This document shows, piece by piece, positions 1 to 52,597 of a stretch of DNA of 52,597 nucleotides; position 1 is the stretch's first letter, and each line of letters starts with the position of its first letter. The notes under the pieces are model-generated. The model was not told the DNA's origin. It searched no databases and saw only the letters and a list, made by a program, of their open reading frames with translations. A program made the translations under genes and the position numbers. Source of the stretch: Pseudomonadota bacterium (lineage in GTDB: Bacteria; Desulfobacterota; Desulfobacteria; Desulfobacterales; RPRI01); contig JAHITX010000008.1 in assembly GCA_018817425.1 (NCBI GenBank), positions 1 through 52,597 on the forward strand, read 5' to 3'.

Positions 1-139
1 CCAGTTTCAAAACGCCCCATTTTGGCCGATCTCTGCGTTGGGCTCAAATTTCAATCCTCGAAATACTCAATGTATTCCTGTGGTTGAAATTTTCGCCCGC
101 CTTGAGCTTGACCAAACTGAAACGTTTTGAAAGTGGCTC
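1..139 (-). repeat. MITE-like palindromic element, copy A (cut by window start)
   Basis: Reverse-orientation copy of a 142-143 bp element seen five times in this window. The outer three bases of one end are cut off by the window start. Its ends are imperfect inverted repeats, GAGCCACTTTCAAAACG and GAGCCAGTTTCAAAACG, and the interior continues as an imperfect palindrome. The stop codon of the membrane protein gene at 138..1241 is made of one flanking T plus the first GA of this element, so the element sits exactly at that gene's 3' end. No transposase is encoded. Confidence 0.9.
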
Positions 140-1241
140 AAGCGTTAAGTGTTTTTTCAGAACTCCTGCTGAAAAGAATAAAATATAGCATAACAGCGTA
201 AAAAATTACTGCAAAAACAGCAAAGGGTTTAAAATAGTAACCAAGTGGTGCAAGGATTACTACCGTAATCCAGTGAACAACAATGATTGCTTTTGAGTCA
301 AGCATTATCGGAAAATCATTGTATCTGCATAAAATCGCAAGCCCGCTTAAATTCCATCCGTAAAGAGAAGCAAAGGCATGCAGTCTTAACAGGAGTTTTA
401 ATTCATCCTGGTTGTAACCGGGAAGAAATTTCATAAGAATATATAGTATGCCTGTCACAGCAGTAAAAAGAAGAAATACCATACCTGAAGTCAAAAAGTT
501 TTTCTGTTGAGCTTTTATTCCAAGTTTTGCAAAAAGCACAAAAATCATAACTACCGCAAAAAAAAGAAGAGTTGTTACAATAAGCTGGGATTTGAGTTTT
601 TCAAACATGATAAAAAGAAAAAATATTATTACTCCCAGATTAACCATCCAGAAACCGGCATCCTTTAACAGACGTATGTTAAAACTTGCATCATCTTTCA
701 TAAGAGAAAACATTACAGACATTGTAATTAAGGATAAAGGAAATGAAAATCCCAAAAAAAATGTATCCATTGTAAGTTTTGAAAAAGAAACAAGCCTTAA
801 ATATTCGTTATTTGCAATAACAAGAGCAGATATTACAAGTCCGACCGAAAGGCATAAAAGGGATGCCTGATGAAACTTATCCGAAACAGGTGAATTGGTA
901 AAAAAATTGTACGGGAAAAAAGTAAATTTCTTAAGTCTTATTTTTTCAACAATAACAGCAAGCACCAAGGCTATAAGCATTGAAACAAAATATAGCTTTA
1001 AAAAAGCAAAAAGTGCGTAACTTAGTGCAAGGGCAGAAAAGAGAAGAGTTTTTTTTGTAAGATGTTCTTTGCCTTCGCTGAAATACAACAGTATAGTTCC
1101 GCCGCTGCATAAATTAAAAAGAAATATATGAAGTCTTTCAAAATTATATACTTTTCCATCCATAATAAAAATATGAAGAAAGCCGAAGAAAAGTGCAAGC
1201 GTCATCAAAATCATCAAATAAGCTTTTAGTCGTACCGACAT
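138..1241 (-). CDS. polytopic membrane protein of unknown function
   Basis: A 367-residue, strongly hydrophobic protein with about ten predicted membrane segments and short charged loops. Several histidines lie in or near membrane segments, including RLHIF near residue 37, RLHAFASLYGW near 285 and VVHWIT near 320. This is reminiscent of haem- or metal-binding membrane proteins such as NnrS- or oxidase-like families, but I do not recognise the family with confidence. It lies 28 bp downstream of the HD-domain gene on the same strand, so it may be the third gene of the mobB operon. The TGA stop uses bases of the adjoining palindromic repeat, so the C-terminus may have been altered when the repeat inserted. 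Function unknown. Confidence 0.75.
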   Translation of the reverse strand: MSVRLKAYLMILMTLALFFGFLHIFIMDGKVYNFERLHIFLFNLCSGGTILLYFSEGKEHLTKKTLLFSALALSYALFAFLKLYFVSMLIALVLAVIVEKIRLKKFTFFPYNFFTNSPVSDKFHQASLLCLSVGLVISALVIANNEYLRLVSFSKLTMDTFFLGFSFPLSLITMSVMFSLMKDDASFNIRLLKDAGFWMVNLGVIIFFLFIMFEKLKSQLIVTTLLFFAVVMIFVLFAKLGIKAQQKNFLTSGMVFLLFTAVTGILYILMKFLPGYNQDELKLLLRLHAFASLYGWNLSGLAILCRYNDFPIMLDSKAIIVVHWITVVILAPLGYYFKPFAVFAVIFYAVMLYFILFSRSSEKTLNA

Positions 1242-1269
1242 TATAATTCCATTTCGTTATACTACGCTT

Positions 1270-2052
1270 TTATAAGGATATACCAAGCTGTGAATCAACA
1301 TAATCAAATGCCGTTTTTACAAGTTCCGATATTTCTTTGTTGGCGGGAAGAGTTTTTGCTATCATTTCTATATAATTATTATTCTTAATTATTTTAAATG
1401 ACGGTATAAAATTTATGTCAAACACCCAGCTTATCTGAAGTAACTTAAAATCATTTAATGTTTTTAAATCCTTCATATCAATAATTGCATGTTTATAAAA
1501 AGAATCAATAATGTGTTTTGAACATACCGGCAAATCAGGAAGATCAAGTGCGATAGTATTGTTGGGCCATTTTTCAATGTAATAATCTGCAAAAACCCTC
1601 CAAATATCCAGTTTATCAGCATCCCTTATAAGCTTCATAAAAAAAAGCGTCTTTTCATCTTCTTTAGGAAGAGATAAGGCATTATGATATGCTATAGCCT
1701 TTGCTATCAAGCGTTTGTCAGTTTTTGAAAATTTTGACAATACTTTGTGAATCCCTATCTGCTTTACCCCCAGTCTGGCATGATTTTCAGAAATAGAATC
1801 AATGAAAGTATGATATATCTCATACTGCCGGAACCTTCCGATATCATGTAATAATGCAATCACTTCTGCAATTATCAAGTCCTGTGAACCAAGACCAAGT
1901 TCTTTGCCTATCATTGTTATGTTACTGCAAACACGCCTGGTATGATGTTCTTTAAGACTAACGGGGCGGTTATATTCCAGGTCATCTTTATAGAAGCCCG
2001 ACACATAACCGGTAAACCAGCTTTTTAAAAGGGTTAAGGTATCCGTATTCAT
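1270..2052 (-). CDS. HD-domain metal-dependent phosphohydrolase
   Basis: A 260-residue soluble protein with the HD-superfamily metal-binding pattern: EHH at residues 35-37, LLHDIGR with H69 and D70, and RDADKLD with D144 and D146. The family contains metal-dependent phosphohydrolases acting on nucleotides and related phosphoesters; the substrate cannot be read from the sequence. Its ATG overlaps the mobB stop by the usual ATGA arrangement (4 bp), indicating translational coupling in one operon with mobB. Why a MoCo-related GTPase should be paired with a phosphohydrolase is not known. Length and start look normal. Confidence 0.85.
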   Translation of the reverse strand: MNTDTLTLLKSWFTGYVSGFYKDDLEYNRPVSLKEHHTRRVCSNITMIGKELGLGSQDLIIAEVIALLHDIGRFRQYEIYHTFIDSISENHARLGVKQIGIHKVLSKFSKTDKRLIAKAIAYHNALSLPKEDEKTLFFMKLIRDADKLDIWRVFADYYIEKWPNNTIALDLPDLPVCSKHIIDSFYKHAIIDMKDLKTLNDFKLLQISWVFDINFIPSFKIIKNNNYIEMIAKTLPANKEISELVKTAFDYVDSQLGISL

Positions 2053-2531
2053 AGAAACTTATTTTCTATAAGATCAGCTATGCCATTTATATCTTTATGA
2101 GAAAATTTTGGCACAGTGATATCTATTTTATCATCTGTTACAAATGCAAACAGGTTATTATCATCAATGCAGGCAGGTTCCTCATGTCTGGCTTTTCTGA
2201 AAACCTCAATTTTAGGCTTATTATCTTTTTTGAATCCTTCGGTTATTACGATATCCACACCGGTAATATAGCCTGCTATCAAATCAAGAGACTCACCGTC
2301 ATTATTTTTATTTATCACAATGCGATCTTTTGAAACAATTATTGTAGTATCTGCTCCGGCATCAATATGGCGCTGACTGTCTTTTCCTTTTTTATCCATA
2401 TCAAAACCGTGAAAGGCATGTTTTAAAGTACCAATTTTATATCCCCTTTTTTTAAGTTCGAGGATCAATCTTTCAATAAGTGTTGTTTTGCCTGATTCAG
2501 CTTTGCCAACTATTGATATAATGGGGGTCAT
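2049..2531 (-). CDS. mobB: molybdopterin-guanine dinucleotide biosynthesis adaptor MobB
   Basis: A 160-residue P-loop GTPase. The Walker A motif GKAESGKTT is at residues 9-17, followed by TLKHAFHGFDMD, the MobB signature that contacts the partner protein, and VITEGFK in the middle. MobB binds GTP and assists MobA in attaching GMP to molybdenum cofactor, giving the bis-MGD cofactor used by DMSO-reductase family enzymes such as formate dehydrogenases. Full family length. First gene of a minus-strand operon with the HD phosphohydrolase. An AGG sequence stands about 10 bases before the ATG. No moa, moe or mobA gene is in this window. Confidence 0.92.
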   Translation of the reverse strand: MTPIISIVGKAESGKTTLIERLILELKKRGYKIGTLKHAFHGFDMDKKGKDSQRHIDAGADTTIIVSKDRIVINKNNDGESLDLIAGYITGVDIVITEGFKKDNKPKIEVFRKARHEEPACIDDNNLFAFVTDDKIDITVPKFSHKDINGIADLIENKFL

Positions 2532-2667
2532 TATTTATTACCTGAATTGTTTTTATTTTTGGTTATTCTTCTGATTTTTCCGTACCCTTATGCAATATGC
2601 TTTTTCAAGCTGCTGCTTTTTTTTATAATTATTGGGGCCCTCCACTGCAAACAGCAGAGAATCATAG

Positions 2668-2717
2668 ACAGCCTGCAATAAATGGCCGGAGAAACTGTAG
2701 CGAAAAATGCAGGCTGT
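2668..2717. repeat. perfect 10-bp inverted repeat in the mobB / DUF6599 divergent intergenic region
   Basis: The 358-bp gap 2532..2889 separates mobB (minus) from the exported-protein gene (plus). It contains ACAGCCTGCA at 2668..2677 and its exact complement TGCAGGCTGT at 2708..2717, separated by 30 bases. No T-run follows on either strand, so it is not a simple terminator. It could be an RNA stem in the leader of either gene or an operator. I see no match to a riboswitch class that I know. Confidence 0.5.
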
Positions 2718-2889
2718 TGCGTGCTTGCATATTACTGCTTATTTTATTGCGAAAAATCTGTCAATAGATTATATATACTTTTAAATTAATTTGATAAAGT
2801 AACTTCAAGCTTTGTTTAGTCAAACAGAAATAGCAGAGCAATAATTTTTGTATTATTATTTTTGGGGTTAATAATCGGGAGGAAAAATA

Positions 2890-3906
2890 ATGAAATCTTC
2901 TGTGAGAAAATCGGCTTATCCGCAACCCCTTGAGACTTATTCAGGTATAGCTATTCTCCTGCTTCTTGCATTGATAGCAACTTTAATATTTTTTGAGCAG
3001 TTTCGATATGATACACCTGATTTTACTACCGGCAATACTTTATATGAAACTTCCGGTCAGCCTTCATCTCAAATATTAACAAAGAGTATCTTATCTTTTA
3101 ATAATATGGAACCATTATCTTCTCCTGAAACTTTTAACGCAGAAAATCTTTCAGAAAAAATTAACGGCAAAGCCGAGTTATATCTTTCTGCCGGATTTAA
3201 AAGCCTGGCCTGCCAAAGATATAAAAAGCCGGATGATCCTGATTTATGGCTTGAAACATTTATTTACGACATGGGAAACATCATAAATTCTTTTGCAGTT
3301 TACAGCATGCAAAGAAGGGAAGCCTCTTTAGATCTTGATGTGAGCAAGTTCTCATATAAAACGGAAAATGCTATCTTTTTTATATGGAATAATTATTATG
3401 TTGAGATTGTATCTTCAAAACCATCAGAGTTTCTTATGGATTCTATGGTTGCTTTTGCTAAGGATTTTATTAAAAAAACCGGTGGCAAACAAGACACTAT
3501 TGCCGAACTCAACATGTTTCCGACAGATAATCTTGATACAAAAAGCATTTCGCTTTTAACAACAAATGCTTTCGGGTTTGATAAGCTGAATATGATTTTT
3601 GCTGCAGATTACAAAATACAAAATAATAAAATAAAAGCATTTATTTCAAAAAGGGCGGATCAGGCCCAAGCTAAAGATCTTGCTAAAAGTTATTCAGGAT
3701 TTTTGCTTTTTCTTGGCGGCCAAACCATAAAACCGGATATTAAACTGGATGATTTGACAATAATTGAAATTATGGATGAATATGAAATTATCTTTACAAA
3801 CGGTTCTTTTCTTGCCGGTATACATTCGGCAAAAGATTTAAATGATGCAAAAGACCTTGCGTTTGTAATAAATAATAATCTGGAGAAAAATTCTCATGCC
3901 CGATAA
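2890..3906 (+). CDS. membrane-anchored exported protein, DUF6599-like
   Basis: A 338-residue protein with one N-terminal membrane segment (about residues 17-36), which would anchor it in the inner membrane with the rest in the periplasm. The body, with motifs such as GFKSLACQRYKK and the FIYDMGN...YSMQRRE block near residues 113-137, is consistent with the family catalogued as DUF6599, found in several Desulfobacterota. The biochemical role is unknown. A GGGAGG ribosome binding site stands 7 bases before the ATG. It overlaps the next gene by 11 bp, so the two are co-translated; the pair probably acts together outside the cytoplasm. Confidence 0.75.
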   Translation: MKSSVRKSAYPQPLETYSGIAILLLLALIATLIFFEQFRYDTPDFTTGNTLYETSGQPSSQILTKSILSFNNMEPLSSPETFNAENLSEKINGKAELYLSAGFKSLACQRYKKPDDPDLWLETFIYDMGNIINSFAVYSMQRREASLDLDVSKFSYKTENAIFFIWNNYYVEIVSSKPSEFLMDSMVAFAKDFIKKTGGKQDTIAELNMFPTDNLDTKSISLLTTNAFGFDKLNMIFAADYKIQNNKIKAFISKRADQAQAKDLAKSYSGFLLFLGGQTIKPDIKLDDLTIIEIMDEYEIIFTNGSFLAGIHSAKDLNDAKDLAFVINNNLEKNSHAR

Positions 3907-4891
3907 AAACGTGGATAAAGAAACGAGCAGAAGAGAGTTTATAATCAGATCTTCTAAAGCAGGGCTTCTGATCCTTTCATCCTGTATTACCGGATATCTC
4001 TTTTATAACAATAAAAATTTGGTTTCATCTGTTAAAGCAGAATCTATGACAGGGCTTCCGGATTTTTCTATTAAGGAGAAAGCCGGTAAAATCGCAATTG
4101 CAAAAGGGGCCGACAGGGTTAAAACGATCAATCTTGCCCTAAAAGCTTTAGGCGGTATTGAAACATTTATAAAAAAAGGAGACCGTGTACTTTTAAAAGT
4201 AAATGCCGCTTTTGCATCTCCTCCCATACTTTCTGCAACTACTAACCCTGAGCTTTTAAAAGAAATAATAAGATTGTGTTATGCGGCAGGAGCTGTATCT
4301 GTAGTTATTACGGACAATCCTATTAATGACCCTGTGTCATGTTTTTCACTCACCGGAATAGAAAATGCCGCAAAAAGTAAAGGAGCAAAAATAATACTTC
4401 CTGATAAGAGCTTTTTTGCTCCTTTATCAATTGAAGGTGGTAAACTGATTAAAGACTGGCCTGTTTTGTATAAACCGCTTATGAATGCCGATAAGCTTAT
4501 TGGTATAGCCCCGTTAAAAGATCACCACAGAAGCGGTGCATCCATGACAATGAAAAACTGGTACGGGCTTCTTGGCGGAAGAAGAAATATTTTTCATCAG
4601 GATATAAACAATATAATAAAAGAGCTTGCCATCATGGTTAAACCTACTCTTGTAATTCTTGACGGGACAACAACCATGATGTCAAACGGGCCTACAGGCG
4701 GATCACTTTCCGATTTAAAACAAACAAATACAATGATAGCAGGAACCGATCAGGTTGCCGTTGATGCATATGGCGCAACACTTCTTGGCAAAAGAGTAGA
4801 AGAACTTGCTTATATAGAAAAAGCGCATACAGCAGGAGTCGGTAATATGAACTACCGCCTGCTTAATCCTGAGATAATAACAGCTGTTTAA
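3896..4891 (+). CDS. Tat-exported DUF362 domain protein
   Basis: A 331-residue protein with a twin-arginine signal (SRREFI, residues 11-16) followed by a hydrophobic stretch. LSSC at the end of that stretch resembles a lipobox, so it may be a Tat lipoprotein. The rest matches DUF362: the GDRVLLKVN segment near residue 95, DNP near 142, DHH near 206, MKNWYGLLGGRR near 219 and DGTTTM...GGS near 255. Many DUF362 proteins carry ferredoxin-type cysteine motifs; none is present here. Tat export suggests folding with a bound cofactor or metal before transport, but the function is unknown. Overlaps the upstream DUF6599-like gene by 11 bp and is followed by a strong terminator. Confidence 0.85.
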   Translation: MPDKNVDKETSRREFIIRSSKAGLLILSSCITGYLFYNNKNLVSSVKAESMTGLPDFSIKEKAGKIAIAKGADRVKTINLALKALGGIETFIKKGDRVLLKVNAAFASPPILSATTNPELLKEIIRLCYAAGAVSVVITDNPINDPVSCFSLTGIENAAKSKGAKIILPDKSFFAPLSIEGGKLIKDWPVLYKPLMNADKLIGIAPLKDHHRSGASMTMKNWYGLLGGRRNIFHQDINNIIKELAIMVKPTLVILDGTTTMMSNGPTGGSLSDLKQTNTMIAGTDQVAVDAYGATLLGKRVEELAYIEKAHTAGVGNMNYRLLNPEIITAV

Positions 4892-4920
4892 GGCTTGTGG
4901 TGCGCAAAAAAACAAAGAAA

Positions 4921-4946
4921 GGCAGGGCCATCCGGCCCTGCCTTTG
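4921..4946 (+). terminator. rho-independent terminator after the DUF362 gene
   Basis: GGCAGGGCC, a four-base loop ATCC, then GGCCCTGCC: a perfect 9-bp GC-rich stem followed by TTTG. It lies 30 bp after the DUF362 stop codon and before the palindromic element copy B. Confidence 0.85.
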
Positions 4947-4963
4947 TGCAAATATACACTAAT

Positions 4964-5106
4964 GAGCCACTTTCAAAACGTTTCAGTTTGGTCAAGCTCA
5001 AGGCGGGGGAAAATTTCAACCACAGTAATACATTAAGTATTTCGAGGATTGAAATTTGAGCCAAACGCTTAAGATCGGCCAAAATGGGGCGTTTTGAAAC
5101 TGGCTC
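4964..5106 (+). repeat. MITE-like palindromic element, copy B (complete, 143 bp)
   Basis: Complete copy running from GAGCCAC to TGGCTC. It is flanked on both sides by a direct TAAT (4960..4963 and 5107..5110), as expected for a target-site duplication. The two arms pair over most of their length, with AATAC and GTATT closing the loop at the centre. It lies between the DUF362 terminator and the 3' end of the PEP-CTERM gene, 12 bp from that gene's stop codon. Confidence 0.92.
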
Positions 5107-5118
5107 TAATGTGTTTTG

Positions 5119-5721
5119 TTACTTTTGAAACTTTCTCCTGACTCCTGCCAACCCTACAAGCCCAAGTCCAAGTAGAAGCAGGGTCGCTGGTTCCGGGACA
5201 TCAAAACAGCCTTCAAGATTGACATTGTCGATTTTTAAAGGGATCTTATTAGTAGCCAAGTTTGATAGTTCTCCTAATCCATAGAGATCAATTGTGATTT
5301 CATAATTATTACCAATACTAGCAATTCCATATTTATCAGAAACAGAGCCTCCTGGGACTCCCCAGTCATAGAGCCGAATGGGGTTTTCCCAGTCTTTGAT
5401 TTGAATACCGTTCACTTTCAGATCGATATAGTTTGATGTAGGACCACCTGTGTAATTATTCGGGTTTATTCTCAGGGTTACATAGTGGAGAGCATATGCT
5501 GGGTTGTACGAGCCATCAGTTAGTTGAATATTATCGTCAATATCCCATAATTTCATAGAGTCCGCTGTTAAGCTAAAAGTCCAGCTCCACGTGTCACCAC
5601 TACTGGAGAAGCTAGCTTCGGTCACATCTGCATAATCAAAGTACTGAATATGGGTCGCCCGAGCCGGTGCACAGAACAGAAACAGAAGCAGAAGCGATAA
5701 TCCCAAAACTTGTTTTTTCAT
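5119..5721 (-). CDS. PEP-CTERM sorting-signal exported protein
   Basis: A 200-residue protein with a Sec signal peptide (MKKQ, hydrophobic stretch, APARA cleavage site), a beta-rich body without recognisable catalytic motifs, and a C-terminal PEP-CTERM signal: VPEP, a hydrophobic helix and the basic tail RRKFQK. Such proteins are recognised by an exosortase at the membrane and are usually linked to exopolysaccharide or biofilm matrix. No exosortase gene is in this window. I chose the ATG at 5721 rather than one eight codons upstream because GGAGG stands just before it and the signal peptide then starts cleanly. A -24/-12 promoter lies upstream at 5834..5849, and spaced repeat sites lie further upstream. 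Confidence 0.9.
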   Translation of the reverse strand: MKKQVLGLSLLLLFLFCAPARATHIQYFDYADVTEASFSSSGDTWSWTFSLTADSMKLWDIDDNIQLTDGSYNPAYALHYVTLRINPNNYTGGPTSNYIDLKVNGIQIKDWENPIRLYDWGVPGGSVSDKYGIASIGNNYEITIDLYGLGELSNLATNKIPLKIDNVNLEGCFDVPEPATLLLLGLGLVGLAGVRRKFQK

Positions 5722-5833
5722 CTTTTCCTCCTTCAAGGTGGGCATATCATAGGAATAATAATTGGATTATTATAAAATAAATTTTTATCTATTTAGAGAG
5801 CAAATAGTAACAACTCGTCATTTGAAAGTAACC

Positions 5834-5849
5834 GCAAAATATATGCCAA
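5834..5849 (-). promoter_or_regulatory. candidate sigma-54 (-24/-12) promoter of the PEP-CTERM gene
   Basis: On the minus strand the sequence reads TTGGCATATATTTTGC. GG at -24 and GC at -12 are exactly 12 bases apart, matching the TTGGCAC-N5-TTGC pattern except for one base of the -24 box. It lies about 115 bp upstream of the start codon. PEP-CTERM genes in several bacteria are known to be controlled by RpoN with the PrsK/PrsR two-component system, which supports the reading. Confidence 0.7.
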
Positions 5850-5975
5850 TTCCACCGTTTCTTGCCGGTTCCTTGCGAAATACATATAAGCAACCAATAT
5901 AATTGCTAAACGTTTTATTGTGTTTTTCCGATAATCATTGATCACATTTTATATTTTAGTTGTCTCATGCTATTT

Positions 5976-5994
5976 TGTAAAGAATCCCGACAGT
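5976..5994. promoter_or_regulatory. candidate activator site 1 upstream of the sigma-54 promoter
   Basis: TGTAAAGAATCCCGACAGT, a loosely dyad sequence (TGTaaaG...CcgACA). It recurs at 6089 with differences only in the central four bases. It lies about 125 bp upstream of the -24 box, the usual distance for an enhancer-binding protein. Confidence 0.5.
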
Positions 5995-6088
5995 CATTTC
6001 GGCAATTTGCGAGGTATGGAAAGAGTGTAATAGCAATATATTGTTTTATATTAATATGATAACTATGATATATGTTCAATATGGATAT

Positions 6089-6107
6089 TGTAAAGTTTTC
6101 CGACAGT
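6089..6107. promoter_or_regulatory. candidate activator site 2 upstream of the sigma-54 promoter
   Basis: TGTAAAGTTTTCCGACAGT. Fifteen positions, TGTAAAG...CCGACAGT, are identical to the site at 5976; the four central bases differ. Spacing to site 1 is 113 bp, and it lies about 240 bp from the -24 box. Confidence 0.5.
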
Positions 6108-6209
6108 ACCATCACTTCTTCGGAATTCTGAACTTTTCTATCAGATAGCACAGGCTGCTAAGGCGTAGCGGCTACGGCAGAATAGATTGAAAACATGCAA
6201 AATTGAATG

Positions 6210-6228
6210 TGTAAAGAAAACCGTTACT
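6210..6228. promoter_or_regulatory. weaker third copy of the TGTAAAG...CCG site
   Basis: TGTAAAGAAAACCGTTACT shares the left half and CCG with the sites at 5976 and 6089 but not the right half. Spacing to site 2 is 121 bp, close to the 113 bp between sites 1 and 2. Confidence 0.3.
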
Positions 6229-6251
6229 CTTTAATCCTGATTTTATAATTT

Positions 6252-6302
6252 CAATCGCAAGGGCTGAGACCGGACAGATGTCCTGGCCAGGAGTGAGGAT
6301 TG
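6252..6302 (+). other. palindrome-dense segment, possible structured leader
   Basis: Within the 814-bp gap 5722..6535 this stretch holds GGACAGATGTCC, the 10-bp palindrome CCTGGCCAGG (6282..6291) and an outer CAATC/GATTG pair. It could fold as a structured RNA or mark an old insertion. No riboswitch class was recognised. The rest of the gap, apart from the promoter and repeat sites listed, shows nothing I can name. Confidence 0.25.
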
Positions 6303-6535
6303 CTATGGTTACAAGACAGGGATTGCCCAGCTCATAAAAAATTTTCCTTTAAATATGGTTATCGGTTGACTGAACAAGCCCTCATGACGTATCATCGTTA
6401 ATCCTTCACGGTTATCCCCGGCTATTATTGCAATTGCAACATATTATAATTATTTGGGTATTGGTATATATATTTAAAGTTGTTAATAAAAGCTTTGTGT
6501 TATTAATAAGTTGCTGAGTTTAAAAGGAGTATATA

Positions 6536-6721
6536 ATGGGATCTTTGGATGAACATATACTAAGAACGGCAAAGGAAATAGTTGTAAAGTTTATTGAAAC
6601 CGGAAGGATTTCTCCCACAGGTTTTAATGAATCATTTAAGGCTATTTATAAATCTGTTGAAGAAGCTGTTAAAGGCGATGAAAATAGTGCCGGAAAAGAC
6701 GAAGAAAACTTGACACGATAA
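6536..6721 (+). CDS. small conserved-looking protein, unknown function
   Basis: A 61-residue, charged, predicted all-helical protein behind a clear ribosome binding site (AAAAGGAG, 7 bases before ATG). The segment TAKEIVVKFIETGRISP followed by FKAIYKSVEEAV weakly resembles the N-terminal helical part of MucR/Ros regulators, but the zinc-binding part is absent, so I do not assign a function. It is followed after 127 bp by the EF-G gene on the same strand. Confidence 0.6.
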   Translation: MGSLDEHILRTAKEIVVKFIETGRISPTGFNESFKAIYKSVEEAVKGDENSAGKDEENLTR

Positions 6722-6848
6722 GTATATTGTCTTAAAAATCGTACCTTCATAAGCTTTATGATCAATAAGCCGTAAAGTTTGATAATGGTTCATACATGCT
6801 TATCTCCCATATAAATTGCGGCATTTTAAGAAATAGTAGCCTAATGAC

Positions 6849-8882
6849 ATGAAAAAAGACAAGATAAACAAATTCAGAAATATCGGAGTTATTGCTCATA
6901 TTGATGCAGGCAAGACAACTGTGACTGAGCGAATACTGTATTATACCGGCCGTTCTTACAAAATAGGAGAAGTGCATGACGGCGAAGCAGTAATGGACTG
7001 GATGCAGGATGAGCAGGAACGCGGCATTACGATTACTTCTGCGGTTACCACATGTATTTGGGATGGAAAAGATATACAGATTATAGATACTCCCGGGCAT
7101 GTTGATTTTACAATTGAAGTTGAGCGATCATTAAGAGTGCTTGATGGTGCTGTTGGTGTTTTTTGCGCAGTAGGAGGTGTTGAACCGCAATCTGAAACCG
7201 TATGGCGTCAGGCTGATAAATATAAAGTTCCCAAAATTGCTTTTATTAATAAGCTGGACAGAATCGGTGCCGATTATCTGGGAACGATAGATATGATGAA
7301 AGAAAGGCTCCATGCAAATACGCTTATTCTTCAAATTCCTGTCGGATCTGAAGGAGATTTTGCCGGAGTAATAGATCTTGTCGGTATGAAGCAGATAATG
7401 TGGGATAACGAATCTCTTGGCGCTACATTTTCTAAAAATGACATCTCTGCCGATCTTCTTGAAAATGCTTTGGAATTCAGGGAAAAACTTATAGAAACCC
7501 TTTCTGAAGTTGACGATGAGATTATGGAAGCCTATTTATCCGAAACTCCTATATCAGAAGAATTGCTCATTTCTTCCATAAGAAAAGCAACTGTTAATCT
7601 TAAAATAGTTCCTGTCCTTTGCGGGTCGGCATTGAGAAACAAGGGCATACAACCTCTTCTGGACGCAATCGTAAATTATCTTCCCAGTCCTCTTGAAGTT
7701 GCTTCTGTACAAGGAATTCACCCTGAAACCGGGGAAACTTTGTTATTTGAAGCCAAGGATAATGGTCCGCTAGCTGCATTGATATTTAAAGTATCTTTAA
7801 TGGAAGGGCGCAAGGTTACATTTGTAAGAGTTTACAGCGGAACTTTAAAAACGGGGGCAGAGGTATATAACCCTTCGCGTAATATAAAGGAAAAACTTTC
7901 CCGCATATTAAAAATGCATGCCGGGAAAAGAGACCGCATCGAAGAAGCAGGCGCCGGAAGCATTGTAGGGGTAGTCGGCCTCAAAACATCTTCAACCGGA
8001 GAAACTCTTTGTTCTTCCAATTATCCTGTCCTGCTGGAAAATATTGAATTTTATGAACCTGTCATATCTATAGCTATTGAACCGAAAACTCATGCTGATC
8101 AGGAAAAACTAGATGAGGTTTTAACAAAGTTTGCAGATGAAGATCCGACATTGAGAGTTCGCAAAGATGAAGATACGGGGCAAACAATTTTATCCGGTAT
8201 GGGAGAGCTTCATCTTGAGATAATAATCAGCCGTATGATGAGAGAATATAACACAGGTGTCAATGTTGGTAAGCCTCAGGTTATGTATAGAGAAACCATA
8301 GCGGCTGAATCTGAAGGCTCTGCCATTTTTGACAGGGAAATTGCGGGACAGCATCATTTCGGAGAAGTGAATTTGATTCTTAAACCTCTCAGCCGGGGAA
8401 GCGGCAATATATTTGAAGTTGATATGAAAGATGCCTCTTCTATTCCTGAAGCATTTATACCCTTTATTGAAAAAGGTGTGTTTGAAGCATTTGATAGCGG
8501 CACAATCATGGGATACCCTGTTGTAGATGTTAAAGCTGTTGTTACCGGGGGATCTTTTAAGGAATCACTTGGAAGCGAGATATCTTTTAAGGTAAGTGCT
8601 GCAATGGCCTGCAAAGATGCTCTTGCTAAAAGCGAACCATTTCTGCTTGAACCAATCATGGATACCGAGATATTTGTTCCTGAAGCTTTCATGGGTGATA
8701 TAATAGGCGATTTGAATTCACGGGGTGGAAAAATTGAATCTATCAGCGCAAGATCGGGAATACATGTGTTAAAAGCAACTGTTCCTCTTTCGCGTATGTT
8801 TGGTTATTCTACTTCAATAAGATCGGCAACTCAAGGCAGGGGAACGTTTAGCATGCAGTTTTCCCGCTTTGACCACACATAA
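6849..8882 (+). CDS. fusA: translation elongation factor G (EF-G-like GTPase)
   Basis: A 677-residue translational GTPase. The G domain shows G1 AHIDAGKTT (16-24), the switch I region RGITITSA (58-65), G3 DTPGH (80-84) and G4 NKLD (134-137). Domains II-V follow in normal order, with the domain III/IV block ending in [12 protein letters not shown] drives translocation of tRNA and mRNA on the ribosome. It stands alone, away from rpsL/rpsG/tuf, so it is probably a secondary EF-G paralogue rather than the one in the str operon; the main copy would be elsewhere. The start was chosen because [17 protein letters not shown] matches the family N-terminus, although the ribosome binding site is weak. 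Confidence 0.93.
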
Positions 8883-8913
8883 ATCCTATAGCATAAAATG
8901 TATGACGAATTGG

Positions 8914-8931
8914 TTATAGCAATTGCTATAA
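8914..8931. promoter_or_regulatory. perfect 18-bp palindrome, possible operator
   Basis: TTATAGCAATTGCTATAA is a perfect palindrome lying 53 bp before the start of the small gene at 8985 and 31 bp after the EF-G stop. Its position fits an operator or a weak attenuator. No T-run follows. Confidence 0.4.
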
Positions 8932-8984
8932 ATCTATTCCGTTTGAAACGTTATTAACTATACTTGATAAAAAGGAGGATCTAC

Positions 8985-9194
8985 ATGGGATTTTCAGGTG
9001 ACTCAACTTTAAAGGAAGTGTTGGAAAATGAAGAAGGTAAAGCAATCCTGGAGAAACATATTCCGGGAAGCACGACTAATCCAATGCTGAAAATGGGGTA
9101 TACCATGTCATTGGACCTGATAGCAAGTTTGCCTCAGGCCGGTATAAGTAAAGAAGCATATAAGGCAATACTCGATGATCTGAGCAAGTTATAA
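8985..9194 (+). CDS. small protein resembling a domain fused to some glycoside hydrolases
   Basis: A 69-residue protein. I place the start at the ATG at 8985 because AAAAAGGAGG stands just before it; an in-frame ATG seven codons upstream lacks a site. The layout LKEVLENEEGKAILEKHIPG, NPMLK, MSL, LPQAGIS resembles a short helical domain that occurs alone or at the C-terminus of some bacterial glycoside hydrolases, where its role is unknown. Resemblance is from memory and is moderate. No enzyme gene of that kind is adjacent. Confidence 0.6.
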   Translation: MGFSGDSTLKEVLENEEGKAILEKHIPGSTTNPMLKMGYTMSLDLIASLPQAGISKEAYKAILDDLSKL

Positions 9195-9300
9195 GCCCCC
9201 CCAAACTACAATTCCGGTAGTGCGGATAACCCATACTTTACACCAACCTGCCTGGTTAATACACAGAACTTTTAGCGTGTATTATCAATACACTCAGGGT

Positions 9301-10764
9301 CTACAGGTAAGGTGTAAACAATCGCGCTATGCCGTCACGCAGACGCGTCGGCAGCGACCGGCTATTGACCTCCTCCAGCGTCACAGGACGGGCGCATTTC
9401 CGCTTTGCTTCGATCTGCATATCAAGCTGTCGTGCAAGTTCGACATCGTAACATTCCAGATTAAATTCGAAATTGAGACGCAGACTTCTTGCATCCCAGT
9501 TGGCCGACCCAAGCAGTATCCAGCAGCCATCCACCAGAACAAGTTTGGAATGATCGAATGGAGGCTGGGTCAGCCATATCCGGCATCCATATTGGAGTAC
9601 TTGCGACCACATGGCCCGGGAGGCGCTTAGAATGAAGGGCAGATTTATCTTTGAAGGCAAAATAATATCAACATGTACTCCCCGCATTGATGCCAGATTC
9701 AGGGCGGAGATCAGAGCAGGGTCGGGCAGAAAATAAGGAGTCATGATACGAATGGAATGGTGGGCAATCGAAATCGCTCCTAAAAGCGTCCAAAGCAGCT
9801 TCTCGAAGTTCTCATCCGGGCCATCAATCACACCCCGGGCCAACATCCGCCCTTCGCTTTCGTTTTTGGGAAACCATGAATTGCCACGCAGAAATTCGCC
9901 GGTTGTGAACAGCCAATCATCGGCAAATACCTCTTGCAGTTGTGTTACCACAGGACCTTTTACACGAAAATGGATGTCTTGTACCGGGTTTGGCGGTTGG
10001 CGTTGAATGCAGTGTCCCACCCGGATATTCATACCGCCGGTAAACCCAACACGTCCATCAGTCACCAAAATCTTTCTGTGTGTGCGCATGTTCATTGACA
10101 TCAGGTGCCGCAAAGGAAACAGAGGGATAAACCGTGCATACTTTACCCCTTCTCGTTTCAGACTGCGAAGAATAGTGGGAAATGAATACCGGGTTCCGGT
10201 TGCATCAATCAGTACACGAACTTGTACTCCCCGGCGCACAGCTTCGCCAAGCTCATGCGCAAAGACCTTTCCGACTTCGTCCCGATCGAAAATATAACTT
10301 GTGAAAGAGATTGTATGATTTGCTTGTCGGATCGCTTCCAGCATGGCCGGATAAGCTTCGTCTCCGTTCACCAAAGGATCTATCTGATTTCCCGGCAGCA
10401 AAGGTTGCTCTGTCACACTACCGACAACACGGGCCAATAGCTTGAGATTTCCCCCGTGATCCGGCAGATGACTCTGCAGCTCTTCAGGCAGGCATTCCGG
10501 TTGCGCATATTGTGCCTGGTGCCGCTCAAGGTTTCTTCTCAGTAAGGCAGCCTTATGGCGAATGCGATTGACTCCGAAGACAAAGTACATGACAGCCCCA
10601 GCCATTGGTACCAACCAAATGAAACCAACCCATGCGATGGCGGCGCGTGAATCACGCTTGCTGAGGACTGCGTGCCCGGTTGCCAGCACAGAGAGAAATA
10701 GCCCAAGTCCTATGGCAACGATGTTCCAGACTTCGTGCACCAGATTACCTAAGATCGTCATCAT
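9301..10764 (-). CDS. cls: cardiolipin synthase (phospholipase D family)
   Basis: A 487-residue protein with two N-terminal membrane helices and two phospholipase D HKD motifs: HRKILVTDG near residue 226 and HSKLVLVDG near 405. This is the bacterial cardiolipin synthase layout, which condenses two phosphatidylglycerols into cardiolipin and glycerol at the inner membrane. The gene is visibly more GC-rich than most of the window, with codons such as CGC, CTG and GCC frequent, suggesting recent acquisition. It is last in a minus-strand run, 18 bp after the MFS gene. GGAGAT stands before the start codon. Confidence 0.92.
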   Translation of the reverse strand: MMTILGNLVHEVWNIVAIGLGLFLSVLATGHAVLSKRDSRAAIAWVGFIWLVPMAGAVMYFVFGVNRIRHKAALLRRNLERHQAQYAQPECLPEELQSHLPDHGGNLKLLARVVGSVTEQPLLPGNQIDPLVNGDEAYPAMLEAIRQANHTISFTSYIFDRDEVGKVFAHELGEAVRRGVQVRVLIDATGTRYSFPTILRSLKREGVKYARFIPLFPLRHLMSMNMRTHRKILVTDGRVGFTGGMNIRVGHCIQRQPPNPVQDIHFRVKGPVVTQLQEVFADDWLFTTGEFLRGNSWFPKNESEGRMLARGVIDGPDENFEKLLWTLLGAISIAHHSIRIMTPYFLPDPALISALNLASMRGVHVDIILPSKINLPFILSASRAMWSQVLQYGCRIWLTQPPFDHSKLVLVDGCWILLGSANWDARSLRLNFEFNLECYDVELARQLDMQIEAKRKCARPVTLEEVNSRSLPTRLRDGIARLFTPYL

Positions 10765-10782
10765 TGAGGTATCTCCGTGAGA

Positions 10783-12204
10783 TTAATTTTCTTTTTCTTC
10801 ATGGTACATTTTCTTCATGTTCTCTAATCCTTGAACTTTTTTATATTCCTTATTGTTTTTTAATTTTCTCCATCCAAACCAGAACAATCCTGCAAGGGCA
10901 ACTATAAAGTAGAATGGGAATCCCAACAAAGATTTAACAAAAACAAAATCTTCAAGTTCAGGCCCGGATAATCCGGGTAGGATATTTGAGGTCTGTTCGC
11001 GTAAATGAGCCAGGAAACCAGCATATAGCAACCCCATAACGCCGTAAGCCAAATTGAAAGACAAACCCTTAAAACTAAGTACTGTTGCCCGTTGTTCCGA
11101 TGCGGTCAAAGGATTAAGATAATAACTTTGCAAATAAGTATTAACATACATGATGCAAAAAAGAAGTATTGCCGGAATCAATCCGTAATATGGGATCATC
11201 AACAACATGCCTGCTAAGCCTGCAATACTGAGAATACTCATTATATACACATTGGAAAGAGGGGTATATGTCTGTCCCATTTTCCGGGCTATTTTCGGGA
11301 TAAAAAGTCCGAAAAAAGCGAGTAAGGCGGCAATCAATCCAAAGGACGCCTCAGGCAGATTAATAAGCCGGTAATACTCGCTATTTAAAGTGATGAGTAC
11401 TCTGATCCAGTGATCAAAGAACAACCCGGCCAGAATTATCATCATAACAAACGGCGTTTGCAATATCCATTGGCCTGCTTTCAGCGTTAATTTAAAGGCT
11501 TGCCTAATCGGTTTGCCCGCTTTTGCCACGTCAATTCGCCTATCGGTTTCAATGCTGTCTGATTCCCGCATTTTCAGTGAAACCGCAAGCGTCCCTAAAG
11601 CCATTGCAAGCGTCAAATACAGCGGAAAACGCATGGTAATACCTTGATTTATCTGAATCTGCAGGCCTGCAAAGTCCACAATCTTTTGCATTAAATCCGG
11701 ATCGTAAACCAAAGCCCCGAGGATCATAACCCCCATCCGTACCATGGCACCGTAGCGCATCTGAATTTCTAAGACTTTCGGCCATTCAGCAGCGCGATCC
11801 AGTTTTTTCAATGTATCATAGGCGATGGCTTCATCAGCCCCGCTTGCACAAGCCTCCGCTGAACCGCTTAATATCCGGTTGACCAAAAATATGAAAAACA
11901 GAAGCGTAATATTTCCCCGTGGAGCAAAACAAAGCAGTGATATTTCAACAACCATGATAACCGCAGCAGATACCACCAGATTACGGCGTCCGATAATATC
12001 CGCCAAAGCACCTGAAGGAACTTCTAAAAGCACAATGCTTAATGCCCAGGCCACATTGAGCAGTGCAAACTGTTCAAGGGTTAATCCGAAATCCAGAAAT
12101 AAAATTGCAAAAACAGGATAATAAAAGCGGGCATTGAACATGATCCGGAACATAATAAACAATCGAACATTAGGGATTTTAAGAAGAGACGTTTGATTGT
12201 GCAA
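10783..12204 (-). CDS. MFS transporter
   Basis: A 473-residue protein with about 12 predicted membrane segments and the MFS loop 2-3 motif variant GALADIIGRRNLV near residues 67-80. The substrate is unknown. The start codon is TTG at 12204, supported by AAGGAAAA before it; it follows the hsdR stop by 16 bp, so it is probably expressed with the restriction operon. The C-terminus is a short lysine/glutamate-rich tail. It could be a drug or metabolite exporter; nothing specific can be said. Confidence 0.85.
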   Translation of the reverse strand: MHNQTSLLKIPNVRLFIMFRIMFNARFYYPVFAILFLDFGLTLEQFALLNVAWALSIVLLEVPSGALADIIGRRNLVVSAAVIMVVEISLLCFAPRGNITLLFFIFLVNRILSGSAEACASGADEAIAYDTLKKLDRAAEWPKVLEIQMRYGAMVRMGVMILGALVYDPDLMQKIVDFAGLQIQINQGITMRFPLYLTLAMALGTLAVSLKMRESDSIETDRRIDVAKAGKPIRQAFKLTLKAGQWILQTPFVMMIILAGLFFDHWIRVLITLNSEYYRLINLPEASFGLIAALLAFFGLFIPKIARKMGQTYTPLSNVYIMSILSIAGLAGMLLMIPYYGLIPAILLFCIMYVNTYLQSYYLNPLTASEQRATVLSFKGLSFNLAYGVMGLLYAGFLAHLREQTSNILPGLSGPELEDFVFVKSLLGFPFYFIVALAGLFWFGWRKLKNNKEYKKVQGLENMKKMYHEEKEN

Positions 12205-12220
12205 CAGAATTTTCCTTAAT

Positions 12221-14677
12221 TTATGCCGCTTTTTGTAGATATAGATATTTCTGAAAGTCTATAAATAGTGAACTGATATTTGCCACATCTCCCAATATTT
12301 CTTTGGCATCTTCCAACGATTGATATTTATTTGTCAGTAAGATTGGCAGTTTTTCCTGGTCGAGTTCTTCAACTCCTGTTTCTATATATTTACTCAATAC
12401 GAATTCTATGAATTCTTTTTGTTTGTCGTTGAGTAAAGCAAAAATTGTTGCTTCGGCTCTTGTTACCCGTTCTTCTCTTGTTATCGGTTTTATGTCGCTG
12501 TTAAACACATATTCCAAAACATCGTATAAATCGCTTTTCTCTGCATCAATTAGTTTTTGTAGTGTTTTTAATTCTTCTTTTCCAAAACCTGCTTCGTCCA
12601 ATTTCTCAAGTAAGGTCTTCCGTGTTATTGGATTACTCCATAAAATTCGCAGTTCTTCTTCGTTTTTAAAAAAGTTAGGGAGTTCGCCAAACAGATTATT
12701 TAAAAATTCTTCTGACGATATTGGTTTACCGTCAGCATTCCAAAAAGAAGTAGCGATCATATGTTGTATTTCACGCTCTTTTCCATCTCTTAGCTTTATT
12801 TTAACTTTCTTTATGCAGATACAGGGTCTTTGTCCGCATTTTTCACAGGGCTTTGGTGGTCCTTTTTCGCAGATACAAGGGCGTTGACCGCAAACTTTGC
12901 AAGATTTAGGCGGTATCTTTTCGCAAACACAAGGCGTTTCTCCGCAATCAGGACAAGCATCTTCTTCCTCTGGTTCTCCATCCCATTCAGGGTCAGCAAA
13001 GTGATGGAAAGCATCTACAAAATCATAAATGGTGAAAAATTCTTTCCCATCAAATAAACGTGTTCCCCTGCCAACGATTTGCTTAAACTCAATCATTTGA
13101 TTGATGGGTCGCATTAAAACAATGTTGCGAATATTTCGTGCATCAACACCTGTTGATAGTTTTTGGGAAGTGGTTAATACCGTTGGAATTGTTTTTTCAT
13201 TATCTTGAAATTCCCGCAAAAACTGTTCGCCTCTTTCACCATCGTTTGCAGTTACACGAACACAATAATTCGGGTCTTTACTTTTTTTGTACTGATTTAC
13301 CAACTCACGAACTGCGGCGGCGTGAATTTGTGTGGCACAGAAAATAATGGTTTTTTCGTTCTGATTGGCTTCGTCCATATAAATCTGAACACGCTTCGCC
13401 TCCCGCTCTTTGATTTCAATAATTTTATTAAAGTCGGGTTCTTCGTATATTTTTCCTTCTTCAATTTTTCCTTCAATAATATCGTCATCACTGGTGTATA
13501 TATAATCGTCAAGTGTTGTTTTGATGCGTTTTACCTTGAAAGGTGTAAGGAAACCATCGTTAATACCTTCTTTGAGCGAATAGATATAAACAGGTTCCCC
13601 AAAATATTTATAAGTATTAACGTTATCTTTTCGTTTGGGCGTGGCCGTAAGCCCCAATTGTACGGCTGGTGAAAAGTACTCTAGAATTCCTCTCCAGTTT
13701 CCTTCGTCATTGGCTCCGCCACGGTGGCATTCGTCAATTACAATAAAATCAAAATAGTCTTTTGGGTACTGACCAAAATTATAGTTTGCCGATTTATACA
13801 CTGCCTGGGTCTCAGCAGCCATCAGCATTTTGACTTGTTCTTCATCCTTTTTATTTGCTGTATTATTGGTCATAAAGGATTGAAAAATGGTAAAAAAGAT
13901 ACTGCCGTTGGTTGGCACTTTTCCTTTTTTCTTAATATCATTGGGCCTTATGCGAACCATTGCATCTTCCGGAAATGCTGAAAATGCGTTAAATGCCTGG
14001 TCAGCTAGAAAATTACGGTCGGCTAAAAACAGTATTCTTGGTCTTCTTTTGCCGGCACGATTTAAATTCCAACGGGTTTGAAACAGTTTCCAGGCTATTT
14101 GAAAAGCAATGGCCGTTTTTCCTGTTCCTGTGGCAAGGGTTAATAAAATTCTGTCTTTATTTTGCGCTACTGCTTCGAGTGTATTTTTTATCGCAATTTC
14201 CTGATAGTAGCGTAATCGCCAGGTTCCGCTTTTATCTTCAAAGGCAATATTTGCAAATTTATCCCGCCAGTCGTTTTGATCAGAATAGGTTTTATCCCAA
14301 AGTTCTTGGGGCGAAAGAAAATCAGCAACCAAACCCTCTGAACCCGTTTTCATACAGATTTGATAAATCTCTTTTCCATTGGTGGAGTAAGTAGTTTCTA
14401 AATTAAGTTTCTCGGCGTAAAGCTTTGCCTGTGCCACACCTTCGCCCACTTCAAGTTCATCGCTTTTAGCTTCAACAACAGCCAGCTTAATGCCTTTGTA
14501 CACCAGAATATAATCGGCAATAAGTGGTTTTTTCCTGCCACCCCCCGCCTGTATTCTACCCTCTGTTATTTTACAGACATTTCGTTCACGAAGGATTTTA
14601 GAACCCTCTACCACGCCCCAACCACAGGCCTTTAATTTAGGGTCTATTAATTCGGCTCTTGTTTCGGCTTCGTTCAA
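12221..14677 (-). CDS. hsdR: type I restriction enzyme R subunit (HsdR, EcoEI-like)
   Basis: An 818-residue protein. The N-terminal nuclease domain contains DYILVYKGIKLAVVEAKS (D...ExK pattern, about residues 50-75). The helicase core follows with Walker A GTGKTAIAF near 180, DECH near 315 and the LTATPKR motif; the C-terminal half includes the motor-associated EcoEI-type region. It translocates DNA and cuts at a distance when HsdM/HsdS meet unmodified sites. Unusual: about residues 573-625 hold three tandem 18-residue cysteine repeats (CxxCGxxPCxC) that look like zinc-binding knuckles. The start is TTG, just after the RAYT stop, so the native start may have been disturbed by the transposase insertion. 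Confidence 0.93.
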   Translation of the reverse strand: MNEAETRAELIDPKLKACGWGVVEGSKILRERNVCKITEGRIQAGGGRKKPLIADYILVYKGIKLAVVEAKSDELEVGEGVAQAKLYAEKLNLETTYSTNGKEIYQICMKTGSEGLVADFLSPQELWDKTYSDQNDWRDKFANIAFEDKSGTWRLRYYQEIAIKNTLEAVAQNKDRILLTLATGTGKTAIAFQIAWKLFQTRWNLNRAGKRRPRILFLADRNFLADQAFNAFSAFPEDAMVRIRPNDIKKKGKVPTNGSIFFTIFQSFMTNNTANKKDEEQVKMLMAAETQAVYKSANYNFGQYPKDYFDFIVIDECHRGGANDEGNWRGILEYFSPAVQLGLTATPKRKDNVNTYKYFGEPVYIYSLKEGINDGFLTPFKVKRIKTTLDDYIYTSDDDIIEGKIEEGKIYEEPDFNKIIEIKEREAKRVQIYMDEANQNEKTIIFCATQIHAAAVRELVNQYKKSKDPNYCVRVTANDGERGEQFLREFQDNEKTIPTVLTTSQKLSTGVDARNIRNIVLMRPINQMIEFKQIVGRGTRLFDGKEFFTIYDFVDAFHHFADPEWDGEPEEEDACPDCGETPCVCEKIPPKSCKVCGQRPCICEKGPPKPCEKCGQRPCICIKKVKIKLRDGKEREIQHMIATSFWNADGKPISSEEFLNNLFGELPNFFKNEEELRILWSNPITRKTLLEKLDEAGFGKEELKTLQKLIDAEKSDLYDVLEYVFNSDIKPITREERVTRAEATIFALLNDKQKEFIEFVLSKYIETGVEELDQEKLPILLTNKYQSLEDAKEILGDVANISSLFIDFQKYLYLQKAA

Positions 14678-14680
14678 AAT

Positions 14681-15394
14681 TTACACCATCCAATTTTCTT
14701 CATTATAGGGTGTTATTGGTTCCATAACAAAATTCCCCTCGCCACCATTTAATTTGTCTCTGTTCCAGTTTATGGGGTTATTTCTGATATATTCTGATAT
14801 TTTAACAAATTCATTTTCATTACGAATGATGTGTTCCCAATAATTTCGTTGCCAAATGCGTTTATCAAAGGACGGTAAAATATTTTGTTTTACCATATTA
14901 ATATATTCAATTGTGGTATGCCGTTTAAATGATTGAACAACCCGCGATAATCCCGTACCAACCGTAGGGGCAGAATCCATTTCTGCCCTTTTTGCCGCAG
15001 AATCCATTTCTGCCCTTTTTGCCGCAGAATCCATTTCTGCCCTTTTCCTTTTCCGAATGGATATATCGTCGGATATTTGGGTGGATATGGGGGTGGATAA
15101 ATGGGCGGATATGGAATCCGCCCCTACGGGGATTTCAATTATTCCGTGGATATGGTTGGGCATCGTTATATATTCGTTTAAATGAATATTCGGAAAATCA
15201 TTTGAAATTTCGTGCCATATTTTTTCAATCATTACACCCGCATTATTTAATGCCAATTTCCCATCGATAATTTTACCAAATAAATGTTCCCTGTTTTGAC
15301 AACATATGGTTACAAAATATAATCCTGCATGCGAATAATCGTATCCCTTCAAACGAATCGATTTGCGATTATGGATTTTTGGGTTGTATACCAT
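14681..15394 (-). CDS. REP-associated tyrosine transposase (RAYT, Y1/HUH family)
   Basis: A 237-residue HUH single-strand transposase. HUH motif MPNHIHG and catalytic-tyrosine region IWQRNYWEHIIRN are both present, so it may be active. RAYTs are thought to mobilise REP hairpins with a GTAG foot. Between the HUH motif and the C-terminal part sits an insert of about 55 residues made of translated REP DNA: GADSISAHLS, then KRAEMDSAA repeated nearly three times (27-bp units). I take the ATG at 15394, giving MVYNPKIH, over one seven codons upstream that overlaps the remnant ORF. It separates hsdS from hsdR and appears to be an insertion in the operon. Confidence 0.85.
   Translation of the reverse strand: MVYNPKIHNRKSIRLKGYDYSHAGLYFVTICCQNREHLFGKIIDGKLALNNAGVMIEKIWHEISNDFPNIHLNEYITMPNHIHGIIEIPVGADSISAHLSTPISTQISDDISIRKRKRAEMDSAAKRAEMDSAAKRAEMDSAPTVGTGLSRVVQSFKRHTTIEYINMVKQNILPSFDKRIWQRNYWEHIIRNENEFVKISEYIRNNPINWNRDKLNGGEGNFVMEPITPYNEENWMV
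14964..14988 (+). repeat. REP hairpin with GTAG foot, inside the RAYT gene
   Basis: GTAG at 14964..14967 followed by the stem GGGCAGAA / TTCTGCCC with a five-base loop TCCAT. This is the classical REP layout of GTAG plus hairpin. Its stem differs from the other three REPs here but keeps pairing. Confidence 0.8.
14970..15050. repeat. 27-bp tandem repeat, three units
   Basis: Three units of 27 bp at 14970..14996, 14997..15023 and 15024..15050; the first two are identical and the third diverges at its last bases. Each carries the hairpin GCAGAA...TTCTGC. Since 27 is divisible by 3 the RAYT reading frame is kept, giving repeated KRAEMDSAA. Confidence 0.92.
15103..15127 (-). repeat. REP hairpin with GTAG foot, inverted relative to the one at 14964
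   Basis: Stem GGGCGGAT / ATCCGCCC with loop ATGGA, then CCTAC, giving GTAG on the minus strand. Together with the REP at 14964 it forms an inverted pair (BIME-like) inside the RAYT gene. Confidence 0.8.
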
Positions 15395-15458
15395 GATTAT
15401 ATTTCCCCAATCCATTCCCGTCGTGTATAATCCACGCGTACCCCGTTTTGAATTGATA

Positions 15459-15518
15459 TTTGGGCGGATATTTGGGCGGATATTTGGGCGGATAAATGGG
15501 CGGATATTTGGGCGGATA
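15459..15518. repeat. 12-bp tandem repeat, five units
   Basis: TTTGGGCGGATA repeated five times (fourth unit AATGGGCGGATA). The last unit overlaps the left arm of the REP hairpin at 15510. The repeat keeps frame and encodes a four-residue repeat in the RAYT remnant. It appears to be an expansion of one arm of the REP stem. Confidence 0.9.
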
Positions 15519-15534
15519 TGGAATCCGCCCCTAC
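15510..15534 (-). repeat. REP hairpin with GTAG foot in the RAYT remnant
   Basis: GGGCGGAT, loop ATGGA, ATCCGCCC, then CTAC at 15531..15534. Same stem as the REP at 15103. Confidence 0.8.
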
Positions 15535-15676
15535 GTGGGTGCCCTTTTCATCGTCACCACAAACACCCGTTTCCACAATGTCCATTATCGGCGTATTTTC
15601 CACAATTCCATGAAAATGATTGGGCATTTTTTTATATTCGTTTAAATGAATATCAGGATTGTATTTTGCCATTTAT

Positions 15677-16939
15677 CTACAATTCACCATTGAATGCTTT
15701 TTGCAATATGGATTTTTTCAACTCTTCCAGGTCTTCTGTTTTTTGCTGATAGATGGCTTCCAGTTTTTTTGTTTCGGCTGAAAGGGCATCTATTTTTTTG
15801 ACGATGGTTTTTTGTTCTTTTAACGAAGGACAAGGAACAATCAAATTTTTCAAATCATTGATTGAAAGATTTGGCTGCATTAATGTATTAACATTCGCCA
15901 GTACATATTTTGCTACGCCGTCAGTTATTAGAAAATTGTATAAATATCTTTGATTTATCAATTTTTCATTTGGAACTAATGCTGCAACTCGTTGATTGAT
16001 TAATGCTCCATCATAACTTTCAGGAACAATAGCAACTTTTAAACCGGCCGCAATAATTGTTCTTGTTAAAGCAATTACTATATTTCCTTCTCTAACTTGA
16101 TAATCTTGAAAAGCATTTCTATATCTCTCGGGTAGATAATTATTATTTTCTTCAACAAATTCCTTTACACCAACATTTGTTATTTTTATTGATTTGATCG
16201 AATTTGCGGCATTGAAATCTTTACTCGCAAAAGCATATCCATTAACAACTTTAGTGATATCTTGTATTCTTTTCTCTTCCCAACCCTCACCTTTATTCTC
16301 AAACACCCCTTGCAAATAACTCTCAAAAAGTTCTTTGGCGTTTTTAAGGTTTTGTTCGGCATTGGCTTTTGCTTTGGCTATGGCGGCAAAGGCTTTGTCC
16401 AAAATGGCTACTATGCGTTTTTGCTCGGGGAGTGATTTTGGGAATGGTAATAGATAATTTTCAATAAATTCTTTTGAAACTCTTTTATGACCAACAGCAC
16501 CAGTCATAAGTTTTTTGCCCTCATCTCTGAAAGCTTCTCTTGATAAAAAATAATATAAATAATCCTGAATTATTTCGCCCTTAGAACGAAAAACTATATA
16601 TTCACTTGAACCAAATCCAATTCCATTAATCAGGTTTCTCGCAATACCGATTTTCCCATTTTCAAAACAAGGTGTAATCTTTGCTAACAAAACATCGTTA
16701 TCAGCAAAGTAAGTATAACTGCCTGCTACATCTTTTAACTGTCTTTCTTTAACGCCAACGATTTCTTTATTTAAAACGCCTAAGTCTTCCATTGGCAAAA
16801 AAGTAACTAAGTCAGTACCTCTTAATTTAGCCTTTGCCTCTTTCTTTGGTGGTTTTATTTCGCAAACCTCCCCCAACTTCTTTATTTCCCAGCCATCAGG
16901 TAATTGAGAATTTTCAATTTTCAATTCTCCATTTTTCAT
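15677..16939 (-). CDS. hsdS: type I restriction-modification specificity subunit HsdS
   Basis: A 420-residue protein with the two-fold HsdS layout: target recognition domain 1 (about residues 14-150), a central conserved helix region beginning PEQKRIVAILDKAF, target recognition domain 2 (about 225-360) and a C-terminal conserved helix beginning LKEQKTIVKKIDALS. The two recognition domains determine the bipartite DNA target for both methylation and restriction. The start overlaps the end of the BRO-domain gene by 26 bp. The region around the start holds an AT-rich TTTTCAATT duplication also seen at the hsdM/BRO junction. Length is normal and no damage is seen. Confidence 0.92.
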   Translation of the reverse strand: MKNGELKIENSQLPDGWEIKKLGEVCEIKPPKKEAKAKLRGTDLVTFLPMEDLGVLNKEIVGVKERQLKDVAGSYTYFADNDVLLAKITPCFENGKIGIARNLINGIGFGSSEYIVFRSKGEIIQDYLYYFLSREAFRDEGKKLMTGAVGHKRVSKEFIENYLLPFPKSLPEQKRIVAILDKAFAAIAKAKANAEQNLKNAKELFESYLQGVFENKGEGWEEKRIQDITKVVNGYAFASKDFNAANSIKSIKITNVGVKEFVEENNNYLPERYRNAFQDYQVREGNIVIALTRTIIAAGLKVAIVPESYDGALINQRVAALVPNEKLINQRYLYNFLITDGVAKYVLANVNTLMQPNLSINDLKNLIVPCPSLKEQKTIVKKIDALSAETKKLEAIYQQKTEDLEELKKSILQKAFNGEL

Positions 16940-17741
16940 TCTTCCCTGTCACAATTGGTTTTCCAGTCTGCTTTTCAATTTCCAATCGCGCTTTTTTAGC
17001 GGCTGTGCCACCTTTTCTGGCAATATCTTTATTTTCTTCCAAACCTTTGGGTTTCTTTTCTTTGGAGATTTCTGTGGTGGAGGCTTCGGCAAGCATGTTT
17101 AGAACCAGCTCTAAATTGGTCATGTTGTCGCGCAAATTTTCTTTTTTCAGCCCTTTAAGCTTTTTATAATCCTTTACAGTTCTATCAGCCCATGCTTTGG
17201 TTATTTCATTGGTTAAAATGGCATAATCCTCATTTTTTTTCATCCCCCGTTCCTGCCACTCATCAGTGAGTTCTTTTCTCACTTCAATACTTTTTAACCG
17301 TTGGTTAATCCATTCTTTGGAGTATCCCTTTTTCAGATATGTTTCCATAGCACGGTCAAAAGCCAGTTCGGGATCTTCGGTTTCTTCAATTCGTTGGTAG
17401 CCCACTCTTGCCAACCATAACTTAAACGGTTCAGCTTTTGGAGATGGAATCGATTGAATGAGGCGTAAAAGTTGTTCTGTATCGGCAACATCGGTTAGTC
17501 GCATTTTGCCATCGGCAGCTTGTATTTTCAACTGGTGACAATTTGTCACCGTTTCATTTCCTTCTTTTTTTAACCGCTCTTTGAGCTTATTCCAATACTT
17601 TCTTGCTGTCTGATAATTATTTTGTTCCGTTAAAATAGCAACAACGTCAACAATTGAAAAATACCAAAGCTCTTTTTCCTCATCCCACAGAGTTCTTACA
17701 GCTTGTTTTTGGAATAATTGAATCTTATTCGATTTATCCAT
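16914..17741 (-). CDS. BRO-N domain protein inside the hsd operon
   Basis: A 275-residue protein. The N-terminal part (IQLFQKQAVRTLWDEEKELWYFSIVDVVAIL and on to about residue 110) fits the BRO-N domain of phage antirepressors and DinD-like proteins; the rest is charged and helical with a lysine-rich tail. Start at 17741 chosen because AGGAG lies 4 bases before this ATG, and because it clears the hsdM stop. Proteins of this kind are often found between hsdM and hsdS in type I systems, where they may regulate or modulate the complex, but their role is not established. No catalytic motif is visible. Confidence 0.8.
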   Translation of the reverse strand: MDKSNKIQLFQKQAVRTLWDEEKELWYFSIVDVVAILTEQNNYQTARKYWNKLKERLKKEGNETVTNCHQLKIQAADGKMRLTDVADTEQLLRLIQSIPSPKAEPFKLWLARVGYQRIEETEDPELAFDRAMETYLKKGYSKEWINQRLKSIEVRKELTDEWQERGMKKNEDYAILTNEITKAWADRTVKDYKKLKGLKKENLRDNMTNLELVLNMLAEASTTEISKEKKPKGLEENKDIARKGGTAAKKARLEIEKQTGKPIVTGKNEKWRIEN

Positions 17742-17748
17742 TATTCTC

Positions 17749-19245
17749 CTAATTTTCAATTATCAATTGTAATTTATCCATTAATTTTGCGCTCTCTTTA
17801 TCCAACGCCTTCATTTCTTTCAAAATCTCTTCCGGCTTTCGTAAAGGTGCTTCTTCAGGTGTATTTGGATTTTTAGCAGAAAGGTCAAAGGTGGTTTGGT
17901 CAATATCTTTTATATTTACAGTCCAGGAGTTTTCACTGTCGGGGCCGACCTGTGTGTCTGCCCATCTTTTTTGCAGTTCTACAAATTCAGCTAAATCTTT
18001 TTCATTTAGAGCATTTGTTTTACCAAGATTCCTATCCAGGTTCAGCTGGTAAAACCATGTTTTTTTAGTGGAGCTTCCTTTTTCAAAAAAGAGTACAACT
18101 GTTTTAACTCCTGCACCTGTGAATGTTCCACCCGGTAAATCCAACACCGTATGCAGGTTACAGCTGCTTAATAATTCTTTGCGCAGAGCAATAGAGGCAT
18201 TATCAGTATTGCTTAAAAAGGTGTTTTTAATTACTACACCGGCTTTTCCGCCAGCTTTTAACATTTTAATAAAGTGCTGCAAAAACAGAGAAGCAGTTTC
18301 GCCTGTTTTTATGGGAAAGTTTTGCTGTACTTCGGCTCTCTCTTTTCCACCAAAAGGGGGATTTGCCAGAATCACATCAAAGCGATCTTTTTCCTGTATG
18401 TCGGCAAGGTTTTCGGCAAGGGTATTGGTATGGATAATATTGGGAGCTTCAACCCCGTGCAATATCATATTCATAATGCCAATAATGTAAGCCAAGGATT
18501 TTTTCTCTTTGCCGTAAAAGGTTTTTTTCTGCAATGTCTCAAAATCTTTTGTAGAAAGATTTTGGCGACCATGAAGGTCGCCCCTACGGGTTTTTAAATA
18601 CTCAAAGGCTTCACACAGGAAACCCGCCGAACCAACCGCACCATCATAAATTGTATTACCAATTTCGGGAGCAACCACTTTAACAATGGTTTTAATCAGC
18701 GGACGGGGTGTGTAATATTCGCCACCATTACGCCCGGCATTTCCCATATTTTTAATTTTCGCTTCATACAGATGGCTCATCTCATGCTTTTCCTTGTGAG
18801 TCCTGAAACGAAGTTCGTCAACAAGGTTTACCACCTCACGGAGATTATAACCGCTTTGAATTCTGTTTTTCAGTTCACTGAATATCTCACCAATTTTGTA
18901 TTCAATGGTATCTGCATGTTCCGCATTGGTTTTAATTTTTTTCAGATAGGGGAAAAGTTTACCGTTTACAAAGTCCACAAGGTCATCGCCGGTTAAAGCG
19001 TTGTGGTCAATTTTGCCATTTTCCAGTTTTGGAGCTGCCCATTTTGTCCATTGAAATTCGGGAGCAATAATATTGGTGTATGTCTTTCCTGTCAGTTCGG
19101 CTGCTGTAGCTTTGTCTTTTTCTAAATCATCCAGATATTTCAGAAACAACACCCAGGAGGTCTGCTCCACATAATCTAACTCACTACTGCACCCGGCATC
19201 TTTCCAGAGGGTATCGTCAATATTTTTAAAAGTCTGTTCAAACAT
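17749..19245 (-). CDS. hsdM: type I restriction-modification methyltransferase subunit HsdM
   Basis: A 498-residue N6-adenine methyltransferase. N-terminal HsdM helical domain (about residues 5-130), then the Rossmann methyltransferase core with the AdoMet-binding region YDGAVGSAGFL near 200 and the catalytic motif NPPFGG near 293. With HsdS it methylates one adenine per half-site to protect host DNA. Oddity: a translated REP hairpin (18564..18587) inserts roughly RRGDLHGRQNL between the FEYLKT helix and the ETLQKKTFYGKE segment, apparently in a surface loop. First hsd gene of the operon, directly after the Cdd1-like gene. Confidence 0.94.
   Translation of the reverse strand: MFEQTFKNIDDTLWKDAGCSSELDYVEQTSWVLFLKYLDDLEKDKATAAELTGKTYTNIIAPEFQWTKWAAPKLENGKIDHNALTGDDLVDFVNGKLFPYLKKIKTNAEHADTIEYKIGEIFSELKNRIQSGYNLREVVNLVDELRFRTHKEKHEMSHLYEAKIKNMGNAGRNGGEYYTPRPLIKTIVKVVAPEIGNTIYDGAVGSAGFLCEAFEYLKTRRGDLHGRQNLSTKDFETLQKKTFYGKEKKSLAYIIGIMNMILHGVEAPNIIHTNTLAENLADIQEKDRFDVILANPPFGGKERAEVQQNFPIKTGETASLFLQHFIKMLKAGGKAGVVIKNTFLSNTDNASIALRKELLSSCNLHTVLDLPGGTFTGAGVKTVVLFFEKGSSTKKTWFYQLNLDRNLGKTNALNEKDLAEFVELQKRWADTQVGPDSENSWTVNIKDIDQTTFDLSAKNPNTPEEAPLRKPEEILKEMKALDKESAKLMDKLQLIIEN
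18564..18587 (-). repeat. REP hairpin with GTAG foot, in frame inside hsdM
   Basis: GGCGACC, loop ATGAA, GGTCGCC, C, then CTAC (GTAG on the minus strand). The stem sequence is different from the REPs at 14964, 15103 and 15510 yet fully paired; loop and foot are conserved. It is read through in the hsdM frame without a stop. Confidence 0.8.
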
Positions 19246-19260
19246 TATGTTTTCCCACGT

Positions 19261-19563
19261 TTATTTTCTTGCTCTTTTTTGGTTTTTTCCAATATATATT
19301 TTTCGTTCATTGGTAAACGACCACCAGGGAAGGGGATTCCCACCTTCCATGAAGCGAACAGCCGATATAAACACATCAATAACACAGGGATCATGCAAAT
19401 TGCCCGATACTGTGCATAATTTTTTGTATAGGTTATATGGGTCTTTACCGATTAATTTCCCTGGATGATCAATGCCAATCAACTGGAGATCATTCGCTAT
19501 CGCTTTTCCTATATTTGGAAGATCAATAAGTCGGGATACTGTTGCTCTGTCTGGATTCTTCAT
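19261..19563 (-). CDS. Cdd1-like helix-hairpin-helix protein
   Basis: A 100-residue protein with a helix-hairpin-helix near the N-terminus (SRLIDLPNIGKAIANDLQLIGI) and the signature PYNLYKKLC...DPCVIDVFISAVRFMEGG...PWWSFT of the family called pathogenicity locus Cdd1. Such proteins are small and probably bind DNA; their role is unknown. It lies 15 bp upstream of hsdM on the same strand, so it may be the first gene of the restriction operon. AAGGAAAA precedes the ATG. Confidence 0.8.
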   Translation of the reverse strand: MKNPDRATVSRLIDLPNIGKAIANDLQLIGIDHPGKLIGKDPYNLYKKLCTVSGNLHDPCVIDVFISAVRFMEGGNPLPWWSFTNERKIYIGKNQKRARK

Positions 19564-19653
19564 TCGGGGTTTTCCTTATGACTGACGGCGGCTTCAGGGG
19601 CCGCGCTTCCCAACTGTTCCACTGAAAGCCAAGGTTTGTGCATTTGTAAATTA

Positions 19654-19920
19654 TTAATGATGCAATTCAGAATCAATTCGCTCAGAAAGAAAGATCTTTA
19701 AAAGAGACTGGTAGGGAACATCCCGTTTATTAGCTAGTAATTTCAATTCTTCAATCATTGATTCAGGAAGGCGGATCGATATCGTTTTAGTTGAAGGTTT
19801 AAGCCGGGAAAAAATGGCTTCCTCCGCATCAGACCAGTCAATATATTCTGCCGAATCGTTATTTTGCCAAAAAAGGCGTTCTTCAGCTTCACTATTAAAT
19901 TTAGGTATTTTCCTTTTCAT
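19654..19920 (-). CDS. CopG-family antitoxin (partner of BrnT)
   Basis: An 88-residue protein. The N-terminal part KRKIPKFNSEAEERLFWQNND and the C-terminal ribbon-helix-helix TKTISIRLPESMIEELKLLANK with PYQSLLK fit the CopG-type antitoxin family commonly paired with BrnT. The N-terminal part should wrap the toxin and the RHH part bind the operator for autoregulation. ATGA overlap (4 bp) with the toxin gene upstream, toxin-first order as usual for brnTA. Confidence 0.88.
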   Translation of the reverse strand: MKRKIPKFNSEAEERLFWQNNDSAEYIDWSDAEEAIFSRLKPSTKTISIRLPESMIEELKLLANKRDVPYQSLLKIFLSERIDSELHH

Positions 19921-20219
19921 TTTAGATACCTTTCTATTTCCGCTTTGGTCATATCCCGTGCGGAAATAATTCTGATTTTTTCATCTCGAACTGTGAATAC
20001 GGCGAAAAGCAAACGGTTCATATTGGTACGACCGAGGGCGTAATAGTAATTTTCAAGCATAGAATGATCTTTGTCGCGTTTTACGATGATTGGTTTATTA
20101 AAAAAGATCTGTTCGCACTCCCCTGTTGAAACATCATGCCTTTCCCAATTCTTGGTAATATTCCCTTGGTTCCATTCAAAACCTATGCAATAAGATAATA
20201 TTTTTGTCGGTTTAACCAT
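19917..20219 (-). CDS. BrnT-family ribonuclease toxin
   Basis: A 100-residue protein of the BrnT family (RelE-like fold): FEWNQGNITKNWERHDVS at the N-terminus, the central ALGRTNMNRLLFAVFTVRD, and IRIISARDMTKAEIERYL at the C-terminus. BrnT cuts RNA and stops growth when free of antitoxin. I take the ATG at 20219 as start; a TTG upstream at 20306 would extend the frame into the palindromic repeat copy C and adds no family sequence. The promoter should lie in the 75 bp between the start and that repeat. Confidence 0.85.
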   Translation of the reverse strand: MVKPTKILSYCIGFEWNQGNITKNWERHDVSTGECEQIFFNKPIIVKRDKDHSMLENYYYALGRTNMNRLLFAVFTVRDEKIRIISARDMTKAEIERYLK

Positions 20220-20293
20220 GCGTTGTGTATACCATGAATATATACATTGCGTCAATAAACATATACCCCCCTTTTGGGAAACGTTTGAATAAT

Positions 20294-20436
20294 GAGCCAC
20301 TTTCAAAACGTTTCAGTTTGGTCAAGCTCAAGGCGGTGGAAAATTTCAACCACAGGAATACATTGAGTATTTCGAGGATTGAAATCTGAGCCCAACGCTT
20401 AAGATCGGCCAAAATGGGGCGTTTTGAAACTGGCTC
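20294..20436 (+). repeat. MITE-like palindromic element, copy C (complete, 143 bp)
   Basis: Complete copy between TAAT direct repeats (20290..20293 and 20437..20440). It occupies most of the 387-bp gap 20220..20606 between the toxin gene and plsY and marks the edge of the one-strand accessory island. The remaining 170 bp before plsY show no further feature. Confidence 0.92.
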
Positions 20437-20606
20437 TAATATATTGGCAATACCTATATGGTGTTATATACTTTGATTTTTTGATACCTATTCGTAAATA
20501 AGGAAGTAGTGTCATTTTTGTTCCCAAATTTCTTCAAGCATTATATATTAGGTAAAAGGAAAGCGGAACAAGCTTTACCATTGTTTTTTTGTGATTTTTC
20601 ATTTAG

Positions 20607-21230
20607 ATGAAAGTAATGGACACCGTTTATATTTTAAAACTTGCAGGGCTTATCATAGGAGCTTATATGCTCGGTTCCATTCCTTTCGGGTTAATTCTTG
20701 CAAACAAGTTTTCCTCAGTGGATATACGTACAAAAGGCAGCGGCAACATTGGTGCAACAAATGTAATGAGGGTTTCGGGAAAAACACTCGGAGTTTTGAC
20801 TCTTGCCGGAGATCTGCTGAAGGGGGCATTTCCTGTATATCTTGCTTGCTGCGTTTTAGAATATGAAGGCTCATATGCTGAGCTTTATATATCTATTGTG
20901 ATTATAGCCTCTTTTTTGGGACATCTTTATCCTATTTATCTGAAATTCAAAGACGGGGGAAAGGGTGTAGCTACTGCTGCCGGATGTTTTCTGATAACAT
21001 CTCCGGTTGCTTTGCTTATTGCTATTACAGTATTTATATTTATTGTGATTTTTTACAGGCGTGTTGCTGCGGCCTCTTTATCAGCTTCTATGGTTCTTCC
21101 GTTTGCAATATGGTTTGAAGGGCATTCTTTTTTACTGACAGGTTGCGCTGTAATTATTTCCTTATTTATTTTTTATCGGCACAAAGACAATATCAAAAGG
21201 CTTTTATCCGGTACAGAGCCTTCAATATAA
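20607..21230 (+). CDS. plsY: glycerol-3-phosphate acyltransferase PlsY
   Basis: A 207-residue membrane protein with about five to six membrane segments and the PlsY motifs: GSIPFG (23-28), KGSGNIGATNVMR (about 43-55), LLKG near 71, LGHLYPIYLKFKDGGKGVAT (about 106-125) and a final RHKDNIKRL. It transfers acyl groups from acyl phosphate to glycerol 3-phosphate, the first step of phospholipid synthesis together with PlsX. Two possible ATGs, 20607 and 20616; neither has a clear binding site. Converges on the histidine kinase gene with 10 bp between stop codons. Confidence 0.92.
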   Translation: MKVMDTVYILKLAGLIIGAYMLGSIPFGLILANKFSSVDIRTKGSGNIGATNVMRVSGKTLGVLTLAGDLLKGAFPVYLACCVLEYEGSYAELYISIVIIASFLGHLYPIYLKFKDGGKGVATAAGCFLITSPVALLIAITVFIFIVIFYRRVAAASLSASMVLPFAIWFEGHSFLLTGCAVIISLFIFYRHKDNIKRLLSGTEPSI

Positions 21231-21240
21231 CATGTTAGTT

Positions 21241-23913
21241 TTATTGTTTATCTGTTTTACCATCTATAATTTCTCGAATTTTATTTAATATATTTGTTAA
21301 TCGATAGGGTTTTCCTACAAATCCTGCTGCCCCCGACTTTATTATTTCTTTTACTTTCCCATCATCAGAATAGCCGGTCACTATGATAACTTTAATATCA
21401 GGATCTATTTTTTTAAGTTCTTCAAAACACAGATATCCACCCATCCCCGGCATGCTGATATCAAGAATGACAAGATCAATGCTTTCTTTTTTTTCTTTAT
21501 ATATTTCTAATGCTTTTTCTCCGCTTTCAGCTAAATAGACAGAAAAGCCCTGCCTTTTAAGCAGCTCATTGCCGAGCCTTCGCAAAGGTTCTTCATCGTC
21601 AACCAGCAAAATAGTTTCATTATCAGAGTGTATTACTTTTTCTTCAAATTTTATAATATGCTGCTCAAAGGGTACACTCTTTATCGCAGGAAAATATATT
21701 GTAAAAACTGTTCCATAACCCGGGGTGCTGTAGCATTTAATATGGCCTTTATGGTTTTCGACAAGACCATAAACCATTGCCAGGCCAAGGCCGGTTCCAT
21801 ATTTGGGTCCCTTGGTTGTAAAAAATGGTTCAAATATATGTTTCTGTGTTTCCCCGTTCATGCCAATGCCGTTGTCAGATATACTCAGGGCAACATATTC
21901 TTTCTGATCTGATTCCAAAACTGTACAAATGCATATTTCATTCGAGCTTATGTTTCTGGTTTCAATCATAAGCTTGCCGCCATCAGGCATAGCATGTGCT
22001 GCATTCAATCCTATATTTATAATAATTTGCTCGATCTGAACCGGATCAGCATTGATAGGCTTAAGTTTTTCTGCCAGGGAAACTTCTATATTTATCATTT
22101 TAGGAATTGTTCTTGATAGAATATCAGAAATTTTATTTACTTCATTATTAAGATCTATTGCTTTAAGGTGGCTTTCGTTTTTGCGAGCGAAAATCAAAAG
22201 CTGCTTTGTAAGAGAACTTGCTTTTTGGGTTACTTCTTCAATAGCTTTCAAATCTTTAAATTCTTGATTATCGGATTTTTTATTAAGAAGGAGAATTTGA
22301 GTGTATCCTGAAATAGTTTGGAGAATATTATTAAAATCATGCGCCAAACCTCCGGCAAGCACTCCTATGGCCTCCATCTTCTGAGCCTGCAACAATTTTT
22401 GTTCCATTTCTTTAATTTCTTTAATATCCGTAATAACTGCTCTGGTTCCTTTAAATTCTCCATTCAATATAACAGGTGATACAGATATAAGCGCCGGTAG
22501 TTTTTTATCCGATTTAGTAATGATTGTAATTTCATGCTTTGAAGATTCACCAGTGACCAGCTTTCCCCATTTTTTCCTAAGTGAAAGACGGCTTTGCATA
22601 TCCAATCTGTCATTTATTTTTATGGAAGAAAGTTCATCTTCACTAAATCCCGTCATCTCACATAGTTTTGGATTAACATAAGTGCAGCAACCTTTTTCAT
22701 CGGTAATAGCTAATCCTTCATTCATTGATGTTACAAGGTCGCGGTACATCATTTCAGAGTTTTGCAGAGCTTCTTCTTTCTCCTTAAGCTCTGTCAGATC
22801 AGTTACAGTGATATTACTTCCTTTGTACAAGCCGTTTTCAATAATAGGGAATGCAGATAAAAGGCAGTGACGTTTTTGCCCGTTTTTTGTGAGAAATGTG
22901 AGTTCATATCGTGCAACTTTTCCTTTAGTCCGCCGATGATTTGCTTCTTTAATATATAGCTTATAATTTTTGTCATCCAGTATATCTTTGTCTCTCATAC
23001 TCATAAGTTCTTCCAGAGTATATTCCAGCATTTTACAAAATTTAGGGTTTATAAAAATAAATTTATTTTTCTCATTGGTAATAACAAGGCCCTCATTCAT
23101 ATGAGTCACAAGATCAAGATACATTGTTTCAGAATTTAAGAGCAGGTCATCTTTTGCCTTGCTTTCGGGTATTATCATACCTTCAAATGAGACCCCTATT
23201 TTTGCACCGGAATTATCACTTAACGGAGTAAAAATAAACTGCGCCGTAGCTTTCAGATTATCACTTGTAGTAACTTTTACTTCTGCTTGGATTGTCTTAC
23301 CCTGAAGGGCTGTATTTAAAGCTTTTTTTATTTTTTTTACAGACACTGATGAGGCAGTAAACCAGCTGCATTCCCAGAAAGGCAGGCCAATTACGTCTTC
23401 TTTTGAACATTTGAAGTAATCTAATATTTTTGTATTTACTATCTGAAGTTTTCCGTCAGTATCGATAATTCCGGTAAAATACGACACAGAGTTTATCAGC
23501 TTATACGATTTGTTAAGCTCATTTTCCGTTTTTTTAATGTGAGTTAAATCCTGCCCTTCGGCTACTAGATATTCAACTTTCTTTCCATCATAATCAAAGA
23601 CAGGCCGAAAGCTTAACTGAAAAATAAAATTGTGAGAACCAAAACGTACAGACCTTTCGGAGATGACTGTTTCGCCTTTTTTCGCCTTTTCAATAGCATC
23701 TTCAACCCATTTTTTAGCAAGAGGATCATAAGACCACCAGTAGGAATCAGGGAAATATTTTCCTATGACATTGTCATAAGATGAACCGGATGTTTCGATT
23801 GCTGCCCGGTTGGCCATCAGAAGTGTTCCATCTGTGTCAAGCAGGCCGTTATATGTTTGAAGATTATCGATATAGTCCTTGATGCTAATAGCGGTACTGT
23901 ATTTATCCTTCAT
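21241..23913 (-). CDS. hybrid histidine kinase, four PAS domains and C-terminal receiver
   Basis: An 890-residue soluble protein. Four PAS-type sensor domains in the first 510 residues (around 20-130, 138-255, 265-380 and 390-505), then the dimerisation/phosphoacceptor helix [12 protein letters not shown] with the histidine near 522, the HATPase domain (N box around [11 protein letters not shown] boxes SDNGIGM and [11 protein letters not shown]) and a receiver domain with DDEEP and phosphoacceptor aspartate in [13 protein letters not shown] near 817. No membrane segment, so it senses an intracellular signal. It likely signals through a phosphorelay; no cognate regulator gene is adjacent. Confidence 0.92.
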
Positions 23914-24362
23914 TCAAGTCTCCACAATTTGGCGTTTCTCAGGACAAAACGTTCATTTTTTCATCAAGTTTTTTAGATAGATCTATTGGGCGCTTTTATC
24001 AGAATTACTATGTCAGGTCAAGTAATTAGAAAAATAATTATAGATACATATATATAATATAAGTGCAAAGGGAAGCAGGCTATTATAATTTGAGCAATTA
24101 TTAATTCATAAACATATTTTTGACAATAAATATAAAAATGTATATATATCAACAGTTTTAATTTTATATAGTTATATTGGTTTCGTATCATTCTTTTCTT
24201 CATCAGTTTCCAGGGATCAGGGATCAGGGGTCGGGGGAAAGCGTATCATGAATACGGATAACAAATATTCCTGCCTTAAAAGTTATTTGCTCGACAATCA
24301 TTGATTCAATATTTTCAAATATAGCTCACAAATCAAAGTAAACAGTAAAGGGAAAATAGAAT
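23914..24362. other. AT-rich intergenic region
   Basis: 449 bp between the divergent kinase and lipoprotein genes. It holds the short repeated phrase TCGGGGGAAAGCGTATCATG (24231..24250), which recurs in near copy at 26241, a short ATCAGGG tandem, and the 5' part of a duplicated leader (24265 onward). Otherwise very AT-rich with no gene seen. Confidence 0.6.
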
Positions 24363-24402
24363 ATGAAAAGCATATTTAAAAGTACAAGATATGACTTTAA
24401 TT
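24265..24402 (+). repeat. duplicated leader plus signal-peptide region, unit 1
   Basis: About 138 bp covering the upstream region, ribosome binding site and first codons of the gene at 24363. Very similar to 25010..25143, including the shared cores ACAATCATTGATT and AATATAGCTCACAA, and the coding start MKSI..S.RY. Confidence 0.8.
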
Positions 24403-24965
24403 CACCCAGGAGAGTATTTATTTTGCTCATTATAATTATAGTATTTTTTTTTGGCGTTGGCTGTTCGGAAAAATGGAAGGAAGAAGTGCAGTTGAGTGAT
24501 GACCGGATCATAGTTGTTGAACGGGAAAGGTTGAGTGAAGGTGGTGGTGGTGAGTGGGCACATAACCGTAGCGGCACTAAACCCAAGGAATATCGCATTA
24601 GATTTATCCACCCGGATAAACCAGGGGAAATGATTGAGTGGCGAAGTACAAAAATATCTCCCGGTACATATCCAGAAAAACCTTTAATCCTTGATCTGGA
24701 ATCAGGTAATCCTATTGTATATGCAATTGTGGCTATTAATGGAGTTTGTGAAGTTTATTCAAAGTATATTTACCGAAATGGCGCTTGGGTTGAGGAAGCA
24801 CTTCCGGAGAAGTTTAAACAACGTACAACAAATCTGTTTCTTAGAGTTGGTGCAAATATGCAGAAGTATGTTGCTCTGGAAACAAAACGAAAGGTAAATG
24901 CGGATCTTGGTTACCGGCAATCAATCAGGCAAGTGGGGCCAAATCGCAAAGTGTGCAGTCCATAA
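24363..24965 (+). CDS. putative lipoprotein of unknown function
   Basis: A 200-residue protein with a basic N-terminus, a hydrophobic segment (about residues 17-32) and a lipobox-like GVGC with the cysteine near residue 34, so probably a lipoprotein. The mature part has a SEGGGGEW patch and no motif I recognise. Its upstream region and first residues are near duplicates of those of the next gene, yet the mature proteins differ. AAGGGAAAA precedes the ATG. May form a pair with the LprI-like gene downstream. Confidence 0.65.
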   Translation: MKSIFKSTRYDFNSPRRVFILLIIIIVFFFGVGCSEKWKEEVQLSDDRIIVVERERLSEGGGGEWAHNRSGTKPKEYRIRFIHPDKPGEMIEWRSTKISPGTYPEKPLILDLESGNPIVYAIVAINGVCEVYSKYIYRNGAWVEEALPEKFKQRTTNLFLRVGANMQKYVALETKRKVNADLGYRQSIRQVGPNRKVCSP

Positions 24966-25009
24966 AATAATTTGGACCATATATATATGTCTTATAAGGA
25001 GAATTGAAC

Positions 25010-25143
25010 ATATCCGCCTTAATAGTTATCTGGTCAACAATCATTGATTAAATATTTCCCAATATAGCTCACAATTCAGAGTTAACAGAAAAGGAAATTA
25101 AGAATATGAAAAGCATAATACACAGTTCAAGATATAATCCCAA
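25010..25143 (+). repeat. duplicated leader plus signal-peptide region, unit 2
   Basis: Second copy of the leader at 24265, preceding the LprI-like gene. Similarity stops shortly after the start codon region, within the first dozen or so codons. Confidence 0.8.
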
Positions 25144-26164
25144 CCCACACATCTGTAATTTACTTCTGACTATAATATTATTGGTTATTATTTTTACTGT
25201 AGTACAAGCGAGTGGAGCTGAATATCCGAGTTTTGATTGCAGAAAAGCAAAAACATGTGTTGAGAAATTTATTTGCTCTCATGCAGAGATAGCCAAATTA
25301 GATATAAAAATGTCAGAAGAATACCGTCACCTTCTTTCCAAACTTCATGGCAAAGACAAAGAGCAGGTTAAGCAAAACCAGAGAAGATGGATTAAAGGTC
25401 GAGATGAGAGATGTGAGCCAGCACCCAAAATGATAGAAAAAGTAATCTATAAGAATATATTTACCGCTCTTTATATTGAACGAATTGAAGAATTCCAAGA
25501 GTGGGAAAAATACATTGATGGCAAAACTACAACCACATATGCCCCGTGGCACCCTACATGCTGGATGCGCCAACAACCGTTTGTTGGAAAGCCTTTTTGG
25601 TCTATTACAGGTACCGCGCCTGTATGCAGGGCATTTGAGCAGATACTAAATACCACCTGCGAAACACCTGATGAAATACATTGTAGTTTGACGCTTCCTG
25701 CGGATGAAAAACGTTTTCAGAAACTTAATTGGCAACATCTCGAATTTAAGGAATATAAGGATGTAATTGAAGAGATAATTCTTGATAAGGGGCGAAAATG
25801 GAATTGGAATCAAAAAAACCCTGAAGTAAAAAAAGCATTTGATGAGGGCAGGTTTGATATCAGTATTACTGCAGCTGATATCTTTGGTGGCAAAACGAAA
25901 AAAGTTGTGCGCATAAGCTGGAAAGAAGACTGTCCTGGAATATGCATGTACGGTGTAATAGATACTGAAACAAAACGAATTGATTGGCAGTATGAATCTG
26001 CATTGCTGCATCTGAATGCAAGTAAAGGTTCTGACATCATGCTTTACGAAGGTAAGGTTTACAAGTTTGGATGGCAACCAGGCTTTGACCTTCTCTTCAT
26101 CTGGGATGAAAGAATTAGTAGCATATGTCAGTTTGAATATCTGAAAGGGAAAGGAGATAAATAA
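25106..26164 (+). CDS. exported protein with LprI-like N-terminal domain
   Basis: A 352-residue protein with a signal peptide (hydrophobic residues about 19-34, cleavage after VQASGA). Residues about 40-105 (FDCRKAKTCVEKFICSHAEI...EQVKQNQRRWIKGRDERC) match the LprI / DUF1311 domain, a small disulfide-bonded periplasmic domain linked to lysozyme inhibition in some bacteria. The remaining 240 residues are not recognised; they contain further cysteine pairs (CPGIC, CETPDEIHC), fitting an oxidising periplasm. Function unknown. Ribosome binding site AAGGAAA before the ATG. Confidence 0.75.
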   Translation: MKSIIHSSRYNPNPHICNLLLTIILLVIIFTVVQASGAEYPSFDCRKAKTCVEKFICSHAEIAKLDIKMSEEYRHLLSKLHGKDKEQVKQNQRRWIKGRDERCEPAPKMIEKVIYKNIFTALYIERIEEFQEWEKYIDGKTTTTYAPWHPTCWMRQQPFVGKPFWSITGTAPVCRAFEQILNTTCETPDEIHCSLTLPADEKRFQKLNWQHLEFKEYKDVIEEIILDKGRKWNWNQKNPEVKKAFDEGRFDISITAADIFGGKTKKVVRISWKEDCPGICMYGVIDTETKRIDWQYESALLHLNASKGSDIMLYEGKVYKFGWQPGFDLLFIWDERISSICQFEYLKGKGDK

Positions 26165-26276
26165 TAATGGCAATTAAATATTTGCAACAATTGACTTCAA
26201 CAGACTACGGGGCAATTGTGGTCACCCATTAAAGCAGGTTTCGGGGGAAGGCGAATCATGAATGCGTTCATAAAGC

Positions 26277-27506
26277 TTACCCGTCCAACAGAGAACGTAA
26301 TCTTTTTGATATTTTTTCTGCGGATTTCCCTTTGGAATTAGTCAATATTACGAAAGTAAATAAGCGGCCTTTCGGGCCTTTGATATACCCGGATCTGGTG
26401 CTCACATCTTTAAGTGTGCCGGTTTTGAAATATTCATTTCCTTTATGCTTCATCAGGTGCATGTAAGGTTTAAATTCGGCGAGTATTTTTAAAAAGCTTT
26501 TTGCAGATATGCTGTTATTTCTTGAAATGCCTGACCCTTCGATAATTGAAAGATCGTCAATATTTAAAGTTTTTGTTGCATAATCTTTAATTGCAAAAAC
26601 ACCGTTTTCGAGTGTTCCGGGCTGGCCGTGCATTTTAGCGCCGATTGCAAGAACAAGCTGGTTTGCTATGAAATTGTTTGAGTAAAGCAGAAGTTTTGAA
26701 ACACCATCTTTAATAGAAAAGGAAGAATAGTATTTTAATATAAGTTTGTCTGTTTTATCGCAAACAAGGCCTTTTCTTATTTGTCCTTTTGTTTTTATTC
26801 CTTTTCTTTCTAAAAACCATGAAATCAGGTGCCCGGTATAAAGAGTATTTTCATTATATTCCGATGAAAGTAGAATTCTTCCCTTTCTGATATCGGATTT
26901 TTTTATTAAATTTACGGCAAAAGGTAAAAGCGGTGTCTGGCTTTCGGCACTCACAAATTTGCCGTTTATAACATTGAAATTAACTGTATTGAAATTGGCG
27001 CAAAGGGCCCCGTTTGGCGAATCATAGGGCTGCGGTGATAATGCTACTGCCCCGGGAGGAATTGCGGAGCTAAAATATGAGTCATCAAGTACAATATCAT
27101 TAATGTATTCAATTTTACTGCTTAGTTTTTCTGCTATATCGCTGATGTTTTCTGAAATTAATAGAGGGTCACCATAGCCTTTTACTTTAAGATTTGAATT
27201 ATTGTCTATATAAAAATCGGTTTCAAATCTATAGTTATGTCCAAGGTAGTGAAAGGCTGCAAGAGATGTCAGAATTTTAAGAATAGATGCCGGAACAAGT
27301 CTTTTGCCGGAATTTTTTTCAAGAATTATTTTACCGGTTGAATCTGCAACAATAATCGCATCATCATTTCCAATAAGTTTTTTGATACCTGAAAAATTGT
27401 CTTGCGCATAAAGACATACGTTTAAGGTTGGAAAGTACAAAAGAAGAGAAATACATAATGAAAGAATAATATTTTTTGTTACACAATATTTTCTTTTGGA
27501 GTTCAT
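26277..27506 (-). CDS. dacB: D-alanyl-D-alanine carboxypeptidase / PBP4 (DacB, peptidase S13)
   Basis: A 409-residue protein with a signal peptide and the three active-site motifs of penicillin-binding proteins: SxxK in PASILKI near residue 73, SxN in YSNNF near 277 and KTG in FKTGTL near 360. S13 enzymes trim D-alanine from peptidoglycan stem peptides and open cross-links in the periplasm. It is somewhat shorter than typical PBP4, with a reduced insert between the first two motifs. Monocistronic; dtd lies 82 bp upstream on the same strand. Confidence 0.88.
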   Translation of the reverse strand: MNSKRKYCVTKNIILSLCISLLLYFPTLNVCLYAQDNFSGIKKLIGNDDAIIVADSTGKIILEKNSGKRLVPASILKILTSLAAFHYLGHNYRFETDFYIDNNSNLKVKGYGDPLLISENISDIAEKLSSKIEYINDIVLDDSYFSSAIPPGAVALSPQPYDSPNGALCANFNTVNFNVINGKFVSAESQTPLLPFAVNLIKKSDIRKGRILLSSEYNENTLYTGHLISWFLERKGIKTKGQIRKGLVCDKTDKLILKYYSSFSIKDGVSKLLLYSNNFIANQLVLAIGAKMHGQPGTLENGVFAIKDYATKTLNIDDLSIIEGSGISRNNSISAKSFLKILAEFKPYMHLMKHKGNEYFKTGTLKDVSTRSGYIKGPKGRLFTFVILTNSKGKSAEKISKRLRSLLDG

Positions 27507-27588
27507 AAGCTTTCTAAGTTATTTTGCCTGTGTAATGTTAGATGTTTACAATAGCTTATTGCCCACAACTCAATATCTTTGGTACACT

Positions 27589-28029
27589 TTATCTGCTTTC
27601 GACTATTAAAGTAACAGGTCCGTCATTAATAAGATGTACGTCCATCATAGCACGAAACTGACCGGTTTTAACCTCAACTCCATTATTCTTTACACTTGAG
27701 GCAAAGTATTCATAAATTTCATTTGCACTTTCAGGTTCGGCAGCATTTATGAATGAAGGACGCCTTCCTTTACGGCAGTCACCAAGAAGAGTAAACTGCG
27801 AAACCACAAGCATTTCACCTTTTGTATCAATAAGTGATCTGTTCATTTTGCCTTGTTCATCTTCAAAAATTCTTAAGTTTGATATTTTATCCGCTAAAAA
27901 ATCGGCATCTTTTTTTGTATCGTCTTTAGCAACTCCGAGAAGAACCAGAAGACCTGCATCTATTTCGCTTATGGTTTTGCCGTTAACTTCAACAAAGCTT
28001 TTTTTTACTCTTTGTACAACTGCGCGCAT
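27589..28029 (-). CDS. dtd: D-aminoacyl-tRNA deacylase
   Basis: A 146-residue protein matching DTD along its full length: MRAVVQRV at the start, the [17 protein letters not shown] block (SQxxL motif) and NDGPVT near the C-terminus (the Gly-Pro motif). It removes D-amino acids and glycine from mischarged tRNA. Full length, start unambiguous. Upstream lies a C5/G5 inverted-repeat element. Confidence 0.96.
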
Positions 28030-28111
28030 AATAAAAAATTTCCATTATTGTGGAATATAATGATCCCTTAATTTGGAATCAAAAGATCAATTCGATTTAT
28101 AAAGGTAAAAT

Positions 28112-28215
28112 AATTCCCCCTTAATAAAGGGGGCCAGGGGGTTGTTTAGTTCTGAAGTTTTTTGAAATAGCTTTCATTTTAACAACCCCCTTTATCCCCC
28201 TTTTCTAAGGGGGAA
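28112..28215. repeat. C5/G5 inverted-repeat element, empty form
   Basis: Two arms of about 35 bp, left AATTCCCCCTTAATAAAGGG with GGGCCAGGGGGTTGTT after it, right its near complement (AACAACCCCCTTTATCCCCC and on). Each arm is itself a hairpin (CCCCCTT/AAGGGGG). The same arms recur at 40727..40949 around a DUF559 fragment. The rest of the gap 28030..28402 holds nothing I can name. Confidence 0.85.
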
Positions 28216-28402
28216 TCCGGAGGAACTCTTCCTCGATAAACCAATAAATACATACTCTCTTTGGTTTACCCATGCGGTTTCAGGTAAATACAAATACGTT
28301 TACCCTTATATAGTATAAAACGAAATAAGCGCTGATTGTTTTAAAATAAGGAAATTTAAACCAGCGCTTATGGGGAATATCTGTATATTTGTTTAATGAA
28401 AA

Positions 28403-29062
28403 TCAGGCCATTTCAATTATCTTTTCAACAAGTTTTTCTATGCCTTTTGCTACATCCTTTATCCCGGGTCCAAGCATATAGGCAGGGGTGGTAACAACTT
28501 TATGCTTTTCATCCACGACAATTTGGTCAACCGGACATACTATATGATTAATGCCGATAGATTTTAAAGCGCTTATAACCCCTTCATCATTGCCTATCGT
28601 TAAAGAAACACCCTGATCCTTAAGCGCCATACCCAATGTAGCCGGTGCTATGCACAATGCGCCGATCGGTTTTTTTGCTGCTTTGATTTCTGAAATCAGT
28701 CGTAAAACATCATTATTTACCAAACCGCTTGTGCCTTTGGATGCAAATTCACTTAGATTTTTTGCAGCACCGAAACCGCCCGGAATAATCAGGGCGTCTA
28801 TATCTGAAGCTTTGACGTCATTTATATTTTTTATTTCACCTCTTGCAATCCTCGCCGATTCGACAAGTACATTGCGGCTTTCATTTATTTCTTTCTGGGT
28901 CAGGTGATTTATTACATGTGCCTGGGAAATATCCGGAGCCATGCAAACCACTTTTGCACCTTTTTCGTCAAGATATAACAAGGTAAGTACTGCTTCATGA
29001 ATTTCAGACCCGTCAAAAACCCCGCAGCCGGATAAAAGTACACCTATTCGTTTTTTATCCAT
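28403..29062 (-). CDS. elbB: ElbB-like glyoxalase / DJ-1-PfpI family protein
   Basis: A 219-residue protein of the class I glutamine amidotransferase-like fold. Typical ElbB sequence: VLLSGCGVFDGSEIHEAVLTLL near the start, CMAPD, LIIPGGFGAAKNL near residue 93 and the nucleophile-elbow segment GALCIAPA near 135. ElbB (GlxIII-like, formerly linked to isoprenoid synthesis) has weak glyoxalase activity; its physiological role is uncertain. Start preceded by GGAGGT. It lies 22 bp after the Fe-S oxidoreductase gene and is probably co-transcribed with it. Confidence 0.92.
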   Translation of the reverse strand: MDKKRIGVLLSGCGVFDGSEIHEAVLTLLYLDEKGAKVVCMAPDISQAHVINHLTQKEINESRNVLVESARIARGEIKNINDVKASDIDALIIPGGFGAAKNLSEFASKGTSGLVNNDVLRLISEIKAAKKPIGALCIAPATLGMALKDQGVSLTIGNDEGVISALKSIGINHIVCPVDQIVVDEKHKVVTTPAYMLGPGIKDVAKGIEKLVEKIIEMA

Positions 29063-29084
29063 TTTTACCTCCAGCCATATACTA

Positions 29085-31067
29085 TTAGGTTATAAGATGG
29101 GATTCAACTATTTCTGCTATGTCAAATATTTTCTGCTCATCAGTAAATTGTTTCACCCCATCGGTTAACATCATAAGACAGAAAGGGCAGGCGGTAGCAA
29201 TTTTTTGTGCTTTTGTATCAAAAGCTTCACCGGCTCTATTCTGATTGATTCTGGTTCCGGTTTCCTCGGCCCAGTAATTGCCGCCGCCGCCGCCGCAGCA
29301 AAAACTTGCCTTTTTATTTCTCGGCATTTCGGTAAGCTCTCCTATACTAGCTATAACTTCGCGCGGTTCATCTATGATACCGTTATGCCTTCCAAGATAG
29401 CAGGGATCATGATAGCAAATGGTTTCCGATGTTTTGGATAATTTTAGTTTGCCGGAACTTATCAGGTCTAAAATATACTTTGCGTGGGGAATAACATCAA
29501 AGTTACCGCCCAGCGCAGGGTAATGATGGGTGAAGCTGTTGTAACAGTGGGGACATAATGTTATAATTTTGTTAATTTCCATTTCTGCAAATTCTATGAT
29601 ATTCATCTGGGCAGTTTCATTAAAAAGGAGCTCATCTCCCATTTGCTTTGCCGGATCACCGGTGCAGCGAAACTCTTCGAGAACACCAAAATTTACATTT
29701 GCTGCCGTAAGAATATTTACCATGGATCTTGCAATCTTCTGGGCACGCTCTTCATAAGCTACTGAACACCCTATCCAAAGCAGGTATTCCGTTTCACCCG
29801 GAATAAATACAGGAACATCCATATCTTCCTGCCAATCTGTTGGGCCAAATCCGGTACCAAGAAACGGGTGGCCTCTGGTTTCCATGTTCTTCATTGCTTT
29901 GCCCATCAGATCAGGAGCAGCCGCTTCTTCCATTGTCAGATGGCGTCTCATTTCTATGATATCTCTAAGATGCTCATTCCCTACTGGACAAACATTTGCA
30001 CATGCTCCGCAGGTGGTGCATTCCCACAACTCATCCTGAGTTATATTGTCTCCTATAAGCTCAACCCGCTCCATTTCTCTCCATTTCTCTTTGGGGGTTG
30101 AAAGAAGCTTATCTGCATTTGCAAACAGATTTTCTTTTATAGACAAGACAATTTCCCTGGGTGAAAGCACCTTGCCCGTGCTGTTTGCAGGGCACTGGTC
30201 CGTGCATCGTCCGCACTCGGTACATGTATAACCGTCAAAGAGTTGTTTCCATGTTAAATCCTCAACCTTAGAAACTCCCATGGCTCCAAGTTCTTCAGCT
30301 TCGAAATCAATATTGGGAAGTTCAACAAGAGGTGGCGGAAAATTTCTAAAAAAATTGGCCGGTATTGCTGAAAATACATGAAGATGTTTGCTGTTTGGAA
30401 TGTAATCAAGAAAAAACATTAGTACAAGAAGATGCAACCACCAACAGACCTCAAACAACATATGATTCATGGCGCTTACGCCGGTTGCTTTAACGACAAA
30501 AGCGGTTATAGGCATCCAGGTGCTTGCGATAGCGGCAAATTCTACTTCATTTGGGTCAACCATGCGCAGTGAGTTGATTATAAGCAGAGTTAACATCAGA
30601 ATACTAATACAACCCAAAATGAGATATGCTGTTAAGTGGTAATTGATCTGTGGGGGCTTCATTATAAATCGTCTCAATAAAGCCATCACTATTCCGACTA
30701 AAACTGAAAAGATAAAAATATCCTGGGAGAGCAGAAATAAATTGAAAGCAGGGGCGCCTAAAAAGGAAAAATCAAAACCAGGCACAAACCCACTTATAAT
30801 AAACTCGATTTCTCCGGGCAAAAGGATCAAAAAACCTGCGATAATAAATATATGCATGATTCCGGCATAGGTATAATCGCCTTTTGATACTCTGAATTGC
30901 GAAAATTGTAAAATACTCTGCTTGATGGTGATCAATAAGCGCTCGCCAACTCTGTCAAATCTGTTTTCCGGTTTACCGAGCTTAAGAAGTTTTATAAGGT
31001 ATAAAACACGATGAACAAAATATGCTACCGCGATAGTTAGAATAATTGCTACAAGCCAAGGTTTCAT
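29085..31067 (-). CDS. membrane Fe-S oxidoreductase, ETF:(methyl)menaquinone oxidoreductase type (EtfD-like)
   Basis: A 660-residue protein. Residues 1-225 carry about six membrane helices like a b-type cytochrome (NarI-like), with candidate haem-ligand histidines. Two [4Fe-4S] ferredoxin motifs follow, CTECGRCTDQCP near 280 and CTTCGACANVCP near 348, then two CCG domains of the HdrD type (WIGCS, CPHCYNSF, YHDPCYLGRHNG, SFCCGGGGGNYW, ACPFC). This matches the enzyme that passes electrons from electron-transfer flavoprotein to membrane quinone in anaerobes degrading fatty or aromatic acids. No etfAB gene is adjacent. GGAG before the ATG. First gene of a likely pair with elbB. Confidence 0.85.
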   Translation of the reverse strand: MKPWLVAIILTIAVAYFVHRVLYLIKLLKLGKPENRFDRVGERLLITIKQSILQFSQFRVSKGDYTYAGIMHIFIIAGFLILLPGEIEFIISGFVPGFDFSFLGAPAFNLFLLSQDIFIFSVLVGIVMALLRRFIMKPPQINYHLTAYLILGCISILMLTLLIINSLRMVDPNEVEFAAIASTWMPITAFVVKATGVSAMNHMLFEVCWWLHLLVLMFFLDYIPNSKHLHVFSAIPANFFRNFPPPLVELPNIDFEAEELGAMGVSKVEDLTWKQLFDGYTCTECGRCTDQCPANSTGKVLSPREIVLSIKENLFANADKLLSTPKEKWREMERVELIGDNITQDELWECTTCGACANVCPVGNEHLRDIIEMRRHLTMEEAAAPDLMGKAMKNMETRGHPFLGTGFGPTDWQEDMDVPVFIPGETEYLLWIGCSVAYEERAQKIARSMVNILTAANVNFGVLEEFRCTGDPAKQMGDELLFNETAQMNIIEFAEMEINKIITLCPHCYNSFTHHYPALGGNFDVIPHAKYILDLISSGKLKLSKTSETICYHDPCYLGRHNGIIDEPREVIASIGELTEMPRNKKASFCCGGGGGNYWAEETGTRINQNRAGEAFDTKAQKIATACPFCLMMLTDGVKQFTDEQKIFDIAEIVESHLIT

Positions 31068-31386
31068 GAATATATCTCCTTCATTATAACTAATTTATAT
31101 CTAAGATTTTTTTAATATCTGTGATAAACCAGAACGACCTTTTCGGACTTTTGGTCTAACATCTAAGCAAAGGATATGTCAATAAAAATGACGCCCTGGA
31201 AGCGGTAAGCCTTATTGGGATATAGTTTTTAACTATTGCATATAATCCGTTTTAATCAAATAAGAAGAGTTTTTATTGATAAAGTAATTATATTATGATA
31301 GGTGGCTGCAAAAACATATAATCATAATTTATATGCCTGCTCTATATTTGTAAGTTGGCAGATAAAAAATCAGCAGCGGAGAGAAA
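31068..31386. other. intergenic region between divergent genes
   Basis: 319 bp, AT-rich, between the Fe-S oxidoreductase (minus) and the small gene at 31387 (plus). It must hold both promoters, but I cannot single out convincing boxes. No repeat or RNA was seen. Confidence 0.5.
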
Positions 31387-31749
31387 ATGACTTCTGAAGG
31401 AGATATAATACTTATATATTTTGAAGGCAAACCGCTTACATTTGCGAGAATTGAAGAAATTCTACCGAATTCAAAGCCATCATGGTATCATGTTAAATTG
31501 CTGATGCTGCAAGTGCCTGTTCATGCCATAACATGGATACTAAGAGATTCTTATATAAATGGCGCTGAATTTACTATGAACGGAAAGAAGGTAAGAATCG
31601 AACATGTTGTGTGTCCTGATAGCCAACCCGATGATCAAATTAATCAAAAAGCTTCTCAAACCCAAAATAATGATACCGAAGCTTCTGAAAAAACAAAGAC
31701 ATTGGAAGGAGCAAAGGTTATTCCTTTTGCCAATATCAGGAAGAAGTAA
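31387..31749 (+). CDS. conserved-looking hypothetical protein
   Basis: A 120-residue protein behind a good ribosome binding site (GGAGAGAAA). Residues 1-80 look like a compact beta-rich domain (GDIILIYFEGKPLTFARIEEI, WYHVKLLML); the rest is a polar, probably disordered tail rich in Q, N and T ending in AKVIPFANIRKK. I do not recognise a family. Its 3' end overlaps the 3' end of ybeY on the opposite strand by 14 bp. Confidence 0.65.
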   Translation: MTSEGDIILIYFEGKPLTFARIEEILPNSKPSWYHVKLLMLQVPVHAITWILRDSYINGAEFTMNGKKVRIEHVVCPDSQPDDQINQKASQTQNNDTEASEKTKTLEGAKVIPFANIRKK

Positions 31750-32191
31750 AAGAAGTATTTTCAATCAGTTTTAAAAGTTCGGATGCTTTACTTTCCATTA
31801 TTTCAGCTTCTGTGCCGTTTTTCTCATGGTCGTATCCAAAAAGGTGAAGAATTCCGTGTATCAAAAGCTCGGCAAACCGTATATTAAATCCGGTTCCCGA
31901 ATCATTTCCTTCCCTTTCTGCTGTTTCAGCCGATATAACGACATCTCCAAGAAGATCATGGTTGTTTCCAAAAATATCACTGTCACGCATAGGAAAGGAA
32001 ATTACATTGGTAGGCCCGATTCTTTGCAAATATTGGTTGTTTAATTTAGCAATCCCATCATCATCTTCAATGAGTATAGACAGTTCACTTTCAGGACAAT
32101 CCAAGTCGTTTAATATGGCTTGAGCCGCTTTCCGTACTTTTATCTTCCTGATCTTGTACTTGTTTTGGTTGTTGCTTATCAGTACTCCCAT
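31736..32191 (-). CDS. ybeY: endoribonuclease YbeY
   Basis: A 151-residue protein with the YbeY zinc motif HGILHLFGYDHE (H-x3-H-x5-H, about residues 112-122) and the preceding GDVVIS and NVISFPM signatures. YbeY matures 16S rRNA 3' ends and takes part in ribosome quality control. Its start MGVLISNNQ aligns with the family, which makes it overlap the upstream pgpH-like frame by 101 bp. Last gene of the phoH-pgpH-ybeY operon. Confidence 0.95.
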   Translation of the reverse strand: MGVLISNNQNKYKIRKIKVRKAAQAILNDLDCPESELSILIEDDDGIAKLNNQYLQRIGPTNVISFPMRDSDIFGNNHDLLGDVVISAETAEREGNDSGTGFNIRFAELLIHGILHLFGYDHEKNGTEAEIMESKASELLKLIENTSFTSS

Positions 32192-34484
32192 TTTTTCCTT
32201 TTACATTGCCTGAAACGGTTGTTTCGGAATATTCGATGCGATGATGATGGATTCCGTTTAAAATCGTATTGAAGCTTTTAGCAATATTATGCAAATCTTT
32301 TAAAGTTAATTCGCAATTATCAAGCTGCCCGTCTGTAAAAATATTATTCATTAAATTCTGGACTAACCCCTGAATTCTTGCCGGTGTAGGATTTTCAAGG
32401 GTTCTTGAAGCCGATTCCGTAACATCGGCAAGCATGACAAGACCTGCTTCCTTTGTTTGGGGTTTTGGGCCTGGATATCGGAAGTCACTGATTTTAACTG
32501 TGCTTTCACCTTTTTGCTGTTTTGCCTTGTCATAAAAAAAGCGTATAAGGCTTTTCCCGTGATGCTGGCCGATTGTGTCAGCAATTTCTTTGCCAAGATT
32601 ATATTTTTTTGCCATTTCAACCCCATCCTTTACATGAGCAACTAGTATAAGACTGGACATTGATGGCGAAAGCTTGTCATGCTTATTTACGCCGTCCGAC
32701 TGGTTTTCAATAAAATATAGGGGTTTATTTAATTTGCCGATGTCATGATAATAACCACAAACCTTGGCAAGCAGAGGATTTGCCCCTATTTCCGATGCAG
32801 CAGCTTCTACCATTGAACCTATAATAACCGAATGATGATATGTTCCGGGGGCTTCAATCATAAGTCTTCTTAGAACAGGCTGATCAAGACTTGCGAGTTC
32901 CAGTAGTTTTATATCTGTAGAAAAGTTAAAAGTTACCTCTACCAGAGGGGTGAGGCCTGCAGTCACAACACCTGTTATCATACCTCCAAAAAATGCAAAA
33001 ACCCAATTCCAGATTAATGTTATCCACGAAAACTCAGCTTCTGCGGCAGGATTATAAATAGTTATTACTGTGGTGAGCAGTATGTTAAAAACAGCAAGTT
33101 TTAAACCGGATTTAATAAAAACCTTGCGTTCTCTGCAATCTTGCATCCAATAGGCCGCCAATATTCCGCTCATCAGAAAGTAAAGCAGCATTTCAAAACG
33201 GTTTTGAAATACCATTGCAGTACAAATGGCTATAATAACGGCAAAAGCAACGGCTGTATTTAAGCCCATAAAGAGACAAATGAGCATTGCTCCGGCAGTA
33301 ACCGGAATACAAAGTTGAACCGATGTGGCTCTGATCGAAAAAAGCTCGTTTAAGGAAAGGGATCTGGACAAAAATGATGATACTTCCGCCAGCAGAAAAC
33401 ACATAATTACTACGCTGGCAAGAAAAAGAAGTTTCTTATTATGGGCACCTATTGTACCCCTATCGTTATTTAAGCTAATCATATATGTTGTAACAAGCAG
33501 AATTAACATAATCATGGTAGCGCCGGTAATAGCTGCCGATATCCGCTTGTATCTTACCTTATCCGTGAGAGCTTTCAGCTTTATGAGCTGTACTTCCGAA
33601 ACCTTCTCTCCTTCGCGTAAAAGCATTTCACCCGCTTTTACTCTGTATAGTACCGCACCCATTTCGGCTACAGCGGTTTTTGTTCTTTCTTCAGTCTCAT
33701 TTCTGTTTAAGGTTATGTTAGGTTGAATCAACTGCATGACACAATATGTAACTGTCTCCCGCTTTCCCGAATGCAAGTCTTTTAATACAGGCTGTCCTAC
33801 TACTTTTACTTTGCTTTTTGCCTCCTTAATGCTGTATATGGAATTCAATTCATAAGTTATAATCTCATCTTTTGTTTCTATATTTCTTAATATTATTCCC
33901 TGATCAATTACTTTAAGCAAAGAATCCTTATCGGCAACTATGGCGGTATCAAAAAATTTAGATATTATACCATTGATAGCATTTGGAATATCTTCGGAAA
34001 ATTCACTCTTTTCAATTATACCAAAAACACTTTTAGGGACTAAAAAGCCTATTTTCTTTTCAAATTCTTTATGTATTCTCAAAGATCTTTCGGTGGGGGT
34101 TAGCTGCTGGGCATTTGTTCCAACATTTACAGAATTGAATTTACCCGCTATCAAATCATTTCTTATATCTGTAAAGGCCGTCTGAACACGCTGGGTTAAT
34201 TTAGTTAAAAGCTTTGAATCAAAATCATATACAACCGGTACATTGCCTGCCACCATTTTTCTGTTCTTTTCAGTTGCAACTTTGTCTACAGCTAAAAAGT
34301 CTTCCGGAGCTTTTATGTCTCTATCGGCAATATCCCCTAAATCATATGTTTTAGTGATGGGCATAAAGTCTATATAAAGAGTAAGTGCAAATATGATAAC
34401 AATACAGGCCAGAATCCACCATTTGATATTTTTGCTGGAATTAAATGACTTAATTATTGGTTCTTTTATTTTTATTAGTTTCAT
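32091..34484 (-). CDS. 7TM-HD family cyclic-di-AMP phosphodiesterase (PgpH-like)
   Basis: A 797-residue protein. An N-terminal membrane helix is followed by the extracytoplasmic 7TMR-HDED region (about residues 40-290), seven membrane helices (about 310-510) and a cytoplasmic HD domain with YHDIGKLNKPLYFIENQ and IGQHHG. The PgpH family hydrolyses c-di-AMP. The C-terminal 30-40 residues (STDKQQPKQVQDQEDKS...) are low-complexity and extend 101 bp into ybeY in another frame, which is more overlap than usual. Middle gene of the phoH operon, start preceded by GGTGAGGT. Confidence 0.9.
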   Translation of the reverse strand: MKLIKIKEPIIKSFNSSKNIKWWILACIVIIFALTLYIDFMPITKTYDLGDIADRDIKAPEDFLAVDKVATEKNRKMVAGNVPVVYDFDSKLLTKLTQRVQTAFTDIRNDLIAGKFNSVNVGTNAQQLTPTERSLRIHKEFEKKIGFLVPKSVFGIIEKSEFSEDIPNAINGIISKFFDTAIVADKDSLLKVIDQGIILRNIETKDEIITYELNSIYSIKEAKSKVKVVGQPVLKDLHSGKRETVTYCVMQLIQPNITLNRNETEERTKTAVAEMGAVLYRVKAGEMLLREGEKVSEVQLIKLKALTDKVRYKRISAAITGATMIMLILLVTTYMISLNNDRGTIGAHNKKLLFLASVVIMCFLLAEVSSFLSRSLSLNELFSIRATSVQLCIPVTAGAMLICLFMGLNTAVAFAVIIAICTAMVFQNRFEMLLYFLMSGILAAYWMQDCRERKVFIKSGLKLAVFNILLTTVITIYNPAAEAEFSWITLIWNWVFAFFGGMITGVVTAGLTPLVEVTFNFSTDIKLLELASLDQPVLRRLMIEAPGTYHHSVIIGSMVEAAASEIGANPLLAKVCGYYHDIGKLNKPLYFIENQSDGVNKHDKLSPSMSSLILVAHVKDGVEMAKKYNLGKEIADTIGQHHGKSLIRFFYDKAKQQKGESTVKISDFRYPGPKPQTKEAGLVMLADVTESASRTLENPTPARIQGLVQNLMNNIFTDGQLDNCELTLKDLHNIAKSFNTILNGIHHHRIEYSETTVSGNVKGKNGSTDKQQPKQVQDQEDKSTESGSSHIKRLGLS

Positions 34485-34587
34485 ACCTCACCAGAGGCCA
34501 TTTCTTATCAGCCTTTAGTCTGTTGATTTTTCAAGAGTTCTTCAAAAGATTTTCTCTTTTTTTGATAAACTTTTGAAACTGGCTACT

Positions 34588-35583
34588 TTATTTTTGGTTT
34601 TCGGCTTTTCGTTTCTTTGCTTCAAGATTTTCATATGCTTCAATAATATCTTGTACAAGTTTATGCCTTACAACATCCGATTTTGAAAAGAAGACAAATT
34701 TAATTCCGTTAATTTTCTGCAAAATATTTTTGGATTCGACAAGACCGGATGTTTTGCCCATAGGCAGATCAATCTGGGTTATATCACCCGTAATAACTGC
34801 TTTTGAGCTGAACCCTATACGGGTAAGAAACATCTTCATCTGTTCCGAAGTAGTATTCTGGGCCTCATCAAGAATAATAAATGAGTCATTTAATGTTCTT
34901 CCCCGCATGAAGGCAAGCGGAGCAACTTCGATTACACCCTTTTCCATAAGATTTGCAACCTTTTCAAATCTCATCATATCATGAAGAGCATCATAAAGCG
35001 GTCTTAAATAGGGGTCAACTTTTTCAGCAAGATCTCCAGGCAAAAAACCAAGCGCTTCACCAGCTTCAACAGCTGGTCGCGTAAGTATAATTCTGCTCAC
35101 CAAACCTTTCGAAAGAGCGGAAACTCCCATCGCCATCGCCAGATAAGTCTTGCCTGTACCTGCAGGTCCCACACCGAATACGATATCAAAATGACGCATG
35201 GCATCTATATATTCTTTTTGTGCCAGGCTTTTTGGAGTTATAGGTTGTTTCTTTGCTGTAATATATACCGTATCGAGAAAAATATCCTTTATCTTGATAG
35301 TATCATCTTTTGAAAGAAGCCTTATGGCATAATCGAAATCACTCGGATAAATCGGATAATTATCCTTAAGCAGTTCATAGAGTTGGGTCAATAAATTTTT
35401 AGCAAGATTTGAAGCAATTTTTTCACCTTCGATTGTAACTGCGCTTCCTCTTGTATGTATTCTTATAGCAACCGCATCAGCCACTTTCTGAAGATTAGAA
35501 TTGTTTTCACCAAAAAGTTGTTTCGCAAGATTTATATCAGAAAAAGAAATTTTAGTAAGATTATCATCTACATCGATTTTCAT
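34588..35583 (-). CDS. phoH: PhoH-like ATPase / RNA-associated protein
   Basis: A 331-residue protein. The N-terminal KH-like part is followed by the PhoH ATPase core with Walker A GPAGTGKTYLAM near residue 140, the LTRPAVEAGEALGFLPGDL segment, Walker B FIILDEAQNT near 240 and TGDITQIDLP near 265. The family is linked to RNA metabolism and usually sits beside ybeY, as here. First gene of the minus-strand operon. A short sequence just after its stop codon (34570..34586) resembles one end of the palindromic MITE. Confidence 0.93.
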   Translation of the reverse strand: MKIDVDDNLTKISFSDINLAKQLFGENNSNLQKVADAVAIRIHTRGSAVTIEGEKIASNLAKNLLTQLYELLKDNYPIYPSDFDYAIRLLSKDDTIKIKDIFLDTVYITAKKQPITPKSLAQKEYIDAMRHFDIVFGVGPAGTGKTYLAMAMGVSALSKGLVSRIILTRPAVEAGEALGFLPGDLAEKVDPYLRPLYDALHDMMRFEKVANLMEKGVIEVAPLAFMRGRTLNDSFIILDEAQNTTSEQMKMFLTRIGFSSKAVITGDITQIDLPMGKTSGLVESKNILQKINGIKFVFFSKSDVVRHKLVQDIIEAYENLEAKKRKAENQK

Positions 35584-36234
35584 AGATAAATTTTAAAACA
35601 CCGTTTTATATAAAAAACATAATAAAAGAATAGCGTAATTTACTATCAAAAAAATTTACACCCATGCCTGATAAAACCACAAAGCATGAGTGCTTAACTT
35701 TATCCAAAGAAAATAGTCTTTTTATTTAGTTTTCCTTAATACCATAATTAAAAAGAATATTGCAAATAACAAATTATTGAACATGCAAAAAGTTATAATT
35801 TGGCCTGTAAAGTAAAAAACATGATTTCCAACTACATTAAAGCATTTATAGACAAAACTCTTTACAGAAACAGGCTAAGTATAATTTTACAGTTCAGACT
35901 TATGCAACCGGAAAAGAGCACTATTTTTATTAGAAATTTTATCAAATGCAATTAAGTAGTGCAAAAAACATTTAGCGTATAAGGTGGCAGATAAAACTTG
36001 ACGGATTTAAAAATGTTTTATTATAATGCAGGCCTCATTTTAATTAAAATAGAATATATTTTATGCCTTAACTGCTACAATAATATATTTAAAATATTTC
36101 GAGTATAACACTTTAATATTATATAGAGCCACTTATATTTACTCCGTGCAGATTTATTAAAAATGATAAAACGCAACTTAAGCAATAGGGACTTGCGAAG
36201 CCGAAAATAATTATAAACGGCTAAAAGGGGGATT
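35584..36234. other. AT-rich intergenic region between phoH and cvpA
   Basis: 651 bp between divergent operons. It contains one good sigma-70-type promoter at 35998 toward cvpA. No ORF, RNA gene or repeat was recognised in the rest; two short T/A-rich dyads are not above background. Confidence 0.6.
35998..36027 (+). promoter_or_regulatory. sigma-70-type promoter toward cvpA-mazG-hisHF
   Basis: TTGACG (35998..36003), an 18-base spacer and TATAAT (36022..36027). The leader to the cvpA start would be about 200 nt, long enough for control in the leader. Confidence 0.6.
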
Positions 36235-36792
36235 ATGAATCTGTTTGATATCTTGGTAATTGTAATTTTATCTTACTGCCTTATTCGTGGTATTTTCAGA
36301 GGTGTTATAAAGGAAATTTCATCTCTGATAGGAGTGCTTGGAGGTTTTTACGCTGCCTATACCTATTATCCGGACGTCAGCAAATTCTTGCAAAATTGGG
36401 TTGCTAACCATAATTATTTAAATGTGTTAAGCTTTCTTCTGGTTTTTATTTTTGTTTTCTTAATAATCAGCATTCTTGGGGTCATAATAAAATATATTCT
36501 GAAGATAGTTTTTCTCGGGTGGGTTGATAGAATATTTGGAGCGCTTTTTGGAATATTGAAAGGCACACTAATCAGTTGCATACTGTTAATCGTATTTGTG
36601 TCTTTTCTTTCAGGCATCACAAATATAATTAATTCTTCGAAAACATCGCCTTTTCTTGTGATATTTTCCGATAAGATGATCATGGTGACACCAAAAGTCT
36701 TAAAAAATGAATACCAGACAAAAATAAAGGATATTAAAAAAGCTTGGGAAAAAAGCGGTCAAACAGAGAAGATCAAAACTTTGAAAACTTAA
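36235..36792 (+). CDS. CvpA family membrane protein
   Basis: A 185-residue protein with four predicted membrane segments in residues 1-130 and a basic cytoplasmic tail. NLFDILVIVILSYCLIRGIFRGVIKEI is the typical CvpA start. The family is linked to colicin V production and envelope stress tolerance, with unclear chemistry. Strong ribosome binding site AAGGGGG before the ATG. Its last 49 bp overlap the start of mazG, so the two are translationally linked. Confidence 0.88.
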   Translation: MNLFDILVIVILSYCLIRGIFRGVIKEISSLIGVLGGFYAAYTYYPDVSKFLQNWVANHNYLNVLSFLLVFIFVFLIISILGVIIKYILKIVFLGWVDRIFGALFGILKGTLISCILLIVFVSFLSGITNIINSSKTSPFLVIFSDKMIMVTPKVLKNEYQTKIKDIKKAWEKSGQTEKIKTLKT

Positions 36793-37559
36793 TAAAGCTT
36801 ATAGAAACTCTCAGAGGTACCAACGGATGTCCGTGGGATCAGAAGCAAACCCCTAAGACAATGGCCGTATATCTTTTGGAAGAAGTATATGAACTTGTTG
36901 ATGCAATCGAATCGGAAAATTTTGATGAAATATGTGAAGAGCTTGGAGATGTATTATTCCATATTATTTTTATCGCAAGGCTTTTTGAAGAAAAAAAATC
37001 TTTTGGAATAGATGATGTTGTAAAGCAGATTACAGAAAAAATGGTACGCCGCCATCCACATGTGTTCGGACAAGAATCTGCCGAAGATTCATCCGTATTG
37101 AGAAATCGCTGGCATAAAATTAAAAAGAATGAAAAAAACCATGCAAAAATAGAGGCGACTCTGGATTCTGTACCCGGAAAACTTCCGGCACTGATGCGTG
37201 CATATAGAATTTCTGAAAGGGCTGCGCGAACCGGCTTCGATTGGGATAACATCAGCGATGTGATGAAAAAAGCAGAAGAAGAATGGCACGAATTCCAATG
37301 CGCTCTTAATGAAAATTCGGATGATAACAAAAAGGAAAATATTGCTCTTGAGTTTGGAGACATACTTTTTACCCTTGTAAATGTTGCGCGTTTTGCAGCA
37401 ATCCATCCTGAAACTGCATTGAAAGAATCCATAAAAAAGTTTGAAACACGATTTAGAACTATGGAAAAAATGGCTACACAAAGTGGGCGGGATATTGACT
37501 CCTTATCCCGTAATGAATTCGATACAATGTGGGAAACCGTAAAAAGCAGTGAGGAGTAA
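36744..37559 (+). CDS. mazG: nucleoside triphosphate pyrophosphohydrolase MazG
   Basis: A 271-residue protein with two MazG domains: NGCPWDQKQT and EEVYELVDAI...EELGDVLFHIIF (ExxE-x12-ExxD metal site, about residues 27-75), and the C-terminal copy with EEEWHEF and EFGDILFTLVN (about 175-215). It hydrolyses non-canonical and normal NTPs to NMP and pyrophosphate. The reading needs a TTG start at 36744 inside cvpA, because the family N-terminus (NFENLIKLIETLR) lies directly after it and no ATG precedes. Likely in one transcript with cvpA, hisH and hisF. Confidence 0.92.
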   Translation: MGKKRSNREDQNFENLIKLIETLRGTNGCPWDQKQTPKTMAVYLLEEVYELVDAIESENFDEICEELGDVLFHIIFIARLFEEKKSFGIDDVVKQITEKMVRRHPHVFGQESAEDSSVLRNRWHKIKKNEKNHAKIEATLDSVPGKLPALMRAYRISERAARTGFDWDNISDVMKKAEEEWHEFQCALNENSDDNKKENIALEFGDILFTLVNVARFAAIHPETALKESIKKFETRFRTMEKMATQSGRDIDSLSRNEFDTMWETVKSSEE

Positions 37560-37615
37560 AGCAGGGTACAAATTTAAAGTTTAAAAATACTTTTAATATT
37601 TATGATAATAAAAAA

Positions 37616-38245
37616 ATGATAGCTATAATAGACTATGATGCAGGAAATCTGACCAGCGTGGCCAGTGCTGTGAATCACCTGGGATTTAAATGTATCATTA
37701 CAAATGACACAAAAGAGATAGACAAAGCCGAACGCATTATATTCCCCGGCGTAGGTGCCGCAGGCTCTGCCATGGAAAGCATAAAGCGTCTTGGCCTTGA
37801 TAAAGCTATTAAAAACGCCCTTTCATCCGCCAAACCCATTCTTGGCATATGCCTTGGCACTCAGATTATAATGAATTACAGTGAGGAAAATAACACTGAG
37901 TGTATAGGTATTATTGGCGGGAAAGTACTTGCTTTCAGATTTGATAAAAGACTGAAAAATGAAGCGGGTCTTAAGATACCTCATATGGGGTGGAACAGCA
38001 TTATACTTAATAAAGACCACTTTGTTCTTTCCGATGTAAAAGACAATGATGAGTTCTATTTTGTTCATGGGTATTATCCGTCACCTGACGACAATTCCCA
38101 TGTAATAGGAACAACAACTTATGGAATTTCATTTGCATCGATTATCGGGTATGAAAATATTATAGCCACCCAGTTTCATCCCGAAAAAAGCGGGAGACCC
38201 GGTCTTTCAATACTTAAAAATTTCTGTGTGTGGAAACCATGTTAA
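37616..38245 (+). CDS. hisH: imidazole glycerol phosphate synthase, glutaminase subunit HisH
   Basis: A 209-residue class I glutaminase: nucleophile cysteine in GICLGTQ near residue 80, and the partner histidine and glutamate in TQFHPEKS near 187. It supplies ammonia to HisF for the cyclisation step of histidine and purine-precursor (AICAR) synthesis. IIDYDAGN at the start is typical. No other his gene is nearby, so the pathway is split across the genome. Confidence 0.95.
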
Positions 38246-39018
38246 GCAAACGGATTATTCCCTGCCTTGATGTGCGTGAAGGCAAAACGACAAAAGGGAT
38301 AAAATTTAAAAATAATGTCGATATAGGCGATCCTGTTGAGATGGCTCGTTATTATTACGAGGCAGGAGCTGATGAGATTGTCTTTTACGATATTACTGCT
38401 TCCAGTGAAAAGAGAAATATTATGATAGATGTTGTAAGGCGTGTTGCCGAAACAATATTTATTCCTTTTTCTGTTGGTGGCGGAATACGTAATCATGAGG
38501 ATATGCGCAAAGTTCTTCTTGCAGGAGCTGAAAAAGTCAGTGTTAATTCAGCGGCCGTAAAGAATCCTGATATTATTTCAAAAGGAGCCGAAGCTTTTGG
38601 TAAACAGTGTATAGTGCTGGGAATGGATGTCAAATTTGTCGGAAAAAGCGCTAGTATTCCTTCCGGTTATGAAATAGTCATAAACGGCGGAAGAACTTTT
38701 ATGGGAATTGATGCTCTTAAATGGGCTATAGAAGCCGAAAAGCTTGGTGCAGGAGAGATATGTCTGAATTCAATTGATGCAGACGGAACCCGTGAAGGAT
38801 ATGAGTTAAATCTCACATCACTTGTTTCGGAAAATGTTTCAATTCCTGTAATTGCTTCAGGCGGTGCAGGCAAACCGGAACATCTTTGTGATGTTTTAAC
38901 AAAAGGAAAAGCTGATGCTGCATTAATAGCTTCTATGGTACATTACGGTACATATACTATTCCCGAAATCAAATCTTATCTTGATCAAAGAAATGTAAAA
39001 GTAAGAAATAGCTGGTAG
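38239..39018 (+). CDS. hisF: imidazole glycerol phosphate synthase, cyclase subunit HisF
   Basis: A 259-residue TIM-barrel protein. IPCLDVREG carries the first catalytic aspartate (D11 in the family), and GMDV the second, near residue 130; the phosphate-binding GGGIRN and ASGGAG loops are present. I take the ATG at 38239, which overlaps the hisH stop by 7 bp, over a GTG three codons upstream. Forms the HisHF complex with the preceding gene. Confidence 0.95.
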
Positions 39019-39035
39019 GACAAGCACTATAGAAA

Positions 39036-39404
39036 TTATTTACCATCCCCAATAAGAGGCAATTCATTTTCCAGGCTGAAAAATACCAGATATTTGCTTT
39101 CTTCTTTGGGGTATCTTTTTCTAAGTAATGATTTTAATAATTCGGTATCCTGTTCTTCACGGATCTTTTTCAAGTAAAGCCTTTTTCCTTTGTAACCCGG
39201 ATCATCCTCGATAAAAAGGTAACTTGCATAAGGATTGGATTTAAGATTGTGGTGAGTAAGCCTGTCAAGCATGATAAAAGCGATTGTTCCATCTTCCAGA
39301 AAATGCGGACGCGAATATATGGCCGTATTCACCTTTCCATCTTTATCTGCGGTTGCAAACACACTGGTTCCATTTGTACTTTCAAAATATTCTTTGAGTT
39401 CCAT
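39036..39404 (-). CDS. pyridoxamine 5'-phosphate oxidase-like FMN-binding protein
   Basis: A 122-residue split-barrel protein. VFATADKDGKVNTAIYSRPHFLEDGTIAF and RLTHHNLKSNPYASYLFIED match the small FMN-binding PNPOx-like proteins. Function is probably an FMN-dependent reductase or flavin-binding sensor, substrate unknown. AGGGG stands before the ATG. Converges with hisF, with 17 bp between stops. Confidence 0.85.
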   Translation of the reverse strand: MELKEYFESTNGTSVFATADKDGKVNTAIYSRPHFLEDGTIAFIMLDRLTHHNLKSNPYASYLFIEDDPGYKGKRLYLKKIREEQDTELLKSLLRKRYPKEESKYLVFFSLENELPLIGDGK

Positions 39405-39610
39405 GATATACCCCTTTTTTTATTCGATGAAATATAAATAGTTTGTTTTTCAGACGGCTTAAATGTTAATTATCTGTAAATGCGTTTCATCTTCTATTAA
39501 AATGATAATGGCGAAATAAAAAAGGTCAATCTAAAAATTTCTAAAAAATATTATTGATTACATATTTTATGAACTTTCACCATAAGGTTTATAAGTTATA
39601 GTAAAGCTGG

Positions 39611-39632
39611 ATGCCGGATCGTAGTCCGGCAT
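39611..39632. repeat. GCCGGA hairpin repeat upstream of the SDR gene
   Basis: ATGCCGGA, loop TCGTAG, TCCGGCAT: a perfect 8-bp stem. It lies 28 bp before the SDR start codon and just before its GGAGG site. The sequence has the look of a dispersed short palindromic repeat seen in many bacterial genomes, different from the three other repeat families here. Confidence 0.6.
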
Positions 39633-39660
39633 GACGGTGAGACTTGAGTGGAGGAAAAGT

Positions 39661-40446
39661 ATGGGAAAACTTGATGGAAAAATTGCTGTTATTACCGGCG
39701 CAGGCCGTGGGATAGGAAAAGCTACGGCACAACTTTTTTCCAGAGAAGGTGCAGCGGTTGTAATAAATGATACCGATGAAACCGTAGCTGCAAAATCAGC
39801 TAAAGATATAGAAGATTCAGGTGGTAAGGCCATTTCTTGCATTGCTGATATCGTAAATCCCAAAGACGCTCAGAGGCTAATGGATACTACAGTTTCGAAA
39901 TTCGGCGCGCTGAATATCCTTGTAAATTGCGCCGGTATCACTCGAGATGCCCCGATTCACAAAATGACCGATTTACAGTGGGATATGGCAATAGATGTAA
40001 ATCTTAAAGGAACATTTAATTGTATCAGAGCAGCCGCTAAACATATGCGGACTAAAGGGCATAACGGCCGTATTATTAATATATCCTCAATATCCGGTGT
40101 AAAAGGTGCGGCTACCCAGGCAAATTATGCTTCCGCCAAGGGTGGAATCATTTCGCTGACCAAAGTGGTGGCGCATGAATGGGAACGATTTGGAATCACC
40201 TGCAACTGTATTGCTTACGGTCCCGTGGACACCCGGCTCACCAGAGCAAGGGAAGAGCAGGAAGAAGAAGTTGCCGGTGAGAAACTGGGAGTGCCGTTAA
40301 AAACACGCAATGATATGATGGAGCGGTACGACGGCAGAATTATGTCGCCGGAGGATGCGGCCCATCCAATCCTGTTTTTCGCCCTGGATGAATCCTGGTG
40401 CATAAACGGGAACTGTCTCCAGGCAGCTCTCGGCGGTTTTTCTTAG
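39661..40446 (+). CDS. short-chain dehydrogenase/reductase, FabG-like
   Basis: A 261-residue Rossmann oxidoreductase. NAD(P)-binding TGAGRGIG at residues 12-19, NCAG in the middle, catalytic serine in NISSISG and YASAK as the active-site Tyr/Lys. The SDR family is broad; FabG-like 3-oxoacyl reductase is one reading, but the C-terminus (INGNCLQAALGGFS) departs from the usual FabG ending, so a catabolic role is equally possible. Start at 39661 is set by GGAGG just before; an in-frame upstream codon at 39631 lies inside a hairpin. Followed by a palindromic element. Confidence 0.9.
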   Translation: MGKLDGKIAVITGAGRGIGKATAQLFSREGAAVVINDTDETVAAKSAKDIEDSGGKAISCIADIVNPKDAQRLMDTTVSKFGALNILVNCAGITRDAPIHKMTDLQWDMAIDVNLKGTFNCIRAAAKHMRTKGHNGRIINISSISGVKGAATQANYASAKGGIISLTKVVAHEWERFGITCNCIAYGPVDTRLTRAREEQEEEVAGEKLGVPLKTRNDMMERYDGRIMSPEDAAHPILFFALDESWCINGNCLQAALGGFS

Positions 40447-40457
40447 AAAAGCCTTAT

Positions 40458-40599
40458 GAGCCAGTTTCAAAACGTCCCATTTTGGCCGATCTCTGCGTTG
40501 GGGGAAAATTTTAATCCTCGAAATACTCTATGTATTCCTGCGGTTAACATTTTCCACCGCCTTGAGCTTGACCAAACTGAAACGTTTTGGAAGTGGCTC
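40458..40599 (-). repeat. MITE-like palindromic element, copy D (complete, 142 bp)
   Basis: Complete copy in reverse orientation, flanked by direct TTAT (40454..40457 and 40600..40603). One base shorter than copies B and C. It lies 11 bp after the SDR stop codon, in the 668-bp gap before glnS. Confidence 0.92.
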
Positions 40600-40726
40600 T
40601 TATAAGCAAATTTTTAATTTTACTTAAAACGACATATTATATTATAGATGAACCAATGAGAATAACTATCAGTATTACCAATTAAAAGCTACTCCCAAGT
40701 TCTCTCTTTGAAAAGGATTTCTCACT

Positions 40727-40949
40727 AATTCCCCCTTAAAAAAGGGGGATTAAGGGGGTTGTAATGAAAATTATGTATAACCCAAAATTGAAGGCTCTAT
40801 CACGAAAACTCAGGAAGCAAGGTGATTTATCTGAGGTTTTACTCTTGGAACAATTGAAAGGTAGAAAGATGAAGGGCTATCGAAGGATGGGTTGAAAGAA
40901 GTATATATACGGAACAACCCCCTACCCCCCCCTTTGTTAAGGGGGAATT
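40727..40949. repeat. C5/G5 inverted-repeat element with DUF559 cargo
   Basis: Arms as in the element at 28112: left AATTCCCCCTTAAAAAAGGG and on to GGGGGTTGT, right GGAACAACCCCCTACCCCCC and on to GGGGGAATT. Between the arms lies a short DUF559-like reading frame. The remaining parts of the gap 40447..41114 show nothing else. Confidence 0.85.
40764..40895 (+). pseudogene. N-terminal fragment of a DUF559 endonuclease-like gene
   Basis: A 43-residue frame, MKIMYNPKLKALSRKLRK and so on to GYRRMG, that looks like the start of DUF559 proteins (Vsr-like endonuclease fold: NPxLKxxARxLRxxMTxAExxLWxxLKxRxxxGYxFxRQ). The rest of the domain, including the catalytic residues, is absent, so this is a truncated relic. 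It sits entirely between the two inverted arms at 40727..40949. Confidence 0.65.
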
Positions 40950-41114
40950 AAAGCTGTGCTCCCTTTATTAAGAGTATTTAACTTTTAGGTGGCATATGCG
41001 GGTGCCCTGTTTAGAAACGCTTACACCATTGAATTTTGAGCTTTTTTAGTGTACTTTAAAATAATCGAAGATGTTTTATATTTGAAATAATGCAAATACA
41101 AACCTGAGGAAATA

Positions 41115-42857
41115 ATGAGCAACGAAGATAACCATAATAAAAATATGAACAAAGCATCCGGTACGGTTTCGGCAGAACCTGTTGCCGCTCCGAATTTTAT
41201 CCGAAATATTATTTCTAATGACCTTAGCTCCAATAAGAACAACGGCAGGGTTATGACAAGATTTCCACCTGAACCAAACGGCTATCTTCATATAGGGCAT
41301 GCAAAATCAATCTGTTTAAATTTTGGTCTTGCCGGGGAATATAAAGGTCTTTGCAATCTTAGATTCGATGATACTAATCCTGCTAAAGAAGAGGTAGAAT
41401 ATGTGGATTCGATAAAAGAAGATGTAAAATGGCTGGGTTTTGACTGGGAAAACCGACTTTATTATGCATCGGATTATTTTGAAAAACTTTACGAATACGC
41501 ACTAAATCTGATCAAAAAAGGCAAAGCCTATGTATGCAGCTTAAATGCGGAAGAAATAAGAAAATATCGTGGCACACTCACAGAGCCAGGCATCGAAAGC
41601 CCTTACAGAAGCCGTAGTATTGAAGAAAATACTGACTTGTTTGAAAGAATGAAAAATGGTGAATTTAAAAATGGATCGCATGTTCTTCGCGCCAGGATTG
41701 ATATGTCGTCTCCTAATCTGAATATGCGTGATCCTGTGCTATACCGCATTTTACATGCCGATCATCACCGTACTGGCAGCAAGTGGAGTATTTATCCCAT
41801 GTATGATTTTGCACATGGTCTTTCCGATTCTATTGAAGGCGTTACGCATTCGATATGCACCCTTGAATTTGAAGATCATCGCCCTCTTTATGACTGGATT
41901 CTTGATACACTGGATATCTTTCATCCGCAGCAGATCGAATTTGCCCGTCTTAACCTTAACTATACGGTATTGAGCAAAAGAAAACTTCTTGAACTTGTAG
42001 AAGGAGAATTTGTTTCCGGATGGGATGATCCGAGAATGCCTACAATCTCCGGTTTGAGAAGAAGAGGTTATACACCTGATGCTATCAGAAATTTTTGTGA
42101 GCGAATAGGGGTAGCAAAAAGCAACAGCATTGTCGATATGGCCCTGCTGGAATTTTGCATACGAGAAGATTTGAACAAACGTGCTCCTCGTGTTATGGGT
42201 GTAATAAATCCGTTAAAAATTGTTATTGATAACTATCCCGAAGATCTTGTAGAAGAATTTGATGCGATTAATAATCCGGAAGATTCTTCAATGGGTACCA
42301 GAAAGATTCCTTTTTCCCGTGAAATTTATATCGAGAAGGAAGATTTCAGGGAAGAACCGCCGAAAAAATTCTTTCGCCTTTCACCGGGGCGTGAGGTTCG
42401 CCTTAAGCAGGCATATTATATTACCTGTGTAGGTATTGACAAAGATGAAAACACAGGTGAAATAACACAGCTTCATTGCACTTACGATCCGAAAACAAAA
42501 GGCGGCTATTCGGATGATGGTAGAAAAGTCAAGGGTACATTGCACTGGGTTTCGGCTGCTCACTGCGTGGAAGCAAAAGTACGTTTGTATGACCGTCTGT
42601 TTGTGAAAGAAAATCCGGCTGATGGAAAAGACGGTAGTAATTTCAAAGATTTTATAAACCCAGGATCTCTTGAAATACTCAAATCGTGTAAAGTCGAACC
42701 CGGTCTTTTAAAGGCAACTCCGGGAAGTATCTGCCAGTTTGAAAGACTTGGTTATTTCTGTGTAGACAGCAAAGAATCATCAAAAGAGTTACTAGTATTT
42801 AACAGAACGGTCACACTTAGGGATTCATGGGCTAAAATTGAACAAAAACAAAAATAA
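41115..42857 (+). CDS. glnS: glutaminyl-tRNA synthetase
   Basis: A 580-residue class I aminoacyl-tRNA synthetase. HIGH motif in [10 protein letters not shown] near residue 57, the KMSKS-type loop as VLSKRK near 286, the [11 protein letters not shown] segment and the anticodon-binding beta-barrels at the C-terminus. It charges tRNA-Gln directly. A short polar N-terminal extension of about 25 residues precedes the catalytic domain. GAGGAA before the ATG. Followed after 15 bp by a small two-gene nucleotidyltransferase module on the same strand. Confidence 0.96.
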
Positions 42858-42872
42858 TTAGTGGGTGATTAT

Positions 42873-43061
42873 ATGGAAATAGCCAAAGTTGTAAAAAAAT
42901 ACAGTACAAATAATCAACCAAGTGATTTTCGCTATTGGCAGTCGAAATCATATGAAGAGCGATTGTATGCATTAGAACAAATAAGAAAAGAATACAACTT
43001 GTGGAGATATAATGCTGAGCAAGGATTTCAAAGAGTTCATAGAATTATTAAATACAAATAA
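42873..43061 (+). CDS. small partner protein of the nucleotidyltransferase
   Basis: A 62-residue charged helical protein: KKYSTNNQPSDFRYWQSKS, YEERLYALEQIRKEYN, then FQRVHRIIKYK. Small proteins of this form are commonly encoded just before AbiEii/MNT-type nucleotidyltransferases. The ATG at 42873 is preceded by GGTGA and fits better than a GTG at 42861. Its last 50 bp overlap the next gene. Antitoxin-like, but this is inference from gene order. Confidence 0.7.
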   Translation: MEIAKVVKKYSTNNQPSDFRYWQSKSYEERLYALEQIRKEYNLWRYNAEQGFQRVHRIIKYK

Positions 43062-43449
43062 AGTAAAATATCTGGTGGTTGGTGGATATGCCGTTGCTCT
43101 TCACGGTCATCCGCGTTATACTAAGGACATTGATATCTGGATTGAACTATCTCCTGATAATGCTGCCAGAATTTTAAGAGCGCTTGAGAACTTTGGCTTT
43201 GGCTCGCTTAATCTCAAACCGGAGGATTTTCTTGAAAAAGATCAAATTATACAATTGGGATATCCTCCGAATCGTATTGATTTATTAACTACCTTAACGG
43301 ATTTAAATTTTGAAGATTGCTACAATGCAAAAGTCCAAATTTTACTTGGAGATGTGGAAATTAATTTTATTGATATCGAAAATTTAAAGAAAAATAAGCG
43401 TGCTACCGGTCGATTACAGGATATGGCTGATGTGGAGAATTTAGAATAA
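43012..43449 (+). CDS. minimal nucleotidyltransferase (AbiEii/DUF6036-like)
   Basis: A 145-residue protein of the polymerase-beta nucleotidyltransferase fold: VGGYAVALHG near residue 24, DIDIWIE near 40 with the two metal-binding aspartates, and NRIDLLT near 89 with the third. Related proteins act as toxins that modify tRNA or proteins by adding nucleotides; a resistance enzyme is another possibility. GGAGATATA before the ATG. Overlaps the small upstream gene by 50 bp, suggesting obligate co-expression, as in toxin-antitoxin pairs. Confidence 0.8.
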   Translation: MLSKDFKEFIELLNTNKVKYLVVGGYAVALHGHPRYTKDIDIWIELSPDNAARILRALENFGFGSLNLKPEDFLEKDQIIQLGYPPNRIDLLTTLTDLNFEDCYNAKVQILLGDVEINFIDIENLKKNKRATGRLQDMADVENLE

Positions 43450-43451
43450 AA

Positions 43452-43898
43452 ATGTATCAGATTATAATTAAATGGTTAGTGCTTACCGCAGCAATAATAG
43501 TTACTTCTTATTTAACCAGAGGTATAGCTGTTGATGGTATTTCAACGGCTTTTTTTGCCGCTGCGGTTCTGGGAATCTTAAATGTTTTTTTAAGACCTAT
43601 CGCTTTAGTATTAACACTTCCGATTAATATTGTAAGTTTAGGCTTATTCACTTTTGTTATAAACGCTTTTATGTTGATTTTAACATCAAAACTTATACCC
43701 GGCTTTCATGTTAAAGGGTTTTTTGCCGCAATAATCGGTTCATTGTTTATCAGTTTTGTCAGTTGGATTATTAATCTTTTTGCCGAAGAAAAAGTGACAA
43801 TTATAAATAAAAAAACCCATGTAGAAACCAGGGTAAAAAATAATACGGACTCAGAATATATAGATTTAAACGACAAAGGTGACGGCAAATGGGAATAA
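43452..43898 (+). CDS. phage-holin-4/YvlD-family membrane protein
   Basis: A 148-residue protein with four predicted membrane segments in the first 115 residues and the family signature GILNVFLRPIALVLTLPINIVSLGLFTFVINAFMLIL (shown in part, residues 40-76). Despite the holin name, chromosomal members are small inner-membrane proteins of unknown role. The C-terminal 35 residues are polar and charged. It starts 3 bp after the nucleotidyltransferase stop codon and may share its transcript. Confidence 0.85.
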   Translation: MYQIIIKWLVLTAAIIVTSYLTRGIAVDGISTAFFAAAVLGILNVFLRPIALVLTLPINIVSLGLFTFVINAFMLILTSKLIPGFHVKGFFAAIIGSLFISFVSWIINLFAEEKVTIINKKTHVETRVKNNTDSEYIDLNDKGDGKWE

Positions 43899-43931
43899 AA
43901 ATATTTGTAAAATAAAAAACTATATTTTTGC

Positions 43932-43960
43932 TTGACCTTTAATAATATGTATTTTAAATA
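43932..43960 (+). promoter_or_regulatory. candidate promoter of the cold-shock gene
   Basis: TTGACC, 17-base spacer, TAAATA, about 100 bp before the csp start, leaving a leader of roughly 95 nt as usual for cold-shock genes. The -10 box is not a strong match. Confidence 0.4.
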
Positions 43961-44060
43961 AACACGTAGCTATTGTTTATCTGCTGTTACTTCAGCGCCA
44001 TGCAAAGGTTTTGAGATCTTTGACATGAAACAAAAACCGTTTTTTAAAAGGAGATTTATT

Positions 44061-44261
44061 TTGGCGACAGGTATTGTAAAATGGTTCAACGATAAAAAGG
44101 GGTTTGGTTTTATCGAAAAGGAAGAGGGCGGGGATGTTTTTGTTCATCATTCAGCGATTACAATGTCAGGTTTCAGAACTCTTGCTGAGGGTGACCGGGT
44201 TAGCTTTGATGTAGAAGAGGGCAAACAAGGTCCTGCAGCAAAGAACGTGGAAAAAATCTAA
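44061..44261 (+). CDS. cold-shock protein (CspA family)
   Basis: A 66-residue OB-fold protein: [22 protein letters not shown] with RNP1 (KGFGFIE), and DVFVHHSAI as RNP2. It binds single-stranded RNA/DNA and melts RNA structure. The start is TTG at 44061, set by the AAAAGGAG site 6 bases before and the family length; an ATG at 44025 would add twelve residues not typical of the family. Confidence 0.93.
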
Positions 44262-44673
44262 TTTTCAGTCATCTTAAAAAGGCATCTTAAATATTTATTA
44301 TCTGTTAGGCCTATAGCAGGTATAAAAATAAATCTCATAGACGGATAATTCAAGCGTATAAATCTGATCGGTTCTTTGTTCGATCAGCCTGCAATTATAC
44401 ATGCTTGATCTCTCCCCTTGTGCCTTCTGAAGAAAAAAAGTGGGTATCTATCCGTTAAGGGAGAAGTGTTTGCTTTAATATATTTTATTTTTATAAATAC
44501 TTAACGATGCCTTTTTTTGCCCAAATGTCAGCTATTTATATTTTCCCATCGTTTTTGTTTTTCCTAAAATGTGTTATTTTCTTATTCAAGCATGACGCAA
44601 CTTATTGTAATCAATTCACATAAAAATTCCTTGTCATATAGACGAGTTAGGTTCAGTTAATTTTGGGGAAAAC
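44262..44673. other. intergenic region with two hairpins
   Basis: 412 bp between csp and rmuC. It contains CTGATCG...CGATCAG (near 44365..44388) and TCTCCCCTT...AAGGGAGA (near 44411..44466), neither followed by a T-run. Possibly a small RNA or mRNA structure; no known RNA family recognised. Promoter of rmuC not obvious. Confidence 0.4.
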
Positions 44674-46017
44674 ATGACCGATATACTGCTTATTCTGGTT
44701 TGCCTGCTTGGTATCTTATCTTTAATTCTTATTATTCTCATTTTAAAACGCAAGCCGGAAGATATACAAATAAAGCTTAAAAATAATTTTGAAGAACTTG
44801 AAAAACATGTGGCAAATATTGAAAGCATCGTAAAAAAAGAATTTTTCGAAAACCGTAAAGAATTTTTCGACAATTCTAAATCTGCCCGTGAAGAACAGGG
44901 CGCTTCATTGAAGGACTTTGGCGATTCACTATCAAAACGAATAGCCGAAATAGCAGGCATGCAGAAAAACCAGCTTGATACCTTTTCAAAACAACTTCTT
45001 GATATGACAAGATTAAACGAGGAAAAGCTTGAGTCTATGCGGCTTACAATGGAATCACGCTTAAGTACCATGCAGGAAGAAAACAGTAAAAAGCTTGAAC
45101 TAATGCGAGCCACCGTTGACGAAAAACTTCATAATACTCTTGAAACACGCCTTGGAGAATCCTTCAAGCAGGTTAGCGAGCGCCTTGAACAGGTTTACAA
45201 AGGCCTTGGAGAAATGAGAAGTCTTGCAACCGGTGTTGGTGATTTAAAAAAGGTGCTCACAAATGTTAAAACCCGCGGAACCTGGGGAGAAATTCAGCTT
45301 GGCGCACTTCTCGAGCAAATTCTTTCACCCGAACAGTACGAAGCAAATGTTGCAACTAAAAAAGACAGCCGGGAAAGAGTGGAATTTGCCATAAAACTTC
45401 CAGGCCAAGACCCTACAGGACACCATGTTGTCTGGATGCCTATAGATGCAAAATTTCCGCTGGAAGATTATCAGCGTCTTCTTGATGCTCAGGATGCCGC
45501 CGATAAAGATCTTGTCGAAAGATCTCTTAAAAATCTTGAAATAAGAATAAAGGCCGAAGCAAAAGATATAAGAGATAAATATTTATGCCCTCCCGATACA
45601 ACCGATTTCGCCCTTATGTTTATTCCTACAGAAGGCCTGTATGCTGAGATAATCCGGCGACCCGGGCTATGTGATATCTTACAGCGGGAGTATAGAATTG
45701 TGGTTACAGGGCCCACGACCCTTGCTGCTTTATTAAACAGTCTGCAGATGGGATTTAAAACTCTTGCGATTGAAAAACGTTCAAGTGAGATCTGGCAGCT
45801 TTTGGGAGCCGTTAAATCCGAGTTCAGAAAATTCGGTGATGTTCTGGCAAAAACCAAAAAGAAGCTTGATGAAGCTTCAAAAACCATTGAAAGCGCCGAA
45901 ACAAGAACCCGCGCCATTGAGCGCAGCCTTAGGTCAGTACAGGAAACCCCTTCACCGTCTTCGGAATTGCCTGGATGCGAAACAAATGAAGGATCTATAG
46001 AAGTAGTAAGCGACTAA
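44674..46017 (+). CDS. rmuC: DNA recombination protein RmuC
   Basis: A 447-residue protein with an N-terminal membrane helix (about residues 3-26), a long coiled coil (about 30-190) and the RmuC nuclease-fold domain: TRGTWGEIQLGALLEQILSPEQYE near 205, VEFAIKLPG, PIDAKFPLEDYQRL and FIPTEGLYAEI near 315. It limits DNA inversions at short repeats. GGGGAAAA before the ATG. Full length. Confidence 0.95.
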   Translation: MTDILLILVCLLGILSLILIILILKRKPEDIQIKLKNNFEELEKHVANIESIVKKEFFENRKEFFDNSKSAREEQGASLKDFGDSLSKRIAEIAGMQKNQLDTFSKQLLDMTRLNEEKLESMRLTMESRLSTMQEENSKKLELMRATVDEKLHNTLETRLGESFKQVSERLEQVYKGLGEMRSLATGVGDLKKVLTNVKTRGTWGEIQLGALLEQILSPEQYEANVATKKDSRERVEFAIKLPGQDPTGHHVVWMPIDAKFPLEDYQRLLDAQDAADKDLVERSLKNLEIRIKAEAKDIRDKYLCPPDTTDFALMFIPTEGLYAEIIRRPGLCDILQREYRIVVTGPTTLAALLNSLQMGFKTLAIEKRSSEIWQLLGAVKSEFRKFGDVLAKTKKKLDEASKTIESAETRTRAIERSLRSVQETPSPSSELPGCETNEGSIEVVSD

Positions 46018-46048
46018 GTACTCCATTTCATAATTTTGGTGCCATATC

Positions 46049-46082
46049 GACCATGAGACTGTGGCATAATAGTCTCATGGTC
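46049..46082. terminator. 12-bp perfect hairpin between convergent genes
   Basis: GACCATGAGACT, a ten-base loop, AGTCTCATGGTC. It lies between the 3' ends of rmuC and the Rieske-like gene. No T-run follows on either strand, so it may be a rho-independent-like barrier or an mRNA 3' stabiliser rather than a classic terminator. Confidence 0.5.
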
Positions 46083-46142
46083 AAAATGAAAAATACGTAA
46101 CCGAATTTATGAAACTCTGCTAAAGCTCCGATAAAGTAACTG

Positions 46143-46565
46143 TCAGCTTATTGCTGCCGTTAATTTATCTCCGTCCACATTGGCAGTATATTGTGTTACC
46201 GGATGAGGAGCAGGACCATAAATTTTATTTCCGCTAAAATCATATGTGGACTTGCTTACGCTGCAACATTGAACAGTATTTGTCCCAGGAACAGGATCAA
46301 GGCGGCGGTGTCCTACATGCGAGCAGCGGTTCTTGAAAACATGATATTTTTTGTCTTCTCCAAGAAATACAAGTATTCGTACCGGAAGGTCTTTTCCTTC
46401 CAGACGCACAGCACCGCCAGGTTGTTTAAGCTCAGGAGCTTTATTTAAGTCAAGAGTAAGTTTGCCGCCGGAATAGCTCCAGCAAGTTGAGTCTTTGGGC
46501 TCAGATGTTACAGGACGGCCCAGCATACGTTGGAAGAAACTTCTTTTCAAAATTTTGACATCCAT
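46143..46565 (-). CDS. Rieske-fold protein with a missing cluster ligand
   Basis: A 140-residue protein with a Rieske-like layout. First ligand pair C81-x-H83 in NRCSHVGHRRLD is intact; the second pair should be C-x2-H, but the sequence reads QCCSVSKSTYDFSG, with C101 and serine at the expected histidine position (104). So either the [2Fe-2S] cluster has a different ligand set or it has been lost. No membrane helix or signal peptide is evident. GGAGAA before the ATG. Partner and role unknown. Confidence 0.75.
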   Translation of the reverse strand: MDVKILKRSFFQRMLGRPVTSEPKDSTCWSYSGGKLTLDLNKAPELKQPGGAVRLEGKDLPVRILVFLGEDKKYHVFKNRCSHVGHRRLDPVPGTNTVQCCSVSKSTYDFSGNKIYGPAPHPVTQYTANVDGDKLTAAIS

Positions 46566-46643
46566 ATTTTTTCTCCTTTAACCCCGATTTGCTTTGATGT
46601 TTAGACGATAAGGTAACAGTATAAATTTATTGTTTCCAATGAA

Positions 46644-47072
46644 TCATTTGCTTTTTTTCGCAATTTTTTCTTTAATCCCGGAATCAAATTTTTCTTTGTT
46701 GATTATAAATCTCTCATGTTTTCCTTTTGCTATCATATCTATATCATCATACGCCTCTACTTCAAAAACCAAGCGTCGTCTGTCGACCTCGATAAGTTTT
46801 ACTTTCGCTGTTGCTTCAAATCCTGCCGGAGTTGCAGCAGTATGCTTTAAATCAAAATGCGTACCCACAGTCTGTTCAGCCGGCCAGTCAAGATAAGGAT
46901 TTAAGGCCTTAATACATGCCCACTCTAAAAACCCAACCAGAAATCCTGTGGCAAATACTTCCGGCATTTGCTGGAATTCTTCAGATTCAGGATAAAGAGC
47001 CGGGACAAGCTTTGATTTTGAAATTTGGAATTTAAATTCGTATTCAATTCCGGGTTTCAGTGTATCTTTCAT
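46644..47072 (-). CDS. hotdog-fold thioesterase, FlK-like
   Basis: A 142-residue hotdog-fold protein. THFDLKHTAATPAGF...EVDRRRLVFEVEAYDD...IAKGKHERFI follows the signature of fluoroacetyl-CoA-type thioesterases (hotdog family with T/E/H site), most of which act on other short acyl-CoAs. The glutamate in FLEWACIKAL near residue 50 and histidine in LKHTAATP near 77 are likely active-site residues. GGAGACTG before the ATG. Confidence 0.88.
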   Translation of the reverse strand: MKDTLKPGIEYEFKFQISKSKLVPALYPESEEFQQMPEVFATGFLVGFLEWACIKALNPYLDWPAEQTVGTHFDLKHTAATPAGFEATAKVKLIEVDRRRLVFEVEAYDDIDMIAKGKHERFIINKEKFDSGIKEKIAKKSK

Positions 47073-47531
47073 TTACAGTCTCCAGTTTATTACTTTTGTT
47101 GAACATAATCAGGATATAATGGAAACATTTAACCCCGCTTTACCTGCAAAACCTTTATGAGGGTAACTTGCCGGAGAAATCGGGTTAATTATAAGATACT
47201 GAAGTATCTGTTTTTCGAATAGTTATATCTTTACAGCAATTTTTCTTTAAAATCAAATATGTTTACATTCAAAAAAGCACCGTTTACCAAGTTGCAGTAT
47301 TTTTATTCTTTTTTTTGGTTCATGTCTCGATTTCTAAAGCTTTCCATGTTCTGTGAGCACTGGGTCTAATTTCCTGCAAGTGAAAATCATAGAAACATTC
47401 GTTTCACTTTCTCCGTGTCGCTGCAAAAACATCTTTCCCTTTCCCATTTAAGTCGAATACCCGAAACCAGCCGTTAAAGACTGCAAATAAAACTACTCTC
47501 AGCATTAATTCGTTGGTTGCATTTTGTGGTT
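47073..47531. other. intergenic region
   Basis: 459 bp with short open frames only; one on the minus strand reads past the transglutaminase stop and has no family match. No repeat, RNA gene or promoter recognised. Confidence 0.5.
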
Positions 47532-48113
47532 CTATGACTTTTTTATCATGGCAATATCCGGGAGATTTGCAAAAACTTGTGCCCATCCGTTGGACCGAGT
47601 AAGACAATCCAAAACGATTGGGACAGGATCTGGCCAGATCTCATAAAAATCAAACTCCCCGTCAGCTTGCGGATAAAAGGCCAACATCTCCTTAGGCGGG
47701 CAGAATTGAGCATCAACACCGGGTTTGTTCCCTCTGGCATCAATTCTATACCAACCTAATTCAGGCAGGTGCACAGCATTCAAGCCGTGTAGAGTAAAAC
47801 CGTTACCATCGTCGCGGCTAAGGCGTTGGTAACATAAACCGGCAGGAATACTGTTGGCACGTAGTAATGCGGCAAGAAGATGGCTTTTTGCAAAACACCA
47901 TCCCGTGCCTTCAATCATAACCTCCGATGCCAGGCAAGTAGTGATATTAGCCTCGTAATCACCACTATGCTGGATATGGTCGCGTACCCACTCAAAACAA
48001 ATCCTTGCGATTTCTATAGGACTTGAAGTGTCCGCCGAAAGAGCCTTGGCATGGTTAAGAATCACCGGTATCTGCCAATCAATTATATCAGTCGGTCTAA
48101 GGTACATCTCCAT
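47532..48113 (-). CDS. transglutaminase-like cysteine protein
   Basis: A 193-residue protein of the transglutaminase/protease-like superfamily with a full catalytic triad: C73 in GTGWCFAKS, H109 in TLHGLNAV, D125 in YRIDARG. Members act as peptidases, peptide-N-glycanases or cross-linking enzymes; no signal peptide is evident, so it is probably cytoplasmic. Weak AGGATT site before the ATG. Function beyond the fold unknown. Confidence 0.88.
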   Translation of the reverse strand: MEMYLRPTDIIDWQIPVILNHAKALSADTSSPIEIARICFEWVRDHIQHSGDYEANITTCLASEVMIEGTGWCFAKSHLLAALLRANSIPAGLCYQRLSRDDGNGFTLHGLNAVHLPELGWYRIDARGNKPGVDAQFCPPKEMLAFYPQADGEFDFYEIWPDPVPIVLDCLTRSNGWAQVFANLPDIAMIKKS

Positions 48114-48206
48114 ATCTTAATCCTACTCAGAAAGTATTTCTTACCTGACGGCGTGAAGCATATCAGAACATTGGTCGGGTAAAGAAAGTGGTTTTCTTTT
48201 GATGTA

Positions 48207-48332
48207 TTATTCGAATACTGGTTGCATAAAGCTACGTTCAATGCTTTTAATGCAACGAATCTCTTCTTTAAATTTAAATGCCTTTTGGCAATCTTCTTCC
48301 TGAGATATTTTCATTCTGTACTCAAGTAGCAT
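48207..48332 (-). CDS. possible 41-residue ORF, unknown
   Basis: In the 346-bp gap before the transglutaminase gene a minus-strand frame reads MLLEYRMKISQEEDCQK and so on to MQPVFE. Composition is protein-like and charged, but there is no clear ribosome binding site and no recognised family, so it may be a remnant of a longer gene or chance. Confidence 0.25.
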   Translation of the reverse strand: MLLEYRMKISQEEDCQKAFKFKEEIRCIKSIERSFMQPVFE

Positions 48333-48459
48333 GTAACCATTGCATCCATTTACAGTTCATTTTGAAAAGATACCGGTGCTTTTGAGCGGGTGCGGCTTTT
48401 TGCTTCTTTTCCCTCCGTTTTAGTTAGATTTTTATGTCCAAAAAATCAGGGGATGCACA

Positions 48460-49176
48460 TTACTTTTCAGCACATAATACCTTCATCCAGTTAAAAGATT
48501 TTACCGGCAAAACAGTAATATTTTTAAATCCTGCATTCTTACATAGTTGAGACCACATTTCAAAATTTATGCAATATTCGCCATCATTTGAAATATGCTT
48601 TTTCCCATTATTATACATCCTTATAAATGCATCTGCACCACCATCTTGAAGTGCTAATGATAATTCTTCTTTTAAATAGTCCAGTATATGCCTTAACCTT
48701 TTAATATCAACTAATTCACCGCTTGTATCGACATCCAAATCTCCTATTACAAATCTCCCATTTGGTTTCAATAGTTTGTAAATTTTATTTAAGGCCTGTT
48801 GCTTATCTTTGACATGATGCAATGTTACAGTGGAAGCAATTATTTCAAATGTGGAATCTTCAAACTCTAAAGTTGCGGCGTCTCCCAGTTTGGTCTTTAC
48901 TCGGCTGGAAAGATTTAGTGTGTCAATTTTCTCTTTCCAGATGTTAAGCATATCTTCTGACAGATCAATCCCATTTATTGTACATTTCGCTGCTTCAAGG
49001 AATTTTAAACTCAGGAGGCCTGTACCGCATCCAACATCAAGAATGCGTTCCCCATCTTTTACATTTGACATTTCTACAGCAAGATCAAGCATCTCATGAT
49101 GTCTCTTGAGTTTGCCCAAAGTTTGATCATAATCATTTGACCATTCTTTAAACCATTTTTGCGTTGATTTGGTCAT
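48460..49176 (-). CDS. class I SAM-dependent methyltransferase
   Basis: A 238-residue methyltransferase with motif I ILDVGCGTG at residues 45-53, the acidic GIDLS loop and the post-I segment LGDAATLEF. The TVTLHHVKDK stretch is typical of the UbiE/small-molecule group. Substrate unknown. AAGGAGA before the ATG. It stands alone between two large gaps. Confidence 0.88.
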   Translation of the reverse strand: MTKSTQKWFKEWSNDYDQTLGKLKRHHEMLDLAVEMSNVKDGERILDVGCGTGLLSLKFLEAAKCTINGIDLSEDMLNIWKEKIDTLNLSSRVKTKLGDAATLEFEDSTFEIIASTVTLHHVKDKQQALNKIYKLLKPNGRFVIGDLDVDTSGELVDIKRLRHILDYLKEELSLALQDGGADAFIRMYNNGKKHISNDGEYCINFEMWSQLCKNAGFKNITVLPVKSFNWMKVLCAEK

Positions 49177-49534
49177 ATTGTCTCCTTATGTCAAGCAAAA
49201 ACGTGTAAAATATAATTCAAATATAATCAGTTGTTTATATTCTTCGCCAAATTGAGAGAACAGCTCTATTGCTGTACTTTTGGTAATGCGCATTTTGCTT
49301 CCGGCGGTTCTCTCATGCGGCGAACTCTTTATCTAATCGTTACGTTTATCCGGCATCCCAACTATTAGCTGACCGCCACATCATTCCTTATCCAGATTAA
49401 AGAATTCAGAGAGAAGCCCTTAAATTGTCCCTCCCGGAGTTGTTTCGCTCCAACGCCCATCCACGGGCTTTCTCGCCGAAAATGCTCAAAGCAGTATTTG
49501 CTTTGATGTAATTAAAGTTTATATCTGTTTGATG

Positions 49535-49735
49535 CTAATCTGTATCCGTTTTTAAACGGCTTGAATCAAACGGTTTATTGTTTTTAAGCATAGTCCATGC
49601 AATCACTAATAACCTGGCTGCCAATTTTACCCGCATTTTTGTCCGGATACCCCGTTCCTTTTGACGGCCTTCCAACATGTTATAAAAAACAGTTTCTTGA
49701 GTTTGCCCCGGATTGTCAACTTGATTATATTTTGT
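49535..49735 (-). pseudogene. C-terminal remnant of an IS110-family-like transposase
   Basis: A 67-codon open frame with no intact N-terminal part. It ends in NMLEGRQKERGIRTKMRVK then LAARLLVIAWTMLKNNKPFD, which looks like the C-terminal tail of IS110-family transposases (K.ARKLL.IAW.ML...PFD). An in-frame stop lies directly upstream and the DEDD and Ser domains are absent, so it is a decayed copy. The 601-bp gap 49177..49777 otherwise shows nothing else. Confidence 0.45.
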
Positions 49736-49777
49736 CTATACCATGTACTGAACACGGGCTCTATTATCAAACTTGAT

Positions 49778-50683
49778 TTAATACAATAACCGGTAAATTG
49801 CCTTCAGGCCTGCAATGTCAGTTACTTCGTAAAGGCCGTTGTTAGTGCCGAATATAAGGCCTTTTTTTTGCAGGCTTTTCAGCGAATCTGTAATTGCCTT
49901 TAAATTATCCGGCTCATTTGCTCTAACTGTATCTTCAATATCAATGCTTCCCCACAGGCAAATCCTGTCTCCATATTCTTCCTGTAGTTTGGCAGTATCC
50001 ATGCCGCATCGTTTTTCTATACATTGCATGCCATCAAAATTTAGATCAATCAGGTCGGGAATAATTTCCTGATAGTCGCCGTCTGAATGAAAGAAAGCAA
50101 AAAGGCCCAGGCGCTTGATTTCTTCAACTTGTCTTGCAAGAGAAGGAAAAAAATATTCCCGGAGAATTTTTGGATTTACTAAAAGCCCTTTGGCATATGC
50201 AACATCGTCAGCAAGTATAATACCGTCAATACCCTTTTGTGCAACTTCTTTAAACATTGAAACATTTAGCTTTTCCACTTCATCAATAAATTCCAGAAGA
50301 GTTTGAGGCGATTTTCTTATAATTTTTAAAAAATCCGCCCATCCGTGTATCTTCATGCCTGTTTCCAACGCACCGTTAATAAGAGCAAAAGTAAACAGAG
50401 AAGTGTTGTTGCACCATTTGTCAATATCTGGCCAGTCTGAATCACCCTGGCTTGGAAGCTTTTCTTTTCCGTATTTAAAAACAGGTGAAACAGTAATAAT
50501 ATCGAGTCCGATTTGATTGGCAAATAAAAGTCTTTCATCAAAACCGACATTGGTGCAATTTAATTCGCGGCTTATTACAGCATCTGCTATGCAAAGTTCG
50601 CCTCTTGGAATTCTGTCTGTTGCTTCATGACGGATTGTTTTTTGCACTCTTTGGCAAGAGTTGTAAGATAAATTTTGTTCCAT
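49778..50683 (-). CDS. uroporphyrinogen decarboxylase-like / corrinoid methyltransferase-fold protein
   Basis: A 301-residue TIM-barrel protein with URO-D family blocks: HEATDRIPRGELCI near 18, FFHSDGDYQEIIPDLIDLNFDGMQCIEK near 197-224 and LWGSIDIEDT near 245. True HemE has conserved arginines that are not seen here, and HSDG resembles the zinc site of MtaA/MtbA-type methyltransferases, so a corrinoid-protein methyl transfer role is more likely. No corrinoid protein gene is adjacent. Stop of the TolC gene is 5 bp upstream, so the two are probably co-transcribed. Confidence 0.8.
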   Translation of the reverse strand: MEQNLSYNSCQRVQKTIRHEATDRIPRGELCIADAVISRELNCTNVGFDERLLFANQIGLDIITVSPVFKYGKEKLPSQGDSDWPDIDKWCNNTSLFTFALINGALETGMKIHGWADFLKIIRKSPQTLLEFIDEVEKLNVSMFKEVAQKGIDGIILADDVAYAKGLLVNPKILREYFFPSLARQVEEIKRLGLFAFFHSDGDYQEIIPDLIDLNFDGMQCIEKRCGMDTAKLQEEYGDRICLWGSIDIEDTVRANEPDNLKAITDSLKSLQKKGLIFGTNNGLYEVTDIAGLKAIYRLLY

Positions 50684-50688
50684 AAATA

Positions 50689-52314
50689 TTATTTCCTTTG
50701 CTCTTTTAATAGCGTAACAGTTTCTTTGCCGGGGACAGAAATGCCTTTGCGTTCGAGCAGTGAACCATCCAGCCGGTATAGGTCGACCAGTGCCTGAAGG
50801 TAGTTTGCAAGAGCCCTGACTTCTGCTATCCTGCTTGCCAAAAGATCCCGCTGAGCCTGAGCGACAAGAAAGCTGGTTGATTTTCCTACTCTAAGTTTTT
50901 CGGTTTCGATACGATGTTTTTCCTCATTAAATCTACGTGTAGCCGTAGATGCGGCGATCTGTTTTTTGCTGCGTTTGACTTCAATGTATGCTGTGTGTAC
51001 ATCAACTTCAACAAGCTGTGAAAGGTTTTCAAGCGCTTTTCCTGACTGCTCACGGCCTATCAACGCTCGCTGGTGCTGAGCCTTTGCATCCCGGTTAAAC
51101 AGGGGATAATTGAATCGAATGCCTGCAAGGGCGTCATAGCTGTCTTTATCAAGACTGCTAATGGATTTGCCGAATGAATTTGCGTAACCGCTTTTACCAA
51201 GTGTTACAAAAAGATCCATTAGTGGAAGCAACCCGTTTTTAGTTTGGACAAGATCTAAATCACCGCGCAGAATTTTTAACCTGGCTTCGTTTAAAATTGG
51301 ACTCATACGCATTGACACGGCTACATGAAGCTCAATATTTTCAAGTTTGATATCAGGCAGGGTTGGCTGATAGATTAGATTGATTTCCCGCGTCCACAGA
51401 CCGGGGCCCGCAGGATTCAGTAGTCGCAGCAGTTTTAAACGGGTAGTTTCTTTATTGCTTCCGGCATCAATCAGTGCCTGTTCTTGTCCGGCAACCTCGG
51501 CTTGAACAGCTGCTAATTCAGACTTGGCCAATCGGCCGACCTCGATCAGTTCTTTTGTTTCATTTAGCTGCTGACGGGCCACCTTAAGGGATTCTTCAAC
51601 AATCTCGATCTGACGTCCGGCAAGTGCATAATCCCAAAAGGTTTGTTCCACTTCAGCTATCAGAGATTCTGTAAAACCTCTCAATTCGTATTCGGACATG
51701 CGCGTATCAAGGCGAGCCTGTTGCAATCGGGCGAGGTTGACATCCGTTCCGTAACCTTTGAGAAGTGCCTGAGTAATTGTCATCCCTAAACGGGTTGAGT
51801 AAAAGTTGTCCTGATACAAGGTGGAAGCCGTCCGTTGCGTACTTCCCTCTATGGCAACTGTTGTGCCGGTAGAAAAAAACTTTTCAAGAGAAATAACACC
51901 GTCTGTAGTATCTCTGGTGAAACTCTCGGTTTCAGAACCGGATCTTGCAAGGCGTTCTGCTTCCTCTCTTCCGATAGAAAGTTCTGCATTTGTTTCCGGA
52001 TCGAACACAGCTTTTTCCTGATCTTCAAAAGTACTTTTAATCGAAGGATTCAATCTTTCCACTACGAGTGAACGGTTGTTTTCAAGTGAAAGTAAAATAG
52101 CCTCGGTGAGGGTGATTTTTAAGGAAGAAGACAGTACTGTTTGCAATGTAATTTCTTCCCGTTTTCCAATGGGTTCGGGTTGAACATACATTGATGTATC
52201 GTACTGTACATCCGTTTCTTCTGCTGCTTGTGCAATCCATTTTTCAAACAGGGCAAAATTTGCAGATGTCAGCAGTAATCCGCTGAGTGCAAGAATTTTA
52301 AAAATATGGCGCAA
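50689..52314 (-). CDS. TolC-family outer membrane protein
   Basis: A 541-residue outer-membrane efflux protein with a signal peptide (residues 1-30) and two OEP repeats: long helical segments such as LTEAILLSLENNRSLVVERLNPS near 73 and LARLQQARLDTRMSEYELRG near 200, then the second repeat ending in VRALANYLQALVDLYRLDGSLL. It forms the outer channel for type I secretion or efflux; no pump genes are adjacent. The start is TTG at 52314, since no ATG lies between the upstream in-frame stop and the signal peptide. Precedes the UroD-like gene by 5 bp. Confidence 0.9.
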   Translation of the reverse strand: MRHIFKILALSGLLLTSANFALFEKWIAQAAEETDVQYDTSMYVQPEPIGKREEITLQTVLSSSLKITLTEAILLSLENNRSLVVERLNPSIKSTFEDQEKAVFDPETNAELSIGREEAERLARSGSETESFTRDTTDGVISLEKFFSTGTTVAIEGSTQRTASTLYQDNFYSTRLGMTITQALLKGYGTDVNLARLQQARLDTRMSEYELRGFTESLIAEVEQTFWDYALAGRQIEIVEESLKVARQQLNETKELIEVGRLAKSELAAVQAEVAGQEQALIDAGSNKETTRLKLLRLLNPAGPGLWTREINLIYQPTLPDIKLENIELHVAVSMRMSPILNEARLKILRGDLDLVQTKNGLLPLMDLFVTLGKSGYANSFGKSISSLDKDSYDALAGIRFNYPLFNRDAKAQHQRALIGREQSGKALENLSQLVEVDVHTAYIEVKRSKKQIAASTATRRFNEEKHRIETEKLRVGKSTSFLVAQAQRDLLASRIAEVRALANYLQALVDLYRLDGSLLERKGISVPGKETVTLLKEQRK

Positions 52315-52549
52315 GAAATTCCAGCCTTTCTGAATATGAATTTGGTACTTTTATTAAACGATATCAAACATATTATCATATAAAATTTTTAAAACACTAA
52401 AACAACAAAATTATTTTGCATATGCTATATATAATATTTGAAGGGTTACAATAGTTGATAAACCATAAAGTAATCAGTCCCAAGCAATTTTGGTTGCAAT
52501 ATTTACCCCGAAAGTGCAAAATCCTATATAACATAAATACCATAAATTA

Positions 52550-52597
52550 GAGCCACTTTCAAAACGTTTCAGTTTGGTCAAGGTCAAGGCGGGGGAA
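52550..52597 (+). repeat. MITE-like palindromic element, copy E (cut by window end)
   Basis: First 48 bp of another copy, starting GAGCCACTTTCAAAACG. The window ends inside it. The preceding gap 52315..52549 is AT-rich and should contain the tolC promoter; nothing specific was recognised. Confidence 0.88.

Follow-up and report, generated by a model that had tools for sequence, protein, structure and literature searches.

The region at positions 5834-6226 of the window, by which we mean the whole analysed stretch of 52,597 nucleotides, is as a whole best explained as a PrsR/sigma-54-dependent control region of a PEP-CTERM gene that would act by DNA looping, a reading to which we assign a probability of roughly 0.85. 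Judged from its sequence, the site that is repeated in this region is very probably where the activator PrsR binds, turning on the sigma-54 promoter. The assignment of the element to a published kind of PrsR/sigma-54 enhancer is supported, with PrsR as its putative binder. What is added here is the long-gap layout with two sites, the stepped gaps between site and promoter, and the IHF-like sites in relatives.

The gene under this control lies on the minus strand (5119-5721) and encodes an exported PEP-CTERM surface protein of 200 amino acids, which scores 35.8 bits against PF07589 (cut-off 20.7) and 28.6 bits against TIGR02595 (cut-off 16). It has a signal-peptide-like start, MKKQVLGLSLLLLFLFCAPARA, and its C-terminus is VPEPATLLLLGLGLVGLAGVRRKFQK. 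The start at 5721 is favoured over the mechanical start of the open reading frame at 5745 because a Shine-Dalgarno sequence, AGGAGG (5727-5732, minus strand), can be read from the sequence 5 nt before the ATG at 5721. The sigma-54 -24/-12 box TGGCATATATTTTGC (5834-5848, minus strand) points in the same direction as the gene; the first-pass annotation had already described it, and it is an exact match to the consensus TGGCAYRNNNNTTGC, the sole one in the whole 52.6-kb window. Transcription of the PEP-CTERM gene would be expected to start near 5822-5824. About 175 nt past the stop of the gene (5119) there is a terminator-like hairpin of 12 pairs, 8 of them G-C (4918-4945, minus strand), with a 143-bp repeat in between. 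Control of a divergent open reading frame of 61 amino acids (6536-6721) by these PrsR-type sites was considered and set aside: the frame matches no Pfam family, and the sites face the other way.

Read in the orientation of the gene, the repeated site is TGTCGG-N5-TTTACA, a core of 12 bases within 17 nt. The proximal copy, TGTCGGGATTCTTTACA (5976-5992, minus strand; 28.5 bits), lies 127 bp from the box, and the second, TGTCGGAAAACTTTACA (6089-6105, minus strand; 29.9 bits), lies 240 bp from the box and 113 bp from the first. On the plus strand they read TGTAAAG-AATC-CCGACAGT (5976-5994) and TGTAAAG-TTTT-CCGACAGT (6089-6107), so that they are identical apart from the central four bases. A third copy, TAACGGTTTTCTTTACA (6210-6226, minus strand; 14.5 bits), is found 121 bp further upstream. 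It reads as the weaker TGTAAAGAAAACCGTTACT at 6210 on the plus strand and has TAACGG where the strong copies have TGTCGG. These three have the top matrix scores of the entire window, the matrix having been built without the window's own sites. When the 791-bp intergenic region is shuffled by a Markov procedure, 4 of 1000 shuffles reach 14.5 bits and none of 1000 reaches 20 bits; the third copy thus exceeds what chance would give, although with its altered hexamer it is degenerate. This layout agrees with the initial description of the region, which had listed the two repeats and the weaker copy at 6210, had given the spacings of 113 and 121 bp, both exact, and had put the distance to the promoter at about 125-240 bp, the measured distances of the site ends from the box being 127 and 240 bp. 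There is no concealed weak site at a gap of 63, as between gaps of 10 and 259 scores above 0 bits occur only at the two known sites. A loose search of the window for the core with up to 3 mismatches gives 20 matches against a shuffle mean of 12.15, a number equalled by 4 of 100 shuffles; this excess within the window alone is only mildly above chance.

The core corresponds to an element described by Haft et al. in 2006 (PMC1569441). According to the available part of that paper, motif 1 is 17 nt long, ends in TTTACA at its 3' side and is sometimes repeated; it is followed by a sigma-54 box (motif 2) after a spacer of 62.8 nt on average (SD 10.6, range 32-92). Among 167 PEP-CTERM genes of Proteobacteria, 99 were found to have the element upstream; its proposed binder, the response regulator PrsR, was named from phylogenetic profiling. 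Set against motif 1 by its text description, the core in the window likewise spans 17 nt and ends in TTTACA, exactly so in both strong copies. The likeness extends, as far as the available text goes, to the -24/-12 box downstream, the PEP-CTERM gene and the tandem of PrsK and PrsR genes. Differences are the gap of 127 bp in the window, which exceeds the published 32-92 (a descriptive range, not a definition), and the spacing of the repeats, here about 110 bp; compared with the same text, gap steps and IHF-like sites are seen only here. Since it fits motif 1, the motif is a known one that this lineage has too, and not a novelty confined to it. The first-pass annotation had taken RpoN/PrsR control of PEP-CTERM genes as known and had suggested that the repeats could be the PrsR site of this lineage. 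The PrsR part of that suggestion appears to hold, given the tandem prsKR genes and the fit to the motif, while the idea of a lineage-specific novelty gives way to the published motif. Our literature search, to the extent that its hits display their content, found no experiment defining a PrsR site. Two papers on sigma-54 regulons make no mention of PEP-CTERM or exosortase, nor of TGTCGG in the one case (PMC4641369) and of PrsR or TTTACA in the other (PMC12316311).

The genome encodes prsK and prsR in tandem (contig C20; L052:10393-12498 and 12556-13914), both over their profile cut-offs: PrsK reaches 403.2 bits against TIGR02916 (cut-off 300) and PrsR 642.3-642.7 bits against TIGR02915 (cut-off 502.6). 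PrsR has a receiver domain, a sigma-54 interaction domain and a Fis-type helix-turn-helix. Exosortase is present as well, with PF09721 over its cut-off at C67, C38 and, as a partial match, C14. In principle, another NtrC-like activator of this genome could bind the site, its link to PrsR being a correlation only. Many NtrC-like sigma-54 activators are indeed encoded, since TIGR02915 has 105 matches across the genome, of which many are long and NtrC-like, and the published assignment of PrsR comes from phylogenetic profiling. However, one match alone passes the PrsR cut-off, the next best having 433.9 bits, and the same core stands ahead of sigma-54 boxes in genomes that were picked for a PrsR homologue. 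Another activator is therefore improbable, and PrsR is retained as the likely binder. No site of at least 13 bits that might point to autoregulation of prsKR was found in stretch L052. On the opposite strand after the tandem (L052 14068-19669) lie type II secretion-type genes, pseudopilin-like and GspL/M-like as judged by eye, and exopolysaccharide genes are not evident beside it in L052; Haft et al. report, in the part available, exopolysaccharide neighbours of prsKR in 12 of 13 cases.

The sites are spread over the genome of 5,123,197 bases, which holds 32 matches to the 19-mer when one mismatch is allowed and 43 exact copies of the 12-base core. A chance origin is ruled out by the reversed controls (0 against 32 and 0 against 43) and by the shuffles. 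The first-pass annotation had called for such a genome search, with the question whether hits precede PEP-CTERM genes with -24/-12 boxes. In the fetched stretches of the genome, which were selected around site matches and PEP-CTERM matches, a PEP-CTERM gene lies downstream of 16 of 26 site clusters, and a -24/-12-like box is found within 350 bp at 15 of these 16, that of the window included, C137 being the exception. Eleven of the 16 genes are over the HMM cut-off (one of them a 56-aa frame at C79), three are below it (C58, C82 and C137) and two are recognized by the C-terminal pattern alone (C102:251 and C111:27893). As to the other clusters, one (C134 minus) precedes a paralogue of the C123 PEP-CTERM gene that is truncated by the contig end, three (C1, C25 minus and C35) reach to within about 0.6 kb of the end of their contig, and six (C25 plus, C63:66539, C74, C134 plus, C34 and C123 plus) have no PEP-CTERM gene downstream. 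Among the last group, the single site at C34 (C34:3068) stands with a weak box ahead of what by eye appears to be clpS-clpA, and the pair at C74 (C74:1597 and 1705; gap 63) ahead of a gene for a Peptidase_MA_2-domain protein. Conversely, of the 34 PEP-CTERM genes over the cut-off, 11 have a site scoring 20 bits or more in the 900 bp ahead of them, as do 3 of 7 examined matches below the cut-off. For three of the 34, the sequence available upstream is shorter than 100 bp, and for two (C62 and C140:3552) the open reading frame had been taken in a wrong frame. Since only 11 of 34 carry it, the sites mark a sub-regulon.

TTTACA could also be regarded as the -35 hexamer of a sigma-70 promoter, which would make the copies promoters and not enhancers, and in the window a -10-like hexamer does come 17-18 nt after each strong copy (TAAAAT and TATCAT). 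Yet the region holds 6 sigma-70-like sites against a shuffle mean of 5.8. At a spacer of 16-18, a -10-like hexamer accompanies 15 of 56 sites of this genome, where other offsets average 14.5, and 17 of 82 sites of other genomes, where they average 13.2. The sigma-70 reading, to which we give hardly any weight, is thus rejected on the shuffle and offset counts.

The combination of core, gap and box was also searched for in 51 genomes (50 distinct ones, as L073 lies in G006) over four gap ranges. Of these, 45 were chosen for a PrsR homologue; 300 PrsR-like loci had been found, 80 kept and 45 used, L094, L097 and L120-L152 being left out. The nearest PrsR homologues in named genomes are those of Proteobacteria MAG KR11 (86%) and, at 73-77%, mainly of Syntrophus, Syntrophaceae and Smithella genomes, so that the window probably belongs to a Desulfobacterota genome of Syntrophales-like kind. 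The core stands before a sigma-54 box at gaps of 51-81 in 15 of the 51 genomes, one of them present twice and hence 14 of 50, at gaps of 82-112 in 5 of 50 and at gaps of 113-143 in 9 of 50. A second set of 395 genomes of the phylum, taken regardless of the presence of PrsR and searched at gaps of 51-111, gave a match in 15. The reversed control pattern had no match in the 51-genome searches and one in the 395-genome search. In Syntrophales-like genomes chosen for a PrsR homologue, core and box lie mostly ahead of PEP-CTERM-like genes; among six gammaproteobacterial or Pseudomonadota genomes with matches, a PEP-CTERM-like gene is found downstream in G129 only. The Verrucomicrobia MAG NGEE_A_bin31 (L195 = G114, L091) also has a PrsR homologue (59%) and the core with a sigma-54 box at a gap of 99; the gene after the box ends in VPDGGTTVMLLGAALSGLALIKRKLVA and is followed by a kinase-like open reading frame. 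This case, possibly a binning error, is to be set against the motif's being reported in Proteobacteria only in the available part of PMC1569441.

The gaps between proximal site and box seem to be stepped. At PEP-CTERM genes of the window's own genome they include 62-64, 93-96, 104-106, 126-127 and 138 bp, and at two clusters with poorer boxes they are 142 and 233 bp; the range 62-65 is seen when other promoters of this genome are compared with the window. When all 75 gaps are pooled (strict boxes, all downstream genes, the 60-65 mode contributing, one promoter counted both at 62 and at 138, and a nearly identical pair of G100 promoters represented by a single member), the best period is 11.05 bp and none of 2000 jittered sets is as strong. 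For the PEP-CTERM promoters outside the 60-65 mode (n = 33) the best period is 11.0 bp with V = 0.551, a strength reached by none of 20,000 uniform draws (jitter p = 0.0001), and the 25 gaps from other genomes only give 11.2 bp (p = 0.0003 uniform, 0.0009 jitter). At 10.5 bp V is low, 0.088 for the others only and 0.237 for all. The phylum set by itself has a best period of 9.85 bp, and gaps of 78, 91, 100 and 115 fit the stepping poorly.

The test of 33 gaps, which were typed by hand, kept those promoters whose downstream open reading frame has a PEP-CTERM-like tail by eye. In other genomes, gaps of 50, 55, 62 (three times), 63 (four times), 65 (twice), 71, 74 (five times), 75, 78, 79, 81, 91, 99, 126, 129 and 132 were omitted, no PEP-CTERM gene being seen there. 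Also left out were G455 61, which nearly duplicates G473 61, the second site wherever a promoter has two, and G112:C43:3835 (gap 119), a non-strict site with a PEP-CTERM gene. The omissions in the own genome were C1 65, C74 63, C134 63, C34 109, C79:16709 142 and C63:75235 233, and own promoters with non-strict sites or boxes were added at 62, 62, 93, 104, 126 and 138.

With moderate confidence, the stepped gaps are put down to helical phasing, the effective repeat being close to 11 bp. The accessible portion of PMC7408454 states that correct phasing favours looping between distant sites, and links activation to helical phasing for activation loops, though not for glnALG. More tentative, and in our estimate somewhat short of even odds, is a common plan for PrsR promoters, with the proximal site on one helix face at about 63, 74, 85, 96, 106, 128 or 139 bp, an IHF site in the loop and sometimes a second site of the same orientation about ten turns upstream. 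If this plan is true, members of the regulon would differ mainly by their rung, which would give graded PEP-CTERM promoters under one activator, and the window would be a long-rung (127) member with two sites.

The sequence WATCAANNNNTTR, which we take to be the IHF consensus, was chosen after conserved columns upstream of the box had been seen in the same promoters (60-65 class); C1, G100:C182 and G455:C1 were dropped from the tests as near-duplicates. In the 60-65 class (n = 27), the mean match at offset -19 from the box is 5.74 of 9, and the best offset in 1000 shuffled sets is at most 4.78. A perfect match (9/9) on either strand occurs in 14 of 73 loops against a null mean of 0.95; no more than 4 are reached in any of 300 shuffled sets, and four control consensuses, scrambled or rearranged, give 0-2 perfect loops. 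Furthermore, the 126-140 class (12 loops) has five matches of 8/9 or 9/9 that lie 50-56 bp ahead of the box. The perfect loops all belong to other genomes than that of the window. The window itself has a weak match, AATAAAACGTTTA (5907-5919, minus strand; 8/9), and 595 of 2000 loop shuffles do as well. Taken over all loops, IHF-like sites are thus in excess, but the match in the loop of the window is not significant. Five HU/IHF-family matches are found in the genome, and among the four scanned against family models the best IHF-alpha-like protein has 93.4 bits (cut-off 111) and the best IHF-beta-like protein 94.4 bits (cut-off 115). The available text of PMC1569441 has no mention of IHF, looping or helix face, 'helical' occurring only in an unrelated entry of its reference list, and the titles and abstract beginnings retrieved by the literature search do not indicate a link between PEP-CTERM and integration host factor.

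Of 76 promoters, 25 have an additional site that scores 20 bits or more and lies no farther than 450 bp from the box (7 of 9 in the own genome, 18 of 67 in others). In a count over 76 boxes that leaves out the sites through which the promoters were found, 32 further sites are oriented with the promoter and 5 opposite to it. Where sites are repeated, neighbours have a median distance of 110 bp (43 spacings, SD 10.9). Their phasing gives p = 0.15 for the own genome, p = 0.075 for the others and p = 0.007 for all 43 (period 10.1); because this signal is weak, helical phasing between neighbouring sites is not claimed. Promoters like that of the window, in which the gap is 126-132 and another site follows 89-114 bp farther up, were met in G006, G107, G103, G100, G097, G110 and G112; no PEP-CTERM gene was seen after the long-gap promoters in G097, at G107:C12 and at G110:C75.

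In the favoured reading, these elements would act together as follows. Sigma-54 RNA polymerase would wait at the -24/-12 box. The membrane kinase PrsK would phosphorylate PrsR, whose dimers would then bind the TGTCGG-N5-TTTACA sites and form an active ATPase ring that contacts the polymerase by DNA looping. Such a loop would work best with the proximal site on a fitting helix face, a proposed constraint that would account for the stepped gaps. The second site, about ten turns upstream, and the relic third one may raise the local amount of PrsR or help in assembly of the ring, and the IHF site of many relatives may aid the bending of the loop. Sigma-54 promoters of the NtrC/NifA type that are assisted by IHF have an upstream activator site, an IHF site in the loop and a dependence on helix face. 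They differ from the promoters studied here in their activators and binding motifs, and the IHF-like site of the window is weak.

A closer counterpart as to the gene is pepA of Aquincola tertiaricarbonis, for which the available part of PMC9850573 reports that expression needs RpoN1 and that the start maps behind a -24/-12 box. It shares with the window the PEP-CTERM gene, the -24/-12 promoter and a predicted upstream enhancer sequence, and it belongs to another lineage; the same source describes no array of sites and no spacing analysis. With 43 exact copies of a clear core, the genome studied here offers definite predictions: PrsR should bind TGTCGG-N5-TTTACA, half-turn insertions should hurt more than full-turn ones, and some promoters should need IHF. 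The relatives constitute a natural experiment on enhancer spacing. The question bears on how matrix proteins of biofilms and flocs get switched on.

The copies might finally be thought to belong to an interspersed repeat or to a mobile element, without a regulatory role. A 143-bp interspersed repeat is abundant in the genome, with one copy just behind the PEP-CTERM gene, and a few promoters are paralogous, namely those of C1 and C30 and those of C123 and C134 (by eye). Against this, the site is absent from that repeat (window 4964-5106), and when 175-bp fragments of 76 promoters are compared by Blast (E at most 1e-5), no more than three pairs align over more than 150 bp, each of them in the 61-65 class. 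The remaining matches span 21-50 bp, the only sizeable one being of 50 bp (84%) between two long-gap promoters. Therefore, descent from a single copy does not simply account for the long-gap layout; a repeat or paralogy behind the shared layout is rejected for most promoters examined, and an origin of the sites without a regulatory role is extremely unlikely. The repeat itself, of about 143 bp, is MITE-like, with terminal inverted arms of 39 nt that are 77% complementary. Further copies lie at 1-140, 20290-20440, 40454-40602 and 52550-52597, and Blast of the window together with 41 fetched genome stretches gives 41 matches, some of them partial, at 78-100% identity. Both ends of the contig lie in copies of this repeat, which therefore probably breaks the assembly.
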